DNA of 64,000 nt. Origin: Sphaerisporangium album (GTDB taxonomy: Bacteria > Actinomycetota > Actinomycetes > Streptosporangiales > Streptosporangiaceae). The DNA lies in contig NZ_QOIL01000004.1 in assembly GCF_003323745.1 (NCBI RefSeq), positions 379,670 through 443,669 of the forward strand, written 5' to 3'. The notes below the pieces were generated by a model. The model was not told the origin of the DNA, did no database searches, and was given only the letters and a program-made list of their open reading frames with translations. Each line of letters opens with the position of its first letter. Positions within the stretch are counted from its first letter, which is position 1. Positions 1-64,000 of the stretch are shown piece after piece. A program made the position numbers and the translations under genes.

Positions 1-2
1 CC

Positions 3-2564
3 GACCTGCTCGACGCCGAGGTCGCCCACCTGCGCACCCAGCTCAACGTGCTGCGCCAGTACGGCGACGCCTCCGAGCGCAGCCGGTACGACGCCGAGCG
101 GGCCGAGCGGCGCATGCAGGAGCTCGACGCCTTCCGCGAGGCGGGCCTGTGGAACGTCCGCGTCCTGGCCGGCGCGGCGGGCCCCGACGAGCTGCGGCAG
201 ATCGCGCCCGTGCTGGTCGGCTCGGTCGAGATGAGCCACCACCCCTACCGGCTGCGCAGCGCCCTGTCGCTGCCGATCCTCGCCGGCTTCGGGCGCTCCA
301 CCACCGTGGAGCCGCTGTACGGCTTCGCCGAGGTGCTGGGCGTGACCCTGCAGGACCCCTCCGACGGCGCGGCGGCCCCGTTCGCCGCCACCGCGGGGGC
401 GCTCGCCGCCCTGGCCGGGCTGCCCCGCCGCGAGGTGCCGGGCGTCCGCGTGCTCGACGCCGGGTTCTTCGACGTGACCAGCGAGGCCGACGTCCGCAAC
501 ACCGGCGAGCCGGTCCTCGACCTCGGCGCGATCATCGATGGGCAGGACCGCGCGGTCGGCAAGTTCCGCGTCCCGCTGGCCACGCTCAACCGGCACGCCT
601 TCGTCACCGGCGCGACCGGCTCGGGCAAGTCGCAGACCGTCCGCCACCTGCTCGAACAGCTCACCGACGCCGGCATCCCGTGGCTGGCGATCGAGCCCGC
701 CAAGTCCGAGTACGCCGCCATGGCCGGGCGCGTCGGCCACCGGGCGCCGCTGACGGTGATCAACCCCTCCGCGCCCGACAACGTGCCGTTCAGCGTCAAC
801 CCGCTGGCCCCCGAGCCCGGGTACCCGGTGCAGGCGCACATCGACATGGTCAGGGCCCTGTTCATGGCGGCCTTCGACGCCGAGGAGCCGTTCCCGCAGA
901 TCATGTCGCTGGCGCTCCAGCGGGTGTACGAGGCCAACGGGTGGGACGTCGTCACCGGCGGCGGCGTCCCCGGCGCCGCCGTCCAGCCGGCCGTCCCGAC
1001 GCTCGCGCAGTTACAGACCCACGCCCTGGAGGTGATCCAGGAGATCGGGTACGGCAACGAGGTGCAGGCCGACGTCGAGGGCTTCATCAGCCTGCGGCTC
1101 AGGAGCCTGCGCGTCGGCTCGGCGGGACGGTTCTTCGAGGGCGGCCACCCCGCCGACATCGGGGGCCTGTTACAGCGCAACGTCGTCTTCGCGATCGAGG
1201 ACGTCGCCAACGACGAGGACAAGGCGTTCCTCATGGGCACGCTGATCATCCGAATCGTCGAGCACCTGCGGATGCGCGCCCGCCAGGAGAAGGCCAAGGG
1301 GCTCCAGCACGTCATCGTGATCGAGGAGGCCCACCGGCTTCTGCGAGACCGGGGCTCCCAGCGGGCCGCCACCCACGCCGTCGAGCTGCTCGCCGGGATG
1401 CTGGCCGAGATCCGCGCCTACGGCGAGGGCATCGTCGTCGCCGAGCAGATCCCCACCAAGCTCATCGCCGACGTCGTGAAGAACACCGCGCTCAAGGTCG
1501 TCCACCGTCTGCCGGCCGAGGACGACCGCAGGCTGGTCGGCGCCGCCATCAACCTGAGCGAGGAGCAGTCCCGCCAGGTCGTGTCCCTCCAGCCCGGCAT
1601 CGCCGCCGTCTTCGCCGACGGCATGGACCGCCCGCTGCGCATCCAGGTGCCCCTCGGCGAGGACCGCGAGCACACGCTGCTCGGCCCCACTCCGCCCATC
1701 CGCGGCCGCCGCTCGGCCGCGTGCGGGCACGAGTGCACCGAGGGCAAGGCGTGCACGCTGTTCGAGCTGCGGGAGGCCGACCTGCTCGCCGACGCCCCCG
1801 AGTGGGCGTGGCTGCGCATCTGGACCGACACCGTGGTGCTGGCCTTCTGCGCGAACCGGTCACTGCCCGGCGTGCCGCGCGTGCTCGCCGACCTCTGGGC
1901 CGAGCTGCCGCCGCGCCGCCGCGAATGCCTGCTGGCCACGCTCGTCGAACGCGCGGTGGCCGTCCGGGCGTGGTCGCTGCGCACGTTCTACGACCCGTCC
2001 CTGCTCACGGTGAAGGCCGCCGAGGTCGCGGCGGCGCTGCTCGACCCTGCGGCCGGCACCCGGTCGCCGGCGGGGGAGCGCATGGGCGCCGCGTGGGTGA
2101 TCCCGCAGGTCCGCTGGCTGCACGAGGTCGACCGGCTGTTCCCGTACGGGCACCAGGCGCCGAACCTGCGCAGCCCCGCCCCGGCCATGGAGTACGGCCT
2201 GTTCGGCACCGACCCGGCCGGGCGTCCGTCCCCGCGTCCCGAGGGCGACGGGCAGGCCGCCCAGGCCCGCACCGAGCTGCTCGGCCACCGCGCCAAGGCG
2301 CTGCGCCACCACCCGCTGTCGATGGAGATCGAGCGCAACCGCGCGCTCGCCTGGCGGGTGCTGCTCGGCGACGACGAGCACGAGGGCATCGAGAAGGACT
2401 TCGCCACCGTCGCCCTCGGCGTCGACCCCCGCGACCGGGTGCGCCACATCGCCCAAACGATGGGCGCCGCCTGGCTGGAGACCGTCCTGTCGTGGCCAGA
2501 ACGGTTCGTCATGACGTTCGAGGAGGGCGGCGAGAAGGACGCGAAACTGTCCTTCATCGACTGA
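3..2564 (+). CDS. HerA/DUF87-like P-loop ATPase, 5'-truncated by window edge
   Basis: The frame is open from base 3 with no stop, so the true start lies left of the window; a GTG at 48 is only an internal candidate. The first ~50 visible residues are charged and look like a coiled coil. Counting from the GTG at 48, a Walker A motif GATGSGKS lies at residues 188-195 and a Walker B-like VIVIEEAH at about 422-429, the pattern of HerA/VirB4-type (DUF87) motor ATPases. A Cys-rich patch (CGHECTEGKAC) follows near residue 560. HerA-like ATPases translocate DNA or protein; the exact role here is unknown. The C-terminal third has no domain I recognise. It is followed 75 bp downstream by murT, with no evident functional link. 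Confidence 0.75.
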   Translation, partial: DLLDAEVAHLRTQLNVLRQYGDASERSRYDAERAERRMQELDAFREAGLWNVRVLAGAAGPDELRQIAPVLVGSVEMSHHPYRLRSALSLPILAGFGRSTTVEPLYGFAEVLGVTLQDPSDGAAAPFAATAGALAALAGLPRREVPGVRVLDAGFFDVTSEADVRNTGEPVLDLGAIIDGQDRAVGKFRVPLATLNRHAFVTGATGSGKSQTVRHLLEQLTDAGIPWLAIEPAKSEYAAMAGRVGHRAPLTVINPSAPDNVPFSVNPLAPEPGYPVQAHIDMVRALFMAAFDAEEPFPQIMSLALQRVYEANGWDVVTGGGVPGAAVQPAVPTLAQLQTHALEVIQEIGYGNEVQADVEGFISLRLRSLRVGSAGRFFEGGHPADIGGLLQRNVVFAIEDVANDEDKAFLMGTLIIRIVEHLRMRARQEKAKGLQHVIVIEEAHRLLRDRGSQRAATHAVELLAGMLAEIRAYGEGIVVAEQIPTKLIADVVKNTALKVVHRLPAEDDRRLVGAAINLSEEQSRQVVSLQPGIAAVFADGMDRPLRIQVPLGEDREHTLLGPTPPIRGRRSAACGHECTEGKACTLFELREADLLADAPEWAWLRIWTDTVVLAFCANRSLPGVPRVLADLWAELPPRRRECLLATLVERAVAVRAWSLRTFYDPSLLTVKAAEVAAALLDPAAGTRSPAGERMGAAWVIPQVRWLHEVDRLFPYGHQAPNLRSPAPAMEYGLFGTDPAGRPSPRPEGDGQAAQARTELLGHRAKALRHHPLSMEIERNRALAWRVLLGDDEHEGIEKDFATVALGVDPRDRVRHIAQTMGAAWLETVLSWPERFVMTFEEGGEKDAKLSFID

Positions 2565-2639
2565 CTCTTCCCGTGGGAAAAGGGGTGCTTTGGGATTGGG
2601 TTGGGTGTTCATCGGGCGGGCCGCACTAGGATCTCGGGC

Positions 2640-3869
2640 ATGACCCAGCTACCGCTGCGGGCTCAGCTCGCGACCGCCCTCGGGCGTACGGCTGCCACCC
2701 TGTCCCGGGTGACCGGGCGTGGCGACGGATCGGTGATCGGTGGGCGCGTCGGGCTCATGCTGGAGCCGGACCTGCTGCGCAAGCTGGCCGCCGACCGCAA
2801 GCTCGTGCTGGTCAGCGCCACCAACGGCAAGACCACGACCACCCGGCTGATCACCTCGGCGCTGCAGGAGGTCGGGGAGGTCGCCACGAACGCGTTCGGC
2901 GCCAACATGCCCGCCGGGCACGTGTCCGCGCTCTCCCAGGCCAAGCAGGCGCCGCTCGCGGTCCTGGAGGTCGACGAGAAGTACCTCCCCGAGGTCCTCG
3001 ACACCACCGGCGCCTCGGTCGTCTGCCTGATGAACCTCAGCCGCGACCAGATGGACCGCGCGGCCGAGATCTGGCTGCTGGCCCAGAAATGGCAACGCGC
3101 CCTCACCGGCACGGACACGCACGTGATCGCCAACTGCGACGACCCGCTGGTCACCTGGGGCGCCTCGACCGCCACGCGGGTGACGTGGGTGTCGTGCGGG
3201 CAGCCCTGGAAGGAAGATTCCTGGTGCTGCCCCCGCTGCGGCGGACCGCTCGACCGCAAGGGCGACGACTGGGCGTGCCGCGAGTGCTCCTTCCGGCGCC
3301 CCGAGCCCGCGTGGGTACTGGACGACGACGCGGTGATCGACCCCCGGCGGCAGCGCTGGGTGCTCGACCTGCAACTGCCCGGCCGGGCCAACCGCGCCAA
3401 CGCCGCCATCGCCCTGGCCACCGCCGAGACGTTCGGCCTGCCCGTCGAGCGGGCGCTGCCGAGGCTGCGCGAGGTCCGCTCGGTCGCCGGCCGCTACACC
3501 ACGGTGGAGCGGGACGGGCGGTCGCTGCGGCTGCTGCTCGCCAAGAACCCCGCCGGGTGGCTGGAGGCGTTCGAGGTCTCCGACGCCGGGCTGCCCATCA
3601 TCCTGTCGGTCAACGCGCAGGGGCCCGACGGCCGCGACACCTCGTGGCTGTGGGACGTCGACTACCGCATCCTGCGCGGCCGCCCGGTGTACGTCACCGG
3701 CGAGAGGCGGCTCGACCTGGCGCTGCGGCTCCACGTCGCCGAGGTGCCCTTCCAGCTCTGCGAGACGTTCGACGACGCCGTGGTGCGCCAGGCGCCGGGC
3801 GGCATCGACGTGATCGCCAACTACACAGCCTTCCAGCAGATTCGAGCGGAGTTCGGCCGTGCCGTCTGA
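2640..3869 (+). CDS. murT: MurT: lipid II isoglutaminyl synthase, Mur-ligase subunit
   Basis: 409 aa. MurT with GatD amidates the D-Glu of the lipid II stem peptide to D-isoglutamine in the cytoplasm. A Mur-ligase ATP loop (ATNGKTTTT) is at residues 60-68. A MurT-specific zinc ribbon follows, with Cys197/Cys200 and Cys213/Cys216, then the C-terminal DUF1727 part. ATG 2640 was chosen over an in-frame upstream start at 2601 because family members begin close to the conserved helix that this ATG precedes. The stop overlaps the start of gatD by 11 bp, so the two subunits are translationally coupled, as in other Gram-positives. Confidence 0.95.
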   Translation: MTQLPLRAQLATALGRTAATLSRVTGRGDGSVIGGRVGLMLEPDLLRKLAADRKLVLVSATNGKTTTTRLITSALQEVGEVATNAFGANMPAGHVSALSQAKQAPLAVLEVDEKYLPEVLDTTGASVVCLMNLSRDQMDRAAEIWLLAQKWQRALTGTDTHVIANCDDPLVTWGASTATRVTWVSCGQPWKEDSWCCPRCGGPLDRKGDDWACRECSFRRPEPAWVLDDDAVIDPRRQRWVLDLQLPGRANRANAAIALATAETFGLPVERALPRLREVRSVAGRYTTVERDGRSLRLLLAKNPAGWLEAFEVSDAGLPIILSVNAQGPDGRDTSWLWDVDYRILRGRPVYVTGERRLDLALRLHVAEVPFQLCETFDDAVVRQAPGGIDVIANYTAFQQIRAEFGRAV

Positions 3870-4572
3870 CAGCGCCCTGCGCATCGTTTGGATCTACCCC
3901 GACCTGCTCAGCACGTACGGTGACCAGGGCAACGTCCTGATCCTCGAACAGCGAGCCCGCAAGCGCGGCATCCCGGTCGAGACGGTGTACGTCCGGTCGG
4001 CCGACCCGGTGCCCGACTCGGGGGACATCTACCTCATCGGCGGCGGCGAGGACCGTCCGCAGATCCTCGCCGCCGAGCGCCTGCGCCGCGACGGCGGGCT
4101 CGCCCGGGCCATCGACCGCGGGGCGTCCCTGCTGGCCGTCTGCGCGGGCTACCAGATCATGGGCTCGGTGTTCGGCGGCGAGGAAGGCCAGCCGGTGGCC
4201 GGTATCGGCCTGCTCGACATCCAGAGCTCCCGCGGCCCCGCCCGCGCGGTCGGCGAGCTCGCCGCCGAGGTCGACACCGGCCTCGGCGGGCACATGCTCA
4301 CCGGCTTCGAGAACCACATGGGCGTGACGCGGCTCGGGCCGGGCGTGCGTCCCCTGTCACGCACGGTGGTCGGCACGGGCAACGGCGACGGCACCGAGGG
4401 CTGCCACGCCGGCAAGATCGTGGGGACGTACCTGCACGGGCCGGCGCTGGCCCGCAACCCCTGGCTCGCGGACGTGTTCCTGGGCTGGACGGTGGGCCGG
4501 CTCGCGCCGATCGAGGACGCCTGGTACGACCGGCTCCGCGACGAACGCCTGAAGGCCGTCCTGCCCCGCTGA
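3859..4572 (+). CDS. gatD: GatD: lipid II isoglutaminyl synthase, glutamine amidotransferase subunit
   Basis: 237 aa, GTG start overlapping the end of murT. A class I (triad type) glutamine amidotransferase domain related to CobB/CobQ supplies ammonia from glutamine to MurT. The nucleophile is Cys95 in LLAVCAGYQ. The catalytic His is His193 in GTYLHGP, and the N-terminal YGDQGN motif is typical of GatD. The murT-gatD order and overlap match the known heterodimer. The next gene is convergent. Confidence 0.95.
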   Translation: MPSDSALRIVWIYPDLLSTYGDQGNVLILEQRARKRGIPVETVYVRSADPVPDSGDIYLIGGGEDRPQILAAERLRRDGGLARAIDRGASLLAVCAGYQIMGSVFGGEEGQPVAGIGLLDIQSSRGPARAVGELAAEVDTGLGGHMLTGFENHMGVTRLGPGVRPLSRTVVGTGNGDGTEGCHAGKIVGTYLHGPALARNPWLADVFLGWTVGRLAPIEDAWYDRLRDERLKAVLPR

Positions 4573-4663
4573 CCCGACCCCCATGACCCGTCGTCCGGGC
4601 CGTGTCCCCCATGCGGGACTGCGGCTCGGTCCGGGCAGCGGACCGATCTCAGCAGGCAGGTGC

Positions 4664-5026
4664 TCAGTAGACGAGGGCCTGGACGCCCTCGCCGAGCGCC
4701 TCCTCCACGAACGTCGAGGCGCCGGCGATGCGAACGCCCTCGATCAGGTCCTCCCGCCTGATGCCGCGGCGCGCCGCGCACTGGGTGCACACCGTCACCG
4801 TGCCCCCCGCGAGCACGGCGTCCAGCAGGTCGGTCAGGGGGACGGCCTCCGGAAGGGTGAACTCCTTCGCCCGCCCGGGCAGGCCGTACCACGCCGACTC
4901 GCCGGTGAGCCACAGGGAGACGGGCACGCCGCTCGCGAGCGCGGCGGCGGCCACGGTGAAAGCCTGATTGCAACGTTCGGGGGCATCAGAACCGGCCGTC
5001 ACTTTTATCACCATTGATCGTGCCAT
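4664..5026 (-). CDS. DsrE-family sulfur-relay-like protein
   Basis: 120 aa, soluble. It begins MARSMVIKVTAGSD and carries CTQC near residue 80, a DsrE/DsrF-type fold with candidate reactive cysteines (TVCTQCAARRGI). DsrE-like proteins shuttle persulfide sulfur or act as peroxiredoxin-like thiol proteins; the exact partner is not shown by the context. It is convergent with gatD and divergent from the nitrobindin gene, about 100 bp away. The mix of AAALASG and LWLTGE segments fits the small alpha/beta fold. The family call is fairly secure; the function is open. Confidence 0.75.
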   Translation of the reverse strand: MARSMVIKVTAGSDAPERCNQAFTVAAAALASGVPVSLWLTGESAWYGLPGRAKEFTLPEAVPLTDLLDAVLAGGTVTVCTQCAARRGIRREDLIEGVRIAGASTFVEEALGEGVQALVY

Positions 5027-5125
5027 GATCTGAGCCTATGCGGCGCCGACGCCGATCCACCAGGTCATCGTCATGCCAGGTGTCGGCGCACCGCGTTCCG
5101 CTCCGGGCATTTAGGCTCATGTGCC

Positions 5126-5614
5126 ATGGACTCCCAGTCAATACATCCCGACCTCGAACCGATCGCCTTCCTCCTCGGCAGGTGGGAGGGCGCCGGCGTC
5201 GGCGGCTACCCGACGATCGAGAGCTTCCGGTTCGGTCAGGAGATCACCTTCGAGCACAACGGCAAGCCGTTCCTGAGCTACCTCAGCAAGACCTGGCTGC
5301 TCGACGACGAGGGCAACATGGTGCGCCCGCTCGCCACCGAGTCGGGGTACTGGCGGGCGCGGCCGGAGCGCCAGCTCGAAGTGCTGCTGTCCCACCCGAC
5401 CGGCATCGTCGAGATCTACCTCGGCGAGGTCGTGTTCCACAAGATCGAGCTGCGTACGGACGTCGTCGCCCGTACGGAGAGCGCCAAGGAGTACACGGCG
5501 GGCCACCGGCTCTACGGCCTGGTCAACGGCAACCTGATGTACGCCTACGACATGGCCGCCGAAGGCCACCCGCTGACCTCACACCTGTCCGCGGAACTGA
5601 GGAAGGTCGGCTGA
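5126..5614 (+). CDS. Nitrobindin-like heme protein (FABP-like, THAP4 C-terminal family)
   Basis: 162 aa. The N-terminal FLLGRWEGAGVGGYP matches the GxWxGxG signature of bacterial nitrobindins (former DUF1794), ten-stranded beta barrels binding ferric heme and reported as peroxynitrite isomerases. A His-rich C-terminal portion (TAGHRLYGL, EGHPLTSH) contains the candidate proximal heme His. ATG 5126 directly precedes the conserved HPDLEPIAFLLG segment. Nur lies 460 bp downstream on the same strand, an arrangement I recall from Streptomyces. The intervening DNA carries a candidate structured RNA on the opposite strand. Confidence 0.85.
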   Translation: MDSQSIHPDLEPIAFLLGRWEGAGVGGYPTIESFRFGQEITFEHNGKPFLSYLSKTWLLDDEGNMVRPLATESGYWRARPERQLEVLLSHPTGIVEIYLGEVVFHKIELRTDVVARTESAKEYTAGHRLYGLVNGNLMYAYDMAAEGHPLTSHLSAELRKVG

Positions 5615-5667
5615 CCCGTCGGCCCGCGAAGTCGTCGTCCGCGAGGTCGGAAGGCCCGGGAGTTTCC

Positions 5668-5927
5668 GGGCGAAAAAGAACCCCGGGCGTGCTCCGTCTC
5701 ACGGTGAGACGGGCCGGCTGGACCAAGGGGGAAAGGGGAAATCCTCTGCCCCCGCCGGCTGCCCGGGGTTCCGGTGTCTGTCTTGGATTCGCCGGACGTC
5801 GCCGGTGCCCCGAGGGGGGCACGACGTCTGGACGGAAGGTCCTGACCTGGCGATGCCCTAGCGGACAGCCACCTCGCTAGCCCAATAATGATCAACCATT
5901 GTTTGGACCACCTCCCTTCTGCGTGCT
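5668..5927 (-). ncRNA. Candidate ~260-nt structured non-coding RNA, unidentified class
   Basis: Read on the minus strand, this gap contains nested stems. A 6-bp hairpin (TCTGCG/CGCAGA) is near the 5' end. CTAGCG pairs with CGCTAG. A GACGTCG/CGACGTC stem encloses TGCCCC/GGGGCA at 5795-5828. An 11-bp arm GAACCCCGGGC (5761-5771) pairs with GCCCGGGGTTC (5678-5688), immediately followed by TTTTT (5673-5677). That closing stem encloses a perfect 8-bp hairpin at 5694-5712. Together with the -10-like CATAAT upstream this looks like a stand-alone transcript with an intrinsic terminator. I checked it mentally against tmRNA, RNase P, SRP, 6C, cobalamin and ydaO consensus features and found no match. It could instead be a leader/attenuator, but no minus-strand gene follows directly. 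Confidence 0.5.
5858..5899 (-). CDS. Possible 13-codon leader peptide inside the candidate RNA
   Basis: On the minus strand an ATG opens a 13-codon frame (MVDHYWASEVAVR) ending in TAG. It is preceded by a strong purine-rich Shine-Dalgarno-like GGAGGTGG about 8-11 bases upstream. The last codons overlap the CTAGCG/CGCTAG stem, so translation could change the folding of the RNA. Such short frames occur by chance; the strong ribosome-binding site and position within a structured transcript are the only support. No similarity to a known attenuator peptide is recognised. Confidence 0.3.
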   Translation of the reverse strand: MVDHYWASEVAVR

Positions 5928-5933
5928 TCGCAG

Positions 5934-5960
5934 ATTATGCGAGCGTTCTAGGCGAGGCAA
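5934..5960 (-). promoter_or_regulatory. Possible promoter of the candidate structured RNA
   Basis: On the minus strand CATAAT (5934-5939) resembles a -10 box and TTGCCT (5955-5960) a weak -35, with 15 bp between them, slightly short. The local DNA is unusually AT-rich. Transcription would start near 5927, just before the first hairpin. Confidence 0.35.
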
Positions 5961-6074
5961 GCGAATAACCCCACCCCCCTCCCGCGCCCTGCCCACCCCC
6001 AGCCGGCCACCCCGGCCCCACCACACCCGTGTAAGGGATCTCGCGGCCGGGTCGATGCTCGTAGACTCGGAGCC

Positions 6075-6605
6075 ATGACCGGGACCCGGCAGCCATCGCG
6101 AACCCCGCCGACACCGTCAGCCTCCTCGGGGCCGTCCGCGTCCCCGGGGTTGTCGCCGGCGTCGGCGTCCTCCGGGCCGCCGGCGTCGCCCACGCCGTCG
6201 ACCTGGCACGAGGAGCTCCGCGCGCGCGGGTACCGCGTCACGCCGCAGCGGCAGCTCGTACTGGAGGCGGTGACCAAGCTCGGCCACGCCACCCCCGAGG
6301 ACATCTGCGGCGAGGTCCAGGAGACCGCCAGAGGCGTCAACATCTCGACCGTCTACCGCACGCTCGAACTGCTCGAACAGCTCGGCATGGTCACCCACAC
6401 CCACCTCGGCCACGGCGCCCCCACCTACCACCTGGCCAGCGAGGCCGACCACGTCCACCTGGTCTGCCGCGACTGCGGCCAGATCACCGAGGTCAGCCCC
6501 GACCTGGTCGACGGCCTGGTCTCCACCCTGGACGAAAGACTCGGCTTCGAAACCGACGTCCAACACCTAACGATCTTCGGCCGCTGCCACACCTGCCGCT
6601 CCTGA
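6075..6605 (+). CDS. nur: Nur: nickel-responsive Fur-family regulator
   Basis: 176 aa. The core GYRVTPQRQLVLEAV, VNISTVYRTLELLEQLGMV and HLGHGAPTYHLA closely resembles Streptomyces coelicolor Nur, which controls nickel uptake and superoxide dismutases. Histidines expected at the metal sites are present (His in HATPED, HTHLGH, DHVHLVC, VQHLTIF). CxxC pairs lie in CRDC and CHTC. An N-terminal stretch of about 42 residues rich in Pro, Ser and Ala precedes the winged helix and is absent from the Streptomyces protein. It may be real or reflect a too-early start; no better ATG exists, but a TTG lies within it. Confidence 0.85.
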   Translation: MTGTRQPSRTPPTPSASSGPSASPGLSPASASSGPPASPTPSTWHEELRARGYRVTPQRQLVLEAVTKLGHATPEDICGEVQETARGVNISTVYRTLELLEQLGMVTHTHLGHGAPTYHLASEADHVHLVCRDCGQITEVSPDLVDGLVSTLDERLGFETDVQHLTIFGRCHTCRS

Positions 6606-6739
6606 CCACGGGTCCCGCCGCCGCAGCGTCACGCTCGTGGAGCGCAAGGCGCTGGCGGCTGACACACCCTAGTCGCACTCTCGTGGACCACGTCGGGCAG
6701 CGCCTCTCAGGAGTGGCTTGAGAGGCTTAGCCTTGAGGC

Positions 6740-7801
6740 ATGCGAAGCCCTTTGTTGGACAGGTCGGGTGCGGTGGTCGCGGAGGCGCCCGATGAGACCG
6801 TCGCGGCGCACTACGGGGAGCCGTACGCCGAGCAGCGTGCGCTGGTGGCCGGGCAGGCCATGGTCGACCGGAGTGACCGCGAGGTCGTCAGGATCACGGG
6901 GCCCGATCGGCTGAAGTGGCTGAACGATCTGAGCTCGCAGAAGCTCGACACGCTGGCGCCCGGGGTGGCGACGCAGACCTTGTTCCTGGATCCGCAGGGG
7001 CGGGTGGAGCACCATCTGACGCTCGTGGACGACGGTACGTCGGTCTGGGGGCATGTCGAGCCGGGGTCGTCCGCCGCGCTGATCGCGTATCTGGAGAAGA
7101 TGCGGTTCATGCTGCGCGTCGAGGTCGCCGACGAGACCTCCGCGTACGCCGTGGTGACGGTCGCGCCGCCGCGCCCCGCCGGGTCGCCGGAACAGCCCGC
7201 CACGCTCACGGTTCCGGAGGGGGCCATCGCGATCGGGGGGGACGTGCTGGTGCCGCGTGAGCGGCTGGCGGGGCTTCCCGAGGAGCTCGAGCTGCGGCCG
7301 GCCGGGTTGTGGGCGTACGAGGCGCTGCGGGTCGAGGCCCACCTGCCGCGGGCCGGGTTCGAGACCGATCACAAGGCCATCCCGCACGAGGTCGGCTGGA
7401 TCGGCGCGGCCGTTCACCTGACCAAGGGCTGCTACCGGGGGCAGGAGACGGTGGCCCGGGTGCACAACCTCGGTCACCCGCCGCGCCGCCTGGTGTTCCT
7501 GCATCTGGACGGCAGCGTGGACACCCTGCCGCCGCACGGCGCGCCGGTCACGCTCGGCGCCGGGGCGTCGAGCGAGGGGGACGGGGAGGACGGCGGGCAG
7601 CCGGGGCAGATCGGCTTCGTCGGCACTTCGGCCCGCCACCACGAGCTCGGCCCCATCGCCCTGGCGGTGGTCAAGCGGACGGTTCCGGTCGACGCGGTCC
7701 TGACGGCGGGCGGCGTCGCGGCGTCCCAGGAGGTCATCGTGCCCCCGGACGCCGGCCGGAACGTGACGATCGACCCCGCCCTCCGCCGCCGCATCCGCTG
7801 A
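6740..7801 (+). CDS. ygfZ: YgfZ/CAF17-type folate-binding Fe-S cluster assembly protein
   Basis: 353 aa. The family signature KGCYRGQE (about residues 232-239) is intact, within the GcvT-like aminomethyltransferase fold. YgfZ proteins use tetrahydrofolate to help assemble or repair iron-sulfur enzymes in the cytoplasm. The N-terminal part (VDRSDREVVRITGPDRLKWLNDLSSQ) is typical. A convergent dtd gene follows after 33 bp. In Actinobacteria this gene commonly sits near a fur-type gene and dtd, as here. Confidence 0.9.
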   Translation: MRSPLLDRSGAVVAEAPDETVAAHYGEPYAEQRALVAGQAMVDRSDREVVRITGPDRLKWLNDLSSQKLDTLAPGVATQTLFLDPQGRVEHHLTLVDDGTSVWGHVEPGSSAALIAYLEKMRFMLRVEVADETSAYAVVTVAPPRPAGSPEQPATLTVPEGAIAIGGDVLVPRERLAGLPEELELRPAGLWAYEALRVEAHLPRAGFETDHKAIPHEVGWIGAAVHLTKGCYRGQETVARVHNLGHPPRRLVFLHLDGSVDTLPPHGAPVTLGAGASSEGDGEDGGQPGQIGFVGTSARHHELGPIALAVVKRTVPVDAVLTAGGVAASQEVIVPPDAGRNVTIDPALRRRIR

Positions 7802-7834
7802 GGCACCCGACGGGCCGACCACCGGCGAGGCGGG

Positions 7835-8260
7835 TCAGATGTCGATGATCAGCGTGATCGGGCCGTCGTTGACGAGGTGGACCTTCATGTCCGCGCCGAA
7901 CACGCCGGTCTCGACGCGGGCGCCGAGGGCGCGTAGCTCGGCGATCACGGCCTCGACCAGCGGCTCGGCCACCGGGCCGGGCGCCGCCGCCTGCCAGGTG
8001 GGGCGCCGGCCCTTCCTGGCGTCGCCGTAGAGCGTGAACTGGCTGACGACGAGCAGCGGCGCGCCGATGTCCGAGCAGGACTTCTCGCCGGAGAGGATGC
8101 GCAGCCCCCACAGCTTGGCGGCGAGCCGCGCGGCCTCGCCGGGGCCGTCGTCGTGGGTGACGCCCACGAGGACGAGCAGACCGGGCTCGTCGATCGCCCC
8201 GACCGTCCGCCCGTCGACCACCACCGACGCGGACGTCACCCGCTGAACCACGGCACGCAT
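7835..8260 (-). CDS. dtd: D-aminoacyl-tRNA deacylase
   Basis: 141 aa from ATG 8260 ([13 protein letters not shown]), the usual family start; an in-frame start 6 codons earlier is unlikely. The enzyme hydrolyses D-aminoacyl-tRNA and Gly-tRNA(Ala) mischarges. Diagnostic motifs are SQFTLYGD (substrate pocket) and the C-terminal NDGPIT, corresponding to the NxGPxT motif of the cross-subunit Gly-cisPro pair region. Length matches the family (about 140-150 aa). It is divergent from the asparaginase gene. Confidence 0.95.
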
Positions 8261-8411
8261 GGTCCCTGATTCTTCCACCGTCGTGGAGTGGCGCGGGTAC
8301 GGCGGGCCGTGGTCGTCGCCGGGCAGTAGGCGGGGTGCGCGTTCCTGGGGCCGTGGCGGTGCGACCGGGGTTGAGGGCGTCCGTACACTCGGGGGCGAAA
8401 GGAGAAATGAG

Positions 8412-9368
8412 TTGTCCTTTGAGCCTTTGGTCGTGGAAGTCGTCCGTTCCGGATTTGTGGAATCCGTCCACCAGGCGTGGGTGTTCGCCGTGGACGCCGA
8501 GGGGGCGCCGGTCGCGGTTCACGGTGACGTCGCCGCAGCGGCCTCGCCCAGGTCCTCGATGAAGCCTTTGCAGGCGCTCGGCATGCTCCGCGCGGGTCTC
8601 GGCCTGGAGGACGAGCTGCTGGCGCTGGCCTGCGCCAGCCACGCGGGCGAGGACTTCCACGTCGCGGGGGTCTCCAAGATCCTCGTGGACGCCGGGCTCG
8701 ACGAGAGCGCGCTGCTGTGTCCCGAGGACCTTCCCGGCGACACCGCGACCGCGCACCGGGTGCTCCGCGCGGGCGGCGGGCCGGCCCGCGTCACCATGAA
8801 CTGCTCCGGCAAGCACGCCGCCATGCTCGCCACCTGCGTGGTCAACGACTGGCCGACCGGCGACTACCTCCACCCCCGCCATCCCCTCCAGCGCGCCATC
8901 CGCGCCACCGTCGAGGAGCTGACCGGCGAGCGGGTCGCCGCGACCGGTGTGGACGGGTGCGGGGCGCCGCTGTTCTTCGCGTCCATGGCGGGGGTCGCCC
9001 GGGCGTTCCGGACGTTCACCCTCGCCGCGCCGGGCACCCCCGAGCGGCGGATCGCCGACGCCATGCGCGCCCACCCCGCGTGGACGTCCGGGACCTCCCG
9101 GCCCGAGGCGGCGCTCATGCGGGCCGTCCCCGGGCTGATGCTGAAGGCGGGCGCCGAGGCGTTCGACGCCTTCGCCTACGAGGACGGCCGCGCGGCCACC
9201 GTCAAGATCGTGGACGGCGGCCAGCGGGCGCGCGTGCCGGTGACGGTCGCCGCCCTGCGGGCCCTCGGCCTCGGAGTCGACTCCGCCGAGCTTGAGGCCC
9301 TCGCCACCCCGCCGCAGTTCGGCGGCGGACGCCCCGTCGGCGAGGTCCGCGTGCGCGGCGAGGTGTGA
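8412..9368 (+). CDS. L-asparaginase II family protein (PF06089 type)
   Basis: 318 aa from TTG 8412, preceded by AAAGGAG 7 bases upstream. The frame is open upstream to 8259, but that stretch lacks conservation-like composition and overlaps the dtd start. Conserved-looking blocks are [38 protein letters not shown] and [11 protein letters not shown]. These match the actinobacterial and rhizobial thermostable asparaginase family, with the Ser-Xaa-Xaa-Lys pair (SSMK) and Cys-containing active-site region. It probably converts L-asparagine to aspartate and ammonia in the cytoplasm; no signal peptide is visible. Confidence 0.85.
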
Positions 9369-9413
9369 GCCGTCCGGACACCCGGGCCGGCGACCCGCCG
9401 AAGTCCATGAGGG

Positions 9414-11054
9414 TCAGACCGAGCGGCGGAACGGGCGGGAGGCCGAGATCGCGCCCGAGGTGGTCAGGGTGAAGGTGCGCATCGAGTCGGCGAACTTGGA
9501 CAGGTCCCATTCGGCGGGGCCCTGGTACCAGTACAGGTGGTCGGCGCGGTGCCCGTTGCCGTCGATCGAGGAGACCACGCGCGCCCACCGGTCCACGTTG
9601 TCGAAGACCACGGCGTAGGGCAGGTAGCGCGAGAACAGCTCGATGCGCTGCGCCGCGGGCACGTCGCCGATCTCGCCCGCCGCGAGGTAGTCGCGGAAGC
9701 CGAGCGTGTGGGCCAGGGCCGTGGAGCCGCGCACGGTCTTGGCCGGCATGTACTGCCCGCCCACCGACAGCGCCGCGCCCGCGATGATCACCGCCAGCCC
9801 GAGCAGCCCGTACGTCGTGAACCAGGCCAGCAGCACGGTGGCCAGCACGCCCACGCCGACGAGGATCACCCCGAGCGTGGTCCAGCGGGTCCGGACGGAG
9901 TCGGGGCGCCGCGCGAACCAGCCCTGCGCCACGACGTCGCGGTACAGCGCGTCGCGCACCTTGCCGAGCCGCGAGGCGAACGAGCCGTGCAGGTGCGACA
10001 GCAGGACGGCGTCGCGCCCGTCGAAGATGGCCTGGTGCAGCGCCCGCTCGTAGTCGAGCAGGTCCTCCAGGGGGGCGTCCGGCACCCGGACCAGCAGCCA
10101 GTCGGGGGCGTCGTACGCGCCGCGCGGCTGCTCGTCGATGCGGATGTACCCGCGTACGGCCAGGTCCACGATGCTCGCGGTGACGTCCACGACGTCGGCC
10201 TGCTCGTCGATCAGCGTGCCGATCTGCCCCGGGCGGACGCCGTCGGGCGGGGCGAACCGGCCGTCGCGCAGCGGGGTGACCGCCCCGCCGGACTCGCTGT
10301 CGATGATGCGGGCGTCCCTGCCCCGCGTGCGGTACAGCAGCGCGAGACCGCCGAGCATGAGCACCAGCAGCCCGGCGAGCGCGCCGCCGGTGACCGGGCT
10401 GAGCGTGAAGGCGCCGGCGAGCTCGAACCGCCGTTCCAGGATGGGCACGCCGCGGCTCGTCCCCTTGGGGAAGCCGGCGACGATGGTGAACGCCTGCCCG
10501 GCGCCGAGGTTCTGCTGCTGGAACTCCGCGCTGCCGCCGGTCTCGTCCAGCATCGCGGCCGAGGTGCAGCCGGTGGCCGAGGTGATGTCCCCGGCGAAGC
10601 AGGAGAGGTTGATCATGGGTGCCGGGCCGGACAGCTTGACGACGGCGTCCTTGACGGGGGCCGACCAGCCGTTGACGACGTACCAGCGCAGTTCCTCGGT
10701 GCCGTCGCTGAGCGGCGTGACGGCGCCCGCCACGTCGTACTCGATGGTGGCCTCGCCGGCGCCCTTCGCCGAGCCCGTCACTGTGATGGTGTCGCCGGAC
10801 AGGGCGCCGTCGCCCTTGAAGCCGGTGACGCGGTAGAGGCGGTCGTTGGCGTCGTCGTGGCGGGTGCGGGTGAGCAGCGTGCGCCGGACCTGTCCGGTAT
10901 AGGAGATCTGCTCCTTGACGTGCAGCACGCCGTCCGGGCGCAGCTCTACGGTGACGTCCGTTCTGTTCACGCTGTCCGCCTCGGCGTGGGCCGGGGCGGC
11001 GGCGAGGACGCTCAGCGCGATGGCGAGCGTCAGCCGACGGGCGAGATCAACCAT
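9414..11054 (-). CDS. DUF2207 family predicted membrane protein
   Basis: 546 aa from ATG 11054, which starts a good signal peptide (about 25 residues, ending AHA). The exported N-terminal region (about residues 30-240, beta-rich, beginning TDVTVELRPDGVLHVKEQISYTG) is the DUF2207 ectodomain. A membrane helix follows near residue 255, then a cytoplasmic region, two more closely spaced helices (VILVGVGVLATVLLAWF, LLGLAVIIAGAALSVGG) and a C-terminal domain containing EIGDVPAAQRIELFSRYLP. The function of the family is unknown. The gene is convergent with the asparaginase gene. A start 20 codons upstream is possible but would bury the signal peptide. Confidence 0.8.
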   Translation of the reverse strand: MVDLARRLTLAIALSVLAAAPAHAEADSVNRTDVTVELRPDGVLHVKEQISYTGQVRRTLLTRTRHDDANDRLYRVTGFKGDGALSGDTITVTGSAKGAGEATIEYDVAGAVTPLSDGTEELRWYVVNGWSAPVKDAVVKLSGPAPMINLSCFAGDITSATGCTSAAMLDETGGSAEFQQQNLGAGQAFTIVAGFPKGTSRGVPILERRFELAGAFTLSPVTGGALAGLLVLMLGGLALLYRTRGRDARIIDSESGGAVTPLRDGRFAPPDGVRPGQIGTLIDEQADVVDVTASIVDLAVRGYIRIDEQPRGAYDAPDWLLVRVPDAPLEDLLDYERALHQAIFDGRDAVLLSHLHGSFASRLGKVRDALYRDVVAQGWFARRPDSVRTRWTTLGVILVGVGVLATVLLAWFTTYGLLGLAVIIAGAALSVGGQYMPAKTVRGSTALAHTLGFRDYLAAGEIGDVPAAQRIELFSRYLPYAVVFDNVDRWARVVSSIDGNGHRADHLYWYQGPAEWDLSKFADSMRTFTLTTSGAISASRPFRRSV

Positions 11055-11167
11055 GGCGTGTGAGCCTAGCGGTCCACGAAGCCTCGGGAGGTGCGCACCA
11101 CCGGCCGAACCCACACGAACAGGACAGCCCCGGAAATCCCTGGGGCCGCCCTGACCGGATCAGCGGC

Positions 11168-11512
11168 TCACCAGGGCCCGTACGGGCCGCTGTTGCCGCC
11201 CTTGCCGATGTCCTTCACGGCCGGCTTCACGTCGGCAAGGTAGATGCCCGAGCCGATGACCGACGCGATCGTGAAGATGCTCAGCACCGAGAGGTAGCGC
11301 ACGGCCGCGGCGAACGCGAACAAGGTGGCGAACCCCAGGATCAGCAGCCAGAGCTGCTTGCTCAGCTTGCCGGCGACCGCGAACGCCCGGGCGGGCGTGG
11401 CGACCGCGTGCACCAGGGCCCAGACGCACATGACGAGCGCCGCGACGGCGAGCAGCCAGAATATGAGATCCAGGACGCCGTGAACCTCGAACATCGCCTC
11501 TCCCAGGGTCAT
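11168..11512 (-). CDS. DUF2516 small membrane protein
   Basis: 114 aa with an apparent three-helix layout: IFWLLAVAALVMCVWALVHA, LWLLILGFATLFAFAAAV and a shorter hydrophobic stretch near residue 85. It ends in a glycine/proline tail (GNSGPYGPW). It matches the actinobacterial DUF2516 family, function unknown, which in many actinomycetes sits near the same HbhA-like/XRE genes found here. The same-strand HbhA-like gene ends about 190 bp upstream, with a hairpin between them. Confidence 0.8.
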   Translation of the reverse strand: MTLGEAMFEVHGVLDLIFWLLAVAALVMCVWALVHAVATPARAFAVAGKLSKQLWLLILGFATLFAFAAAVRYLSVLSIFTIASVIGSGIYLADVKPAVKDIGKGGNSGPYGPW

Positions 11513-11640
11513 GTGTTCGGCCAGGTTCAGCCTAGCCCGGATAGGAAGGCGCTCGGAGGGCCTCGACGATCATCGTGACCTCATCTGAACGCGGCGGCGC
11601 GGGGGATTCGTCGCCGAGCCGTCCCCCAGACAACGCACAC

Positions 11641-11667
11641 GGCCCGCCCCGGGTTCCGGGACGGGCC
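11641..11667 (-). terminator. GC-rich hairpin after the HbhA-like gene
   Basis: GGCCCGCCCCGG at 11641-11652 faces CCGGGACGGGCC at 11656-11667, 11 of 12 positions paired with a 3-nt loop. No T-run follows, as is common for actinomycete terminators. It lies just past the HbhA-like stop codon. Confidence 0.55.
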
Positions 11668-11701
11668 GCACCCGCACGTCACGACCGCGCCGGCGAAGGT
11701 G

Positions 11702-12157
11702 TCAGCGCTTGGTGGCGGTGGTGCCGCCGGTGGTGCTGCGGGCCCCGGTCTTGCGGGCCTGCGGACGATCGGCGGTCGCGGGCTGGGCGCTGGAGGAGAC
11801 CTCTTCGAGCTCCAGCGCGGCCTCGCCGGTCACCCGGCTGACGACCTTGCGGCCGCGGTTCGCGAAGTCGTCGTACAGCTCGGAGGCCTTGCTGCCCAGC
11901 GTGTCGGCGTACTCGCGGGCCTTGCCGGGCAGGTCGCGGGCCACGGCCTCGGCCTTGACCTGGACGTTCCCGGCGTACCTGCGGGCCATGGTCGGGAGGT
12001 CGCGGGCGACCTCGCCCACCTCGGTCCGGCGGGACTGCAGGCGCTGGAACTGCCCGGGCAGCTCGCGCAGCTTCTCCATCGCGAAGTCGCCCGCGCCGGC
12101 GACGGCGTAGAACGGCTTGGACTCGGCGAGCTTCTTGACCTCGTCATTGATAGGCAT
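11702..12157 (-). CDS. HbhA-like helical surface/cell-associated protein
   Basis: 151 aa. A mostly alpha-helical N-terminal part (MPINDEVKKLAESKPFYAVAG then DFAMEKLRELPGQ) is followed by a low-complexity tail rich in Ala, Thr, Lys and Arg (ending TTGGTTATKR). This resembles mycobacterial heparin-binding haemagglutinin and its actinobacterial homologues. In HbhA the basic tail binds sulfated glycans; here it is shorter and less lysine-rich, so adhesion is only a possibility. The gene follows the XRE regulator by 3 bp, so the two are co-transcribed. Confidence 0.7.
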   Translation of the reverse strand: MPINDEVKKLAESKPFYAVAGAGDFAMEKLRELPGQFQRLQSRRTEVGEVARDLPTMARRYAGNVQVKAEAVARDLPGKAREYADTLGSKASELYDDFANRGRKVVSRVTGEAALELEEVSSSAQPATADRPQARKTGARSTTGGTTATKR

Positions 12158-12160
12158 GGG

Positions 12161-12688
12161 TTAACCTTCCTTGGGTTCCGGTTGAATGCGGCCGTTCGGC
12201 GAGGAGGTCGCACCCTCCTCCGCGGGAACCGCGTCGACCCTGTGAGGCTCCGGCCCGGCCTGAGCGCCCTCGTTCGCGGGCCAGGCGTCGGTGTGCCCGG
12301 TGCCGGTGTGCCCGGCGTCGGTCTGCTCGGCCCGGGTCGGGGCCTCGACGAGGTTCTCCTTGCGGAACGACTCGTAGATGTCGATCAGCACCTGACGTTG
12401 CCGTTCGGTCAGGCCGCGGTCGGCCCGGATCGCGGCGAGCACGTCGCTGTCGGGCTCGCGGTCCTCGATGAGCCCCGCCTGCACGTACAGCGCCTGCGAC
12501 GAGATGCGCAGCCCCTTGGCGATCTGGTTGAGGATCTCCGCGCTCGGCTTGCGCAGCCCCCGCTCGATCTGGCTCAGGTAGGGGTTGGAGACCCCCGCCT
12601 GAGTGGCGAGCTGGCGCAGCGAGATCTTCGCCTGCTTCCGCTGATCGCGGATGTACTCGCCGATCGAGCCGACCTTCGGTAGTTCCAT
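12161..12688 (-). CDS. XRE-family helix-turn-helix regulator
   Basis: 175 aa from ATG 12688 (MELPKVGSIGEYIRDQRK); ATGs at 12703 and 12706 are alternatives with no better ribosome-binding site. The HTH spans about residues 9-65 (ISLRQLATQAGVSNPYLSQIERG). The middle contains a short predicted helix pair (LTERQRQVLIDIYESFRKEN) and the C-terminus is a Gly/Thr/His-rich disordered tail. This type is regularly found upstream of hbhA-like genes in actinomycetes and probably regulates its own operon. A palindrome 24 bp upstream of the start is a candidate operator. Confidence 0.8.
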   Translation of the reverse strand: MELPKVGSIGEYIRDQRKQAKISLRQLATQAGVSNPYLSQIERGLRKPSAEILNQIAKGLRISSQALYVQAGLIEDREPDSDVLAAIRADRGLTERQRQVLIDIYESFRKENLVEAPTRAEQTDAGHTGTGHTDAWPANEGAQAGPEPHRVDAVPAEEGATSSPNGRIQPEPKEG

Positions 12689-12711
12689 GACTCCAGTCTG
12701 CATCATGGTGC

Positions 12712-12723
12712 TTGCAGTTGCAA
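12712..12723. promoter_or_regulatory. Candidate XRE operator palindrome
   Basis: TTGCA-GT-TGCAA is a perfect 5-bp-arm palindrome placed just upstream of the XRE gene start, overlapping where its promoter or 5' leader should be. This position suits autoregulation. It is short enough to occur by chance. Confidence 0.35.
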
Positions 12724-12780
12724 ACTCATCAGCTAACACCAGCAAGCGCCGTGTCGGTGGCCCGATCGACGCGGGACGGT

Positions 12781-13707
12781 TCAGCCCGGGTAGATCCAGA
12801 GCAGCGGTGCGGAGGCCGACAGCAGGACCGAGAACGTGACCAGGCTGTAGCGGAAGCGCCTCGGCAGCGTGGCGCCGGGCTTGATCAGGCGGTTCACCCG
12901 GGCCATCACCTGCTCGCCCCCCGCGCCCAGCGCGCCGTTCGGGGCGGGGACGGCCCCCGCCGTGCCGAACCGCAGGAGCGCGGTCGCCAGGCGGCGCGGC
13001 GAGCAGTAGCGGCGGGCGCGGTCGTCGGCGGCCATCTCGACCAGCAGGGCGACCGAGGAGTGCGCGTCGCGCACGACGCGCAGCCAGGGGAGCATCCAGG
13101 TGAGCGCGCTGAACGGCAGCAGCACGAGATCGTGCCGCTCGCGCGCGTGGGCCACCTCGTGGGCGAGGACGGCGGTCAGCTCGTCCGGATGCAGCAAGGA
13201 CAGCGTGCCCGCGCTCACCACGACCTCCGACCGCAGGCCCGGCAGGCAGTACGCCGCCGCGCCCGGGTGGTCGACCACGCGCACGCCGGGCACGCCCGGG
13301 TCGTCGCGGGCGATCAGGGACAGCAGCACGCGGTGGCGCCGCCGGGCGCGCAGCGTCAGCGCACCGGCCGCGAGCAGCACCGTGACCAGCACCGCCAGCA
13401 GCGTCAGCCCGGCCACGAGGGCGGCGACGCGGGGCAGGTCGTACGGCTGGAGCAGGCCGAAGCCCATGCCGAACGAGATCGCCGAGTCGGCGAAGGCGTG
13501 CAGGCCGTACACGACGCCGGCGCCGTACGGCTCCAGCGCGTACGCGAGCATCGCGCCGACGGTGGCCAGGCCCCAGGTGACGCCCAGGGACTGCCAGAGC
13601 AGGATGGCGGCGCGCGGAGCCCGCCACGGCCAGCGCGCCGACGTGAGTCGCCATGCACCGACGGCGCACGCGACGGCGAGCGCGGTCAGGACAGCGGCTG
13701 TGATCAC
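12781..13707 (-). CDS. M56-family (BlaR1-like) membrane metallopeptidase
   Basis: 308 aa with helices near residues 1-20, 35-60, 95-120 and the C-terminus. The zinc-binding motif HEVAH is at about residues 187-191 with a downstream glutamate in VEMAADDRA. BlaR1/MecR1 relatives cleave a cognate BlaI-type repressor, but this protein has no penicillin-binding sensor domain, so its input signal is unknown. The start overlaps the stop of the BlaI-like gene by 4 bp (ATGA), showing translational coupling of repressor and protease. Confidence 0.9.
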   Translation of the reverse strand: MITAAVLTALAVACAVGAWRLTSARWPWRAPRAAILLWQSLGVTWGLATVGAMLAYALEPYGAGVVYGLHAFADSAISFGMGFGLLQPYDLPRVAALVAGLTLLAVLVTVLLAAGALTLRARRRHRVLLSLIARDDPGVPGVRVVDHPGAAAYCLPGLRSEVVVSAGTLSLLHPDELTAVLAHEVAHARERHDLVLLPFSALTWMLPWLRVVRDAHSSVALLVEMAADDRARRYCSPRRLATALLRFGTAGAVPAPNGALGAGGEQVMARVNRLIKPGATLPRRFRYSLVTFSVLLSASAPLLWIYPG

Positions 13708-14060
13708 TCTTCTTCCAGCTCCGTGAGTGCTTTACGCAGGATTTCGGCCTCAGAGCCCGAGACCGTCTGAGCGAAGCGCGTGAGCGCGGCCGAGCGGTCC
13801 CCGGTCATGTCGAGCGCTTCCAGCATAAGCTCCGCGACGTACGCGTCACGGCTTGCGGCCGGTTCGTAACGCCAGGCGCGGCCGTCACGGGTGCGGGTGA
13901 GGAAGCTTTTCCGGGTCAATCGGTCGAGAACGGTCATCACCGTGGTCGGGGCGAGATCCCGATCGGCGATGAGACGGCCGACCTCCCTGGCGGTCAGAGG
14001 GCCTTCGTGTGCCCAGAGGATGTCCATGATGCTGCGTTCAAGCTCGCCGAGACCCTTCAC
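13704..14060 (-). CDS. BlaI/MecI/CopY-family repressor
   Basis: 118 aa from GTG 14060 (VKGLGELERSIMDILWAHEG). The winged helix-turn-helix shows the hallmarks LTAREV and APTTVMTVLDRLTRKSFL, followed by a C-terminal dimerisation helix. It is the repressor partner of the overlapping M56 protease gene; proteolysis of the repressor is the likely induction mechanism by analogy with BlaR1-BlaI. The frame is open much further upstream, but that part overlaps the aldolase gene and is not conserved in character. Confidence 0.9.
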   Translation of the reverse strand: MKGLGELERSIMDILWAHEGPLTAREVGRLIADRDLAPTTVMTVLDRLTRKSFLTRTRDGRAWRYEPAASRDAYVAELMLEALDMTGDRSAALTRFAQTVSGSEAEILRKALTELEEE

Positions 14061-14083
14061 GCAGGTCAGCCTACCTTGAGTAG

Positions 14084-14098
14084 TACTACGTCGTGTAG
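14084..14098. promoter_or_regulatory. Possible BlaI-type operator
   Basis: TACTAC (14084-14089) and GTAG (14095-14098) face each other 24 bp upstream of the BlaI-like start. BlaI operators have TACTAC/GTAGTA half-sites around a 4-bp centre; here the centre is 5 bp and the right half is imperfect. The position would give autorepression. Confidence 0.4.
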
Positions 14099-14121
14099 AG
14101 GCTCCGTGGGTGTCGTCCGCG

Positions 14122-14937
14122 CTAGCCTGCGATGACCTTGAGCAGGTGGGCCACGACGGCCGACATGGCGTCGCGAGCCGGGGCGAGGTACTTGCGGGGG
14201 TCCACGTGGGCCTGGACGGATTCGCGGACGGCGCCGGTGAAGGCGACGTTGAGCGCCGTGCCGATGTTGATCTTCGCCATGCCGCCGAGGACGGCCTGGC
14301 GGAGCTCGTCGTCGGGCACGCCGGAGGAGCCGTGCAGGACCAGCGGGACGGGAAGGGCGGCACGTAGCTCCCGGATGAGGGCGTGGTCGAGGGTGGCGGT
14401 CCTGTCGGTCATGGCGTGGGAGCTGCCGACGGCGACGGCCAGGGCGTCCACACCGGTGGCCGCGACGAAGGCCGTGGCCTCACCGGGGTCGGTGCGCGCG
14501 CCATGGGCGTGAGCGCCGTCCTTGCCGCCGACCTCGCCGAGCTCGGCCTCCAGCCAGAGGCCGTGCGCGTGCGCCCAGGCGGCGGCCTCGGCCGTGCGGG
14601 CCACGTTCTCCGCGTAGTCGTGGTGCGAGCCGTCGTACATGACCGAGCCGAAGCCGTGGCCGGCCGCCTGGTGGAGCAGGGCGACGTCGGTGACGTGGTC
14701 CAGATGGAGGCCGACCGGGACGGAGGAGTTCTCGGCGAGCGCGACGGTCGCGGCGGCGATGGGGCCGAGGCGGCCGTGGTGGAACTTGACCGCGTTCTCG
14801 CTGATCTGGCAGATGACCGCGGCGCCGGCCGTCTCCGCGCCCGCGATGACGGCCTCGGCGTGTTCCAGGGTGATCACGTTGAAGGCGGCGACGCCGCGGC
14901 CGAAGGTCACGAGGTCGGCGGTTCTCACCAGGGGCAT
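14122..14937 (-). CDS. Class II aldolase, KbaY/GatY (tagatose-1,6-bisphosphate)-like
   Basis: 271 aa. Metal-binding and active-site blocks are LHLDHVTD, SVMYDGSHHDYAENV, EAELGEVGG, AVAVGSSHAM, VLHGSSGVPD and KINIGTALN. The spacing and the EAELGxxGG/AVAxGxxH motifs resemble KbaY/GatY tagatose-bisphosphate aldolase more than glycolytic FbaA. It would cleave tagatose- or fructose-1,6-bisphosphate to dihydroxyacetone phosphate and glyceraldehyde 3-phosphate. It is the last gene of a leftward three-gene operon and overlaps the upstream kinase by 13 bp. Sugar specificity is inferred from the neighbours. Confidence 0.85.
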   Translation of the reverse strand: MPLVRTADLVTFGRGVAAFNVITLEHAEAVIAGAETAGAAVICQISENAVKFHHGRLGPIAAATVALAENSSVPVGLHLDHVTDVALLHQAAGHGFGSVMYDGSHHDYAENVARTAEAAAWAHAHGLWLEAELGEVGGKDGAHAHGARTDPGEATAFVAATGVDALAVAVGSSHAMTDRTATLDHALIRELRAALPVPLVLHGSSGVPDDELRQAVLGGMAKINIGTALNVAFTGAVRESVQAHVDPRKYLAPARDAMSAVVAHLLKVIAG

Positions 14938-15806
14938 GGGACTTCCTTCACGGTCACGTGCTGCTTGAGTCGGTGGTAGGTGGCCAGGTCCACCTCGCCG
15001 GCGACCGGTGTGACGACCGCCGAGGCCGAAAGGGCGACGGCGTCGGCCAGGGCGGCGGGCCATGGGACGTCGTCGCGGAGCGCCACGGCGAGGGCCGCCG
15101 CCGCCGCGTCGCCCGCCCCGGTGGGGTTGCCGCGCAGCACCTCCGGCGGCGCGGCCTCCCAGCACCCGCCGGGGGTGCGGGCGAGCATGCCCGCCGGCCC
15201 GCGTGAGACGACCAGGGGCACGGCGCGCGGGTCGAGCGCCGCCTCCGCGAGCTCGGCGGCGTTCGGCTTGACGAGGTCGGGACGGGCCGCCGAACCCGAG
15301 CGCAGCGCCGGTCCGCTGCTGTCCAGGAGCACCTTCGCCCCCGCCTCGCGGGCCAGGCGGACGAGCACGGCGTAGGCGTCGTCCGGCAGCCCCCGGGGAA
15401 GGCTGCCCGACAGGACGACCACTCTGGCCCGCGAGGCGTGGGCGGCGAAGCGTGCCTGGAAGTCGTGCCACTCGCCGGGGGTGACGGCCGGGCCGGGTTC
15501 GGAGAAGACCGTGGCGTCGGTGTCGGTGACCGTCACCACCCGGCGGGTGTCGCCGCCGATCGGGACGAAGTCGTGCGGCACGGCCGCGCCCGCCAGCTCG
15601 CGCGAGACCATCGCACCGGTCGGCCCCCCGCACAACCCGGTGGCGAGCGCCTGATGGCCGAGCGTCGTGAGCACGCGGGTCACGTTGACGCCCTTGCCGC
15701 CGGCCCGGGAGCGCGTGGCCCGGATGCGGTGGGTGGTGTGGCGGGCGAGGGCCGGGACCTCGTAGGTGACGTCGAGGGCGAGGTTCAGCGTGACGGTGAG
15801 GATCAT
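14925..15806 (-). CDS. PfkB-family hexose-phosphate kinase (FruK/LacC type)
   Basis: 293 aa from ATG 15806 (MILTVTLNLALDVTYEV). The N-terminal GGKGVNVTR motif and the C-terminal GAGDAAAAALA catalytic loop are PfkB signatures. The first places it with 1-phosphofructokinase and tagatose-6-phosphate kinase rather than ribokinase. With the SIS protein upstream and the KbaY-like aldolase overlapping downstream, phosphorylation of tagatose 6-phosphate to the 1,6-bisphosphate is the most economical role. Fructose 1-phosphate as substrate remains possible. Confidence 0.85.
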   Translation of the reverse strand: MILTVTLNLALDVTYEVPALARHTTHRIRATRSRAGGKGVNVTRVLTTLGHQALATGLCGGPTGAMVSRELAGAAVPHDFVPIGGDTRRVVTVTDTDATVFSEPGPAVTPGEWHDFQARFAAHASRARVVVLSGSLPRGLPDDAYAVLVRLAREAGAKVLLDSSGPALRSGSAARPDLVKPNAAELAEAALDPRAVPLVVSRGPAGMLARTPGGCWEAAPPEVLRGNPTGAGDAAAAALAVALRDDVPWPAALADAVALSASAVVTPVAGEVDLATYHRLKQHVTVKEVPCPW

Positions 15807-15823
15807 GCCGGCCGGCACCGCGA

Positions 15824-16708
15824 TCAGGTCAGGATGACCGAGCGGGTCAGGTTGCGAGGCTCGTCCGGATTGAGGCCCTTGCGCTCGGCCAGCGCGACCG
15901 CCAGCCGCTGCGCCCGGATCAGGTCCGCGACGGGGTCGAGGTCCGATACGGAGACCACCGCGCCGGTCCGCTCCACGTCGGCGGCCAGCCCGGCCGGGGG
16001 CTCGCCGAAGAACCACGTGACGCTGTTCTCGTCCGTCACGCTGATCGGCCCGTGCCGGTACTCCATCGCCGGGTACGACTCGGTCCACGATCCGGACGCC
16101 TCGCGCACCTTCAGCGCCGCCTCGTTCGCGAGCCCGTTGGTCCATCCCGCGCCGAGGAACGTGAACTGCCCGCGCTCGGCGGCGCCGGACGGCAGCGGCG
16201 CGCCCACCGCCGCGGCGGCCTGGGCCACCAGATCGGCGGGCAGCAGCGACGGCTCGGCCAGCGCCAGATGGGCGCGCAGCAGGGTCAGGGCGGTGGTCGC
16301 GAACCGCGTCTGCACGACCGACACCTCGTCGGCGAACTCCAGGCCGACGAGCACGTCGGTCACCTGCGAGATCGGCGTGGACGGGTCGCCGGTCAGCGCG
16401 ACGGTGGGCGTCGAGCAGGCCCTCAGCAGCGACAGCACCTCGGTCGTGGTGCCGGAGCGGCAGATAGCCACCACCCGGTCGTACGCGCGCCGGTGCGGAA
16501 ACTCCGAGGCCGCGAACGCGTCGGTCTCGCCCAGCCCGGCGGACTCGCGCAACCCGGCGTACGCCTGGGCGATGAACAGGGACGTCCCGCAGCCGACGAC
16601 CGCGACCCGCTCTCCCGTCGAGGGCAGCCCCGAGACGTCACCCGCCAGCTCGATCGCCCGCTCCCAGCAGGACGGCTGGCTCGCGATCTCGTCCGATACG
16701 AACGTCAT
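15824..16708 (-). CDS. SIS-domain sugar-phosphate isomerase/deaminase (AgaS/GlmS-C-like)
   Basis: 294 aa from ATG 16708, preceded by AGGGAG; an earlier in-frame start at 16759 has no ribosome-binding site. Two SIS modules are present: VAVVGCGTSLFIAQAY with AICRSGTTTEVL in the first, and FLGAGWTNGLANEAALKVREASG with AMEYRHGPIS in the second. The last two motifs match GlmS-C/AgaS amino-sugar-phosphate enzymes. AgaS-type proteins convert galactosamine 6-phosphate to tagatose 6-phosphate plus ammonia, which would feed the kinase and aldolase encoded next. Fructosamine-6-phosphate deglycase is the main alternative. First gene of the operon. Confidence 0.75.
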   Translation of the reverse strand: MTFVSDEIASQPSCWERAIELAGDVSGLPSTGERVAVVGCGTSLFIAQAYAGLRESAGLGETDAFAASEFPHRRAYDRVVAICRSGTTTEVLSLLRACSTPTVALTGDPSTPISQVTDVLVGLEFADEVSVVQTRFATTALTLLRAHLALAEPSLLPADLVAQAAAAVGAPLPSGAAERGQFTFLGAGWTNGLANEAALKVREASGSWTESYPAMEYRHGPISVTDENSVTWFFGEPPAGLAADVERTGAVVSVSDLDPVADLIRAQRLAVALAERKGLNPDEPRNLTRSVILT

Positions 16709-16721
16709 CTCACACTCCCTG

Positions 16722-16748
16722 GTGCACAAACTTGCTCGATCTGTGCAC
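16722..16748. promoter_or_regulatory. Inverted repeat upstream of the SIS-kinase-aldolase operon
   Basis: GTGCACA (16722-16728) and TGTGCAC (16742-16748) form a perfect 7-bp inverted repeat with a 13-bp spacer, 13 bp upstream of the SIS start codon. It is a good candidate operator for a sugar-phosphate-responsive repressor, though no regulator gene lies in the locus. The rest of the 409-bp divergent gap (16709-17117) holds the rightward promoter described separately and a T-run near 16892. Confidence 0.5.
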
Positions 16749-16946
16749 TGAACGTACAAGAACGCTCAGTCGTCGGCAAGGTTCGCGCAGGTGATCCTTG
16801 CGCCCGGAGGTCGGCCCTGGTCAGCCTCCTCCGGTCCTCGTCGTCCGCGCGACGGCGGGCGCGCGGCTCCGGCCGTGTGCCGCCATCGATGATTTTTTCA
16901 GCCCGCAACGCCGTGAATGCGAGCGTTACTGTGCAAATACGCACTC

Positions 16947-16975
16947 TTGACATGACCACTTCTGCTCGATTTACT
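16947..16975 (+). promoter_or_regulatory. Consensus-like promoter of the GH114 gene
   Basis: TTGACA (16947-16952) is a perfect -35; TTTACT (16970-16975) is a fair -10, with an ideal 17-bp spacer. It points toward the GH114 gene, leaving a leader of roughly 135 nt. A GTGC-N6-GCAC element just upstream (about 16931-16944) could be an operator. Confidence 0.6.
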
Positions 16976-17117
16976 CCGGGGAACGCCGACTACGAGCTTC
17001 GGTGTCAGAGGTACGCCTAGCCGGTAAGTGGCCCCGCCACCAGCCCGGCCTGAGTCGCCAGGACCGCACGTCAGCGTCCGAGGCGGGGCCGTACCCTCTA
17101 TCGTCTGGAGTGCGAGA

Positions 17118-17933
17118 ATGATCCCCGGTCGTATCCGCATCCGTACGTGTCTCAGCGCGGCGGCCCTCCTCGCCGCGGCGCTGGTCGCCCCCCTGCTCGC
17201 GACGCCCGCCGCTTCGGCGGCCACCGTCACCCCGCCCCCGGCGCACGCCGGGTTCGACTACCAGATCGGCGGCGCCTACGCCCCGCCCGCCGGAGTCACG
17301 GTCGTCAGCCGCGACCGCACGGCGAGTCCCGCCGCCGGGCTGTACAACATCTGCTACGTCAACGCCTTCCAGGTGCAGCCGGGCGAGGAGGGGACGTGGG
17401 ACTCCGACCTGCTGCTGCGCGACGCCGCCGGTAACGTCGTCATCGACGAGGGGTGGGGGGAGGCGCTGCTCGACCTGCGTACCGACGCCAAGCGGCGGCG
17501 GATCGCCGCCAAGGTGAACGGCTGGATCGACGGCTGCAGGAGCAAGGGGTTCCAGGCGGTGGAGCCCGACAACTACGACAGCTACAGCCGTTCCAAGAAG
17601 TTGCTGACGGCGGCGAACGCCCAGGCGTACATCAAGCTGCTCTCCGCGCACGCACACGGCGAGGGCCTGGCGATAGCCCAGAAGAACACCGTGGAGCTGG
17701 CCGGCTCACGTGTGGCGAACGGGCTCGACTTCGCGGTCGCCGAGGAGTGCGGCTACTACAGGGAGTGCGGCGACTACACCGCGGCGTTCGGCGACAACGT
17801 GATCGTGATCGAGTACAACGCGACGGGCCTGTCGAGGGCCTGCTCGGGCTGGGGCACCACGCTGAGCATCGTCCGCCGCGACGTGGACGTCTCTCCCATC
17901 GGCAGTGGCGGATACGTCCGCCGTACCTGCTGA
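17118..17933 (+). CDS. Secreted GH114-type endo-alpha-1,4-polygalactosaminidase-like protein
   Basis: 271 aa from ATG 17118, with GGAG upstream. A classical signal peptide (Arg-rich start, then LSAAALLAAALVAPLLATPA) ends near ASA. The mature part carries FDYQIGGAY, LYNICYVNAFQ, a candidate acidic site VEPDNYDSY and AEECGYYRECGDY, matching actinobacterial GH114 (PF03537) proteins. The founding enzyme cuts alpha-1,4-polygalactosamine, and fungal members cut galactosaminogalactan. Four Cys in the last third probably pair. It is the first rightward gene of the carbohydrate locus but is followed by a hairpin, so it may be its own transcript. Confidence 0.8.
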   Translation: MIPGRIRIRTCLSAAALLAAALVAPLLATPAASAATVTPPPAHAGFDYQIGGAYAPPAGVTVVSRDRTASPAAGLYNICYVNAFQVQPGEEGTWDSDLLLRDAAGNVVIDEGWGEALLDLRTDAKRRRIAAKVNGWIDGCRSKGFQAVEPDNYDSYSRSKKLLTAANAQAYIKLLSAHAHGEGLAIAQKNTVELAGSRVANGLDFAVAEECGYYRECGDYTAAFGDNVIVIEYNATGLSRACSGWGTTLSIVRRDVDVSPIGSGGYVRRTC

Positions 17934-17944
17934 GCACCCGCCGA

Positions 17945-17971
17945 TCAGGGCCGCCGTCCAGGCGGCCCTGA
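17945..17971 (+). terminator. Hairpin terminator after the GH114 gene
   Basis: TCAGGGCCGCC and GGCGGCCCTGA form a perfect 11-bp stem with a 5-nt loop, 12 bp after the stop. There is no T-run. It suggests that the transporter genes downstream have their own promoter in 17972-18076. Confidence 0.7.
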
Positions 17972-18076
17972 GCGCACCGGCGACGGCGGGTGGCGTCCCT
18001 CACTCACCGGCCACGGCATCGCCACCCGCCGAGCCCGAACCGGCTCGTCCGTGTCTTATCTGTTCTTGGAGTAAAG

Positions 18077-19405
18077 ATGGGTGCAGTCCATCACAACGCC
18101 TCACTTCCTTCGCGGCGCGGCGTCCTGCGCGGCGGAGCGCTCACGCTGGCCGCGATCGCCAGCGCGTCGCTGTCCGGGTGCGCCTCGGGCTCCGACGACG
18201 CCGCCGACACCGGCGGGCCGGTCACGATCGAGCTCTGGCACGGGCAGACCGACACCGGCCGCAAGGCCATCGAACGGCTGGTGAAGGACTTCGAGCGCAC
18301 CCATCCCGGCATCCGCATCGACACGGGCGGGGGAGTGCTCGCCGACGCGATGCTGCAGAAGGTGACGGCCGGGCTCGCCGCCGGTTCCTACCCGGACATC
18401 GCCTACATCTTCGGGTCGGACCTCGCCAACGTCGCCCGCAGTCCCCAGGTGGCGGACCTGACCGAGCTGGTGAACTCCGGCCCCACGCCATGGACTGACT
18501 ACTGGGCGCCCGCGCGCGAGGCCGTCACCGTCAAAGGCCGGGTCAAGGCGGTTCCCGCCCTGCTCGACTCGCTCGCCGTGGTCTGCAACAAGAAGCTGTT
18601 CCGCGCGGCCGGAGTCCCGCTGCCCAAGGAGGGCTGGACGTGGCAGGAGTTCACGGACACGGCCAAGCGGCTGACCGACGCGAAGCGTGGCACCTTCGGC
18701 ACCGGCTGGCCGGGGGCGGGCGACGAGGACACGGTGTGGCGGCTGTGGCCGCTGCTCTGGGACCTCGGCGGCGACGTGGTCACCGCGGACGGACGCGAGG
18801 TCGGGTTCGCGGGCGCGGGTGAGCGGGCGCTCGGAGTGGTGCGGACGCTGGCCCAGGACGCGAGCGTCTACATCGACCCCAAGCCGGGCAGCGAGCAGAT
18901 GTACCAGGTGTTCAACTCCGGCCGTATGGGCATGGTGGTCACCGGCCCCTGGCAGCTCCCGGACATCGCCGACGCCAAGATCGACTATCACGTGGTGCCG
19001 CTGCCGAGCTTCAGCGGGCGGCCGGTCACGATCTCGGGGCCCGACACCTGGACGGTGTTCGACAACGGCCCGGCGCGGGTGCGCGCCGCCGGCACCTTCC
19101 TGACCTGGCTGACGCAGCCCGAGCAGGACGTGCGGTGGGACGTGGAGGCGGGCAGCCTGCCGCTGAGCAAGCGGACCGAGAACCTGCCCGCCTGGCGCGA
19201 GAAGGTCGCGGGCACCGAAGGGCTGGCGGTGTTCACCAAGACACTGGAGACGGCGCGCGTGCGGCCCAACCATCCCGGCTACCCGCAGATCTCCAGCGCG
19301 CTCGCCCAGGCCATCGTCGCCGTGCTGCTCGGCAGGAGCACCCCCGCCGACGCTCTGCGTGACTGCGTGGACAAGGCCAACACCGCGCTGCGCGTCCCGC
19401 GCTGA
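18077..19405 (+). CDS. Sugar ABC transporter substrate-binding lipoprotein
   Basis: 442 aa from ATG 18077 with GGAG upstream. The N-terminus has twin arginines (SRRGVLRGGALTLAAIASA) and a lipobox LSGC, so it is probably a Tat-exported lipoprotein. The body is a family 1 (MalE/UgpB-like) solute-binding protein: IELWHGQTDTGRKAIERLVKDF, PDIAYIFGSDLA and GPWQLPDIADAKIDYHVVPL are typical. It should capture an oligosaccharide outside the membrane and deliver it to the two permeases next to it. No ATPase gene is in the cluster; many actinomycete sugar importers share MsiK encoded elsewhere. Confidence 0.9.
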   Translation: MGAVHHNASLPSRRGVLRGGALTLAAIASASLSGCASGSDDAADTGGPVTIELWHGQTDTGRKAIERLVKDFERTHPGIRIDTGGGVLADAMLQKVTAGLAAGSYPDIAYIFGSDLANVARSPQVADLTELVNSGPTPWTDYWAPAREAVTVKGRVKAVPALLDSLAVVCNKKLFRAAGVPLPKEGWTWQEFTDTAKRLTDAKRGTFGTGWPGAGDEDTVWRLWPLLWDLGGDVVTADGREVGFAGAGERALGVVRTLAQDASVYIDPKPGSEQMYQVFNSGRMGMVVTGPWQLPDIADAKIDYHVVPLPSFSGRPVTISGPDTWTVFDNGPARVRAAGTFLTWLTQPEQDVRWDVEAGSLPLSKRTENLPAWREKVAGTEGLAVFTKTLETARVRPNHPGYPQISSALAQAIVAVLLGRSTPADALRDCVDKANTALRVPR

Positions 19406-19423
19406 GCATGCCGAGGAGCCTCC

Positions 19424-20395
19424 ATGCCTAGCCTGCCCACGCCGATCACCATCGCCGACCGTGCCAAGGAACGATCCACCCCGCGCCGGCCGACCGGGCC
19501 CTGGTACTCCCAGCGCCGCCAGGAGGCCACGACCGCCTGGGCGTTCATCTCTCCCGCCGTCCTGATCATCATCGGGCTCAGCGTCGTGCCCGTGGTGTGG
19601 TCGCTGCTGCTGTCCTTCCAGGCTGACGACCTGGTCACGCCGAGCGTCTGGGTCGGGCTGGACAACTACCGGGCCCTGGCCGAGGACCCGAACTTCGGCC
19701 AGGCCGTGCGCAACACCCTGCTGTACACCGCGATGTACGTGCCGCTCAGCATCGGCCTCGGGCTGGGGCTGGCCCTCGCGCTGAACCGGCCCGTCAAGCT
19801 GGTCGGGCTGTACCGCACATTGATCTTCGTGCCGTTCGTCATCTCGCCCACGGCTCAGGGCACGCTGTTCTCGTTCATCCTGGACCCCGAGTTCGGCGCG
19901 GCCAACTCCGTGCTGCACTCCCTCGGCGTCTCCCCCCAGGGGTTCCTCACCGACCCCGCCCAGGCCCTGCTCGTCCTGGTGGGGATCACCTTGTGGAGCG
20001 GCACGGGATTCTGCGTGGTCGTGTACCTCGCGGCCCTGCAGGACGTGTCGCCGTCCCTGATCGAGGCGGCGCGGCTCGACGGGGCAGGCCGGGTGCGCCT
20101 GCTGCGCCACATCACCCTGCCCACACTCGCGCCGGTCAGCGTGTTCCTGGTGCTCTGGCAGACCATCAACGCCCTGCAGGTCTTCGACCTGGTGTACGTG
20201 ACGACCAAGGGAGGGCCGCTCGGCGCCACCACCGTGATCGTCTACTTCATCTGGGAGCAGGCGTTCAAGAACTTCTCCGCCGGATACGGCGCCGCGGCGG
20301 CCTACGTCCTGGCGCTGGCCCTGCTCGTGGTCGGCGTCGGCCTGCGGGTGGTCCGCGGCCGTGAGCGCCGCCGCCTCGAAGGAGCGACATCTTGA
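19424..20395 (+). CDS. Sugar ABC transporter permease (MalF/UgpA type)
   Basis: 323 aa, six predicted helices. The cytoplasmic coupling motif EAARLDGAGRVRLLRHITLP near residue 215 is the EAA loop that docks the ATPase. The N-terminal 40 residues are hydrophilic. It starts 18 bp after the binding-protein gene with GAGGAG upstream, and its stop overlaps the next permease start by 4 bp. Confidence 0.92.
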   Translation: MPSLPTPITIADRAKERSTPRRPTGPWYSQRRQEATTAWAFISPAVLIIIGLSVVPVVWSLLLSFQADDLVTPSVWVGLDNYRALAEDPNFGQAVRNTLLYTAMYVPLSIGLGLGLALALNRPVKLVGLYRTLIFVPFVISPTAQGTLFSFILDPEFGAANSVLHSLGVSPQGFLTDPAQALLVLVGITLWSGTGFCVVVYLAALQDVSPSLIEAARLDGAGRVRLLRHITLPTLAPVSVFLVLWQTINALQVFDLVYVTTKGGPLGATTVIVYFIWEQAFKNFSAGYGAAAAYVLALALLVVGVGLRVVRGRERRRLEGATS

Positions 20396-21282
20396 TCACG
20401 ACGGCAGGCGTGTCCCAGCGCACGCACCGCCAGGCGGCCCCGGCCTCCGGGCCCCGGCGAGGCGGCATCAGGCCGCCGTTCAGCGCCTGGCACCTCCTTC
20501 TCGCCCCGCTGGCGCTGATATTTGCGATTCCGCTGATCTGGCTGCTGCTCAGCTCCGTCATGAGCGACGCGGAGATCAACCGCTTCCCTCCCGCGCTCTG
20601 GCCCTCCGGCATCGACCTCGGCGGATACCAGTACGTGCTGAACAACGCCGGGTTCCCCCGCTGGTTCGCCAACTCGCTGATCGTCTCGGTCACCGCCGTC
20701 GTGGCCAACCTGGTGTTCGGCGCGCTCGGAGGCTACGCGTTCGCCCGTATGCGGTTCGCCGGCTCCCGCGTGCTCCTGGTGCTGATCCTGGCCACGATGG
20801 TGATCCCCTTCCAGCTCACCATGATCCCGACGTTTCTCGTCATGAAGCGCCTCGGGCTCATCGACACGCTGGGCGCGCTGATCATCCCCTCGCTGGTCAC
20901 GCCGTTCGCCGTCTTCCTGTTGCGGCAGTTCTTCCTCTCCCTGCCCAGGGAACTGGAGGAGGCCGCCTGGATCGACGGCTGCTCGCGGCTACGGGTGCTG
21001 GTCCGCGTGGTGCTGCCGCTGTCACGCCCGGCGCTGAGCACGGTCGCGGTCCTGACGTTCCTGGCCACCTGGAACGACCTGACCTGGCCGCTGATCGCCA
21101 TCAACCACGACACCCAGTACACCCTCCAGCTGGGACTGGCGACCTTCCAGGGCCGGCACCACACGAAGTGGGCCGCCGTGATGGCGGGCAACGTCATCAC
21201 GGTGGTGCCGGTGCTGCTCGCCTTCCTCGGCGCGCAGAAGGCGTTCATCCAGTCCATCACCTCCAGCGGCCTCAAGGGCTGA
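20392..21282 (+). CDS. Sugar ABC transporter permease (MalG/UgpE type)
   Basis: 296 aa, TTG start overlapping the previous stop, with AAGGAG upstream. Six helices; the EAA loop is EEAAWIDGCSRLRVLVRVVLP near residue 195. It ends in the usual short cytoplasmic tail (FIQSITSSGLKG). It pairs with the preceding permease to form the channel for the sugar bound by the lipoprotein. Confidence 0.92.
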   Translation: MITTAGVSQRTHRQAAPASGPRRGGIRPPFSAWHLLLAPLALIFAIPLIWLLLSSVMSDAEINRFPPALWPSGIDLGGYQYVLNNAGFPRWFANSLIVSVTAVVANLVFGALGGYAFARMRFAGSRVLLVLILATMVIPFQLTMIPTFLVMKRLGLIDTLGALIIPSLVTPFAVFLLRQFFLSLPRELEEAAWIDGCSRLRVLVRVVLPLSRPALSTVAVLTFLATWNDLTWPLIAINHDTQYTLQLGLATFQGRHHTKWAAVMAGNVITVVPVLLAFLGAQKAFIQSITSSGLKG

Positions 21283-21316
21283 CCGCTCCGTACGCGCACG
21301 ATCCAGAGGAAACCGG

Positions 21317-22273
21317 ATGCCGCCCACTTTCGACCTGCTCGTCATCGGGGACGCCAACCCCGACGTGATCCTCGGCCCGCTGGACGCCCCCCTGGCCTTC
21401 GGCCAGCGCGAACAGCTCGTCGGCACCGGCGCGCTCACGCTCGGCGGATCCGGGGCGATCATGGCCTGCGGCGCGGCGCGCCTGGGCCTCAGGGTCGCCT
21501 TCGCCGGGCTGGTGGGCGACGACGACGCCGGCCGCTACGTGCGCGACACCCTGGCCGCATGCGGCGTCGACGTCGCCGCCCTGCGCATGGACCCCGGCCT
21601 GCCGACCCCGCTCACCGTGGTGATCACACGCGAGGGCGACCGCGCGATCCTGACCGCCCCCGGCACGCTCGCGGCCACCACCGCCGGGGTCGTTCCCGAG
21701 CGGCTGCTGAGCGGCAGCCGGCACGTGCACGCCGCCTCGTACTTCCTGATGCCGCGGCTCGCCGGCGCCCTGCCCGGCCTGTTCCGCGCCGCGCGCGCCC
21801 ACGGCGCCACCACGTCCCTCGACACCAACGACGACCCCACCGGCCGATGGGACCCCGCCGGGCTCGCCGCGGTCCTCGCCGAGACCGACATCCTGCTGCC
21901 GAACGCCCACGAGGCGCGCCACCTCGCCACGGGTGCCGCCGGGGCGCTGGAGACGGCCGCGGCCGACCTGGCGGCGCGCGGGCCGCTGGTGGCCGTCAAG
22001 AACGGCGCCGACGGCGCTCTCTGCCACGACGGCCACACCCTCGTCACCACCGCCGGTATCGCCGTGACACCCGCCGACACCGTCGGCGCCGGGGACAGCT
22101 TCGACGCCGGCTTCGTCGCCGCGACCCTGAACGGGATGCCCGTCGAAGGCGCCCTGGAGTTCGCCGCCGTCTGCGGCGCCCTGTCGACCCGCGCCCACGG
22201 CGGCACAACGGCCCAGCCCACCTGGGACGAGGCCGCCGCCCATATCACCCGCAACGGAGAGAACCGCAGATGA
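21317..22273 (+). CDS. PfkB-family sugar kinase (ribokinase-like)
   Basis: 318 aa. N-terminal LVIGDANPDVILG and the C-terminal catalytic loop DTVGAGDSFDAGF define the ribokinase/PfkB fold. It is co-transcribed with the importer and overlaps the GH4 gene by 4 bp, so it very likely phosphorylates the monosaccharide released inside the cell. In the pathway proposed for this locus that would be galactosamine, N-acetylgalactosamine or galactose; the sequence alone does not decide. Confidence 0.85.
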   Translation: MPPTFDLLVIGDANPDVILGPLDAPLAFGQREQLVGTGALTLGGSGAIMACGAARLGLRVAFAGLVGDDDAGRYVRDTLAACGVDVAALRMDPGLPTPLTVVITREGDRAILTAPGTLAATTAGVVPERLLSGSRHVHAASYFLMPRLAGALPGLFRAARAHGATTSLDTNDDPTGRWDPAGLAAVLAETDILLPNAHEARHLATGAAGALETAAADLAARGPLVAVKNGADGALCHDGHTLVTTAGIAVTPADTVGAGDSFDAGFVAATLNGMPVEGALEFAAVCGALSTRAHGGTTAQPTWDEAAAHITRNGENRR

Positions 22274-23580
22274 CCAGCCCCAAGATCACCTTCATCGGCG
22301 CCGGGAGCGTCGTCTTCACCCAAGGTCTGCTCGCGGATCTCTTCGCCTTCCCCGAGTTGAGGAACGCCCACATCTCGCTGCACGACATCGACGCGGAACG
22401 GCTCGCCACAGCGGCGGCCGCCGCCCTCCACATCGCGTCCCGCCTCGGGGCGAGCCCGCGCGTCACCGCCCACCTCGACCGGCGTGAATCGCTCGTGGAC
22501 GCCGACTTCGTGATCAACATCGTGCAGGTCGGCATGGGCGAGGCGACCCGCATGGACTTCGACGTCCCCGCCCGCCACGGCCTGCGCCAGACGATCGGCG
22601 ACACCCTCGGCGTCGGCGGCATCTTCCGCGCGCTGCGCACCTTCCCACTGCTCAAGGCGCTGGGAGAGGACATCGCCGCCGTCTGCCCCGAGGCGTGGCT
22701 GCTCAACTACACCAATCCCATGGCGATGAACGTCCAGTACCTCACGCAGGCCACCGGCCTGACGCGCGTCGTGGGCCTGTGCCACTCGGTGTACTGGACC
22801 ATGCGCGGTCTCTCCGACCTGCTCCAGGTGCCGTACGAGGAGGTCACCTACCGCGCGGCGGGGGTCAACCACCAGGCGTGGGTGCTGCGCTTCGAGCACG
22901 ACGGCGCCGACCTGTACCCGCGTCTCGACGCCCTGATCGCCGAGGACGAGCAGCTGCGCCGCAGGGTCCGCGTCGACATGTACCGCCGCCTGGGCTACTA
23001 CCCGACGGAGACCAGCGAGCACTCCTCCGAGTACGTGCCGTGGTACCTGCACCACGACGGCGAGATCGAGCGGCTGCGGCTGCCCGTGGGGGCCTATCTC
23101 GGCATCGTCGAGGAGAACGTGCGCGAGTACGAGAAGACCCGCGAGGCTCTGGCCGCCGGAGCCCCGCTGCACGTCGAGGGCACCCTGGAGTACGCCCCCC
23201 AGATCATCCACAGCGTCGTCACCGGCACCCCGCGCACCGTCTACGGCAACGTCCCCAACCACGGCCTGATCGACAACCTGCCCGCGCACGGCGTGGTCGA
23301 GGTGCCCTGCCTCGTCGACGCCCTCGGCGTCCAGCCCACGCACGTCGGCGCGCTGCCTCCGCAACTGGCCGCGCTCAACCGCGCCTACCTCAGCATGAAC
23401 GACCTCGTCGTACGCGCCGCGATCGAGGACGACCCCCGCCACATCCGCCACGCCGCCATGGCCGACCCCGCGACCGCCGCGGCCCTGCCGGTCGAGAGCA
23501 TCTGGGCGCTCTGCGACGACATGGTGCGGGCCCACGCCGACCGCCTCCAACCCTCCCTGCGCGCCGTCCTCGGCACCTGA
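22270..23580 (+). CDS. GH4-family NAD/Mn-dependent glycosidase (alpha-galactosidase-like)
   Basis: 436 aa. The N-terminal Rossmann motif is ITFIGAGSVVF. GH4 signatures are NYTNPMAMN, the Mn-binding Cys in GLCHSVYW and the His in GVNHQAWVL, with the catalytic-Tyr region further on. CHS with GVNH is typical of the alpha-galactosidase/alpha-galacturonidase branch, not of 6-phospho-glucosidases. No signal peptide: it acts on imported oligosaccharide, using redox-assisted hydrolysis. Start ATG 22270 overlaps the kinase stop. Last gene of the rightward arm. Confidence 0.88.
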   Translation: MTSPKITFIGAGSVVFTQGLLADLFAFPELRNAHISLHDIDAERLATAAAAALHIASRLGASPRVTAHLDRRESLVDADFVINIVQVGMGEATRMDFDVPARHGLRQTIGDTLGVGGIFRALRTFPLLKALGEDIAAVCPEAWLLNYTNPMAMNVQYLTQATGLTRVVGLCHSVYWTMRGLSDLLQVPYEEVTYRAAGVNHQAWVLRFEHDGADLYPRLDALIAEDEQLRRRVRVDMYRRLGYYPTETSEHSSEYVPWYLHHDGEIERLRLPVGAYLGIVEENVREYEKTREALAAGAPLHVEGTLEYAPQIIHSVVTGTPRTVYGNVPNHGLIDNLPAHGVVEVPCLVDALGVQPTHVGALPPQLAALNRAYLSMNDLVVRAAIEDDPRHIRHAAMADPATAAALPVESIWALCDDMVRAHADRLQPSLRAVLGT

Positions 23581-23667
23581 CGTCCGCGGGCTCGCGGGGC
23601 GGCTTACCGTGGGTGGCGGGGCCGCCTTCGACGGGAAGGGGGCGATCGCCGTGGGAGGTCGGAGCGC

Positions 23668-24186
23668 GTGGAGATAACGCTGGTGCGGGGCGACATCACC
23701 GAGCAGGCCGTGGACGCGATCGTGAACGCCGCCAACTCCTCGCTGCTGGGCGGCGGAGGCGTGGACGGCGCGATCCACCGGCGCGGTGGGCCGCAGATCC
23801 TCGAGGAATGCCGGGTCCTGCGGGCCTCCCGGTACGGCGGCGGGCTGCCCACCGGCCAGGCGGTGGCCACCACGGCCGGGAGGCTGCCGGCGCGCTGGGT
23901 GATCCACACGGTCGGGCCGGTGTACGCCAGGAAGGAGGACCGATCCTCCCTGCTGGCCTCCTGCTACACCGAGTCGCTCAAGGTCGCCGACGAGCTCGGC
24001 GCCGCGACCGTCGCCTTCCCCGCCGTCTCCACGGGCGTCTACGGCTGGCCCATGGACGACGGCGCCCGCATCGCCCTGTCGGCCGTGCGCGGCGCGTCCA
24101 CCCGCGTGGCCGAGGCCCGTTTCGTCCTGTTCGACGCGACGGCGTACGCCGTCTTCGACGAGGCGCTCACGCGGCTGACCGCCTAG
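23668..24186 (+). CDS. Macrodomain protein (O-acetyl-ADP-ribose deacetylase-like)
   Basis: 172 aa from GTG 23668 with GGGAGG upstream. ADP-ribose-binding motifs are RGDITEQAVDAIVNAANSSL, GGGGVDGAIHRRGG and FPAVSTGVYGWP, matching the YmdB/MacroD class that hydrolyses O-acetyl-ADP-ribose or mono-ADP-ribosyl groups. It stands alone, convergent with the methyltransferase gene; the two stop codons overlap. Confidence 0.93.
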   Translation: MEITLVRGDITEQAVDAIVNAANSSLLGGGGVDGAIHRRGGPQILEECRVLRASRYGGGLPTGQAVATTAGRLPARWVIHTVGPVYARKEDRSSLLASCYTESLKVADELGAATVAFPAVSTGVYGWPMDDGARIALSAVRGASTRVAEARFVLFDATAYAVFDEALTRLTA

Positions 24187-25022
24187 GGCCGGTCCGGGGC
24201 CAGCGCCTGCCAGGGGATCGTCAGCTCGCCGAGCCGCCAGCGCCGCCGCCCGCCGAGCGGGGGAGTCGTGGCCACGGGCCAGCGCCCGGCCAGCCGCTCC
24301 ACCGACGCGATCCACCGGGGACGCATGCCGTACGCGCCGTAGGGCGCCGACACGTCCCAGGCGTGGTCGAAGTCGCGCAGGAAGGCGTGCACGCGCTCGC
24401 CGGGCACGTTGCGGTGGATCAGCGTCTTCGGCAGCCGTTCAGCGAGGTCGGACGGGCGCTCGAACCCCGAAAGGCGCGTGGACAGGGTCAGCGTGCGCGG
24501 GCCCCGCGCGTCCAGGGCAACCCAGGCGGCGCGGTGGCCGATCTCCGAGCACGTGCCCTCGACGATCACCCCGCCGGGGGCCAGGCGCGAGCGCAGCAGG
24601 TCCCACGCCTCCCACGCCTGCGCCTCGCCATACTGCCGCAGCACGTTGAACGCCCGCACGATCAGCGGCCGCCCGCCCACCGGCAGCTCGAAGCCGCCCC
24701 GCACGAACGACAGCCCCTGCCGCTCGTGCGGCCTGGCCGCCGCGACGCGGACCGGGTCGATCTCGACGCCCACCACCTCGACGTCCGGCCGGACGCGGCG
24801 CAGCCGGGCGAACATCTCGGACGTCGTGACCGGCGACGCCCCGTACCCGAGGTCAACCACCAGCGGCCGGTCGGCGGACAGCAGCAACGGGCGGCAGACC
24901 TCGGCGACCCAGCGGTCGGACCGCCGCAGCCGGTTGTGCCCGGTCGTGCCCCGGGTGATCTCGCCCACGGGACGCCGGGCCCGCGCGGCCCGCCCGTCCA
25001 TGCCCGCCGCGCCGCCGGTCAA
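24183..25022 (-). CDS. Class I SAM-dependent methyltransferase
   Basis: 279 aa from 25022; an ATG 7 codons later is possible. The SAM-binding region is LVVDLGYGASPVTTSEMF followed by an acidic end of strand 2 (VVGVEID). The conserved opening GEITRGTTGHNRLRRSDRW and the motif IVEGTCSEIGHRAAWV suggest an actinobacterial family of unknown substrate. It lies 14 bp downstream of the SDR gene on the same strand, so the two may be co-transcribed. Confidence 0.75.
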   Translation of the reverse strand: MTGGAAGMDGRAARARRPVGEITRGTTGHNRLRRSDRWVAEVCRPLLLSADRPLVVDLGYGASPVTTSEMFARLRRVRPDVEVVGVEIDPVRVAAARPHERQGLSFVRGGFELPVGGRPLIVRAFNVLRQYGEAQAWEAWDLLRSRLAPGGVIVEGTCSEIGHRAAWVALDARGPRTLTLSTRLSGFERPSDLAERLPKTLIHRNVPGERVHAFLRDFDHAWDVSAPYGAYGMRPRWIASVERLAGRWPVATTPPLGGRRRWRLGELTIPWQALAPDRP

Positions 25023-25035
25023 AGCAGATCGGTGA

Positions 25036-25776
25036 TCACGAGACCCGGTGCACCTTGTGCTGCGCCGCCTGGGCGCGCGGGCGGATCACCAGCCGGTCGA
25101 CGTTGACGTGGGCGGGCCGGGTGACGCACCAGGCGATCGCGTCGGCGACGTCGTCGGCCGTCAGCGGGTCCGGCACGCCCTCGTACACCTTCTCGGCGCG
25201 GTCGGCGTCGCCCCGGAAGCGGGTGAGCGAGAACTCCTCGGTGTGCACCATGCCGGGGGCGACCTCGATGATCCGCACCGGCTCGCCGACCAGCTCCAGG
25301 CGCAGCGTCTCGGTCATGGACGTCTGCGCGTGCTTGGCCGCGCAGTAGCCGCCGCCCCCCTCGTAGGAGACCAGCCCGGCCACCGAGGTCAGCATGAGCA
25401 GCACGCCGTCGCCCGACTCGATCAGCTTGGGCAGCAGCGCCCGCGTCATCCGCAGCGAGCCGAGCACGTTGACCTCGTACATGCGCTGCCAGTCGTCCAC
25501 CAGGCCCTCGGCCACCGGCTCCAGGCCCACCGCGCCGCCCGCGTTGTTGATCAGCACGTCGCACCGGTCCAGCGAGGCCGCGAGCTCCGCCACGGACTCG
25601 TCGGAGGTGACATCCAGCGTGACGGGACGGATCGCGGGCACCTCGGTGGCGAGCTTGTCCAGGCGGTCGCGGCGCCGGGCGGCGGCCACGACCTCGTACC
25701 CCTCCGCCGCGAGCCTGCGCGCCGTCGCCTCGCCGATGCCGCTGCTCGCTCCCGTCACCACCGCTGTCTTGCTCAT
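25036..25776 (-). CDS. Short-chain dehydrogenase/reductase
   Basis: 246 aa. The NADP-binding motif [10 protein letters not shown] is at residues 8-17, the NAG motif in LINNAGG, and the catalytic YxxxK is YCAAKHA. It resembles the YdfG/serine-dehydrogenase-like group ([32 protein letters not shown]). Substrate unknown. Its promoter must lie in 25777-26046, a 270-bp gap divergent with mshA where I see no clear operator. Confidence 0.88.
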
Positions 25777-26046
25777 TCGCCGTCCTTATGTTCGCCTTTT
25801 AGTGCTCTGTTCTTGCTTTCTGACCGTTGTGCCCCGGCCAGTGTCGCCCAGGGCCCGGTCATCCGTTCGGTACGCAGGGTCCACGCCGGTCCCCAAGGCC
25901 CACGACGCGTCCCTGATCCCGCGCGCGGGCGCCCGCCCGTCATCCTGCCAGCGCGCGCGGGCGGGGGTAGCGGGGACCCCATGGCGCGACGGCTGGGAAT
26001 CTCGTGTGGTTTCTGGCGGTTATATCCCCTCTGGAGGTGGTGTCAG

Positions 26047-27348
26047 GTGCCGGGAGTGCCGGTCGCACGCCGGATCAACCGGATCGCGACGATCAGCATG
26101 CACACGTCCCCGCTGGACCAGCCGGGCACCGGCGACGCCGGTGGCATGAACGTGTACATCGTCGAGGTCGCCAAACGGCTCGCCGCCCTCGGCGTCGAGA
26201 TCGAGATCTTCACCCGCCAGACCGCCCGCGACCTTCCCCCCGCCGTCGAGCTGACGCCGGGCGTCACCGTACGCCACGTCACCGCCGGGCCGTACGAGGA
26301 GCTCGACAAGGGCGACCTTCCCGGGCAGTTGTGCGCGTTCCTCCACGGCGTGCTGCGCACCGAGGCGATGTACGACCCGGGGCACTACGACCTGATCCAC
26401 TCGCACTACTGGCTGTCGGGCCAGGTCGGATGGCTGGCCAAGGAGCGCTGGGGCGTCCCGCTGGTGCACACCATGCACACCATGGCCAAGGTCAAGAACT
26501 ACCTGCTCGCCGAGGGCGACAGGCCCGAGCCCGTGGCCCGCGTGGTCGGCGAGGAGCACGTCGTCGAGGTCGCCGACCGCCTGGTCGCCAACACCGACGC
26601 GGAGGCCCGCGAGCTGATCGACCTCTACGGCGCCCCGGCCGCCCGCGTGGCCGTGGTGAACCCCGGGGTCAACCTCCAGGTGTTCCAGCCGGCCTCCAAG
26701 GGGGCCGCCCGCCGCCGGCTCGGCCTCCCCCAGGACGGCCACGTCATGCTCTTCGTCGGGCGCATCCAGCCGCTCAAGGCGCCGGACGTCCTGCTCAGGG
26801 CAGCCGCCCGGATGCTCGCCGAGGACCCCTCGCTGCGGTCCCGGCTGGTCATCGCCTGCGTGGGCGGCCCGAGCGGAAACGGCCTCGCCCGTCCGTCCTA
26901 CCTCACCGACCTCGCGGCCCAGCTCGGCATCTCCGACGTCGTCCGCCTCGCCCCGCCCGCCCCGCAGGAGGAGCTGGCCGACTGGTACCGCGCCGCCGAC
27001 GTCACCGTGGTCCCGTCCTACAACGAGTCCTTCGGCCTGGTCGCCCTGGAGTCGCAGGCGTGCGGCACCCCGGTGGCCGCCGCCTCCGTGGGCGGGCTCC
27101 GTACGGCCGTTCGGCACGGCGTGTCCGGGCTGCTCGTCGACGGGCACGAGCCGCCCGCCTGGGCCGCCGCCCTGCGCCGCTTCGTCGACCTGCCTGGCTG
27201 GCGCGACGCGATGGCTACGGGGGCCCGGGAGCACGCCGCCGGCTTCGGCTGGTCGGCCACCGCCACGCGCCTGATGGACGTGTACGGGGCGGCCGTCGCC
27301 CGGCGGCGCACCGGAGGCCATCACGGAGGGCTTCTGATCACCGCCTGA
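26047..27348 (+). CDS. mshA: D-inositol-3-phosphate glycosyltransferase MshA
   Basis: 433 aa from GTG 26047 with GGAGGTGG 7-14 bases upstream. First step of mycothiol biosynthesis: transfer of GlcNAc from UDP-GlcNAc to 1L-myo-inositol 1-phosphate. GT-B fold, GT4 family; diagnostic blocks are [40 protein letters not shown] and the C-terminal [17 protein letters not shown]. The longer upstream frame has no conserved content. Its presence confirms a mycothiol-making actinobacterium. Confidence 0.95.
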
Positions 27349-27440
27349 CAGACCTGACACATAAGGTGTGGCCGGGGACTGAGCCGGGATCGAGCGGGAA
27401 GTGGGCACGAGGTGAGCACGAGGTGGGCGAGGTGGGCAGG

Positions 27441-27947
27441 GTGAGCGCTGCCATGGATCACGAGACGGTCGTCGAGGCGGCGCTGAAGGCGTCCGACGTC
27501 AGCTACGAACGGCCCCGGCCGGGGGCTTTCCTGGTCAAACTGCCCGGCCATCACAAGCTGGCCACCATGACCTGGCTCACCCTGTCCGACCAGGCCCTGC
27601 ACGTCGAGGCGTTCTTCTGCCGCAAACCAGACGAGAACCACCTGGAGTTCTACCGGTGGCTCCTGTCCAAGAACGGGTCCATGTACGGCGTCCACTTCGC
27701 CCTCGACGGCGTCGGCGACGTCCACCTCGTCGGGCACCTGCCGTTGTCCTCGGTCCGTGAGGACGAGATCGACCGCCTGCTCGGCTGCGTCCTGACGTAC
27801 GCCGACGAGTGGTTCGACCGCGCCCTGGAACTGGGCTTCGCCTCGTCGATCCGCCGCGAGTGGGACTGGCGGGTCAAGCGCGGGGAGTCGCTGGCCAACC
27901 TGCGGGCCTTCCAGGGCATCGTCGAGCGCGGCAGGCGCGAGGACTGA
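27441..27947 (+). CDS. YbjN-domain protein
   Basis: 168 aa from GTG 27441, with GAGGTGG upstream; ATG 27453 is an alternative. The fold is that of YbjN/type III secretion chaperone-like proteins (LVKLPGHHKLATMTWLTL, HVEAFFCRKPDENH, FYRWLLSKN). In actinomycetes this gene regularly sits between mshA and gpmA, as here. The molecular function is unknown. Confidence 0.8.
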   Translation: MSAAMDHETVVEAALKASDVSYERPRPGAFLVKLPGHHKLATMTWLTLSDQALHVEAFFCRKPDENHLEFYRWLLSKNGSMYGVHFALDGVGDVHLVGHLPLSSVREDEIDRLLGCVLTYADEWFDRALELGFASSIRREWDWRVKRGESLANLRAFQGIVERGRRED

Positions 27948-28043
27948 GCCCCGCGACAGGCGCTGTGGCAGGCGCAGCGGGGCGCGTCTCACCTGGTGTT
28001 CGCGCGCTGCGGGCCTCGCGCCGCAGACCCTAAGCTTGGGCGC

Positions 28044-28787
28044 ATGGCTACTTTGGTGCTATTGCGGCACGGTGAGAGTGAGTGGAACGCGAAGGGCCTG
28101 TTCACCGGCTGGGTCGACGTCACCCTCTCGCCCACGGGCGAAGAGGAGGCCCGGCGCGGCGGCAGGCTCATGGTGGAGGCTGGCGTGCGGCCCGACGTGG
28201 TGCACACCTCCGTCCTCACCCGCGCGATCCAGACCGCCGACCACGCCCTGGGGGCGGCCGGGCTGTTGTGGCTCCCCGTCTCCCGGTCCTGGAGGCTCAA
28301 CGAGCGCCACTACGGCGCCCTCCAGGGCAAGAACAAGGCGCAGACCCGCGAGGAGTTCGGCGACGAGCAGTTCACGCTGTGGCGCCGCTCGTACGACGTG
28401 CCGCCGCCCCCGCTGGCGGACGATGACGAGTACTCGCAGGTGGGCGACCTCCGGTACGACCTGCTGCCCCCCGAGCTCATGCCGCGGACCGAATGCCTCA
28501 AGGACGTCGTCCAGCGCATGCTCCCGTACTGGTACGACTCGATCGTCCCCGACCTCGCCGCCGGCCGCACCGTCCTGGTGGTGGCCCACGGCAACTCGCT
28601 GCGCGCGCTGGTCAAGCACCTGGACGGCATCGGCGACGCCGAGATCGCCAAGCTGAACATCCCGACCGGCATCCCCCTGCGCTACGAGCTGGACTCCGCC
28701 TTCAAGCCGGTCAAGGCGGGCGGCGAATACCTCGACCCGGCCGCCGCCGAGGCCGCGATCGAGGCCGTCGCCAACCAGGGCAGGTAA
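28044..28787 (+). CDS. gpmA: 2,3-bisphosphoglycerate-dependent phosphoglycerate mutase
   Basis: 247 aa from ATG 28044. Glycolysis/gluconeogenesis: interconverts 3- and 2-phosphoglycerate. The phosphohistidine motif [12 protein letters not shown] is at residues 3-14. The second catalytic His lies in [11 protein letters not shown], and [18 protein letters not shown] is the classic dPGM signature. There is no Shine-Dalgarno. A TAAGCT hexamer 7 bases before the ATG resembles a -10 box, so the message may be leaderless or very short-leadered. Confidence 0.95.
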
Positions 28788-28805
28788 CACCCCGCAGGCT
28801 CATGG

Positions 28806-28849
28806 ACACGAGAAAGCCCCGGACTTCGCGGTCCGGGGCTTTCTCGTGT
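28806..28849. terminator. Strong bidirectional terminator between gpmA and phoU
   Basis: A perfect 19-bp inverted repeat (arms 28806-28824 and 28831-28849, loop TTCGCG) whose stem contains GAAAGCCCCGGAC. A/T-rich stem bases can serve both convergent genes. Confidence 0.9.
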
Positions 28850-28866
28850 GCGGAGGATCAGGCCGG

Positions 28867-29526
28867 TCAGGACGCCGAGTCGTCGAACTCGCGGCTGCCG
28901 GTCACCAGGTAGACCACGTCCCGGGCGACCCGGACGGCGTGGTCGGCGTACCGCTCGTAGTAGCGGCCGATGAGCGTGATGTCCACGGCGGGCTCGATGC
29001 CGTGCGGCCAGTCCTTCGACAGCAGCACGCGGAACAGCCGGCGGTGCAGCCGGTCCATCGCGTCGTCGTCGTCCTCCAGCTCCTTGGCCAGGTCGACGTC
29101 CCGCGTGGCGATGCAGCTCCCGGTCTTGGTGACCAGGCGCTCGGCGATCTGGCCCATCTCCACGATCGTGTCGCGGACCTCCACCGGGATGGCCGAGACG
29201 GGGTGGCGCATCCGGGCGATCTTCGCCACGTGCTCGGCGAGGTCGCCCATGCGCTCCAGGTCGGCGCCCATGCGCAGCGCGGTGATCGCCGTGCGCAGGT
29301 CGACGGCGACGGGCTGCTGCGTCGCCATCAGCTCGTAGATGGACGTCTCGATCTCCGCGTAAAGCCGGTTGACCTCGGCGTCCTGGGAGATCACGCTCTC
29401 GGCCAGCTGCAGGTCGGCGTCCAGCAGCGCGGTGGTCGCCCGCGAGATGGCCGAGCGGACCAGGTTGGTCATCTGCATCAGCCGGTCGTTGAGGGCGTTG
29501 AGTTCGTCGTGGAAGGCATCGCGCAT
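28867..29526 (-). CDS. phoU: PhoU-family phosphate signalling regulator
   Basis: 219 aa from ATG 29526 (MRDAFHDELNALNDRLMQM). Two PhoU three-helix repeats, each with an E/D-rich metal-binding stretch (DLERMGDLAEHVAKIAR and RYYERYADHAVRVARDV). PhoU restrains the Pst transporter/SenX3 sensor when phosphate is plentiful. It is divergent from senX3-regX3, the usual actinobacterial layout. Start may be leaderless; a GTG 3 codons upstream is an alternative. Confidence 0.93.
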   Translation of the reverse strand: MRDAFHDELNALNDRLMQMTNLVRSAISRATTALLDADLQLAESVISQDAEVNRLYAEIETSIYELMATQQPVAVDLRTAITALRMGADLERMGDLAEHVAKIARMRHPVSAIPVEVRDTIVEMGQIAERLVTKTGSCIATRDVDLAKELEDDDDAMDRLHRRLFRVLLSKDWPHGIEPAVDITLIGRYYERYADHAVRVARDVVYLVTGSREFDDSAS

Positions 29527-29641
29527 GCGGATCACGCTACGCGCGCGTTCGTGAACGAACCACGTCCGTCAGATGAACTCTGCCGGAAAGAGGCACCTCG
29601 GGGGGTCTGACCGGCGAAGAGAGCCACCTACTCTGGGAGGC

Positions 29642-30817
29642 GTGAGTGAGATCGTGACGAGCCTGGCCGCACTGGCGGGGTTTGTTGTCGGGGCGATCGT
29701 CATGGTGGCGGTGCGCCCACGGGACAGACGTCGCACCGACATTCCTGAGAATTCTGACTCCACCTTGCCGCAGGGGGTGGCGTCCGTCCTCGCCGTGCTG
29801 CCCTCCTCCGCGGTCGTCCTCGACCGCGACGACCGCGTGCTGCGCGCCAGCTCGGCCGCGCGCGCGTTCGGGCTGGTCAAGGGCGACCACCTGATGGCGG
29901 CAGAGCTGCTCGCCCTGGCGCGCCAGGTGCGCAGGGACGGCGAGATCCGCGAGAGCGAGTTCGAGGTCGCGGGCCACAAGTTCGGCATGGAGGCCACCAC
30001 CTTCGCCGTCCGGGTCGCCCCGCTCGGCAGCCACGGCCAGGTGCTCGTCCTCGCCGAGGACCAGACCGAGCGCCGCCGGGTCGAGGCCGTGCGCCGCGAC
30101 TTCGTCGCCAACGTCAGCCACGAGCTCAAGACGCCCGTCGGGGCGCTCAGCCTGCTCGCGGAGACCATCCAGGACGCCGCCGAGGACCCCGTCGCGGTCA
30201 CCCGCTTCGCCGGGCGCATGCAGCACGAGGCCGCGCGCCTCACCTACCTCGTCCAGGACCTGATCACGCTGTCGCGCATCCAGGGCGGCGAGCCGATCCC
30301 CACCCCCGGCTGCGTGCCCGTGGACGAGGTCGTCCACGAGGCCATCGACCGCTGCAACACCAAGGCCGCCGCCAAGGAGATCGTCCTGGTCGCGGGCGGC
30401 ACCGAGGGCCTGCGCGTGTGGGGCGACGACGAGCTGCTCGTCACCGCGCTGCGCAACCTGATCGACAACGCCGTCGCCTACAGCCCCGAGAGCACGCGCG
30501 TCGTGGTCAGCGCCCGGCCGGCCGGCGAGGTCGTCGAGGTCAGCGTCAGCGACCAGGGCATCGGCATCCCCGAGAGCTCCCTGGAGCGCATCTTCGAGAG
30601 GTTCTTCCGCGTCGACGCCGCCCGCTCGCGGGCCACCGGCGGCACCGGCCTGGGCCTCGCCATCGTCAAGCACGTCGCCGTCGCCCACGGCGGCGAGGTG
30701 GCGGTCTGGAGCAAAGAAGGCTCCGGCTCCACCTTCACCCTCCGTCTGCCGGCCTTCGGCGGAACGGCGATAGCCGTACCCAGCACCACATCGATCCCCC
30801 TGGAGGCCGCGAAGTGA
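29642..30817 (+). CDS. senX3: SenX3/PhoR-type phosphate sensor histidine kinase
   Basis: 391 aa from GTG 29642. There is one clear N-terminal helix (SLAALAGFVVGAIVMVAV), then a PAS-like region (residues about 50-145), HisKA with the phospho-acceptor in NVSHELKTPVGAL, and HATPase (DNAVAYSP, GIGIPESSLERIFERFFRVD, GGTGLGLAIVKH). Short leader; TACTCT about 7 bases upstream suggests leaderless transcription. Overlaps regX3 by 4 bp (GTGA). Confidence 0.93.
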   Translation: MSEIVTSLAALAGFVVGAIVMVAVRPRDRRRTDIPENSDSTLPQGVASVLAVLPSSAVVLDRDDRVLRASSAARAFGLVKGDHLMAAELLALARQVRRDGEIRESEFEVAGHKFGMEATTFAVRVAPLGSHGQVLVLAEDQTERRRVEAVRRDFVANVSHELKTPVGALSLLAETIQDAAEDPVAVTRFAGRMQHEAARLTYLVQDLITLSRIQGGEPIPTPGCVPVDEVVHEAIDRCNTKAAAKEIVLVAGGTEGLRVWGDDELLVTALRNLIDNAVAYSPESTRVVVSARPAGEVVEVSVSDQGIGIPESSLERIFERFFRVDAARSRATGGTGLGLAIVKHVAVAHGGEVAVWSKEGSGSTFTLRLPAFGGTAIAVPSTTSIPLEAAK

Positions 30818-31503
30818 CCCGCGTGCTCGTCGTCGAGGACGAGGAGTCGTTCTCCGACGCCCTGTCCTACATGCTTCGCAAGGAAGGCTTCGAGGTCGCG
30901 GTCGCGGCCACCGGCCCCGAGGCGCTCGACACCTTCGACCGTAACGGAGCCGACCTCGTCCTGCTCGACCTGATGCTTCCCGGGCTGCCCGGCACGGAGG
31001 TCTGCCGGTCGCTGCGCCAGCGGTCCAAGGTCCCGGTGATCATGCTGACCGCCAAGGACAGCGAGATCGACAAGGTGGTCGGGCTCGAACTCGGCGCCGA
31101 CGACTATGTCACCAAGCCGTTCTCGTCGCGCGAGCTGGTGGCCCGCATTCGCGCGGTGCTGCGCCGGCAGGGCGACGTCGAGGAGATCGAGCCCGCCGTC
31201 CTCACCGCCGGCCCGGTGCGCATGGACGTCGACCGGCACATCGTCGCGGTCCGCGGGCGGCAGGTGCAGCTCCCGTTGAAGGAGTTCGAGCTGCTGGAGG
31301 TCCTGCTGCGCAACGCGGGCCGCGTGCTCACCCGGGGGCAGCTGATCGACCGTGTGTGGGGCGCCGACTACGTGGGCGACACCAAGACGCTCGACGTCCA
31401 CGTCAAGCGGCTGCGCGCCAAGATCGAGGCGGACCCGTCCAACCCCCGGTGCATCCTCACCGTCCGCGGGCTCGGCTACAAGTTCGACCCCGCCGAGGTC
31501 TGA
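30814..31503 (+). CDS. regX3: RegX3/PhoP-type response regulator
   Basis: 229 aa, GTG overlapping the senX3 stop. Receiver domain with acidic pocket (VVEDEES), phospho-acceptor Asp in LVLLDLMLPG and Lys in YVTKPFSS. The OmpR-type winged helix follows (RGQLIDRVWGADYVGDTKTLDVHVKRLRAKIE). It is expected to activate pho-regulon genes under phosphate limitation. Confidence 0.95.
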   Translation: MTRVLVVEDEESFSDALSYMLRKEGFEVAVAATGPEALDTFDRNGADLVLLDLMLPGLPGTEVCRSLRQRSKVPVIMLTAKDSEIDKVVGLELGADDYVTKPFSSRELVARIRAVLRRQGDVEEIEPAVLTAGPVRMDVDRHIVAVRGRQVQLPLKEFELLEVLLRNAGRVLTRGQLIDRVWGADYVGDTKTLDVHVKRLRAKIEADPSNPRCILTVRGLGYKFDPAEV

Positions 31504-31521
31504 GCCGGTTTCTCAGCTGAC

Positions 31522-31558
31522 GAGGCCCGGTGGTGCGCTGGTGGCGCCACCGGGCCTC
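31522..31558. terminator. Hairpin terminator after regX3
   Basis: GAGGCCCGGTGG (31522-31533) and CCACCGGGCCTC (31547-31558) make a perfect 12-bp stem with a 13-nt loop, between convergent regX3 and the lipoprotein gene. Confidence 0.75.
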
Positions 31559-31569
31559 AGGCGTGCGTT

Positions 31570-32199
31570 CTAGCCGTTCGCCGTGGGGCTCGCGGCGGGG
31601 GTAGCGGTCTGGGACGCCGACGGGACGGCCGAGGGGGTGGCCGACGGCGACGGGCTGGGCGCGGGGGAAAGGCTCGCGTACTCGCGGCTGCGGGTGATCA
31701 CGGGGATCGTCATGGCGATGTCTCCGGCGTTGGTGAACCGGAGGGTCAGGGAGAGGCTCTCGCCGCCGCGCAGGGCCTTCTGAGTGCCTTCCAGGACGAC
31801 CTGGGAGGCTGGCCTGCCGGTGTTGACCAGCTGCCCCGGGGGCAGCGTGATCGGGCCGCCCGACTTGACCGAGGTGGCGCTGCGGTCGTTGACGGCCACG
31901 CCCTCCAGGGTGTCGGAGTTGGTGCCGTAGTTGACCATCGAGAGGTACAGCGGGACGGAGCCGCCCGGTGCGATCTGCTGCCCCGAGGCGGGGCCGAGGG
32001 CGAACGCCTGGGCGATCTTGATGCCGTTGCGGCCGTAGGTCTTGCCCGAGTCGGCGCCGTCGATCAGCACGTTGGCCTCGGTCGGCGCGTACGCGTTGCT
32101 GGTGTTGGCGTCGCTTCCCGCTCCGCACGCGGCCAGCGCCGGGCCGGCTGCGAGCAGCGCGGTGGCGATGATCACCCTGCGACGGCTGGTGCTGGTCAC
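31570..32199 (-). CDS. Putative lipoprotein with Ser/Pro/Thr-rich tail
   Basis: 209 aa, GTG start. The signal (TSTSRRRVIIATALLAAGPA) ends in a lipobox LAAC. The middle is beta-rich and resembles the DUF461/PCu(A)C-like fold (PGGSVPLYLSMVNYGTNSDTL, ITLPPGQLVNTG, LRFTNAGDIAMTIPVI). A His/Met copper site is not obvious. The last ~30 residues are a low-complexity Ser/Pro/Ala/Thr tail. The gene is convergent with regX3. The 263-bp gap to carD (32200-32462) is AT-richer and must contain both divergent promoters; TTGACC at about 32379 is a candidate -35 for carD. Confidence 0.75.
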   Translation of the reverse strand: MTSTSRRRVIIATALLAAGPALAACGAGSDANTSNAYAPTEANVLIDGADSGKTYGRNGIKIAQAFALGPASGQQIAPGGSVPLYLSMVNYGTNSDTLEGVAVNDRSATSVKSGGPITLPPGQLVNTGRPASQVVLEGTQKALRGGESLSLTLRFTNAGDIAMTIPVITRSREYASLSPAPSPSPSATPSAVPSASQTATPAASPTANG

Positions 32200-32462
32200 A
32201 GTTCGAGCTCTCCTTGATACACATGGACAGGGCCAACGGCAACCTTATCCGTGCCCCGCACCCCTCACCGAGCCGGGCCGGTGATCACCGGAGCGCCCCC
32301 TCAGCCGCAGGTCATTGCGCATGTAAGAGATTGCGATTCATAGGGTCCAGCAGTTGTCAAGTCCCAAATCGAGGCTTTGACCTGCAGTTATGTTGATTTC
32401 ACTGTTCCGGGAGGGGACTGGCGCGTGGTATCCTGGAGGACAGCGGAAGGGGTACTTGTCAC

Positions 32463-32945
32463 ATGACTTTCCAGGTCGGCGACACTGTCGTCTACCCCCA
32501 CCACGGGGCTGCTCGAATCGAAGCCATCACAACCCGCACGATTAAGGGCGAGGACAGAACCTATCTGGTGCTGAAGGTCGACAAGGGCGACCTTACCGTT
32601 CAGGTGCCGGCGGAAAACGCCGAACTCGTTGGTGTGCGTGACGTTGTAGGCCAGGAAGGCCTAGAGCGTGTCTTCGATGTTCTGCGCATGCCGCACACGG
32701 AAGAGCCCACCAACTGGTCCCGCCGCTACAAGGCCAACCTCGAAAAACTGGCGTCCGGCGACGTCAACAAGGTGGCCGAAGTGGTGCGCGATCTCTGGCG
32801 GCGCGACAAGGAGCGCGGCCTGTCCGCGGGCGAGAAGCGCATGCTCGCCAAGGCCAGGCAGATTCTGGTCAGCGAGCTCGCTCTGGCCGAGAAGACCAAC
32901 GAGGACAAGGCCGAGGCTCTACTCGACGAGGTTCTCAACTCCTGA
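32463..32945 (+). CDS. carD: CarD-family transcriptional regulator
   Basis: 160 aa. The N-terminal Tudor-like RNA-polymerase-binding domain begins [17 protein letters not shown]. The C-terminal helical DNA-binding domain includes [17 protein letters not shown] and [22 protein letters not shown]. CarD stabilises open promoter complexes, particularly at rRNA promoters, and is essential in mycobacteria. Only 17 bp separate it from ispF, so they share a transcript. Confidence 0.97.
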
Positions 32946-32962
32946 AATCTATACATCCACGG

Positions 32963-33463
32963 GTGGGCGTCGGGGTCGACGTCCACCCGTTCGCATCGGG
33001 CCGTGATCTCCACCTGGCCGGTCTGCACTGGCCGGGCGAGACCGGGCTCGCGGGCCACTCCGACGGCGACGCCGCGGCGCACGCGTGCTGCGACGCCCTG
33101 CTGTCCGCCGCGGGCCTCGGCGACATCGGAGGGCTTTTCGGCACGTCCGACCCCCGATGGGCCGGCGCCTCGGGCGTCACGCTCCTCGAAGAGGCCGCAC
33201 GGCACGTCCGCGCGGCCGGTTTCGAGGTCGGCAACATCGCCGTGCAGATCATCGGCAACCGTCCCAAACTCGCGCCGCGGCGCGCCGAGGCCGAGAAGGT
33301 CCTCGGCGAGGCCGTCGCCGCGCCGGTGAGCGTCAGCGCCACCACGACCGACGGGCTCGGCCTCACCGGGCGGGGCGAGGGCGTCGCGGCCATCGCCACC
33401 GCGCTCGTCTTCCCGGCCGACACGCCGCCCGCGCCAACCGAACGGGCCTCGCGTACGTCTTAA
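32963..33463 (+). CDS. ispF: 2-C-methyl-D-erythritol 2,4-cyclodiphosphate synthase
   Basis: 166 aa, GTG start. MEP isoprenoid pathway, forming the cyclodiphosphate and CMP. Metal ligands are in VDVHPF (Asp, His) and the downstream His of the [18 protein letters not shown] block. [14 protein letters not shown] and [16 protein letters not shown] are family motifs. The C-terminal 15 residues are an unconserved Pro/Thr tail. In most actinomycetes ispD lies between carD and ispF; here it is absent and the genes are directly adjacent. Confidence 0.95.
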
Positions 33464-33506
33464 TAGCGGGATCCCAAGGCGAGTTGGTCCAACTGCTCGC
33501 GAAACC

Positions 33507-33553
33507 GGAGGACGGCGCCCCGCTGACCGGCGCGGCGCGGGGCGTCGTCCTCC
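33507..33553 (+). terminator. Long hairpin terminator after carD-ispF
   Basis: 17-nt arms at 33507-33523 and 33537-33553 pair at 16 of 17 positions (GGAGGACGGCGCCCCGC in the left arm), followed by CTTTCG. It ends the carD-ispF transcript. Confidence 0.8.
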
Positions 33554-33658
33554 CTTTCGTGCCTCTGACCAGGCACTTTTACTCTTTATGATTAGCCGTC
33601 CACGTGTGGGTAGCCGTCATTTCAGCGTGAAGGCTTGACCCTCAAGTGGAGGCTCAAT

Positions 33659-33928
33659 ATGACCATCCAGACCATCCTCGGCGCGATCGTCATCGGTGCG
33701 ATCATCGGTGCCCTCGGACGCCTCGTCCTTCCCGGCCGTCAGCCCATCGGGTGGCTCGTCACGATCATCGTCGGCATCGTCGCCGCCCTGATCGGTACCG
33801 CCATCGCCCAGGTGCTCGGCGTCGCCACCACCGATGGCATCGACTGGATCGAACTCGTACTCCAGGTGGTCGTCGCCATCATCGGTGTCGCCCTGGTCGC
33901 CGGGCTCCGCGGCCGCACGAGGGTCTGA
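33659..33928 (+). CDS. GlsB/YeaQ/YmgE-family (transglycosylase-associated) small membrane protein
   Basis: 89 aa from ATG 33659, with GTGGAGG upstream. Three hydrophobic segments: ILGAIVIGAIIGALGRLV, WLVTIIVGIVAALIGTAIAQ and LVLQVVVAIIGVALVAGL. The family is a stress-associated small inner-membrane protein of unknown mechanism. It stands alone between two terminators. Confidence 0.85.
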   Translation: MTIQTILGAIVIGAIIGALGRLVLPGRQPIGWLVTIIVGIVAALIGTAIAQVLGVATTDGIDWIELVLQVVVAIIGVALVAGLRGRTRV

Positions 33929-34062
33929 CCTCGGGCGGAGCGCACCGTGACCCTCGCCCGCCCCCACGACGGCGGCGGCGACCCGGTGGCGGCAGCGGCC
34001 TGACCAAGGTCGGCCCGCGGGCACGGCGGTCACGTGCAGGGAGCGGTGACTGCGCCCCGGAT

Positions 34063-34113
34063 AGACGAGAAGACCCGCCCGATCCTCCCCGGACCGGGCG
34101 GGTCTTCTCGTCT
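34063..34113. terminator. Perfect 19-bp bidirectional terminator
   Basis: Arms 34063-34081 and 34095-34113 (AGACGAGAAGACCCGCCCG and its complement) with a 13-nt loop. It sits between the convergent GlsB-like and DUF2637 genes. Confidence 0.9.
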
Positions 34114-34190
34114 GTCGACATCCGTTCTGGGACCCGGGGGCTTCTCGGCGCCGGGGCGTCCGAGCGACCTGCGACCTCTTGATCGCGAGT

Positions 34191-34246
34191 TCATCGCTCG
34201 GGCCTCATCGCTCCGGCCTCATCGCTCGGGCCTCATCGCTCCGGCG
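34191..34246. repeat. Four tandem 14-bp repeats
   Basis: TCATCGCTC(G/C)GGC(C/G) is repeated four times without gaps, alternating G and C at position 10. It lies immediately downstream of the DUF2637 stop codon. A partial, decayed fifth unit (TCACTCCTCTGGCG) is the end of that gene, so the array may have grown from the coding sequence. Confidence 0.8.
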
Positions 34247-35668
34247 TCACTCCTCTGGCGGGAGCGGCGTGCTGCGCATGCGCCCCGACGGCGGGGCCGC
34301 GATCTCCCCGCGGCCGTAGGCCTGAGGCCCGGCCTGCTCCTCGCCTGCGGGGACGTCGCCCTCGTGCCCCGGAGTGTCGTTCGGCGCGTCCGAGGAGGGC
34401 TCGGCGGAGGTCCGCGTCTCCGGCAGCGCGGAGGCATCCTCGCGCAGGTGCGGGTACGGCTGGGTGTCCGTCTCCACCGGCGTCGCGTCGCCGGGCTCGT
34501 CCGCATGGCCATGCGTCTCGGCGGACTCCTCCACCTGACCATGCGTCTCGCCGGGCTCGTCCCGATCGGACACAGGGTCGGTGATGTTCGGGTAAGGCTG
34601 CGTGTCGCCCAACTCCCGTCCGGCGGCGGGCTTGGGCAGCGGGTGGACCAGCACGTCGCCGCTGGCGGGCCGTACGAGGTCGCCCCAGCGGAGCGGACGG
34701 TCGGGGTCGCGGCGGGGCGGCGCGGCCGGTGTCCCGGGACGCGGTTGTGGCACGAGGCGCTGCTCGGGCTCCGGCTCGGGAACCGCGTGCTCCTGAACCA
34801 CACCCGTGTGTCCGGTCGCGGCGGCCTGACCGGTCGTGGCCGTGAGGGGTTCCTCCGCGGCCGCGGCCTGGCCGGTCGTGGACGCGGCGGGCGGCTGGAC
34901 GTCCCGCTCGGGGTCGGCGCGCCCCTGATCGGCCGTCTCCAGCGGCGGAAGCTCGTCCACGGTGGGAGTCTCCGGGGCGGGAGTCGGAGGGACCACAGGC
35001 GTGATCTCGGGCTCGGTCGGGTCCGCCGCCGGAGCGTCCCGCTCGTGGTGGCGTACGGCGACGCTGTGCGGGCCGTGGGGGAGGGCTTCGAGCGGCGGCG
35101 CCAGGTCCGGGTCGCGCTCCTCGCCCCCGAAGGGCACGATGTCGCGCTCGGCCGGCGACGCCGCGTCCGTCGTGGCGTACGCGGGGAAGCGCCGCGCGGG
35201 GAGCAGGAAGAGCCACAGGCCGACGACCAGCATCACCCAGGGCGTCACGGCGATGCCCACGGTCGCCTGGTCGGCCGAGACGGCCGTGTCCGTGGCGACG
35301 ACGACGTTCGCGGCGGCGGCGACCACGATCAGCAACGCCAGGACGATCACGGCCTGGAGACGTATCAGAAACCGCGCAGGGCGCAGGAGCAAAACGCTGA
35401 TCAGCGCGATGGCCAGCAGCGCGTCGAACCCGGCGGGGTACAGGTAGGCGAAGTCGGCGCGGGCGCCTCCCGCCAGAGCGAGGAAGCGCAGGGCGTCGAA
35501 GGACAGCACGCAGGCGGCGGCGGCCAGCCCGGTGACCGCGAGCGCCGCTACGGCGGTGCCCAGGCGGCGCAGCACGAGGGCCGCCCCGGTCGGCTGGGCG
35601 GCTGGGGGTGGTGGGAGCTCGAACCGGCGGGCGGAGCGGCCTGCCGGCAGCGGGGGAGTCACGTCCAT
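34247..35668 (-). CDS. DUF2637-like membrane protein with long repetitive acidic tail
   Basis: 473 aa. The N-terminal ~160 residues contain four hydrophobic helices, including SFDALRFLALAGG and PAGFDALLAIALISVLLL, the DUF2637 pattern of actinomycete (often plasmid-transfer-linked) membrane proteins. The remaining ~300 residues are predicted disordered and rich in Pro, Glu, Asp and Thr. They contain internal repeats: TGQAAA twice, DTQPYP twice, ETHGQ/ETHGH. Function unknown. It separates carD-ispF from cysS-rlmB, genes that are neighbours in related genomes. Confidence 0.7.
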   Translation of the reverse strand: MDVTPPLPAGRSARRFELPPPPAAQPTGAALVLRRLGTAVAALAVTGLAAAACVLSFDALRFLALAGGARADFAYLYPAGFDALLAIALISVLLLRPARFLIRLQAVIVLALLIVVAAAANVVVATDTAVSADQATVGIAVTPWVMLVVGLWLFLLPARRFPAYATTDAASPAERDIVPFGGEERDPDLAPPLEALPHGPHSVAVRHHERDAPAADPTEPEITPVVPPTPAPETPTVDELPPLETADQGRADPERDVQPPAASTTGQAAAAEEPLTATTGQAAATGHTGVVQEHAVPEPEPEQRLVPQPRPGTPAAPPRRDPDRPLRWGDLVRPASGDVLVHPLPKPAAGRELGDTQPYPNITDPVSDRDEPGETHGQVEESAETHGHADEPGDATPVETDTQPYPHLREDASALPETRTSAEPSSDAPNDTPGHEGDVPAGEEQAGPQAYGRGEIAAPPSGRMRSTPLPPEE

Positions 35669-36096
35669 GGCGGTTCGAGCCTACAGAATCGGCGTTCCGA
35701 TAACCGGTCGGCGCGGCCGCGCCACGCCACGCGACCGCCCTGCGTCCGCGGTCACCGCGAGGGCCGGGAGGGGCGTGGTGCGGCAATTGTGACGGCGCGA
35801 AACGGCGGTGCGGTTGTCATGTGAAGTGACGGCCGTCCGACTCCGCGGCCTTACAGGACACTTACCGGTCCTCAATCGCCGATACGGGCACGCCGCATGG
35901 TCTCCGATTTACGTGCGCATGGGGATGTCATGCCTTGGACCTGTACAAATCATTCCGGACAACGGCCGCCATATGGGAGGACTTGGCTGCTCACGCCGGA
36001 CGTCCGGAAACGCCGTCCGGTTCACATTCGCATTGGCGGCGAGTGAGGTCGGGCAACCAGTCCTGTCAGGGCCTGCGAGGCATTAGCCTTGCGTTC
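35669..36096. other. 428-bp divergent intergenic region upstream of cysS
   Basis: No convincing gene. It is less GC-rich than its surroundings and holds the promoters of the DUF2637 and cysS genes. TTAGCC about 12 bases before the cysS GTG could be its -10 box, implying a nearly leaderless cysS message. No T-box elements are recognised. Confidence 0.5.
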
Positions 36097-37491
36097 GTGA
36101 GTCTGCGCCTATACGACACCAGCACCCGTGCGGTCCGCGACTTCGTCCCCATCCAGCCCGGGCGGGTCTCGATCTACCTGTGCGGGGCTACTGTGCAGGC
36201 TCCGCCCCATATCGGGCACATTCGGTCCGGCGTCAACTTCGACGTCATGCGCCGCTGGCTGACACGCTCGGGCTACGACGTGTCGTTCTGCCGCAACGTC
36301 ACCGACCTCGACGACAAGATCCTCCGTGTGGCCGCCGAGGAAGGCGTCCCGTGGTTCGTCGTCTCCGAGCGCAACCAGCGCGCCTTCACGTGGGCGTACG
36401 AGGCCCTCGGGTGCCTGCCGCCCACCGTCGAGCCCCGGGCGATGGGCCACATCCCCGAGATGGTCGAGCTGATCCAACGGCTGATCGACAAGGGCCACGC
36501 CTACGCCGCGGGCGGCGACGTGTACTTCGACGTCATGTCCTACGCCGAGCGCTACGGCAGGCTCTCCAACCAGCGCCCCGAGAACATGCGCGCCGCGGCC
36601 GACACCGACGCCGACTGCAAGCGCGACCCCCGCGACTTCGCCCTGTGGAAGGGCGCCAAGCCCGGCGAGCCCACCTGGCCCACCCCGTGGGGTTCCGGCC
36701 GTCCCGGCTGGCACATCGAATGCTCGGCCATGGCCACGAAGTACCTCGGCGAGACCTTCGACATCCACGGCGGCGGGGTCGACCTGATCTTCCCGCACCA
36801 CGAGAACGAGGTCGCCCAGTCCCAGGCCGCCGGCGACGGCTTCGCCCGCTACTGGCTGCACAACGGCATGCTCAAGGTCGGCGCCGAGAAGATGAGCAAG
36901 TCGCTCGGCAACTCGCTGCTCGTCCCCGCGATGCTCACCAAGGTCCGCGCCGTCGAGCTGCGCTACTACCTCGTCGCCGCCCACTACCGCTCCTCGATCG
37001 ACTACTCCGAGGAGGCCCTGGCCGAGGCCGCCGCCGGCTACCAGCGCATCGAGGGCTTCGTCACCCGCGCCGCCGAGGTCATCCACGACGTCGACGCCGC
37101 CGCCCCCCTTCCGCAGGCGTTCGTCGACGCGCTCGACGACGACCTCGGGGTGCCCCAGGCGCTCGCCGTCGTCCATGAGGTCGTCCGCGAGGGCAACGTC
37201 GCCCTGGCCCACGGCAACAAGGAGCAGGTCGCCCGCCTTCTCGCCGAGACCCAGAACATGCTCGACGTCCTCGGCCTCGACCCGCGCTCGCCGCAGTGGC
37301 GGGGCTCCGCCGCCGACGCCGGCCTGCATGAGACGGTGGACGCGCTGGTCAAGGTCGCCCTGGAGCAGCGCCAGGCCGCCCGCGCCCGCAAGGACTACGC
37401 CGCCGCCGACGCCATCCGCGACCAGCTCGCGGCCGCCGGCGTGATCGTCGAGGACACCCCCCAGGGCCCTCGATGGGAACTGGCGCGCTGA
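36097..37491 (+). CDS. cysS: Cysteinyl-tRNA synthetase
   Basis: 464 aa from GTG 36097 ([16 protein letters not shown]). Charges tRNA-Cys in the cytoplasm. HIGH motif PHIGHIRSG, zinc ligands around CGATVQ and [15 protein letters not shown], and KMSKS in [10 protein letters not shown] are all present. The C-terminal anticodon-binding helical region ends [19 protein letters not shown]. MshC, the mycothiol paralogue, is excluded by the full-length C-terminal domain. Followed 22 bp later by rlmB. Confidence 0.95.
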
Positions 37492-37513
37492 TCGCGCCGG
37501 TAGGCTTGCAGAC

Positions 37514-38482
37514 ATGGCAGGTGCGGGTAAAGGGTCCGGTAGATCCGGCGGTAAGCGGCAAGGCGCCACGCGAGGCACCGGCGGTCAGGGCCGCAAGACG
37601 CTCGCGGGCCGGGGAGCGACGCCTCCGGCGAGCGAGCGGCACTGGTTCAAGGACCGCCAGCGCGCCGCAGGCGCGGCGGCGGCCCGCCCCAAGGAGGGCA
37701 CCGCCCCGGCCCGCCCGGCGCGCGGCCCCCGGCGGGACGACGCCCCGGAGGTCATCGGCGGCCGCAACCCCGTCGTCGAGGCCCTGCGCGCCGAGGTGCC
37801 GGCGAACACGCTGTACGTCGCCCAGCGCATCGACCACGACGACCGCACCCGCGAGGCCATCAAGATAGCCTCCAACCGCGGCATCGCCCTGCTCGAGATC
37901 AGCCGCGACAAGCTCGACCGGCTCACCGAGGGCACCATCCACCAGGGCATCGGCCTCCAGCTCCCGCCCTACGACTACGCCCACCCCGACGACCTGGTCG
38001 AGCAGGCGCAGGACGCCGCCGAGGTCCCGCTCATCGTCGCCCTCGACGGCGTCACCGACCCGCGCAACCTCGGCGCCATCGCCCGCTCCGCCACCGCCTT
38101 CGGCGCCCACGGCATCCTCGTCCCCTCCCGCCGCTCGGCCGGCGTCACCGCCGGGGCCTGGAAGACCTCCGCGGGCACCCTGGCCCACATGCCCGTGGCC
38201 CGGGCCGCCAACCTCACGAACAGCCTGCGCGAGTACCGCGAGCGGGGCCTGTTCGTCATCGGCCTCGACGGTGAGGGCCCCGTCGAGATCGGCGACGTCG
38301 ACCTCGCCACCGAGCCCCTCGTCATCGTCATCGGCTCCGAGGGCAAGGGCCTGTCCCGCCTCGTCCGCGAGTCCTGCGACGTGGTCGCCCGCATCCCCAT
38401 GCGAGCCGCCGCCGAGTCCCTGAACGCCGGCGTGGCCACGGGCATAGCCCTCTACGAGATCTCCCGCCTTCGCCGCCGCTGA
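37514..38482 (+). CDS. rlmB: 23S rRNA (guanosine-2'-O-)-methyltransferase RlmB
   Basis: 322 aa. The N-terminal ~75 residues are basic and disordered (Gly/Arg/Lys/Ala), as in actinobacterial members. A substrate-binding domain starts at VIGGRNPVVEAL. The SPOUT (TrmH/SpoU) domain carries DGVTDPRNLGAIARSA, VIGSEGKGLS and the C-terminal knot segment LNAGVATGIALYE. Methylates G2251 of 23S rRNA. cysS-rlmB followed by a tRNA-Thr gene is a conserved actinobacterial arrangement. Confidence 0.95.
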   Translation: MAGAGKGSGRSGGKRQGATRGTGGQGRKTLAGRGATPPASERHWFKDRQRAAGAAAARPKEGTAPARPARGPRRDDAPEVIGGRNPVVEALRAEVPANTLYVAQRIDHDDRTREAIKIASNRGIALLEISRDKLDRLTEGTIHQGIGLQLPPYDYAHPDDLVEQAQDAAEVPLIVALDGVTDPRNLGAIARSATAFGAHGILVPSRRSAGVTAGAWKTSAGTLAHMPVARAANLTNSLREYRERGLFVIGLDGEGPVEIGDVDLATEPLVIVIGSEGKGLSRLVRESCDVVARIPMRAAAESLNAGVATGIALYEISRLRRR

Positions 38483-38573
38483 CGCCGGCCCTGGACAATT
38501 CCTCAACGGGCCTGACACCACAACGCCGGTGCCAGGCCCCACCCCATGCCACTAAACTCGTAGAGCACCACCC

Positions 38574-38646
38574 GCCGACGTAGCTCAATCGGCAGAGCAA
38601 CGGTCTTGTAAACCGTAGGTCAGGGGTTCGATTCCCCTCGTCGGCT
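38574..38646 (+). tRNA. tRNA-Thr (anticodon TGT)
   Basis: A complete cloverleaf: acceptor GCCGACG/CGTCGGC, D-arm GCTC...GAGC, anticodon stem ACGGT/ACCGT with loop CTTGTAA (anticodon TGT), and T-arm AGGGG-TTCGATT-CCCCT. The 3' CCA is not encoded. Its 3' half is duplicated at 43002-43045, marking it as an integration target. Confidence 0.97.
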
Positions 38647-38648
38647 CC
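38605..38648 (+). repeat. attL-like repeat (3' half of tRNA-Thr)
   Basis: Runs from the anticodon loop to just past the tRNA end. It is identical at 43 of 44 positions to 43002-43045; the sole difference is T38616 versus A43013. The similarity continues in decayed form into the downstream terminator. Confidence 0.85.
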
Positions 38649-38654
38649 CAGCTC

Positions 38655-38687
38655 AAAGGCCCCTCGCCATGATCACAAGGGGCCTTT
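38655..38687 (+). terminator. tRNA-Thr terminator
   Basis: AAAGGCCCCT (38655-38664) pairs with AGGGGCCTTT (38678-38687), 10 bp, followed by T. A decayed version follows the tRNA duplicate at about 43055-43090. Confidence 0.85.
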
Positions 38688-38711
38688 TGCTAACAGACTT
38701 GCTAACACGCG

Positions 38712-38832
38712 CTATGCGACGACTTCCTTGACCGCGGTGGCGAAGATGTCGGCCGCCGTCGCCATCTGCTCATTGATCACGTGCGCGTACACGGCCCGGC
38801 TGGGGCACGCTGACCCTGCGATCACGCTCCGC
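38712..38832 (-). pseudogene. Tyrosine integrase C-terminal remnant, split and partly inverted
   Basis: Minus-strand bases 38792-38712 encode VYAHVINEQM...ATAVKEVVA and a stop. YAHV contains the catalytic-site-proximal His/Tyr region seen at the end of actinophage/ICE integrases. The adjoining 38797-38832 encodes RLGHADPAITLR on the plus strand, the segment that should directly precede YAHV on the minus strand. A ~36-bp piece has therefore been inverted and the remainder lost to the IS630 fragment. Confidence 0.65.
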
Positions 38833-39362
38833 CAGCGCCGCGATCGAGATCCGGCGCCGAGAACGGCCCCGCACGGTGATGACCGGGGTATGGCCTCGGG
38901 GTGCCCAGGTGCGCGCGACGGGGCGGCATCATCGACAGGCCGGTCTCGTCTTCGAAGACGAGACCGGCGCCGAGCGCCGCCGCGGATCTTCCACGCTCGG
39001 CCAGGCCTCCTTCACCCACCCTGTCACCGCCGCTTCATCTCGCTCCAGGGCGCGGCGGGCCGGGACCTGGCAGGAGTAGCCGTTGCGGAGCAGCAGCTTA
39101 CGCACTCCTTGCAGGGTGTAGGTCAGATGGAAGCGCCCGCCGATCACGGTCTTGACCCGAGACAGGGTCCAGCGCTGGTCGGACCAGCCGTGCCAGACGG
39201 GTTCCTTGCGTAGTTCCTGTTCCAGCGCGGCGAGTTGCCGTTCGCCGAGCCGGGGCAGGGAGGCAGGCCCGTGCGAGCGCAGCGCTCCGTCCCCGCCGGC
39301 TCGCCAGTCCCTCTTCCAACGCTGAACGGACCGCAGGCTGATTCGCAGGTCCCGGGCGATGG
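38833..39362 (-). pseudogene. IS630-family transposase fragment (middle part)
   Basis: On the minus strand the frame from 39362 reads IARDLRISLRSVQRWKRDW..., an HTH, then the linker WHGWSDQRWTLSRVKTVIGG and GVRKLLLRNGYSCQVP. Near 38970 a frameshift moves to LVFEDETGLSMMPPR, the start of the DDE catalytic core. It stops at about SIAALA (38833). The first ~47 codons and most of the DDE core are missing. Confidence 0.8.
39207..39362 (-). repeat. 156-bp perfect inverted repeat, left copy
   Basis: The reverse complement of this stretch is identical to 42699-42854 by direct comparison. Both lie within the IS630-type transposase coding sequence and flank the nuclease-like and acidic-protein genes. 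Confidence 0.9.
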
Positions 39363-41912
39363 GTGGTGCGCTGGCGCGCCCGTTCGATCGCCGGGACGCT
39401 CACCTCTCCGTGGTCGGCCTGGCAGCAGCTCACCGTCAAGCGACCAGCCTCAGCGCCAGAAGTGAACGACCCGCAGGTCACACCCGCGCAGACGGTCGGT
39501 GGCAAGACTCTCGCCCTGTCGTTGACCCCCGAGTTGCGCGCGACGCTGACCGACCCGCGCGGTGACGCGCTCACCGCCGAGTTCGAGGTCGAGCACGATC
39601 CGGCCGCCCCCGAGAACCAAGGGAGCGGGCAGATCTGGGCTGGGAGCGTGCACGGCATCGCCGTGAACAGCCGGGCTGTGCTCGCCGTACCCAGCGGAAA
39701 GCTGATCGACGGCTGGCAGGTCCGGTGGCGAGTCCGCGCGACCTCGGAGACCGCGGCTTCTGACTGGTCGGACTGGCGGCTGTTCACGGTCGACCTTCCC
39801 AAGCCGGACGTGGCTGGACTGCAGCTCACACCGGCCAGGACGGTGGACGGGGTAACCGCCACCGAATCCCTCACCCCCACCTTGAGCGCGATCGCCACCC
39901 ATCCGCAGGCGGCGGTCTCACGAGTCGAGTTCCAGGTCGAGCACGACCCGGCCGCTCCCGAGAACCAAGGGAGCGGGCAGATCTGGACCGGTGGCGTGGA
40001 CGACATCGCCTCGGGAGGCCCGGCGGCCCTGACCATCCCGGCAGGGAAGCTGACCGATGGCTGGCTGATCCGGTGGCGTGCCCGCGCCGTGGCCGGAGGT
40101 GTCTCCGCGGGCTGGTCATCCTGGCTGACGGTCAAGGTTGACCTCATCCTGCCAGGCGAGGAGCCGCTGGCGGAGGCCACGACGGCCCTTGTCCCTTCGG
40201 AGTCGAGCTTCACCGTCGGCGCGTGGGTTCGCTGGGCGGACAAGGACGGTGACTACACCGTCATCGAGCAGCGAGGCACGCATCAAGCCGCCTTCCGGCT
40301 GGGCAACACCGCCGAAGACGGGTTGGTCTTCACCTTCGCAAGCGCGGACACGCGCGAGGCGAGCACCGGCGGTGTGCTCTCGCAGGTGGAGCCGCCGGTC
40401 AACCAGTGGTTCCACCTGGCGGGCGCGTACGACGCGGCCACGAAGCGAGCGACCCTATACCTCAACGGGGTCGCGATCGAGTCGGCCACGCTCGGCTTCA
40501 CCACCTGGCGCGCCGACGGCGTGACCACGCTGGGCACCAGGCTGAATGGGTCCCTCGACGACATCTGGATCTACGACAAGGCCATTACCGCGGAGGAGGC
40601 GGCGGTCGCGGCGGGGGTGACGGCATCGGCTGCGCGCGTCAAGAGCTCGGTGAAGGCCGCTGCGGCCGCGTCCGCGACTCCTACCTACCATCGGATCGCT
40701 CCCGAGGACTGCATCAAGGAGAACTCCAGCTTCTACTTCCCACCCAGATTCCCGGTCCCGGTCAGGAACCCGAAGGGCTGGAACCCCGGCCCGCACGACT
40801 GGTGCGTGTCTCAGAAGCCCAGATTCACTGTCGAGGTCACCAATCCGCGCACGTTGCGGTCGCGGGTGACCGACGAGGCGAGCATGGTGCTCATGACGAT
40901 CGGGCGGGTCTTCAACGACTCCCGGACCGCCGAGATCGAAGTGATCAACCTGCAGTTGGACGACACCGTGCAGGGATCGGTCTTCGACGGCCAGGTCTTC
41001 GCCCTCGGCCTCGACGTGCAGGGTTCCCCCGCTTTCTCGTGCCGGCAGGTGGTCGACTCCAGCCACCTCTCGGTCTATGCCGGGAACGAGAGCTACTGGA
41101 ACAACAGGAAGGTCGCCTTCAAGATCGAATCACCGGAGAGCGGGTGGACACCGGCCGACACTTCGCAATGGCTGTCCCAGTGCACCATCCAGTTGAAGCT
41201 GACTGTGCGGGATCTTCCGTTGATGTACAAGGGCGCCATGGCGAAGGGAGTGGTTCGATGTGACTCCGCGAGGGAGAACCAACTCTTCCCGCGTGGCTGC
41301 ATCTTCGACCACAAGATGCGCGCTGTCGAACTGCATGAAAACACCTTCCCGGACGCCTACGCGCACATCTACAAGGCCTACAAAACTCCTAACCTCACCA
41401 CTCCGGAAACGACCACGACGAACCCGAGGTTGTGGCCGAAACATGTCCCCTTCGGAACCGGCAAGGAGTTCCCCGGATTCAGCACCAACACGCCGCTGAC
41501 TCGGCTCAACAAGAAGGACAGCGATCCGAACGTCATCAAGAACCGGGCATCGCGGAACTACTATCGATCCTTCAGAATATGCGCGATCGACTACAAGTCC
41601 AGCTGGAAGGGTGGCGCCGCTCCCTGGGACACTTCGCTGAAGGAGTGCGACGAGTATCCCTTCCAGAGCACCTACCAGGGTTCCTGGGTGAGCTGGCAGG
41701 CGAACAAGCCCGCTGACAAGGGCGCGCCCTACAAGCCGGGAGTGGCGGTCTCGGTGTCACTGATCCCCAAGCAGCAGAACACCAACTGGGGGGCGACCTA
41801 CCATCTCGCGGGGCTCGGGCGCTTCTACATGAACGACCGGATCCTCTACAACGAGAACTTCATCCTGCATCTCTACAACGCCGCGGGGAACCTCGTGAAC
41901 CCGGGGCCATAG
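39363..41912 (+). pseudogene. 5'-truncated secreted LamG / NucA-NucB-like nuclease protein
   Basis: 849 codons remain, and the frame runs into the transposase fragment exactly at the inverted-repeat boundary, so the signal peptide and N-terminus are lost; GTG 39363 is not a native start. Three Ig/FnIII-like repeats (WRARSIAGTLTSPWSAW, then two copies of FEVEHDPAAPENQGSGQIW-type units) are followed by a LamG/concanavalin-like domain (FTVGAWVRWADKDGDYTVIEQ to LNGSLDDIWIYDKAI). A Cys-rich region follows, then a C-terminal part with CDEYPFQST and GRFYMNDRILYNENFIL, resembling NucA/NucB DNases of actinomycetes. Composition is less GC-biased than its neighbours. Probably no longer exported unless a new start is used. 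Confidence 0.65.
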
Positions 41913-41921
41913 CGGAAAACT

Positions 41922-41951
41922 GAGCGCCCGGCGGATCACCGCTGGGCGCTC
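41922..41951 (+). terminator. Hairpin after the nuclease-like gene
   Basis: GAGCGCCCGGC (41922-41932) pairs with GCTGGGCGCTC (41941-41951), 11 bp including one G-T pair, loop of 8. No strong T-run. It separates the nuclease-like gene from the acidic-protein gene. Confidence 0.6.
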
Positions 41952-41999
41952 GGCCTATCCTTGCGTCAAGCTGTGTCGGCGCGACGTTTACGGAGAACC

Positions 42000-42533
42000 A
42001 TGTCAAAGCTCATTGCCCGCGTCGCGGGTCCATTCCTAGTGATGTATGGCTCATTCACCGTCATGGACCTCGACGGGCTCTCCTTCTCGTCCGTCGCGCT
42101 CGCCCCGGAAGAGCTGTACGAGCTGGTGAGACAGGGTGACCCCTGGTTCGCCGTCACGGAGAACATGGCAATCGTGTGCAGCCGCCAGGGTTACCACCAC
42201 ATAGCGGACGTCGCGCTCGAACTGTGGGACGGCGAGCCGCCTGCCGACCCGGAGGGTCAGGCGGGGACCGCCGCTGAGCCGATGCGCAGCAGTTCGGGCC
42301 GGGTTCGGGCGGGCAACTCCATGGGCAACGGCGGCCCGGTCCTCGACCTGGGAGAGCCGGCCGCCCTGTGGTCGGTCCGCGCCCAGCGGATCAAGAAGGC
42401 GAGCCAGGCCGTTGTCTACTTCTCATCGGATGAGGCATATGACGACGAGGACGATGACGACAGTGGCTACCCGGAGGGTTTGGAGGAGTTCCGCATCCAG
42501 TTCTGGCCGGCTGCCCGACCTCTCGGTTACTGA
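42000..42533 (+). CDS. Small acidic protein, candidate immunity partner of the nuclease-like protein
   Basis: 177 aa from ATG 42000 with CGGAGAA upstream; a start 13 codons earlier is weaker. Soluble and acidic, with an Asp-rich run (YDDEDDDDSGYPEGLEEF) near the C-terminus and no signal peptide. I recognise no family. Its position 87 bp downstream of a secreted nuclease-like gene, same strand, same island and similar base composition, fits an immunity protein. It could equally be an unrelated cargo gene. Confidence 0.55.
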   Translation: MSKLIARVAGPFLVMYGSFTVMDLDGLSFSSVALAPEELYELVRQGDPWFAVTENMAIVCSRQGYHHIADVALELWDGEPPADPEGQAGTAAEPMRSSSGRVRAGNSMGNGGPVLDLGEPAALWSVRAQRIKKASQAVVYFSSDEAYDDEDDDDSGYPEGLEEFRIQFWPAARPLGY

Positions 42534-42592
42534 GGTTGAACTGGTGGTGTCATAGCTCCTGATGAGCCTTGATTACCGGGTAGACCGACGTC

Positions 42593-42854
42593 ATGAGGTA
42601 CGCACAAGGCGGAGGGTTGTCCGCCGAGCGAAGAGCGTTCCGCGAACGACTCCGGCTGCAGGCGGCCGAGCGGTTCGCCCGTGATGAATCCAGCACGGCC
42701 ATCGCCCGGGACCTGCGAATCAGCCTGCGGTCCGTTCAGCGTTGGAAGAGGGACTGGCGAGCCGGCGGGGACGGAGCGCTGCGCTCGCACGGGCCTGCCT
42801 CCCTGCCCCGGCTCGGCGAACGGCAACTCGCCGCGCTGGAACAGGAACTACGCA
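42593..42854 (+). pseudogene. IS630-family transposase fragment (N-terminal part)
   Basis: Starts MRYAQGGGLSAERRAFRERL, then an HTH (STAIARDLRISLRSVQRW) and LPRLGERQLAALEQELR, after which similarity to the other copy stops at 42854 and the frame runs on into unrelated sequence. Bases 42699-42854 are the right copy of the 156-bp inverted repeat. The DNA from about 42534 is probably the IS left end. Together with the minus-strand fragment it reconstructs a larger piece of one transposase. Confidence 0.8.
42699..42854 (+). repeat. 156-bp perfect inverted repeat, right copy
   Basis: Identical to the reverse complement of 39207-39362. The two copies could recombine to invert the 3.3 kb between them. 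Confidence 0.9.
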
Positions 42855-43001
42855 TCGAAGGGGAGGCGAGGATCTTGCTAACGCGGATGCTAAATGCGTC
42901 CCGAGACGGCCGTAGACATCGGTGGAAGAGGATCAAGAAAATAGGCTTTTGACCAGCAGCGCAGAGACAGCGAGGGACGTGGGGAGACGATCCTCTTCCG
43001 G

Positions 43002-43045
43002 CTTGTAAACCGAAGGTCAGGGGTTCGATTCCCCTCGTCGGCTCC
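43002..43045 (+). repeat. attR-like repeat (duplicated tRNA-Thr 3' half)
   Basis: CTTGTAAACCG followed by A and AGGTCAGGGGTTCGATTCCC through GGCTCC, matching the tRNA-Thr 3' half at 43 of 44 positions. The 5' half of a tRNA is absent, so this is not a functional gene. The following 268 bp (43046-43313) contain a decayed copy of the tRNA terminator and nothing else recognisable. Confidence 0.85.
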
Positions 43046-43313
43046 AGCTTCAGCCTCAAGGCCCCTCGCCTTGATCATGAGAGGCCTCTTGTCAACGAGC
43101 GTTCTGCTGCTGTCCAGCTGAACGGCCCGGTCGTCGATATTGTCCTTCGCTCCGCTCAGGGCTGTTTCTCCCCGGGGCTCCGCCCCGTCGCCGCGGCACT
43201 GGTCGTCCTCCACACCGACCACGCCCGAACCACCTGAAGCCACTACGCAAACGTCACAAGGCGTTAAGCGGAATGGCTGACTGGTTCAGAGCGTCGAACA
43301 GGATTGGGAAGAC

Positions 43314-43403
43314 ATGCCACTGACCGGGGAATACGCGTCGAGCATGTTCGATTTCAGCCGCAATCAGGTCGAGCTCTACGAGAGCTTCACGCCGGTCGAC
43401 TGA
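43314..43403 (+). pseudogene. Ddn-like F420-dependent nitroreductase remnant
   Basis: Only 29 codons: MPLTGEYASSMFDFSRNQVE continuing to LYESFTPVD and a stop. The opening matches the start of deazaflavin (F420)-dependent nitroreductases (typically MPL-GEY-PS---W-R-Q-ELYE). The rest of the gene, normally ~130-150 codons, is gone; the stop directly abuts the TetR gene end. A rearrangement scar. Confidence 0.6.
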
Positions 43404-43967
43404 TCAGCCGAGCGCGCTCCGCAGCGTCGCCAGGGTCTCGAGGATGATGTCGTAGAGCTTGCGGTCGTCGGGGGCGTCGAGCCACTCGGCCAGGGAGACG
43501 TTGATCAGGGTCACCGACGTCTCGGCGAGCAGTGCCGCCCGGGCCGGGTCGACGCCTCGGGCCTGGAAGCCCTCCCGGATCGCCTCGGACATGACCGCTC
43601 GCTTGCGCAGGTCGCGTTCCTGCAGGCCGGCGTCGGTGCGCACCAGCTCGCGCCGGGCCAGCAGGGCCGCCTTGCGGGGCTCGAAGCGGGTCTCGGCGAC
43701 CGTCCGCAGGCCCTCGACGATCAGGGCCAGCGGCTCGGCCGACGGGGGAGCCTCGGCCATCATCGTGGCGACCATGGCCGGCACCTCGGCGTCGTCGGCG
43801 TAGAGGACCTCCCGCTTGTCGGCGAAGTGCCGGAAGAACGTGCGCGTGGTCAGCCCGGCCCGGGCGGTGATCTCGGGAACGGTTGTGGCGGCGAAGCCCT
43901 GTTCGGCGAAGAGATCCAGCGCAGCCTGCTGAAGGCGCTCACGCGCGTCGGGCCGCCATCTGCTCAC
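43404..43967 (-). CDS. TetR-family transcriptional repressor
   Basis: 187 aa. N-terminal HTH: RERLQQAALDLFAEQGFAAT, then VPEITARAGLTTRTFFRHFADKREVLYADD. The rest is the helical ligand-binding domain. Divergent from the reductase-like gene, with two palindromes in the 82-bp gap; it very likely represses both genes and is released by a small ligand, as is usual for this layout. Confidence 0.92.
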   Translation of the reverse strand: MSRWRPDARERLQQAALDLFAEQGFAATTVPEITARAGLTTRTFFRHFADKREVLYADDAEVPAMVATMMAEAPPSAEPLALIVEGLRTVAETRFEPRKAALLARRELVRTDAGLQERDLRKRAVMSEAIREGFQARGVDPARAALLAETSVTLINVSLAEWLDAPDDRKLYDIILETLATLRSALG

Positions 43968-43982
43968 GTCCCCAGTCTAGTG

Positions 43983-43994
43983 ATGACATGTCAT
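43983..43994. promoter_or_regulatory. TetR operator candidate 1
   Basis: ATGACATGTCAT, a perfect 12-bp palindrome 16 bp upstream of the tetR start, sharing the ATGACA/TGTCAT half-site with the second site. Confidence 0.7.
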
Positions 43995-44011
43995 GTCGTC
44001 GTCGGTTATGG

Positions 44012-44032
44012 TGATGACACGACGTGTCATCA
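44012..44032. promoter_or_regulatory. TetR operator candidate 2
   Basis: TGATGACAC-GAC-GTGTCATCA, 9-bp perfect arms around 3 bp, 18 bp upstream of the reductase-like start. Its outer bases repeat those of site 1. Confidence 0.75.
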
Positions 44033-44049
44033 CAGGGCGGAGCGCGGAC

Positions 44050-45120
44050 ATGACAGACGTATGGATCCTGGGCGGGACCGGTCGCAGCGGCCGGGCAATC
44101 GCTGCCCAGTTGCGCGCGCAGGGCATCCGGCCGGTGCTGGTCGGGCGGGACGCCGCGCGCCTGGTCGCGGTGGCCGAGGGCGACCGCACGGTGGTGGCCG
44201 GTTCGGCCGAGGCGATGGCGGCCGAGATTCGCCGGCAGCGCCCGGCCGCGGTCGTCAACACGGTCGGCCCGTTCACCCGCACCGCGACGCCGACGATCCG
44301 GGCCTGCCTCGACGGGGGCAGCGACTACCTCGATCTGGCCAACGACCTCTCCGCAGTGGCCACGACGTTAGCGCTGGGCGATTCGGTCGCGGCTTCCGGG
44401 CGTACGGTCGTGACCGGCGCCGGGTTCGGCGTGACCGCAACGGAAAGCGTGGTCGTGAAGCTCTGCGAAGGGCGCGCCGCGCCCGAGCAGGTGAGGGTCG
44501 ACATGGTGCCGTCGCTCGAAACCCAGGCGGGGGTGCTCGGCGAGGCCCTCGCCGCCACCATCCTCGACGGGATCCCGGGCGTCGCGGGCGGCGGCCGGTT
44601 CCAGGGGCGGCGATACCGCGACGGACGGCTGGTGGCGGCACCGATCGGCGGTGACCCGGTGCGGCTGACACTGCCCGACGGCGGCGTGGTCACCACGGCC
44701 GGCATGCCGCTCGGCGAGCTGATCGCGGCCCAGCGCGCGAGCGGCGCGCCGAATGTCGTCGCGGCGTCGAGCGAGGCGCCGTCCTCGCCGGTGGTCCGGG
44801 CGATCCTGCCGGTGGCCACGGCGGTGCTGGGCATCCGCCCGGTGCGGGAGTTCGCGATCCGGCGGCTGGCCGCGGTGAAGGTCGCAGCCAAGCCGAAGCC
44901 GCGCGAGCACTCGTGGGGGCACGCGGTCGTGCGCTGGCCCGACGGCACGACGCGCGAGGGCTGGCTGCGGCTCGGCGAGGCCCAGGAGTGGACCGGCGCG
45001 GTGCCTGCCGAGGTGGTGCGGCGCCTGCTGGCGGGCGAGGGCAAGCCGGGCGCGTTCACCCCCGCCGCGCTGTTCGGCCCGTCCTTGGCCCAGGCGTGCG
45101 GGGCCGAATACGTAGTTTGA
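44050..45120 (+). CDS. Saccharopine-dehydrogenase-like NAD(P)-binding protein
   Basis: 356 aa from ATG 44050. N-terminal Rossmann motif VWILGGTGRSGRAIAAQL, then AAVVNTVGPFTRTATPTIRACLDGGSDYLDLAND, the typical layout of the saccharopine dehydrogenase/trans-acting enoyl reductase group, and GAGFGVTATESVV. Substrate unknown. TetR control suggests an inducible detoxification or lipid-modifying role. Confidence 0.82.
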   Translation: MTDVWILGGTGRSGRAIAAQLRAQGIRPVLVGRDAARLVAVAEGDRTVVAGSAEAMAAEIRRQRPAAVVNTVGPFTRTATPTIRACLDGGSDYLDLANDLSAVATTLALGDSVAASGRTVVTGAGFGVTATESVVVKLCEGRAAPEQVRVDMVPSLETQAGVLGEALAATILDGIPGVAGGGRFQGRRYRDGRLVAAPIGGDPVRLTLPDGGVVTTAGMPLGELIAAQRASGAPNVVAASSEAPSSPVVRAILPVATAVLGIRPVREFAIRRLAAVKVAAKPKPREHSWGHAVVRWPDGTTREGWLRLGEAQEWTGAVPAEVVRRLLAGEGKPGAFTPAALFGPSLAQACGAEYVV

Positions 45121-45124
45121 CGGT

Positions 45125-45256
45125 ATGGCGCTGTACGCATTCGAGGACCACGAGCCGTTCGCGGGAGGCGTCCCGCTGCCCGCCGGCGAGCGGACGCATC
45201 CCCTGATTCAGGGGGTGCAGACATGCAGGGATAATTCTGTGAGCGATGGTAGCTGA
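45125..45256 (+). pseudogene. Short fragment, possibly gamma-carbonic-anhydrase N-terminus
   Basis: 43 codons beginning MALYAFEDHEPFAGGVPLPA, four bases after the preceding stop. The first residues recall gamma-carbonic anhydrase/YrdA-like acyltransferases (MxLYxFE-xxP) but the hexapeptide repeats that should follow are missing. Low confidence. The rest of the gap to 45412 holds nothing recognisable. Confidence 0.3.
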
Positions 45257-45412
45257 GCAGAGCATTGATGCTTGATACCGCGTAAGCCATACAGCAGTCG
45301 CTCTCATGATGCGGGACTCTCCTCATAGCGGTGCTCTTAGAGCTCTTCCTTAGGCATTGCTGAATGCGAGATCCTCACGTAGGACTCGTGGACATAGTCA
45401 CGGGGAGGGCCT

Positions 45413-45934
45413 ATGCAGCTCAGTGTGATTGTTCCGGTGCTCGGCGGAATTTGTGCGACGGTGCTCGGGGTGGTGATGGGTGGGATGCTCACGAGACGTG
45501 CCCAGGTGCAGCACTGGCTGCGTGATCACCAAGTAGATGCGTGTTTGGGCATCATGCGCGAATCGAACAGGGTGCAATTCGCTCTACGGTCTGCCTGGCG
45601 AGACGGGACCAGGCCAGACTGGGTCCCCTGGAACGAAGCGCTAACAGTTCTCACGCTGGTCACCGGGCCCGACATGGTCTCGGCAGCTCAACAGATCGAT
45701 CAGGTCTTCTGGGAGACCAACCGTAAGATAAGCGCACGGGAGATCACCTCGGAGGAGGACTGGGCTCTGGTGCGCAGTGCCCTTGAAAATGCGCGTCTCA
45801 GCTTCATCAATCATGCGCGTCGCCAACTGGCTGATCAACGCGAGCCAGTGTCGCGTCTGGCGGCACGGCCGCCGTTGCCGGTGGAAGGTCAACAGGGTGA
45901 GGCGGGGGATGGAGAGAAGTCGGCTCAACAGTGA
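45413..45934 (+). CDS. Hypothetical membrane-anchored protein
   Basis: 173 aa. One N-terminal helix (LSVIVPVLGGICATVLGVVMGG) anchors a ~140-residue, mostly helical cytoplasmic domain containing WLRDHQVDACLGIMRESNRVQ and SLE-like amphipathic stretches. The arrangement is that of small actinobacterial hypothetical proteins with no assigned function. Base composition is less GC-rich than the core genome, consistent with accessory DNA. Confidence 0.6.
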   Translation: MQLSVIVPVLGGICATVLGVVMGGMLTRRAQVQHWLRDHQVDACLGIMRESNRVQFALRSAWRDGTRPDWVPWNEALTVLTLVTGPDMVSAAQQIDQVFWETNRKISAREITSEEDWALVRSALENARLSFINHARRQLADQREPVSRLAARPPLPVEGQQGEAGDGEKSAQQ

Positions 45935-46189
45935 AGCGCGATCGTTGGTGCTGACGGATGCGGCGGCGTTCGACCGGTGGCCTGAACAGCATCACAGCCT
46001 TCAAGGGCGTACGCGATCAGCTGTCGACACACCCCTGAGCAGGTCGATGAGGCATTGACGTTGGCCCCGCCCGCAGGTCGCACCGAAGGGGTGGGAAGGC
46101 CGAGATCTCGCTGACGCGGATGCCGGCTGCGTCGCGAGACGGGTGGAGACGCTCACGGAAGATGATCGAGCGTGCCGTGCTCCCGTGTG
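45935..46189. other. Non-coding stretch with a dispersed short repeat
   Basis: No gene seen. Bases 46104-46142 resemble 42871-42909 (about 32 of 39 identical; core ACGCGGATGC and CGAGACGG), so the same short element follows the IS630 fragment and ends here. Confidence 0.45.
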
Positions 46190-47082
46190 TCAGGCGTGTT
46201 CTGCGCAGAAGCAGCCGACGCCCTGTTCGATCCAGTTCTGGCCGGCCCACTCCGGGTGTCGCTCGATCATCAGGGCCTTGACCTCTGCGACGATCGTCTC
46301 CTGGGGCATGGCCGAGTCGCGCCGCACCCAGGTCTCATCGCGCAGGAGCTCGAGATAGTCGCGGACATCGGCCAGCAACTGCGGGCCGGAGATGTCGCCG
46401 TGGCCGGGTACCACCACGTCCGGGGCGGTGGCGACCAGGCGGCGCATCACCTCGATCCAGCGCAGTCCCGAGACGTCGGTGTCGTGTGGCGGGAACCATG
46501 GGAAGATCGAGAACTGCCCGGCGTCGACCAGGTCACCAGTGAACAGCACACCCGCGTCAGGAACGGTCACCACCTGGTCGCCCTTGCTGTGGGCGCGCCC
46601 CGTGGCACGCAACTGCACGACCCGGCCGCCCAGGTCGAGCTCGTACGCGTCTCGTAGACCGTGTCCGGCGTGACCAGCTCAACGCCTTCCAACTGCCGCG
46701 CGATCGGCGCGCCGAGGCCGCGGAACATCTCGAGGTAGGCCGGCCCCTTGCCGGTCAGGTCCGCGGCCTGCGCGCCGTTGACGAGGTACGTCGCCTCGCC
46801 CGCGAACGCCTGCGCGCCGAACGCGTGCTCCGGGTGAAAGTGGGTCGTGGTCAGGTAGAGCCTGCGCCCCCTGGCGTACTCGGTCGCGAAGGCGAGCACC
46901 TTCTCGGCGTTACGCGGGCCCATGCCGGTCTCGACGACCAGCACGGAGTGGCTGCCGCCGATGACGCCGATGTTGGGCACGAGCTCGACGCTGCGGTTGG
47001 GGATCACCACCAGGTCGCGGGCGAGTTCCCGGACCTGGGTGATCTCGACGATCGGTTCGTGGGTGAGGGCTTCGGAAGACAT
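46190..47082 (-). pseudogene. Metallo-beta-lactamase-fold hydrolase broken by a frameshift
   Basis: The first part (47082 to about 46648) encodes the N-terminal half with THFHPEHAFG, the HxHxDH motif with Glu for Asp. It then continues out of frame after YETR. The second part in the next frame (from about 46650 to 46190) begins YELDLGGRVVQLRATG and continues with GRAHSKGDQVV, LFTGDLVDAG and PGHGDISGP, the remaining metal-site motifs. A one-base deletion near 46646-46652 explains both. With the base restored the protein would be ~296 aa. Either a true pseudogene or a sequencing error. Confidence 0.8.
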
Positions 47083-47137
47083 GCTCCGACTCTCCCGGCG
47101 GCGCCCGCCCGGCGTCCAACACCGCTTGCGCAGTCCC

Positions 47138-47154
47138 GATACCGCATGGGTATC
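47138..47154. promoter_or_regulatory. LysR-type binding site candidate
   Basis: GATACC-N5-GGTATC, containing the T-N11-A signature (T47140, A47152), 10 bp upstream of the LysR start and in the divergent gap with the hydrolase pseudogene. Confidence 0.6.
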
Positions 47155-47164
47155 TTTGCCGGTG

Positions 47165-48037
47165 ATGGAGCTTCGCCTGCTGCGCTACTTCGTGGCCATC
47201 GCCGAGGAGAGACATTTCGGGCGGGCCGCCGCCCGGCTGCACATGACGCAGCCGCCGCTGAGCCGGGCCATCAAGCAACTGGAGACCGACCTGGGCGTCG
47301 CGCTGTTGCATCGTTCGGCCACCGGCGTGGAGCTCACTCCCGCCGGGAGCGTGCTGTACGTGGAGGCGCGTACGTTGCTGGAACAGGCCGAGCAGGCACG
47401 CGCGCGGGTGACGGCGACGGTTGGCGCCGCGACGCTGACCATCGGCACGCTGGCTGACAGCGCCGGAGAATTCAGCACGCGGCTGGCCGCTACCTTCCGC
47501 CGCCACCATCCCAAGGTCTCGATTCGGATCCGTGAGGCGGACTTCACCGACCCGACCACGGGACTGCGCAACGGCCTGGTCGACGTGGCGCTCACCCGGA
47601 CCCCCTTCGACGACATCGGAATCAGCATGCGCGTGCTGCGGTCGGACCCGGTCGGGGTGGTCCTGCGCGCGGACGACCCGTTGGCCGGTCGCGACTCCCT
47701 GTGCCTGGCCGACGTCGCCGACCGTCCCTGGTTCCAGCTGCCGGAAGGCACGGACCCTGTCTGGAGCGCCTACTGGAACGGGGCGAGGCCCGTCGGCGAG
47801 CGGCGTGCTGGCCCGGTGGTGCGCACCGTCAACGAATGCATGCAGGCCGTCCTCTGGAACGGCATGATCGGCATCGCGCCGTTCACCCACGCCCTGCCCG
47901 ATGGGCTGACCTGGGCGCTTCTGACCGACATGCCCCCGAGCTCACTCGTCGTCGCCTGGGCGACCGGGAATGAAAGCCCCCTGACGAGGTCGTTCGCCCA
48001 CATCGCCGTTCACGCGTACCGATCGGCGCGAACGTAG
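47165..48037 (+). CDS. LysR-family transcriptional regulator
   Basis: 290 aa from ATG 47165. Winged HTH MELRLLRYFVAIAEERHFGR then MTQPPLSRAIKQLE, followed by the two-lobe effector domain (LTIGTLADSAGEFSTRL, PFDDIGISMRVLRSDPV). Divergent from the metallo-beta-lactamase pseudogene, its presumed target. If that target is dead the regulator may be orphaned. Confidence 0.92.
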   Translation: MELRLLRYFVAIAEERHFGRAAARLHMTQPPLSRAIKQLETDLGVALLHRSATGVELTPAGSVLYVEARTLLEQAEQARARVTATVGAATLTIGTLADSAGEFSTRLAATFRRHHPKVSIRIREADFTDPTTGLRNGLVDVALTRTPFDDIGISMRVLRSDPVGVVLRADDPLAGRDSLCLADVADRPWFQLPEGTDPVWSAYWNGARPVGERRAGPVVRTVNECMQAVLWNGMIGIAPFTHALPDGLTWALLTDMPPSSLVVAWATGNESPLTRSFAHIAVHAYRSART

Positions 48038-48159
48038 TCGGCATCGTGCATCCCTACGTCGCAGCGGAAGATCGTGACCGTCCGCCGCGGGCGACGGCAT
48101 GGGGGGCCGGGCCGTCGGCCGGACGCACCCTGGCCAGATGTTCGTCTAGCTTGGTGTGT

Positions 48160-48855
48160 GTGCGCGTGCTGGTGGTCGAGGACGAGGTTCGGACGTCGGC
48201 GCTGCTTCAGCGGGGGCTGGCCGAGGAGGGGTACGCCGTCGATGTGGCCGCCGACGGGCAGGGCGCGGTGTGGCGGGCCACGGAGTTCGGTTACGACGTC
48301 GTGGTCCTTGACGTGCTGCTCCCGGACCTGGACGGGTTCGAGGTGTGCCGTCGCCTTCGCGCGGAAGGCTGCTGGGCTCCGGTGCTGATGCTGACCGCTC
48401 TGGACGCGGTCCCGGATCGGGTACGCGGTCTGGACGCGGGCGCGGACGACTATCTGACCAAGCCCTTCAGCTTCACCGAGCTGTCCGCGCGCCTCCGGGC
48501 GTTGATCCGCCGTGGGGCACGCGAGCGGCCGACATCGTTGCAGGCCGGTGACCTGCGGCTGGACCCGGCGAGCCGCAGAGCCTGGCGCGGGGACACCGAG
48601 CTGGACCTGTCGCCGAAGGAGTTCGCGCTGCTGGAGTTGTTCCTCCGCCACCCGGGACAGGTGCTCACCCGCACCCACATCCTGGAGCACGTATGGGACT
48701 TCGCCTATGACGGCGTCTCCAATGTGGTGGACCAGTACATCGCCTACCTTCGACGCAAGATCGACCGGCCGTTCGGCGTGAAGCACCTGGAGACGGTCCG
48801 TGGTGCCGGCTACCGGCTCCGAGTCGCCGTTCCCCCGGCGTCCGGTGAGCGGTGA
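48160..48855 (+). CDS. OmpR-family response regulator
   Basis: 231 aa from GTG 48160 (VRVLVVEDEVRTSALLQRG); GTG 48154 is equivalent. Receiver phospho-acceptor Asp in VVLDVLLPDLDGFE, Lys in YLTKPFSF; C-terminal winged helix THILEHVWDFAYDGVSNVVDQYIAYLRRKID. Closest in style to TcrA/MprA/CutR regulators. Overlaps the kinase gene by one base. Confidence 0.93.
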   Translation: MRVLVVEDEVRTSALLQRGLAEEGYAVDVAADGQGAVWRATEFGYDVVVLDVLLPDLDGFEVCRRLRAEGCWAPVLMLTALDAVPDRVRGLDAGADDYLTKPFSFTELSARLRALIRRGARERPTSLQAGDLRLDPASRRAWRGDTELDLSPKEFALLELFLRHPGQVLTRTHILEHVWDFAYDGVSNVVDQYIAYLRRKIDRPFGVKHLETVRGAGYRLRVAVPPASGER

Positions 48856-50279
48856 TGTCGCTGCGGCTGCGGCTCTCGCTGCTGTTCACTCTGGGGATCG
48901 CGATCGCGATCGGCATCGCCGGGATGGTCTTCCTGGCCCAGCTCCAGTCCGGCTTGAACTCCGCCTTGGACGAGACGCTCCGCGCCCGGGGGGACGCCGT
49001 GACGACCCGGCTCGCCGCGACCCAGCCGACCGCACGCCCGGACGGCGGTGATCAGAGGGGCGACTACCGAGGCGAGTTCTCCGAATCCGAGCAGGTCACG
49101 CAGGTCCTCACCCCCGAAGGTGCCGTGCTGGAATCGACCGCGGGTCCGGCCACGCTGCTCACGGCCGCGCAACTCAAGCGCGCTTCCGAGGGATCGCTGT
49201 TCTTCACCGGCAGCATCGAAGGTGAGCGTGTGCGGATGCTGGCCATGCCCGCGCGCCGAGCGGGCGACGAGGTCATCGCGGCGGTGGGCGAGAGCACCGG
49301 TGTCATCGAGGACGCGCAGACGCGGGCGCGTACGGCCATCTGGGCTGTGGGAGGGTCGGCCGTCGCCGTGGCGGGATTCGGGGCGTGGCTGGTGGCCGGA
49401 GCGGCGCTGCACCCCGTGACCAGGATGCGCCGCCGGCTGACGAACATCACCGAGCACAGTACGGACGCTCGCCTGCGCGTCCCGCGAACCCGCGACGAGA
49501 TCGCCTCCCTCGCGGAGGCCATGAACGGGCTGCTGGACCGGCTGCAGCGCGCTCTGGCACGTCAGCGCGGCTTCGTCGCCGACGCCGGCCACGAGTTGCG
49601 CACCCCGTTGACCGCGCTCAAGGCGGAGCTGGAGCTCGCTGCCAGGCCGGGGCGGGACCGGGAGACGCTCAACATGGCGATCTCGGCCGCGGCGGCCGAC
49701 ACCGAGCGGCTGATCCGGCTGGCGGAAGACCTGCTGTTGCTGGCCCGCGCCGACGAAGGCGCCGAATTCCTGCAAGCGCGGCCGATCACGCTCTCCGATC
49801 TCGTAGCGGCCTCCGTACGAAGCTCAGAGGCCACCGCCGCCACCCGGACGATCTCGATGGAACTGGACGCCGACCCGTCGATACGGATCGTCGGCGATCC
49901 GGACCGGGTTCGCCAGGTCGTCGACAACCTGCTCGGCAATGCACTTCGCCACGCCCCCGAGGGCAGCGCCGTGGCACTGAACGTGCGGACCGCGACCGGC
50001 GACGGCGAGCGTGTGGCCGTCATCGAGGTCAGCGACCGTGGGCCCGGGTTTCCGCCGGAGTTCCTTCCCCACGCCTTCGAACGCTTCCGCCGCGCCGACG
50101 CGGGACGTGCTCGCACACAGGGCGGGGCCGGCCTGGGCCTCGCGGTCGTGGCGTCCATCGCCAACGCCCACGGTGGCCGGGCCCGGGCCGAGAACCGCCC
50201 AGGCGGGGGCGCACGTGTCTGGGTAGAGTTCCCTCTCCATCGACCTCGGGGGCATTCCCGTGGGCGTGACCACCTGTGA
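48855..50279 (+). CDS. Two-component sensor histidine kinase
   Basis: 474 aa. Helix 1 (SLLFTLGIAIAIGIAGMVFL), an extracellular loop of ~130 residues, helix 2 (AIWAVGGSAVAVAGFGAWLV), HAMP (HPVTRMRRRLTNI). HisKA has the phospho-His in DAGHELRTPLTALKAELELA; HATPase has DNLLGNALRHAP, DRGPGFPPEFL and GGAGLGLAVV. Start ATG 48855 overlaps the regulator stop. The ligand is unknown; the small secreted protein next door is a candidate target. Confidence 0.93.
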   Translation: MSLRLRLSLLFTLGIAIAIGIAGMVFLAQLQSGLNSALDETLRARGDAVTTRLAATQPTARPDGGDQRGDYRGEFSESEQVTQVLTPEGAVLESTAGPATLLTAAQLKRASEGSLFFTGSIEGERVRMLAMPARRAGDEVIAAVGESTGVIEDAQTRARTAIWAVGGSAVAVAGFGAWLVAGAALHPVTRMRRRLTNITEHSTDARLRVPRTRDEIASLAEAMNGLLDRLQRALARQRGFVADAGHELRTPLTALKAELELAARPGRDRETLNMAISAAAADTERLIRLAEDLLLLARADEGAEFLQARPITLSDLVAASVRSSEATAATRTISMELDADPSIRIVGDPDRVRQVVDNLLGNALRHAPEGSAVALNVRTATGDGERVAVIEVSDRGPGFPPEFLPHAFERFRRADAGRARTQGGAGLGLAVVASIANAHGGRARAENRPGGGARVWVEFPLHRPRGHSRGRDHL

Positions 50280-50423
50280 CGTGCCGCTTTTGTGGTCCCT
50301 CGGCCTCTGACCAGGCATGTGGGGAAAGATGTCAGTGCTCACATCTGGCGTACACGGCCGTCTCATGAGTCCCCCTGCAAGCTGATCGGTGTCAGTCGAC
50401 AACCGATTCCAAGGAAGTAATCA

Positions 50424-50849
50424 GTGAAGGTCACGCCCAAGATCGTCGCGATCACCCTGACGGCCCTCGCCCTCGGAGGTGTGGGAGCCGGCACGGCGCT
50501 CGCCTCCGGCAACCCCGCCCCCAAGGCGCCGGTCGCTGTCAACGGGTCGCAGCCGACCACGTCGGACGCCGGTGCCGATGGCGAGCAGCAGGACGACAAC
50601 GCGACCACCGCGAGCAACCAGGGTCAGGACAAGCAGGACAAGGCCGGCCCCAACGACCCCGTCGACTCCAAGGACAAGGAGCCCGCAGGGAAGGCCGACA
50701 CGGAGACCAACGACGACCTCGGCGGGAAGGCCGACGTGGAGACCAACGATGGCCCCGGTGGAAAGGCCGAGGCGGAGACGAACGACGGCCCCGGCGGGCA
50801 CACCGACCCGCCTGGTGACGTGAACCACCAGGCCGCCGGCAAGGAGTGA
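50424..50849 (+). CDS. Small secreted repetitive acidic protein
   Basis: 141 aa, GTG start with AAGGAAG upstream. Signal peptide (MKVTPKIVAITLTALALGG to ALA). The mature part is disordered, without Cys, and rich in Asp, Gly, Lys and Asn. It contains three tandem 11-residue repeats of the type GGKADVETNDG. No known domain. It lies 144 bp downstream of the two-component system, in the position of a regulated target, like small exported proteins near CseBC- or MprAB-type systems. Confidence 0.65.
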   Translation: MKVTPKIVAITLTALALGGVGAGTALASGNPAPKAPVAVNGSQPTTSDAGADGEQQDDNATTASNQGQDKQDKAGPNDPVDSKDKEPAGKADTETNDDLGGKADVETNDGPGGKAEAETNDGPGGHTDPPGDVNHQAAGKE

Positions 50850-50883
50850 CCCCCACCGGCGAGGCGTAACAGCGAGAGACGGA

Positions 50884-50919
50884 CACGAGCCGGGGCCCAG
50901 GGGGTGGCCCCGGCTCGTG
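50884..50919 (+). terminator. Hairpin terminator after the secreted protein gene
   Basis: CACGAGCCGGGGCC (50884-50897) pairs perfectly with 50906-50919, 8-nt loop, followed by GCTTTCC. Confidence 0.85.
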
Positions 50920-50929
50920 GCTTTCCTGG

Positions 50930-51195
50930 GCGTCTGTGCGATCTGGGCCGGTCGATCGTCGAGGACTCGCTGGACAGAAAGGTCCTGGTCCGTTGGTGTC
51001 GGGCGCCGCCAGGAGCTCACCGGGCCGGCCCGGCTTGATGACCACGCCGTGCGCGAAGAAGGTCAGCCAGTCTCCGACCTCCCTGGCGAAGGCGATCTCG
51101 TGGGTCACCACGACCATCGTCATCCCGTCGGCGGCCAGTTCCGTCGACGAGCTCTGGGTCCAGCGCGGAGGTCGGATCGTCGAACAGCATCAGCG
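50930..51195 (-). pseudogene. GlnQ-like amino-acid ABC transporter ATPase remnant
   Basis: The minus strand reads LMLFDDPTSALDPELV (Walker B/D-loop, with Asp replacing the usual catalytic Glu) from about 51192. After a frameshift near 51145 it continues ELAADGMTMVVVTHEIAFAR then EVGDWLTFFAHGVVIKPGRP, the H-loop and C-terminal end. The Walker A and signature halves are missing and the tail is degenerate. Confidence 0.7.
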
Positions 51196-51233
51196 CCGCC
51201 GAGCACCGGCTCGGTGGAGGGTGGGTCTCATCG

Positions 51234-52166
51234 TCAGGATGGGGCGAGGGGCAGGATCTGGTCGCGGACGTCGTCGTTCAGGGCGGCCTGGAGTAGGCCG
51301 TTGTCGATCGCGGGGACGCAGTTCATCGTGATCGACACCGCGGCGGGCGGTCCTTCCGGATAGTCGAATATGAGGCGGATGCTCCGTTCCTCAGCGTCGC
51401 CCGTCCCCTGGCATGAGTTCTGGCTCGTGACGGTGTCCAGGGAGTTCAGAGTCCTGGCCAGGGAGCGGGCGACGTCCCTGCCATGCCGCTTCCGGTAGGG
51501 CGGCCTCACGTACGCGGCCTCCCTGCACACGGTAACCCGGCCGGGTCGTCCCGGGACCATCAGCTTGTCCTGACCCCTGCGGTCGCCGGGGCCCCGGCAG
51601 GGGTCGTCCGGCGGTACGGGTCGCCAGACGCCGTGCTTGTAGGCGGTGGTGAGGGCCGGGCCGGCGTAGGAGTTGCTGGTGGCCGTGCCGTTGGTGGTCC
51701 TCACGCAGTGGTTGACCTCCTCGGCGCTGCCCACCCAGAGGGCGCGGCCGTCGGGGTAGGCGAACCGGATGAGGTAGTTGGTCATCGCTCCCCCCATCTG
51801 CGTGCACATACGGCCCACGTCGGGGGTCGCCACCGGGAGGTATGCGAGGTCACGGGCCATCGCCGCCGTCTGGTCCGTCAGCGTCCGTGAACCGGCCAGC
51901 CGCTCGCCGCCCGGACGCGTGTTGTCCCCCGGGTACGCGCAGATGAGGGCCCGCACCGGCGAGCCGGGGACGAGCGACTCCTCCACGCCTTCGATGTCGG
52001 CGGCGGCGGGCACCCAGCCGCCGATGTCGCCGCTTCCCCAGCGTTGGGGGCAGGTGGACGGTACGGGTGGTGAGTCGCCGGCCGACCCCGAGAGCACCAC
52101 GGCCGCTGTGCACACCCCGGCCGCCGCGAGGCCGAGCCCGAGGCCGATCAAATGGGAGAGCTTCAC
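51234..52166 (-). CDS. Hypothetical membrane-anchored/secreted protein
   Basis: 310 aa from GTG 52166 (VKLSHLIGLGLGLAAAGVCT), which opens directly with a hydrophobic helix; an upstream in-frame start at 52238 would add 24 residues without obvious signal. The extracellular part has eight or more Cys and two apparent related halves (ALICAYPGDNT...NSY and RVTVCREAAYV...NSC). No family recognised. No Shine-Dalgarno is visible. Confidence 0.6.
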   Translation of the reverse strand: MKLSHLIGLGLGLAAAGVCTAAVVLSGSAGDSPPVPSTCPQRWGSGDIGGWVPAAADIEGVEESLVPGSPVRALICAYPGDNTRPGGERLAGSRTLTDQTAAMARDLAYLPVATPDVGRMCTQMGGAMTNYLIRFAYPDGRALWVGSAEEVNHCVRTTNGTATSNSYAGPALTTAYKHGVWRPVPPDDPCRGPGDRRGQDKLMVPGRPGRVTVCREAAYVRPPYRKRHGRDVARSLARTLNSLDTVTSQNSCQGTGDAEERSIRLIFDYPEGPPAAVSITMNCVPAIDNGLLQAALNDDVRDQILPLAPS

Positions 52167-52273
52167 AATTGCTAGACGTCGATTCCCCGTCGATCGGTTC
52201 GCCGGCGGGCCGGCCGTTGTTCCCCCGCCGGTCGGCACGTCCCGTACGGCTTCGTGATCGCCGGTAGCCGGTG

Positions 52274-52308
52274 CGCCGGGTCCAGGGGAGGGCCGTCTGG
52301 ACCCGGCG
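52274..52308 (-). terminator. Hairpin terminator after the ricin-lectin fragment
   Basis: CGCCGGGTCCAG (52274-52285) and CTGGACCCGGCG (52297-52308), perfect 12-bp stem. It belongs to the truncated lectin gene on the minus strand. Confidence 0.75.
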
Positions 52309-52320
52309 GGGTGGAATCGG

Positions 52321-52460
52321 CTATGACCTGGTCCATCTCTGGGTGGTCTGGCCGTTGCAGGTGGCGATGGTCACGGCGGAGGTGTTGCCGGTGCCGGTGA
52401 CGTTGAGGCAGAGGTTGTTGGCGGCGCTGGTGACCGTGCCGGTGGAGGTGAAGGTCGCTC
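52321..52460 (-). pseudogene. Ricin-type beta-trefoil lectin C-terminal fragment
   Basis: The last ~45 codons of a ricin B-like domain: AANNLCLNVTGTGNTSAVTI then ATCNGQTTQRWTRS and stop, with the diagnostic QxW at QRW. Upstream of about 52460 the similarity ends abruptly against the PemK-like gene. It was probably the cell-wall- or glycan-binding module of a lost secreted hydrolase whose terminator survives. Confidence 0.75.
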
Positions 52461-52465
52461 GCGGC

Positions 52466-52909
52466 CTAGGCGAACGGCCAGCCGTAGCGGCGGTGCAGGA
52501 CCGCGGCCGCGCGGGCGAACCTGGCCGGGTCGAGAACGGAGCCTTCGCGGCGGATGTCGTCCTCGTCGAGTTCGAAAATGCGGTCCAGCCGCAGGTAGGA
52601 CACCCGGTCATCGCGGTCCCACGCGCCGGAGCCGAGCTCCAGCCAGTCATCCCGGTGATCTTCTCCGGGGTCGCGGCTGGACAGCATCATGCCCAGCAGC
52701 CGGCGCCCGTGGCGGCCGACGAGCAGCAGGGGCCTGTCCTTGCCCCGCGAGGCGTCCTCCTCGTACGGCACCCAGGCCCACACGATCTCGCCCGGATCGG
52801 CCAGACCGTCCAGGTCCGGGGAGTATTCCAGGGCCGCCGCCCGCTCCACGTCGTACACCTGCCGCACCACGCCGCGGACAGGGCGCGGGTCCTCGTCGAG
52901 ATCACGCAT
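52466..52909 (-). CDS. PemK/MazF-like domain protein
   Basis: 147 aa. GEIVWAWVPYEEDASRGKDR then PLLLVGRHGRRLLGMMLSS match the opening of PemK/MazF ribonucleases (GE-V-W---P---GK-RP-LV-). The rest (SGAWDRDDRVSYLRLDRIF) matches the growing PemK-like group with longer termini. No antitoxin gene is visible next to it (the upstream neighbour is a methyltransferase gene), so it may be a domesticated or solo member. Confidence 0.7.
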   Translation of the reverse strand: MRDLDEDPRPVRGVVRQVYDVERAAALEYSPDLDGLADPGEIVWAWVPYEEDASRGKDRPLLLVGRHGRRLLGMMLSSRDPGEDHRDDWLELGSGAWDRDDRVSYLRLDRIFELDEDDIRREGSVLDPARFARAAAVLHRRYGWPFA

Positions 52910-52957
52910 GCTCGCAGCCTAACGGCGGTTCCTGGTACCTCGGACTTCTGACGACGC

Positions 52958-53716
52958 TCAGTGGTCCGGCGGGATGCGGTAGACGGAGACGTGGGAACGC
53001 GAGTCGGCGGTGAAGTCCGCTCCGGCCCAGTCCGCGTGCCTGGTCTCCAGCTCGAACCCCGCCAGCTGGGCCATGAGGTCGAGCTCGGACGGCCAGATGT
53101 AGCGGTGGGGACTGCGGGACAGCTGAGCCTGTCTGCTGTCGTCGAACGTGAAGTGGTACGACACCGCGTGCTGGCGCAGGACGTCGTAGGTGTCCAGGCC
53201 GATGTAGCCGGGCTCGCAGTGCCACACCGTGGCCTGCTGACCCGGTGGGAGCTTGCGCAGCTCGGGTACCCAGAGCTCGATCACGAACCGGCCGCCGGGT
53301 GTGAGGTGGCGGGCGGCGTTACGGAAACAGGCGACCTGCTCGGCCTGGGTGAGCAGGTTCGAGATCGTGTTGAAGACGAGGTAGACGAGCGTGTACTTCC
53401 CCGGGGCGGCGACGGTGGCCATGTCCCCGACGATCACCGGGATCGTCGCCTCGTCCGCCTTCGTCCGCAGCCGGTCGATCATCGGCGGTGACAGCTCGAT
53501 GCCGGTGACGGGCACCCCTCGCCCGGCGAGGGGGACGGCCACACGGCCGGTTCCGATGGCGAACTCCAGGGCCCGCCCGTCGCCCGCGAGTTCGGCGAGG
53601 CGGTCCACGGTCGGCCCCACGACCTCGGGCGCGAACATGCCGATGCCCGGCGTGTCATACCGCGCGGCGGTCTCGGCGTCCCAGATCTCCTGTGGCATGC
53701 CTCCCACGATCGCCAT
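52958..53716 (-). CDS. Class I SAM-dependent methyltransferase
   Basis: 252 aa; ATG 53698 is an alternative start. SAM motif ALEFAIGTGRVAVPLAGRG, then VTGIELSPPMIDRLR and VIVGDMATV; post-motif YLVFNTISNLLTQAEQVACF is typical of the actinobacterial Methyltransf_25 group. Substrate unknown. Confidence 0.88.
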   Translation of the reverse strand: MAIVGGMPQEIWDAETAARYDTPGIGMFAPEVVGPTVDRLAELAGDGRALEFAIGTGRVAVPLAGRGVPVTGIELSPPMIDRLRTKADEATIPVIVGDMATVAAPGKYTLVYLVFNTISNLLTQAEQVACFRNAARHLTPGGRFVIELWVPELRKLPPGQQATVWHCEPGYIGLDTYDVLRQHAVSYHFTFDDSRQAQLSRSPHRYIWPSELDLMAQLAGFELETRHADWAGADFTADSRSHVSVYRIPPDH

Positions 53717-53868
53717 GGACGGTACGCGTTGTCCAACGCTTTTTGCCTGCCCCTTGGGCGCCGCAGCGGAATTGAGGACGGAAAGTGGCCGCTATCGCTC
53801 CTACGGTTTTCCCGAGGCCAACGAGAGCCGGCGATACAGCGCCAGGGCTCACCAGCGAAGGAGATCTC

Positions 53869-54690
53869 ATGACGTTTCTTGTGACCGGGGCGACCGGGAC
53901 CGTCGGGCGGCACGTGGTGGACGAGCTTGTTCGGGGCGGTCACCGCGTACGGGCGCTGACCCGGCGGCCGGAGCGGGCGGGCATGCCCGCCGGGGTGGAG
54001 GTCGTGGCGGGAGACCTGACCGTCACCGACAGCCTGCGCGCCGCGTTCGACGGCGTCACGGGAGTCCACCTAATCAACTTCGGGGGAGACGACTACGGCC
54101 TTCTGCGCAACGGGCAGGAGATCGTCGACCTGGCCGTCAAGGCGGGCGTCCTCAGGGTCACCGTGCTCGGCGGGTGGGACGAGGGGACGCTGGAGCCCGC
54201 GGTCAAGGCAAGCAGCCTGGGCTGGACCTACGTCAGGCCGACGGAGTTCATGTCCAACGCCCTGAAGTGGGCCGAGCCCATCCGTACGGAAGGCGTCGTG
54301 CGCGAGCCGTTCGGGGACGCCACCACCGCGATGGTCCACGAGGCCGACATCGCCGCCGTGGCGGCGGCCGCGCTGGCGCAGGACGGTCACCGGGGCCGTA
54401 CGTACGGGCTGACCGGGCCGGAAAGGCTCACCACCCGCGACAAGGTGCGCGTCATCGGGGAGGCGATCGGCCGGGCGATCCAGTTCATCGAGCTGAGCGA
54501 GCAGGAGGCGCGCGAGAAGATGGCCGCCGAGGGGCAGCCCCAGGAGCTGATCGACTTCCTCATCGGCGTCTTCGGCAACGTGCCGGAGGAGCCGAACATC
54601 GTCAACTCCAATGTCGAGAAGGTCACCGGCCGCCCGGCCCGCACCTTCGCCCAGTGGGCCGCCGAGCACGCGGACGCCTTCCGGCCCTGA
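53869..54690 (+). CDS. NmrA-like NAD(P)-binding protein (SDR family)
   Basis: 273 aa from ATG 53869 with GAAGGAG upstream. Motif TFLVTGATGTVGRHVVDEL at the N-terminus, then the NmrA-type LSxLRPTEFM equivalent (WTYVRPTEFMSNALKW) and MVHEADIAAVAAAAL. Such atypical SDRs act as redox sensors or quinone/ether reductases. Divergent from the methyltransferase gene. Confidence 0.85.
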   Translation: MTFLVTGATGTVGRHVVDELVRGGHRVRALTRRPERAGMPAGVEVVAGDLTVTDSLRAAFDGVTGVHLINFGGDDYGLLRNGQEIVDLAVKAGVLRVTVLGGWDEGTLEPAVKASSLGWTYVRPTEFMSNALKWAEPIRTEGVVREPFGDATTAMVHEADIAAVAAAALAQDGHRGRTYGLTGPERLTTRDKVRVIGEAIGRAIQFIELSEQEAREKMAAEGQPQELIDFLIGVFGNVPEEPNIVNSNVEKVTGRPARTFAQWAAEHADAFRP

Positions 54691-54792
54691 GAGGCCGGCT
54701 CATGGCCCGCCAGGTGACGACGGTGCGTGCGCCGGCGTTTCCGGATGCCCGGGCGGGCGGCCATGGCGTGCCCCCCGGCACGCGTCGCCGGG

Positions 54793-54915
54793 TCAGCCGT
54801 TCTCGGCCGCCGCGTGCAGGGGCCGTCCGTGGTAGAACACGCCCGAGTTGGGGTCGGCCCCCGCGTCGAGCCGGGCGCGGATCGCACCATCGCCGTCCTC
54901 GTGGGACGGCGGGAT
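54793..54915 (-). pseudogene. Ankyrin-repeat fragment
   Basis: The minus strand reads HEDGDGAIRARLDAGADPNS followed by GVFYHGRPLHAAAENG and a stop: one ankyrin unit (LLxAGADPN...GxTPLHxAA). It is far too short for a full repeat protein and no start is evident. The rest of the 394-bp gap (54691-55084) contains the palindrome listed next and nothing else I recognise. Confidence 0.45.
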
Positions 54916-54935
54916 CGGGAAACGGTTTGCCGTAA

Positions 54936-54946
54936 GAACAGTGTTC
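54936..54946. promoter_or_regulatory. Palindrome upstream of the luciferase-like gene
   Basis: GAACA-G-TGTTC, inside a longer GTAAG...CTTAC inverted arrangement (54932-54953). It resembles TetR-type operators; the 3-bp centre differs from the 4-bp centre of actinobacterial LexA boxes. Confidence 0.35.
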
Positions 54947-55084
54947 ACCTTACGCTCGCCTCACTCTGAAACGGGCACTCCCCAGAAGTAAGCCGCAAAC
55001 GGGAGTCCCACCTCCGGCCCATGGAGCGCCCGAGGTCTGGAGGGGCGGCGCGGTCTTTGCCGTCTCTTCCTTCGGAGGAATCTC

Positions 55085-55930
55085 GTGAACGTTGGTCTCG
55101 GCCTGCCCATCGCCGACCCGCCGCTGCTGCTCGACTGGGCCAGGCGCGCCGACGCCGGTCCCTTCACCGCCCTCGGCCTGCTCGACCGCCTCGCGTACCA
55201 CAACCCCGAGCCCATGGTCACGCTGGCCGCCCTCGCGGGAGCCACCACCCGGATCCGCGTGCAGACCGAGGTGCTCATCGCGCCGCTGCGCCGTCCGGCA
55301 CTGCTCGCCAAGCAGGCCGCGACGCTCGACCGGATCTCCGGCGGCCGCCTGGTGCTCGGCATCGGGGTCGGCCCCCGCGAGGACGACTACCTGGCCGCAG
55401 GCGTGGACTTCCGCGGCCGCGGCCGCCGCCTGGACGAGCAGATGGCGCTCATGCGCCGCCTGTGGGCGGGCGAGCCGTTCGGCGCCGACGTCGGCCCGAT
55501 CGGGCCCGCCCCCGCGCGTCCCGGCGGCCCCGAGGTGCTGTTCGGCGGGTTCAAGCCCGCCGCGCTCGAACGCGTCGCCCGCTGGGGGGACGGCTTCCTG
55601 GCCGCCGTTCCGCCCTCCCGGCTCGGTCCGCTCGTCGATCTCGTCCGCAGGACGTGGGAGGAGCACGCGCGAGCGGGGAGTCCCCGCATCGTGGCCCAGG
55701 CCAACGCCGCCCTCGGCCCGCGCGAGGTGGTCGAGGACGCCCGTGCGGCCATGGGCGCCTACTACGCCTGGACCGGGCAGGCCGAGGAGATGGTCGCCGG
55801 CATGCTCACCACGCCCGGCGAGATCCGCGACGCGATCGCCCGCTTCGAGGAGCTCGGCGCCGACGAGGTCATGCTGTACTGCTACGGCCGCGATCCCGCC
55901 CAGGTCGACCGCTTCGCAGAGGTCGTGTGA
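55085..55930 (+). CDS. LLM-class (F420-dependent luciferase-like) oxidoreductase
   Basis: 281 aa, GTG start with GGAGGAA upstream. TIM-barrel bacterial-luciferase fold: NVGLGLPIADPPLLLDWARR, VTLAALAGATTRIRVQTEVL, RISGGRLVLGIGVGPREDDY. These match the F420-dependent group common in actinomycetes. Substrate unknown. Confidence 0.88.
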   Translation: MNVGLGLPIADPPLLLDWARRADAGPFTALGLLDRLAYHNPEPMVTLAALAGATTRIRVQTEVLIAPLRRPALLAKQAATLDRISGGRLVLGIGVGPREDDYLAAGVDFRGRGRRLDEQMALMRRLWAGEPFGADVGPIGPAPARPGGPEVLFGGFKPAALERVARWGDGFLAAVPPSRLGPLVDLVRRTWEEHARAGSPRIVAQANAALGPREVVEDARAAMGAYYAWTGQAEEMVAGMLTTPGEIRDAIARFEELGADEVMLYCYGRDPAQVDRFAEVV

Positions 55931-56041
55931 CGCGACGCCGGTCTTCGGACCGGCCGGCCGGGGGACGTGGGTTATCCTCGGCCGCGAGCACGGCCGGACC
56001 GTCGCCGGGCAGGTTCTCACCACAGACCTGAGGAGCTGACG

Positions 56042-57154
56042 ATGAAGCTGACCTGGGACACCGTCCTCGCGTGGCGCATGCGCAGGCAATTCCTCCACCG
56101 GCCGAAAACGTCCTCCACGGAGGAGATCGTCCGCCGGTTGTGCGGAATCCAGAGCCAGGTGAAATCGAATGCCGAGCTGACGGTCGCGGTCCGCTCGCCC
56201 GACCCGGTCAAGGACGCCGTCCAGCGCGCCGTGGCGGGCAAGGAGCTCATGCGCACCTGGGCGATGCGCGGCACCCTGCACACCTTGTCGACGCGGGACG
56301 CGCCGGCGTACCTGTCGCTGCTGGCCGCGACGCGGACGTGGGAGAAGGGTGCCTGGCAGCGGGCCTTCCTGGACGCCCCGCGCATGGCCCGGCTCGCGGA
56401 CGCCGTCCAGGCCGAGCTCGACGGGGCCGTCCTCAGCCGCGAGGACCTGGTCGCGGCCGTCGAGAGGCGGACGAAGGACTCCGTCATCTCCGAGGCCATG
56501 AAGTCCGGATGGGGCGCGGTGCTGAAGCCGCTCGCCTGGCAGGGCCACCTGTGCAACGGCGACGGGGACGACGGCCGCATCACCTTCACCAGCCCCGTGA
56601 CCTACCTTCCCGGCTGGCCGGGCCTGCCCGACCCCGAGGACGCCGCCCGCGTCGCCATCCCCGCGTACCTGTCCGCGTACGGCCCCGCGGGCCCCGACGT
56701 CTTCAACCGCTGGCTCGCGCGGGGCGCGCTGAAGAAGACCACCGTGCGCCAGTGGTTCGCCGACCTCGGCGACACCCTCACCGAGGTGGACGTCGAAGGC
56801 GAGACGCTGTGGATCCGCAGCGAGGACGCCGAGTCGCTCGCCGCGACGCCCCCCACCGACATGTTCCGGCTGCTGCCCGCCTTCGACCAGTACGTCCTCG
56901 GCGTGGGCACCGACGACACCCACATCATCCCGGCACGTCACCGCAAGGACGTCAGCAGGACCTCCGGCTGGATCGCCCCGGTGGTGGTCGACGCCGGCAG
57001 GGTGACCGGCGTCTGGGAGTCCACCGGCGGTGCCCTGTCCGTGACTTTGTTCCCGGATTCTCCTAAGCCCGCCGAGGAGGCGGTCACTATGGAGGCGGCC
57101 CACCTCAGTTCACTGCTGGGCGGCGGAAACGGAAGAACGATCACTATTTCCTGA
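56042..57154 (+). CDS. Winged-helix DNA-binding protein, AlkZ/YcaQ (HTH_42) family
   Basis: 370 aa from ATG 56042 with GAGGAG upstream. It begins LTWDTVLAWRMRRQFL; CGIQSQVKSNAELTV contains the QxQ dyad that is catalytic in AlkZ-type DNA glycosylases. TWAMRGTLHTL, LLPAFDQYVLG and a C-terminal beta barrel are family features. Characterised members unhook crosslinked or alkylated bases; others guard antibiotic producers. The precise lesion cannot be told. Confidence 0.82.
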   Translation: MKLTWDTVLAWRMRRQFLHRPKTSSTEEIVRRLCGIQSQVKSNAELTVAVRSPDPVKDAVQRAVAGKELMRTWAMRGTLHTLSTRDAPAYLSLLAATRTWEKGAWQRAFLDAPRMARLADAVQAELDGAVLSREDLVAAVERRTKDSVISEAMKSGWGAVLKPLAWQGHLCNGDGDDGRITFTSPVTYLPGWPGLPDPEDAARVAIPAYLSAYGPAGPDVFNRWLARGALKKTTVRQWFADLGDTLTEVDVEGETLWIRSEDAESLAATPPTDMFRLLPAFDQYVLGVGTDDTHIIPARHRKDVSRTSGWIAPVVVDAGRVTGVWESTGGALSVTLFPDSPKPAEEAVTMEAAHLSSLLGGGNGRTITIS

Positions 57155-57168
57155 ACTTCCGCCCACGC

Positions 57169-57855
57169 TCACCACCGCTCCTCGTGAACGGCGTCCCTCA
57201 GCGGGCGTCGGCGTCGCCAGCCGTGCCGTTCCAGGTCAGGGGTGGTCTCGGTGTGCGTCACGGGCCCGAGGCACAGCCACGCGACCGGGCGGACCGGGTC
57301 CGGGACGCCGAGCAGGTCGCTCAGGAAGGCCTCGCGGTAGAACGACACCCACCCCACGCCCAGGCGCTCGGCGGTGGCGGCCAGCCACAGGTTCTGGATG
57401 GCGAGGCACACCGAGTACAGGCCGGTGTCCGCGATGGCGTGCCGCCCGAGGACGGCGGGGCTCCCGCGTTCGGGATCGTAGGTGACGACGATCGACAACG
57501 TGGACTCCAGCACCCCATCGATCTTGATCCTCGCGAAGCGCGCCGCGGCGGCGCCGTCGAGCGTCGCGGCGAACACCTCGCGCTCGTACCGGACGTGCTC
57601 GTAGAACTTCTGGCGGGTCTCGATGTCGCGCACCACGACGAAGTCCCACGGCTGGGAAAGCCCCACGCTGGGCGCGGCATGCGCCGCGGTCAGGATCCGC
57701 CGGAGGACATCGTCGTCGATCGCCGCACCGGTGAACTGCGCGCGCACGTCTCGGCGACGATGGATGACGTCGTAAAGCCCATCCTCTGGCGGCAGGCCCG
57801 ATCGGTCGTCCGAGGGCTGGTCGTTGAGGCGCTTTTCCGGTGACCGGTGTTCCAT
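57169..57855 (-). CDS. bluB: BluB: 5,6-dimethylbenzimidazole synthase
   Basis: 228 aa from ATG 57855 with GGGAG 6 bases upstream. Oxygen-dependent flavin-destroying enzyme converting FMNH2 to the lower ligand of vitamin B12. Nitroreductase-like fold with BluB blocks VIHRRRDVRAQF, ILTAAHAAPSVGLSQPWDFV, IKIDGVLESTLSIVVTYDPE and LAIQNLWLAATAERLGVGWV. A cobalamin riboswitch precedes it, which settles the assignment against generic nitroreductases. It stands apart from other B12 genes. Confidence 0.93.
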   Translation of the reverse strand: MEHRSPEKRLNDQPSDDRSGLPPEDGLYDVIHRRRDVRAQFTGAAIDDDVLRRILTAAHAAPSVGLSQPWDFVVVRDIETRQKFYEHVRYEREVFAATLDGAAAARFARIKIDGVLESTLSIVVTYDPERGSPAVLGRHAIADTGLYSVCLAIQNLWLAATAERLGVGWVSFYREAFLSDLLGVPDPVRPVAWLCLGPVTHTETTPDLERHGWRRRRPLRDAVHEERW

Positions 57856-57884
57856 GGCAGGCTCCCGCTGCACGTGCCCCCGCG

Positions 57885-58075
57885 AGGGGGCTCTGAGCGC
57901 GAGGCCGGTCTTCGGACTCCCGGATCGACGCCCGCCCACCCGCCTTCCCAGCCCTTCCGGGCCAGTGGCCGCGCACACGCGCGTGGGTGGAGGCTCCCCG
58001 GTCACCGCGGCGGGCCCGTGCCGGACTCACACCGGCTTCCCGATTCTCCTCACCGAAGCGAGGCACCTCACAACT
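57885..58075 (-). promoter_or_regulatory. Cobalamin riboswitch upstream of bluB
   Basis: On the minus strand: GGGAAGCCGGTGTGAGTCCG (58015-58040 region), the hallmark core with L5 'GAGTCCGGC', followed ~45 nt later by the B12 box GGCCACTGGC (57961-57970). The downstream part, rich in short inverted stretches, runs to within ~30 nt of the bluB start and could sequester its ribosome-binding site. Boundaries are approximate. B12 should switch bluB off. Confidence 0.93.
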
Positions 58076-58169
58076 GTTCGCCACCAAGAACGATAATCCA
58101 CACCGCTCGATCGCCATAGCACCGGCGACCATGGCGGCGGCGGAGCACAGAGGTTTCCGGGTCTCCGCT

Positions 58170-60050
58170 TCAGCGGGCGGACTGGAAGGCGCGGCCGGCC
58201 TTCGTCGGGGTGCCGTTCTCGTGGAAGAGGCCGCTGCCGGGTTTGCGGGCGGAGGCGGACAGGCCGAACCAGGCGTAGCGCTTCACGTACGGGAGGGTGG
58301 TGAGCATGCGCGTCGAGGCGGTGACGAAGGCCGCCTGCTGGGCGTCGCTCGCGTAGCGGGCGCCGTTCGAGAAGTCGATCAGCGCGTACTCGGTGAGCCA
58401 GATCGGCTTGCGGTAGCGCTTGTACACGGACTGGATGTACGACCGTAGCTGGCTCACGGCGGCGGCGGTGCGGAAGTCGCCGCCGTACCAGTGGAGGGCG
58501 ATGAAGTCCACGCGGTGGCCGCGCTCGGCCGCGCCCGTCATGAAGCGGTCGAACCAGCTCCCGGGGGTGGCGGCGCCGAAGGCGACCGACGGGCTGCCGA
58601 GGACGCGCCCGGCGGACATCAGCTTGGGCCACAGGTCGAGCGCCTGCTCGACGGTCATGTCGGCCTGGCCGGGCATGTCCGGCTCGTTGAAGCCGAGCAG
58701 GTACGGGCCGGCGCGCCGGGCCTCGGCCAGTTTGGCGGCGGTGACGCTGGAGGCGCCCCAGATCATGGGAACGAACTTCGCCTTCGGCGCGGAGACCCCC
58801 TCGTTGCCCGTGGACCATGTGTAGTACCAGCTCGCGCCGGACTTGGCGAGCGCCGCGCTGCCTCCGGCGGCCCGCCACGCGGCCACGCCCTTCTTCACGG
58901 ACGCCGCGACGACGGGGGGCCTGGTCGCGCGGGGCGTCGCCTTCCGTGTGGGGGTGGCGGAGGGCGACGGAGACGGGGAAGGAGACGCGGAGGGGGAGGG
59001 CGTCGCGCTGAGGGCGATGGTGGCCCGGGGCGCGGGGGCCGGGGGAGGGATGGTGACATGCCGGGTGATCAGCACCCCGCCGACGACGACGGCCAGCCCC
59101 GCGACGGTCCCGGCCACCGGGCCGTGCGGAATCGAGGACAACAGCCCGCGCGGCCGCGCGTGCAGCGCGTGCGCCCCTGGGGACGCGCCGCCCCACCCGA
59201 GGGGAAGGTGTGAGGCGGCGCGTCCGGCCGCGTCGGCGGCGGTGAGGGTGGCATGCAGTTTGTCCAGGAGGAACCCGGCGGGGATCGGCAGAAGGGGCAG
59301 CCCGCCGAGCAGGCGGTCGATGGGGAGCAGGCCGGCCGCGCGCCGCCCGCAGACGGCGCACCCGCGGACGTGCCTGGCGAACCGCTTGCGCCACAGGGCG
59401 CTCGGCACGCCGTCCCAGTTCCAGGTGAGGGTGCGCAGCTCGGGGCAGCGCGGGTCGGCGTTCAGCGCCCGGACGACCATGCGCGCGGTCTGCACCTGCT
59501 CCTTCATGCGCTGCACGCGGACGGCGGCGTGGCGTCCGGACAGGCCGAGCGCGCCGGCCAGGTCGGAGCGGCCGAGCTCGCCGGTCTCCTCCAGCCACCA
59601 CAGGGCGAGGAGTGAGCGGTCGTCGCCGTCCAGCCAGCGGGTGGCCTCGGCGACCTCGCGCCGCTGGTCGGTGAGCCCGAGCCGCAGGATCGTCACGGCG
59701 GCGAAGTCGGAGGCGGGGTCGGGGATCTCCCTGGCGGTGTCGAGGTCGGTGCGGCGGTTGTGGAGGTTGCTGCGGTCCTGCTGGTGGTCGCGTACCTGGC
59801 GGACGGCGATGGCGACCATCCACGACCGGTAGGCACCGAGGTCGCGCAGGTCGGGCAGGCCGCGGACGACTCGGAGCAGGGTTTCCTGGACGACGTCGTC
59901 CACGTCGTTGTGGCCGTTGAGGGCGCGCCCGACGATGTTGTAGAGCAGGGGAAGCGATTCGGCGACCAGGGCGTCCAGAGCCCGCTGGTCGCCGTCGCGC
60001 GCGGCGGCCACCATCGACGTGTCGGGACCGCCCCTACCGGTTCCGGGCAT
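58170..60050 (-). CDS. Transmembrane ECF sigma factor fused to zinc anti-sigma motif and extracellular GH128 domain
   Basis: 626 aa from ATG 60050 with GGAG upstream. Residues ~24-95 are sigma region 2 (ALNGHNDVDDVVQETLLRVV; YRSWMVAIAVRQVRDH) and ~145-195 region 4 (SDLAGALGLSGRHAAVRVQR). Cys202 and His227-x3-Cys231-x2-Cys234 form a zinc anti-sigma signature. One helix spans 309-329 (HGPVAGTVAGLAVVVGGVLI). A Pro/Ser/Thr linker (~333-380) leads to a GH128-like TIM barrel (~385-626) that keeps both catalytic glutamates, Glu456 in GFNEPD and Glu554 in WLTEY. The sigma part would be cytoplasmic and the GH part outside. The divergent gene encodes a secreted paralogue of the same domain. Fusions of ECF sigmas to C-terminal sensor modules are known; a catalytically complete GH128 as sensor is unusual to me. 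Confidence 0.9.
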   Translation of the reverse strand: MPGTGRGGPDTSMVAAARDGDQRALDALVAESLPLLYNIVGRALNGHNDVDDVVQETLLRVVRGLPDLRDLGAYRSWMVAIAVRQVRDHQQDRSNLHNRRTDLDTAREIPDPASDFAAVTILRLGLTDQRREVAEATRWLDGDDRSLLALWWLEETGELGRSDLAGALGLSGRHAAVRVQRMKEQVQTARMVVRALNADPRCPELRTLTWNWDGVPSALWRKRFARHVRGCAVCGRRAAGLLPIDRLLGGLPLLPIPAGFLLDKLHATLTAADAAGRAASHLPLGWGGASPGAHALHARPRGLLSSIPHGPVAGTVAGLAVVVGGVLITRHVTIPPPAPAPRATIALSATPSPSASPSPSPSPSATPTRKATPRATRPPVVAASVKKGVAAWRAAGGSAALAKSGASWYYTWSTGNEGVSAPKAKFVPMIWGASSVTAAKLAEARRAGPYLLGFNEPDMPGQADMTVEQALDLWPKLMSAGRVLGSPSVAFGAATPGSWFDRFMTGAAERGHRVDFIALHWYGGDFRTAAAVSQLRSYIQSVYKRYRKPIWLTEYALIDFSNGARYASDAQQAAFVTASTRMLTTLPYVKRYAWFGLSASARKPGSGLFHENGTPTKAGRAFQSAR

Positions 60051-60149
60051 CGCACTCCGCTCTCTGTCGGTCGTCCCCGTCACGGTACGACGGACCTGGA
60101 CGATTCTCCCCAAAGTCCGCAAATGGGGAGACCAGTGTTGGCCTTCTGA

Positions 60150-60241
60150 ACAGGAGACGGGCCGGCGACCTGCGGACAACGGAAATCGGCGAACTTCTTT
60201 CCAGGTTTTCGTTGTCCGCCATCGGCCCGGCGGTCTCCTGT
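60150..60241. promoter_or_regulatory. Symmetrical divergent promoter region
   Basis: ACAGGAGAC (60150-60158) is inverted at 60233-60241, and GCGGACAAC (60172-60180) is inverted as GTTGTCCGC at 60211-60219, with matching GGCC blocks between. Each gene therefore sees nearly the same upstream sequence. This is what two copies of one sigma-specific promoter facing apart would look like. Confidence 0.6.
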
Positions 60242-60307
60242 GTGGCGGCACTCGCGTCGCTGCCGACGTCCCGACCCCCGACAGCTCTACGAAGGGCACT
60301 GAAGATC

Positions 60308-61687
60308 ATGAGTGAGACTGTTCCGCCGGCCGCCGCACCAGGACGTGCGAGCCGGGGGATGCGTCGCATCGCGGTCGCGAGCGTCTTCGCCGCCGTCTTG
60401 GGCGTCTCCCTCGCGAACGGCACCCTCCCGGCCGGTGCGGCCGACGTTCCCCTCTCGCAGGGCCGCACCGCCACAGCCTCCTCCGCCGAGCGCGGCGACC
60501 TGTCGGCCTCGGCCGCGGTGGACGGCAGGACCGGGACGCGCTGGTCCAGCAAGTTCAGCGACCCCCAGTGGCTCCAGGTCGACCTCGGCAGGTCCACGGC
60601 CATCAAGAAGGTCGTGCTGCGCTGGGAGAACGCCTACGCCACACAGTTCAGGATCGAGTCCTCCACGGGCGGCGGCGCCTGGACCACGCTCTACTCCACC
60701 AGCTCCGGCAAGGGCGGCACGCAGACGCTGAACGTCTCGGGCACCGGCCGGTACGTGCGGCTCTACACCACCAAGCGGTCCGGCAAGTACGGCGTCTCCC
60801 TCTGGGAGTTCCAGGTCTTCGGCGCGGGCGCGGCGGCCACCCCGACCCCCACCGTCAAGCCGACCTCCAGCACGAGCCCCAAGCCCTCCCCGAGCACGAC
60901 CCCGACCAAGCCGAGCGCCACGCCCACCAAGCCGTCCGACCCCGCCACGCCGTCCACCAAGAAGGGCGTGGGCGTGTGGAAGATGAACAACGTCAGCGAC
61001 GCGCTCGCCAAGTCCGGCGCGGGCTGGTACTACACGTGGGCCTCGCGTCATGACGGCGTCACCACGCCCAAGGGCGCCGAGTTCGTCCCCATGGTGTGGG
61101 GCGCGGCCAGCGTGAACGACCAGACCCTCGCCGAGGCCAAGGCCGCCGGCCCGTACCTGCTCGGGTTCAACGAGCCGGACATGGCCGAGCAGTCGAACAT
61201 GTCCGTGGACAAGGCCCTGTCGCTGTGGCCCAAGCTCATGGCGGCCGGCAAGGTGCTCGGCAGCCCCGCCGTCGCCTACGGCGGCGACAGGGCGGGCGGC
61301 TGGCTCGACCGCTTCATGACGGGCGCCGCGCAGCGCGGCTACCGCGTCGACTTCGTCACCCTGCACTGGTACGGCGGCGACTTCCGCGCCGACGCGGCGA
61401 CGGGGCAGCTCAAGTCCTATCTACAGGCCGTGTACGAGCGCTATCACAAGCCGATCTGGCTCACCGAGTACGCGCTGATCGACTTCTCCAAGGGCGTCCG
61501 CTACCCGACCGAGGCGCAGACGGCGGACTTCGTCACGGCCTCGACCAAGATGCTCAACTCGCTGTCCTACGTGCACCGGTACGCCTGGTTCGGCCTGCCG
61601 GCCTCCGACACCGGGCCGAGCAGCGGTCTGTTCCACGGCAACGGGGTCGCCACCCCGGCCGGCCGCGCGTTCCAGGCAGCCCCCTGA
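60308..61687 (+). CDS. Secreted CBM32/discoidin - GH128 glycosidase (probable endo-beta-1,3-glucanase)
   Basis: 459 aa from ATG 60308; ATG 60359 (MRRIAVASV) may be the true start of the signal peptide, which ends near AGA. Residues ~46-172 are an F5/8 type C (discoidin, CBM32-like) sugar-binding domain (ATASSAERGDLSASAAVDGR; WLQVDLG; YVRLYTT). A Thr/Pro/Ser linker spans ~177-217. The GH128 barrel (~219-459) keeps Glu289 in GFNEPD and Glu387 in WLTEY. GH128 enzymes cut beta-1,3-glucan. The catalytic domain is closely similar to the ectodomain of the divergent sigma factor. Confidence 0.88.
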   Translation: MSETVPPAAAPGRASRGMRRIAVASVFAAVLGVSLANGTLPAGAADVPLSQGRTATASSAERGDLSASAAVDGRTGTRWSSKFSDPQWLQVDLGRSTAIKKVVLRWENAYATQFRIESSTGGGAWTTLYSTSSGKGGTQTLNVSGTGRYVRLYTTKRSGKYGVSLWEFQVFGAGAAATPTPTVKPTSSTSPKPSPSTTPTKPSATPTKPSDPATPSTKKGVGVWKMNNVSDALAKSGAGWYYTWASRHDGVTTPKGAEFVPMVWGAASVNDQTLAEAKAAGPYLLGFNEPDMAEQSNMSVDKALSLWPKLMAAGKVLGSPAVAYGGDRAGGWLDRFMTGAAQRGYRVDFVTLHWYGGDFRADAATGQLKSYLQAVYERYHKPIWLTEYALIDFSKGVRYPTEAQTADFVTASTKMLNSLSYVHRYAWFGLPASDTGPSSGLFHGNGVATPAGRAFQAAP

Positions 61688-61987
61688 CCCTGCTCCCCTC
61701 CCATAACCCAACGAAGGACCTCATCAGACATGAGGGCAACTGTTCCGGAGCGTACGTCAGGCCTTCAATGCCTGGCCGGCGGCCGAACTGGAGCGGCGCA
61801 TCCGCGACTGCATCCGCCCGATCGTCAAGTGCGGCGCCGACGGCACCCCCTGACGGTGACCGTTTCCCGGTGACCTGGGGTGGGGTCCGGTACGGCCGGC
61901 CCCGCCCCGGCCCCGACGGCACCATCTGCGTGCGCGGCCCGGGGAAGCGGCAGCGCACGCACGAGACGAGCGACAGAAGGAGCCGAA
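61688..61987. other. 300-bp gap with a small gene remnant
   Basis: The plus-strand frame RSVRQAFNAWPAAELERRIR then DCIRPIVKCGADGTP and a stop (about 61750-61853) looks like the end of a lost gene but belongs to no family I recognise. GC-rich inverted repeats near 61870-61920 follow. No complete gene. Confidence 0.3.
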
Positions 61988-62593
61988 ATGAGGGCGGCCA
62001 TCGCCGGCGTGCCGGTGCTCGTGGTGCTCTGCGTCCTGCCTATCGCGAGCTGCGCCCCCGGATCGGACGCCGGTGGACCCCTCGCCGTCGCCGCCGAGGC
62101 GCCGTCCCGGACGACGGGTCCGCTCGCGGACGGCAGGCCCGGGGACGGCACGCGCACGGCCAACGCCACCGACGTCGCCTGGCTCCAGCTCGCCATCTCG
62201 ATGACCGGCCAGGCGCTTCGCCTGCTCGGCTCCGTGCGGGATCGGACGTCCGATCCGGCGCTCATCCGGGCGGCGGCACGGATGAGCGAAGCCCACCGCG
62301 CGCAACTCGGGCGCCTGCGCGAGCTGCTGCGCGCGACCGGCGTGCCGGAGAGCGACGAGCACGAAGGTCACGACATCCCGGGCGTCGTCACGGCCGACGA
62401 CCTCGCCGTTCTCGGCCGGGCCCAGGGGCCCGCGTTCGACCGGCTCTTCGCGCGGCACATCGGCGAGTACCTCCGGCAGTCGGTCCTGGTCGCGGCCGGC
62501 GAGCGCACGTCCGGTGCCGACCCCGAGATCAAGATCTTCGCTGCGGCCCTGTCGAGGGCCCGCACCGCGGACCTCGCCCAGCTCCCCTCGTGA
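61988..62593 (+). CDS. DUF305-like lipoprotein
   Basis: 201 aa from ATG 61988 with AAGGAG upstream. Signal (AAIAGVPVLVVLCVLPIA) with a lipobox IASC. The mature part is a four-helix-like DUF305 domain: DVAWLQLAISMTGQALRLLG, ALIRAAARMSEAHRAQLGRL, FDRLFARHIGEYLRQSVLVA. These helical (ferritin-like) exported proteins are often near metal or redox genes; here a ferric-reductase-like gene follows 42 bp later. The metal ligands seen in other DUF305 proteins (H/M-rich) are partly replaced. Confidence 0.72.
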   Translation: MRAAIAGVPVLVVLCVLPIASCAPGSDAGGPLAVAAEAPSRTTGPLADGRPGDGTRTANATDVAWLQLAISMTGQALRLLGSVRDRTSDPALIRAAARMSEAHRAQLGRLRELLRATGVPESDEHEGHDIPGVVTADDLAVLGRAQGPAFDRLFARHIGEYLRQSVLVAAGERTSGADPEIKIFAAALSRARTADLAQLPS

Positions 62594-62634
62594 CGTCCTC
62601 GGCCCATGACCGCCGCGCGACTACGGCGGGCACC

Positions 62635-64000
62635 ATGACCAATGCGCGGCACCCCCGCCCCACCGACGGGGACTATGCCATGACGGCGCTGATCAACGGC
62701 GGGGACCACGCCATGACGACAGCCCGGAATCCCCGGAGCGGCGACGGTGACCGGGCCGGGAGCCCACGCCGGCGTTCCCGCGTCGGAGCCGCCACACCTC
62801 GGCGCTCCCGCCCGCCCGTCCCCGCTCGGCCCGCATGGGTGCCCCTCCGCCGCCCCGCGCCGCAGGCGAGCCCGGCGCTGGTGCTGCCGCTCGTCTTCGC
62901 CGGGGCCGCCGTCGTGACGCTGGGCTGCTGGGCCGGGCCGGCCTCGACGACGGGCGTGGCCGGGTGGCTCGCCTGGGCGGGACGGCTCACCGGCCTGCTC
63001 GCCGGGTACGCCTGCGCCGTCCTGCTCGGCCTGATGGCACGCGTCCCGGCCCTGGACCGCGGGGTGGGCGCCGACCGCCTGGCCCGCTGGCACGCGGCCG
63101 GCGGCCGGCTCACCCTCGGCCTGGCGGCCGTCCACATGCTGTTCGCCACGGCCGCCCACGTCGCCCGGTCGGGCGCGGGGGTGCTGGAGGGGACGCTCGG
63201 GCTGATTCTGCACGGCCCGGCGATCCTCGCCGCGACCGCCGGTCTGGCGATCCTGACGGCCGTCGGCGTGGTCTCGGCGCGGGCGGTGCGGCGCAGGATG
63301 CGCTACGAGACCTGGCACTACCTGCACTTCCTCACCTACGGCGCGGTCTACCTGGCGTTCGCCCACCAGCTCACCGGCCCGGACTTCTCCGGGGATCCGG
63401 TCACGACGACCTTCTGGCAGGCCCTGTACGCCGGCGTCGCCGCCGCGCTCGCCTGGTACCGCTTCCTCACGCCCGTCCGGCGCGCCCTGCGCCACCGGCT
63501 GCGCGTGGCGGGCGTCCGCCTGGAGTCGCCCACCGTGGTGTCGGTGTACGTGACCGGCCGGCGGCTCGACGAGCTGGGCGCCGAGCCGGGGCAGTTCTTC
63601 CGCTGGCGGTTCCTCGCTCCCGGCATGTGGTGGAGCGCCAACCCGTACTCGCTGTCCGCGCCGGCCAACCCCCGCTTCCTCCGCATCACGGTCAAGGCGG
63701 TCGGGGACCACAGCCGCGCGCTGGCCCGGCTGCGCCCCGGCGTCCGCGTCTGGGCCGAGGGACCGTACGGCGCCCTCACCGCCGCGCGCCGCCGCGGGCC
63801 GCGGGTGCTGCTGATCGGCGGGGGAGTGGGCATCAGCCCGCTGCGCACGCTCTTCGAGACGCTGCCCGGCGAGGTGACGCTGGTCTACATGGCCCGCCGG
63901 GACGAGGAGCTGGTGCTGCGCGACGAGCTGGACGCCATCGCCGCCGCGCGCGGCGCCACCGTGCACTACACGGTGGACGACCTGACCGCGACGACCACCG
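62635..64000 (+). CDS. Ferric-reductase-type heme/FAD membrane oxidoreductase, 3'-truncated by window edge
   Basis: 455 codons visible, no stop before the edge. Three in-frame ATGs (62635, 62680, 62713), each preceded by similar GGGGAC-rich sequence, make the start uncertain. An Arg/Pro-rich cytoplasmic N-terminus of ~80 residues is followed by five or six helices with His residues suited to heme (RWHAAGGRLTLGLAAVHML, ETWHYLHFLTYGAVYLAFAH). The FNR-type FAD domain (NPYSLSAPANPRFL) and start of the NAD(P) domain (LLIGGGVGISPLRTLFE) follow. It resembles actinobacterial FRE/NOX-type reductases that move electrons across the membrane to iron or oxygen. Confidence 0.85.
   Translation, partial: MTNARHPRPTDGDYAMTALINGGDHAMTTARNPRSGDGDRAGSPRRRSRVGAATPRRSRPPVPARPAWVPLRRPAPQASPALVLPLVFAGAAVVTLGCWAGPASTTGVAGWLAWAGRLTGLLAGYACAVLLGLMARVPALDRGVGADRLARWHAAGGRLTLGLAAVHMLFATAAHVARSGAGVLEGTLGLILHGPAILAATAGLAILTAVGVVSARAVRRRMRYETWHYLHFLTYGAVYLAFAHQLTGPDFSGDPVTTTFWQALYAGVAAALAWYRFLTPVRRALRHRLRVAGVRLESPTVVSVYVTGRRLDELGAEPGQFFRWRFLAPGMWWSANPYSLSAPANPRFLRITVKAVGDHSRALARLRPGVRVWAEGPYGALTAARRRGPRVLLIGGGVGISPLRTLFETLPGEVTLVYMARRDEELVLRDELDAIAAARGATVHYTVDDLTATTT

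Follow-up and report, generated by a model that had tools for sequence, protein, structure and literature searches.

Group ECF52 and ECF53 sigma factors of Actinobacteria are described as having a C-terminal extension with a zinc finger, likely a ZAS domain, and one to two transmembrane helices (PMC8999054), and for some published members glycosyl hydrolase domains have been predicted (PMC10766802). Proteolytic activation is expected for both groups (PMC8999054, PMC10766802). In the available excerpts of these accounts, the enzyme domains are predictions without experiments, and no promoter, regulon, or assignment to GH128 or β-1,3-glucan is given. SCO4117, an ECF52 protein of Streptomyces coelicolor that controls development and antibiotic production, has a carbohydrate-binding domain at its extension, and both positive autoregulation, which is called common for ECF sigma factors, and release by a protease have been proposed for it (PMC5826349). 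Among the RsgI anti-sigma factors of Clostridium thermocellum, one has a GH10 sensor domain and others have plain carbohydrate-binding modules (PMC12203970). IutY (ECF243) of Pseudomonas putida combines a sigma factor and a membrane anti-sigma factor in one protein, from which RIP frees the sigma factor (PMC8999054).

The window, the whole stretch of 64,000 nucleotides of Sphaerisporangium album DNA that was analysed, contains a gene (58170 to 60050, minus strand; 626 amino acids from ATG) for a protein with its parts in the order given for ECF52 and ECF53: sigma factor, zinc finger, one or two transmembrane helices, and extension. The protein fits these two groups by the description of their parts. 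Membership in ECF53 itself, whose type member is WP_030276194.1, goes by the group's profile or phylogeny, reportedly treated in a classification paper of 2021. As portrayed in the available excerpt, SCO4117 shares with the window fusion an ECF sigma factor, a zinc finger, a transmembrane segment, a proline-rich linker, and an extracellular carbohydrate domain, as well as the proposals of autoregulation and protease release; it differs in having a carbohydrate-binding domain where the fusion has GH128, a proposed motif of CSGYN-17bps-SRHA rather than GTTRTCC-N15/16-GTCTCC, and a regulon that is pleiotropic and developmental instead of limited to a few secreted proteins (PMC5826349).

The SigI/RsgI pair with the GH10 sensor is similar to the fusion in placing an extracellular glycoside hydrolase domain over polysaccharide-degrading genes (PMC12203970). 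It differs in consisting of two proteins, in using sigma-I rather than an ECF sigma factor, and in carrying a periplasmic domain that cleaves itself; the Pfam scan found nothing comparable in the fusion. The window protein was not classed as an RsgI, as its anti-sigma site shares a chain with an ECF sigma factor, residues 335 to 383 are a low-complexity linker, and Pfam reported no further domain. The GH10-sensor RsgI of C. thermocellum is presumably RsgI6. IutY resembles the fusion in uniting sigma factor and membrane anti-sigma factor and differs in serving iron-starvation cell-surface signalling, with no glycosidase mentioned in the excerpt available (PMC8999054). The enzyme as sensor, considered new in the original prediction, is already in print, both in ECF52/ECF53 proteins with predicted glycosyl hydrolase domains (PMC10766802) and in the GH10 RsgI sensor (PMC12203970). 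The architecture is already known; the regulon is what this analysis adds, and a literature search found no report of a promoter signature or targets for such fusions.

Domain architecture of the fusion protein

Domain searches and alignments confirmed that one 626-amino-acid protein joins an ECF sigma factor, a zinc anti-sigma site, a transmembrane segment, a Pro/Ser linker, and a GH128 domain, as had been proposed. Sigma region 2 (residues 28 to 93; 59772 to 59969, minus strand) matched Sigma70_r2 (PF04542, E 8e-11) in the Pfam scan. Region 4 (residues about 116 to 197; 59460 to 59705, minus strand) had no match among the Pfam region-4 models, and its assignment comes from NCBIfam TIGR02937 (sigma70-ECF), which covered residues 24 to 188 with 46.8 bits versus a cut-off of 42.9, and from helices at the expected place in AlphaFold models.

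The structural comparison also agreed with sigma-like regions, in that the nearest folds of a model of residues 1 to 265 were ECF sigma factors. The model fit best to CnrH and SigW in their anti-sigma-bound form (rmsd 5 to 7 Å); full-length RNAP-bound ECF sigma chains fit at more than 20 Å. Together with PF04542 and TIGR02937, the CnrH/SigW fold match identifies this part as an ECF sigma factor with regions 2 and 4. The model may represent a closed, anti-sigma-bound state, a soft reading because anti-sigma-bound AlgU and sigmaE fit at 12 to 14 Å only and because there is little confidence in domain placement (pTM, 0.46 for the whole protein and 0.66 for residues 1 to 265).

The ZAS-like zinc anti-sigma site spans residues 202 to 237 (59340 to 59447, minus strand). 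The motif originally recognized, His227-x3-Cys231-x2-Cys234, is exact; the fourth ligand, Cys202, had been overlooked, and because it is invariant alongside the other three the site is CHCC. None of the 74 aligned proteins lacks any of the four ligands, which are also invariant in A1 and A2. Class I (ZAS) anti-sigma motifs consist of HxxxCxxC and an upstream Cys/His ligand, and by this ligand pattern the region is a predicted class I anti-sigma domain; the ZAS models of Pfam had no match in the fusion protein. The strongest hydrophobic stretch peaks at residues 310 to 334 (59049 to 59123, minus strand), and a similar peak is found in all 74 aligned proteins. This predicted membrane segment has low confidence in AlphaFold, and its helix was not modelled. 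A linker rich in Pro, Ser, Thr, and Ala (residues 335 to 383; 58902 to 59048, minus strand) connects it to the ectodomain.

The fusion is a single open reading frame in 72 of 78 related loci, all of them actinobacterial according to record titles, which rules out an assembly error as its origin. The remaining six comprise three GH-only loci (one of them at a contig start), two split loci, and one cut by a contig end.

The ectodomain is a GH128 subgroup I domain

The ectodomain (residues 384 to 624; 58179 to 58901, minus strand) matched Glyco_hydro_cc (PF11790, residues 402 to 622, E 9e-51) and superimposed on AmGH128_I of Amycolatopsis mediterranei (PDB 6uaq) with a TM-score of 0.95 and 55% identity. 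E456 and E554 align with the AmGH128_I residues that were mutated in the crystallised enzyme (E102A; E199A/E199Q), and both are retained in every one of the 74 aligned fusion proteins, down to about 49% identity. The GH128-like domain with both catalytic glutamates anticipated from the sequence can accordingly be placed in GH128 subgroup I, with a TIM-barrel fold and an intact catalytic pair, and is a predicted endo-β-1,3-glucanase domain. Fold and catalytic pair are those of AmGH128_I, whose solved chain, unlike the window fusion, is a 263-residue enzyme with no sigma part.

The divergent glucanase and neighbouring genes

The divergent gene (60308 to 61687, plus strand) encodes a secreted enzyme of 459 amino acids (E289, E387), in which the Pfam scan found an F5/8 type C (CBM32-like) domain and PF11790. 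Its catalytic domain is 67% identical to that of the fusion over 243 amino acids, in agreement with the earlier description of this neighbour as the same catalytic fold plus a CBM32-like domain. Beyond it lies a remnant with no intact open reading frame that resembles the 3′ end of a CBM32-DUF1996 gene (61761 to 61853, plus strand), matched by eye, in three-frame translation, to the DUF1996 C-ends of L004 and L085. A gene for a DUF305 protein follows (61880 to 62593, plus strand; Pfam); in L005, L015, and L055, DUF305 is the second gene in a row of CBM32-DUF1996, DUF305, and ferric-reductase-like genes.

A facing paralogous glucanase did not prove to be general. At other loci, CBM32-DUF1996 or thaumatin-like genes often take the divergent position, and a GH128 neighbour was rejected as a constant partner of the fusion. 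Because the divergent gene varies among loci, the constants are the promoter and secreted targets. In a quick tree of 42 fused domains (from the 74 aligned proteins), 17 CBM32-GH128 enzymes, and 3 GH-only proteins, the secreted CBM32-GH128 enzymes were nested within the fused domains. This nesting, and with it the direction of duplication, did not hold in a more careful tree from which three long branches had been removed; there, a branch with support 65/86 set the fused group apart.

A rare predicted promoter accompanies the fusion

A bipartite predicted promoter, GTTRTCC-N15/16-GTCTCC, is located upstream of both the fusion gene and the divergent glucanase gene. Each copy reads GTTGTCC-N15-GTCTCC, at 60153 to 60180 (minus strand), 102 nt before the ATG of the fusion, and at 60211 to 60238 (plus strand), 69 nt before that of the glucanase. 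The −35 half is presumably not a textbook ECF element. The genome of this organism (9.3 Mb) contains three sites (reversed control, 0): these two and one before a distant CBM32-DUF1996 gene (contig C34:15098), the only one of four DUF1996 matches (E up to 1e-10) with a site.

Across the related loci the motif was found in 61 of 77 regions upstream of the fusion versus 0.16 per shuffled set (either strand); the looser form of the motif was absent from 16 of the 77. A looser pattern had matches in 92 of 150 family genomes, many of them coding-like, and some in the control, and because of this noise a stricter pattern was used for counts. It yielded 46 sites in 30 of the 150 genomes (reversed control, 0). 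By BLAST labels, 39 precede a fusion (11), CBM32-GH128 (9), CBM32-DUF1996 (18), or thaumatin-like (1) gene, all in fusion genomes; of the others, one precedes DUF305, one a contig end, and five no labelled gene, these five being in the five motif genomes with no PF11790 match at E up to 1e-15. With genomes lacking a PF11790 match in the family search counted as lacking the fusion, the motif occurs in 25 of 28 fusion genomes (three have no strict motif) versus 5 of 122 others (Fisher p 2e-20, kinship not corrected).

Outside the family, 25 genomes chosen for holding the fusion contained 27 sites in 19 genomes (control, 0), and six had no site with the pattern used. These sites precede 18 fusion, 5 thaumatin-like, and 4 other genes; away from the fusion, five of nine thus precede thaumatin-like genes. 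A chance motif was rejected on the basis of the empty reversed controls and the shuffled sets. The shared divergent promoters, the three sites at related genes in 9.3 Mb, and the co-occurrence across genomes favour the original proposal that the tethered sigma factor transcribes the glucanase gene, a predicted control that is well supported at the sequence level.

Proposed signalling mechanism and alternatives

The fusion is quite probably a one-protein transmembrane signalling system in which sigma factor, ZAS domain, membrane helix, and GH128 sensor serve a small secreted regulon. The ECF sigma factor would be kept inactive by the ZAS domain that follows it in the same chain, with the single membrane helix as anchor. 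When the ectodomain meets its substrate, which we infer to be most likely β-1,3-glucan, for instance in fungal walls, the sigma part would be set free, with stepwise proteolysis, the route suggested for ECF52/ECF53, as the most likely release step. Once released, the sigma factor, presumably this one and not another, would transcribe GTTRTCC-N15/16-GTCTCC promoters, including that of its own gene (autoregulation). Targets in this genome would be the divergent CBM32-GH128 glucanase and the CBM32-DUF1996 protein encoded far away; in several Streptomyces, thaumatin-like proteins would be targets. To call the DUF1996 protein wall-directed is a guess from the company of its gene, because DUF1996 has no assigned function; among the literature matches listed, a single title dealt with it, concerning fungal vacuolar and stress proteins.

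Signalling might instead require binding only, without turnover, with catalysis removing glucan as a reset or serving a cell-anchored glucanase role. We consider this a real contender, at somewhat less than even chances. RsgI sensors include plain carbohydrate-binding modules besides GH10, and substrate binding is given as the first step of their signalling (PMC12203970), and SCO4117 has a carbohydrate-binding domain in place of such an ectodomain (PMC5826349). However, a pure binder could lose one of the glutamates that all 74 proteins keep, and among the structure matches it is entries of GH128 subgroup VII that are named oligosaccharide-binding proteins.

It is unlikely that the signal is the state of the cell's own envelope rather than β-1,3-glucan, with the GH128 domain as a wall anchor. 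Such a role would suit the developmental control exerted by SCO4117 (PMC5826349), but the solved subgroup I relative is named an endo-β-1,3-glucanase, and a second GH128 enzyme and thaumatin-like proteins are among the predicted targets. Least probable is that another sigma factor reads the motif and the fusion gene is merely one target, as the motif's discovery by sequence alone and the five genomes with the motif but no PF11790 match might suggest; the sites in those five precede no labelled target, whereas 39 of 46 do so in fusion genomes, and positive autoregulation is common among ECF sigma factors according to the SCO4117 account (PMC5826349).

Returning to release of the tethered sigma factor by glucan, a bolder version is possible, if doubtful: the fusion may be a bacterial pattern-recognition receptor for fungi, in which glucanase turnover of fungal-wall glucan frees the sigma factor to express an antifungal set of β-1,3-glucanase, thaumatin-like (PR-5-like), and CBM32-DUF1996 proteins, with sensor and target enzyme sharing their catalytic domain by duplication. 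No bacterial sigma factor with thaumatin appeared among the literature matches listed. If true, a single bacterial protein would here parallel the defence that plants mount with PR-2/PR-5-type proteins.

With the ectodomain pinned to GH128 subgroup I, the rare promoter allows a low-noise prediction of the regulon across many genomes, and the system lets one ask directly whether enzyme catalysis is itself the signal. DUF1996 gains a regulatory context, and the results point to an inducible, possibly antifungal set of GH128, thaumatin-like, and DUF1996 proteins in soil actinobacteria.

Architecture and distribution of the fusion protein

The fusion ORF (58170-60050, minus strand) encodes 626 residues, in which Pfam models placed sigma region 2 at residues 28-93 and the Glyco_hydro_cc domain at residues 402-622. 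The NCBIfam ECF sigma factor model matched residues 24-188 with a score above the cut-off. No region-4 model matched the protein in the Pfam scan; AlphaFold models have helices at the position expected for region 4. When the AlphaFold model of residues 1-265 was used in a fold search, the nearest solved folds were ECF sigma factors, with CnrH with CnrY and SigW with the zinc anti-sigma factor RsiW as the top matches (E, 4e-4 to 1e-3; rmsd, 5-7 Å). Because ECF sigmas solved as full-length chains in RNA polymerase complexes fit at an rmsd of >20 Å, the model appears to resemble a closed, inhibited sigma factor, a soft resemblance given a pTM of 0.66 and the poorer fits (only 12-14 Å) of two further anti-sigma-bound sigmas, AlgU and E. 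coli sigmaE.

The predicted zinc motif of His227, Cys231, and Cys234 was correct but incomplete, as Cys202 is also kept, like the other three, in 74/74 aligned proteins. The strongest hydrophobic segment peaks at residues 310-334, after the zinc site, with a transmembrane-like peak at the corresponding position in all 74 proteins, and a Pro/Ser/Thr/Ala-rich linker also lies C-terminal to the zinc site.

The best solved relative of the ectodomain in a sequence search was AmGH128_I, a GH128 subgroup-I endo-beta-1,3-glucanase (E, 1e-82; TM-score of 0.95 and 55% identity in a fold comparison). The original prediction that both catalytic glutamates are kept was borne out: the positions mutated in AmGH128_I PDB entries (E102A, E199A, and E199Q) align with E456 and E554, and both residues are present in 74 of 74 aligned proteins. 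Judged by this alignment, the putative sensor therefore retains the residues of an active enzyme.

The fusion does exist as one protein and is widespread. A single scan of genome contigs, from which the best 80 of 125 confirmed relatives were kept, gave 78 loci, and 72 of these carry sigma and GH128 in a single ORF. Three loci have GH128 only (L057, L080, and L071, the last at a contig start), two Streptomyces loci have the fusion split into two ORFs by either a genuine frameshift or a sequencing error (L068 and L073), and in L069 it is truncated by the contig end. Hosts include Sphaerisporangium, Planotetraspora, Nonomuraea, Herbidospora, and Acrocarpospora, as well as Streptomyces, Actinacidiphila, Micromonospora, Actinoplanes, and Hamadaea. 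A Frankia-labelled MAG has two sigma-GH128 fusions in tandem (L036:4731-9132).

The divergent gene

The catalytic domains of the fusion and the facing glucanase (60308-61687, plus strand) are 67% identical, and in trees the secreted enzymes and the fused domains fall into separate sets. A paralogous glucanase as the facing gene did not prove general: the divergent gene is CBM32-DUF1996 in many related loci and thaumatin-like in five Streptomyces and two Planotetraspora loci among those scanned and so named. A facing paralogue is one form of a broader arrangement. In the three CBM32-DUF1996 loci inspected, DUF305 and ferric-reductase-like genes follow on the minus strand behind the divergent promoter (L005:915-4728, L015:1377-4808, and L055:1385-4904); these two genes have a redox/metal flavour. 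In the window, a short remnant resembling the C-terminal end of a CBM32-DUF1996 protein, with no intact ORF, lies directly behind the glucanase gene (61761-61853, plus strand) and is followed by a DUF305 gene. The remnant is probably the leftover of a second target gene that is still present at this place in the Sphaerisporangium perillae locus (L004).

A rare motif shared by the two genes

Regions upstream of fusion orthologues have in common GTTRTCC-N15/16-GTCTCC, often preceded by TTTYY. A pattern for this motif matched 61 of 77 such regions, compared to 0.16 per shuffled set with either strand counted. In the window, predicted promoters with this motif precede the fusion gene (60153-60180, minus strand, 102 nt from the ATG) and the glucanase gene (60211-60238, plus strand, 69 nt from the ATG); no further site was found in the 64 kb with spacers of 13 to 17. 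The whole 9.3-Mb genome has three matches to GGAGACN{12,16}GGAYAACR and none to the reversed control. The third lies on the same contig, >400 kb off, 74 nt before a CBM32-DUF1996 gene, and the first 186 residues of its product, including CBM32, are 68% identical to the N-terminal counterpart in the glucanase. This gene is the only one of four DUF1996 matches in the genome (E up to 1e-10) with a motif site.

In 150 Streptosporangiaceae genomes, the strict pattern occurred at 46 sites, spread over 30 genomes, and the reversed control gave none. Downstream genes, labelled by BLAST against reference domains, were the fusion (11 sites), CBM32-GH128 (9), CBM32-DUF1996 (18), thaumatin-like (1), and DUF305 (1); one site was at a contig end (G035), and five preceded none of the labelled genes. 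PF11790 (E up to 1e-15) was detected in 31 genomes, and inspection of sequence stretches revealed the fusion in 28 of them (27 plus the window's own) and GH128 without sigma in the other three. The motif was present in 25/28 fusion genomes versus 5/122 others (Fisher P = 2e-20, kinship ignored), and the five motif genomes without a PF11790 match are exactly those whose site precedes no labelled gene. DUF1996 occurs in 67 of the 150 genomes, yet all 18 strict CBM32-DUF1996 sites fall in fusion genomes. Three family genomes that carry the fusion (G004, G135, and G147) lack a strict site, which counts against a link between promoter and fusion.

Outside the family, 25 genomes from the 78 loci, chosen for having the fusion, were searched with a slightly wider pattern. 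This yielded 27 sites in 19 genomes (control, 0) and no site in the other six. Eighteen sites stand at the fusion itself, and five precede thaumatin-like genes, in four Streptomyces and one Actinacidiphila (PF00314; E, 4.5e-61 or better). The rest precede two related secreted-looking proteins and one ORF, all without clear family, and one alginate-lyase-like gene. Of these, the two related secreted-looking proteins, for which a PATR match below threshold was the only one, and the alginate-lyase-like protein are the predicted Streptomyces targets at L245, L255, and L256. Within the 78 loci, a loose motif was found upstream of a thaumatin-labelled ORF in 16 of the 25 loci having one and upstream of 12 of 17 CBM32 genes. 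In an Actinospica locus (L042:1347-3468), two thaumatin-like genes lie close to the fusion, with a loose motif copy upstream of each.

Relation to known systems and proposed mechanism

The novelty claimed for an enzyme as sensor is not supported. The fusion protein belongs to an already published kind, because the ECF52/53 class comprises fused ECF sigmas with a zinc finger, transmembrane segment, and sugar-related ectodomains (PMC8999054, PMC10766802), and an RsgI with a GH10 sensor domain is likewise published (PMC12203970). A literature search that covered few subscription papers showed no account of this motif or its regulon, and none that pairs GH128 with a sigma factor, which is weak evidence of absence.

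Because the predicted promoter is shared and rare, the sigma factor of the fusion very likely drives the gene that encodes it as well as the divergent glucanase gene. The parts of the protein read, within a single chain, as sensor, membrane anchor, anti-sigma factor, and sigma factor. By analogy with ECF48/52/53, for which one report expects release by proteolysis (PMC8999054), the sigma factor may be freed in the same way. Full conservation of the catalytic pair leads us to lean towards a role for catalysis, rather than mere binding, in triggering. Our best guess for the signal is beta-1,3-glucan, probably from fungal walls, because the sensor is GH128-I and the predicted targets include GH128 and thaumatin-like proteins. 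The latter are members of the PR-5 family in plants (PMC8708996) and may have an antifungal role in these bacteria.
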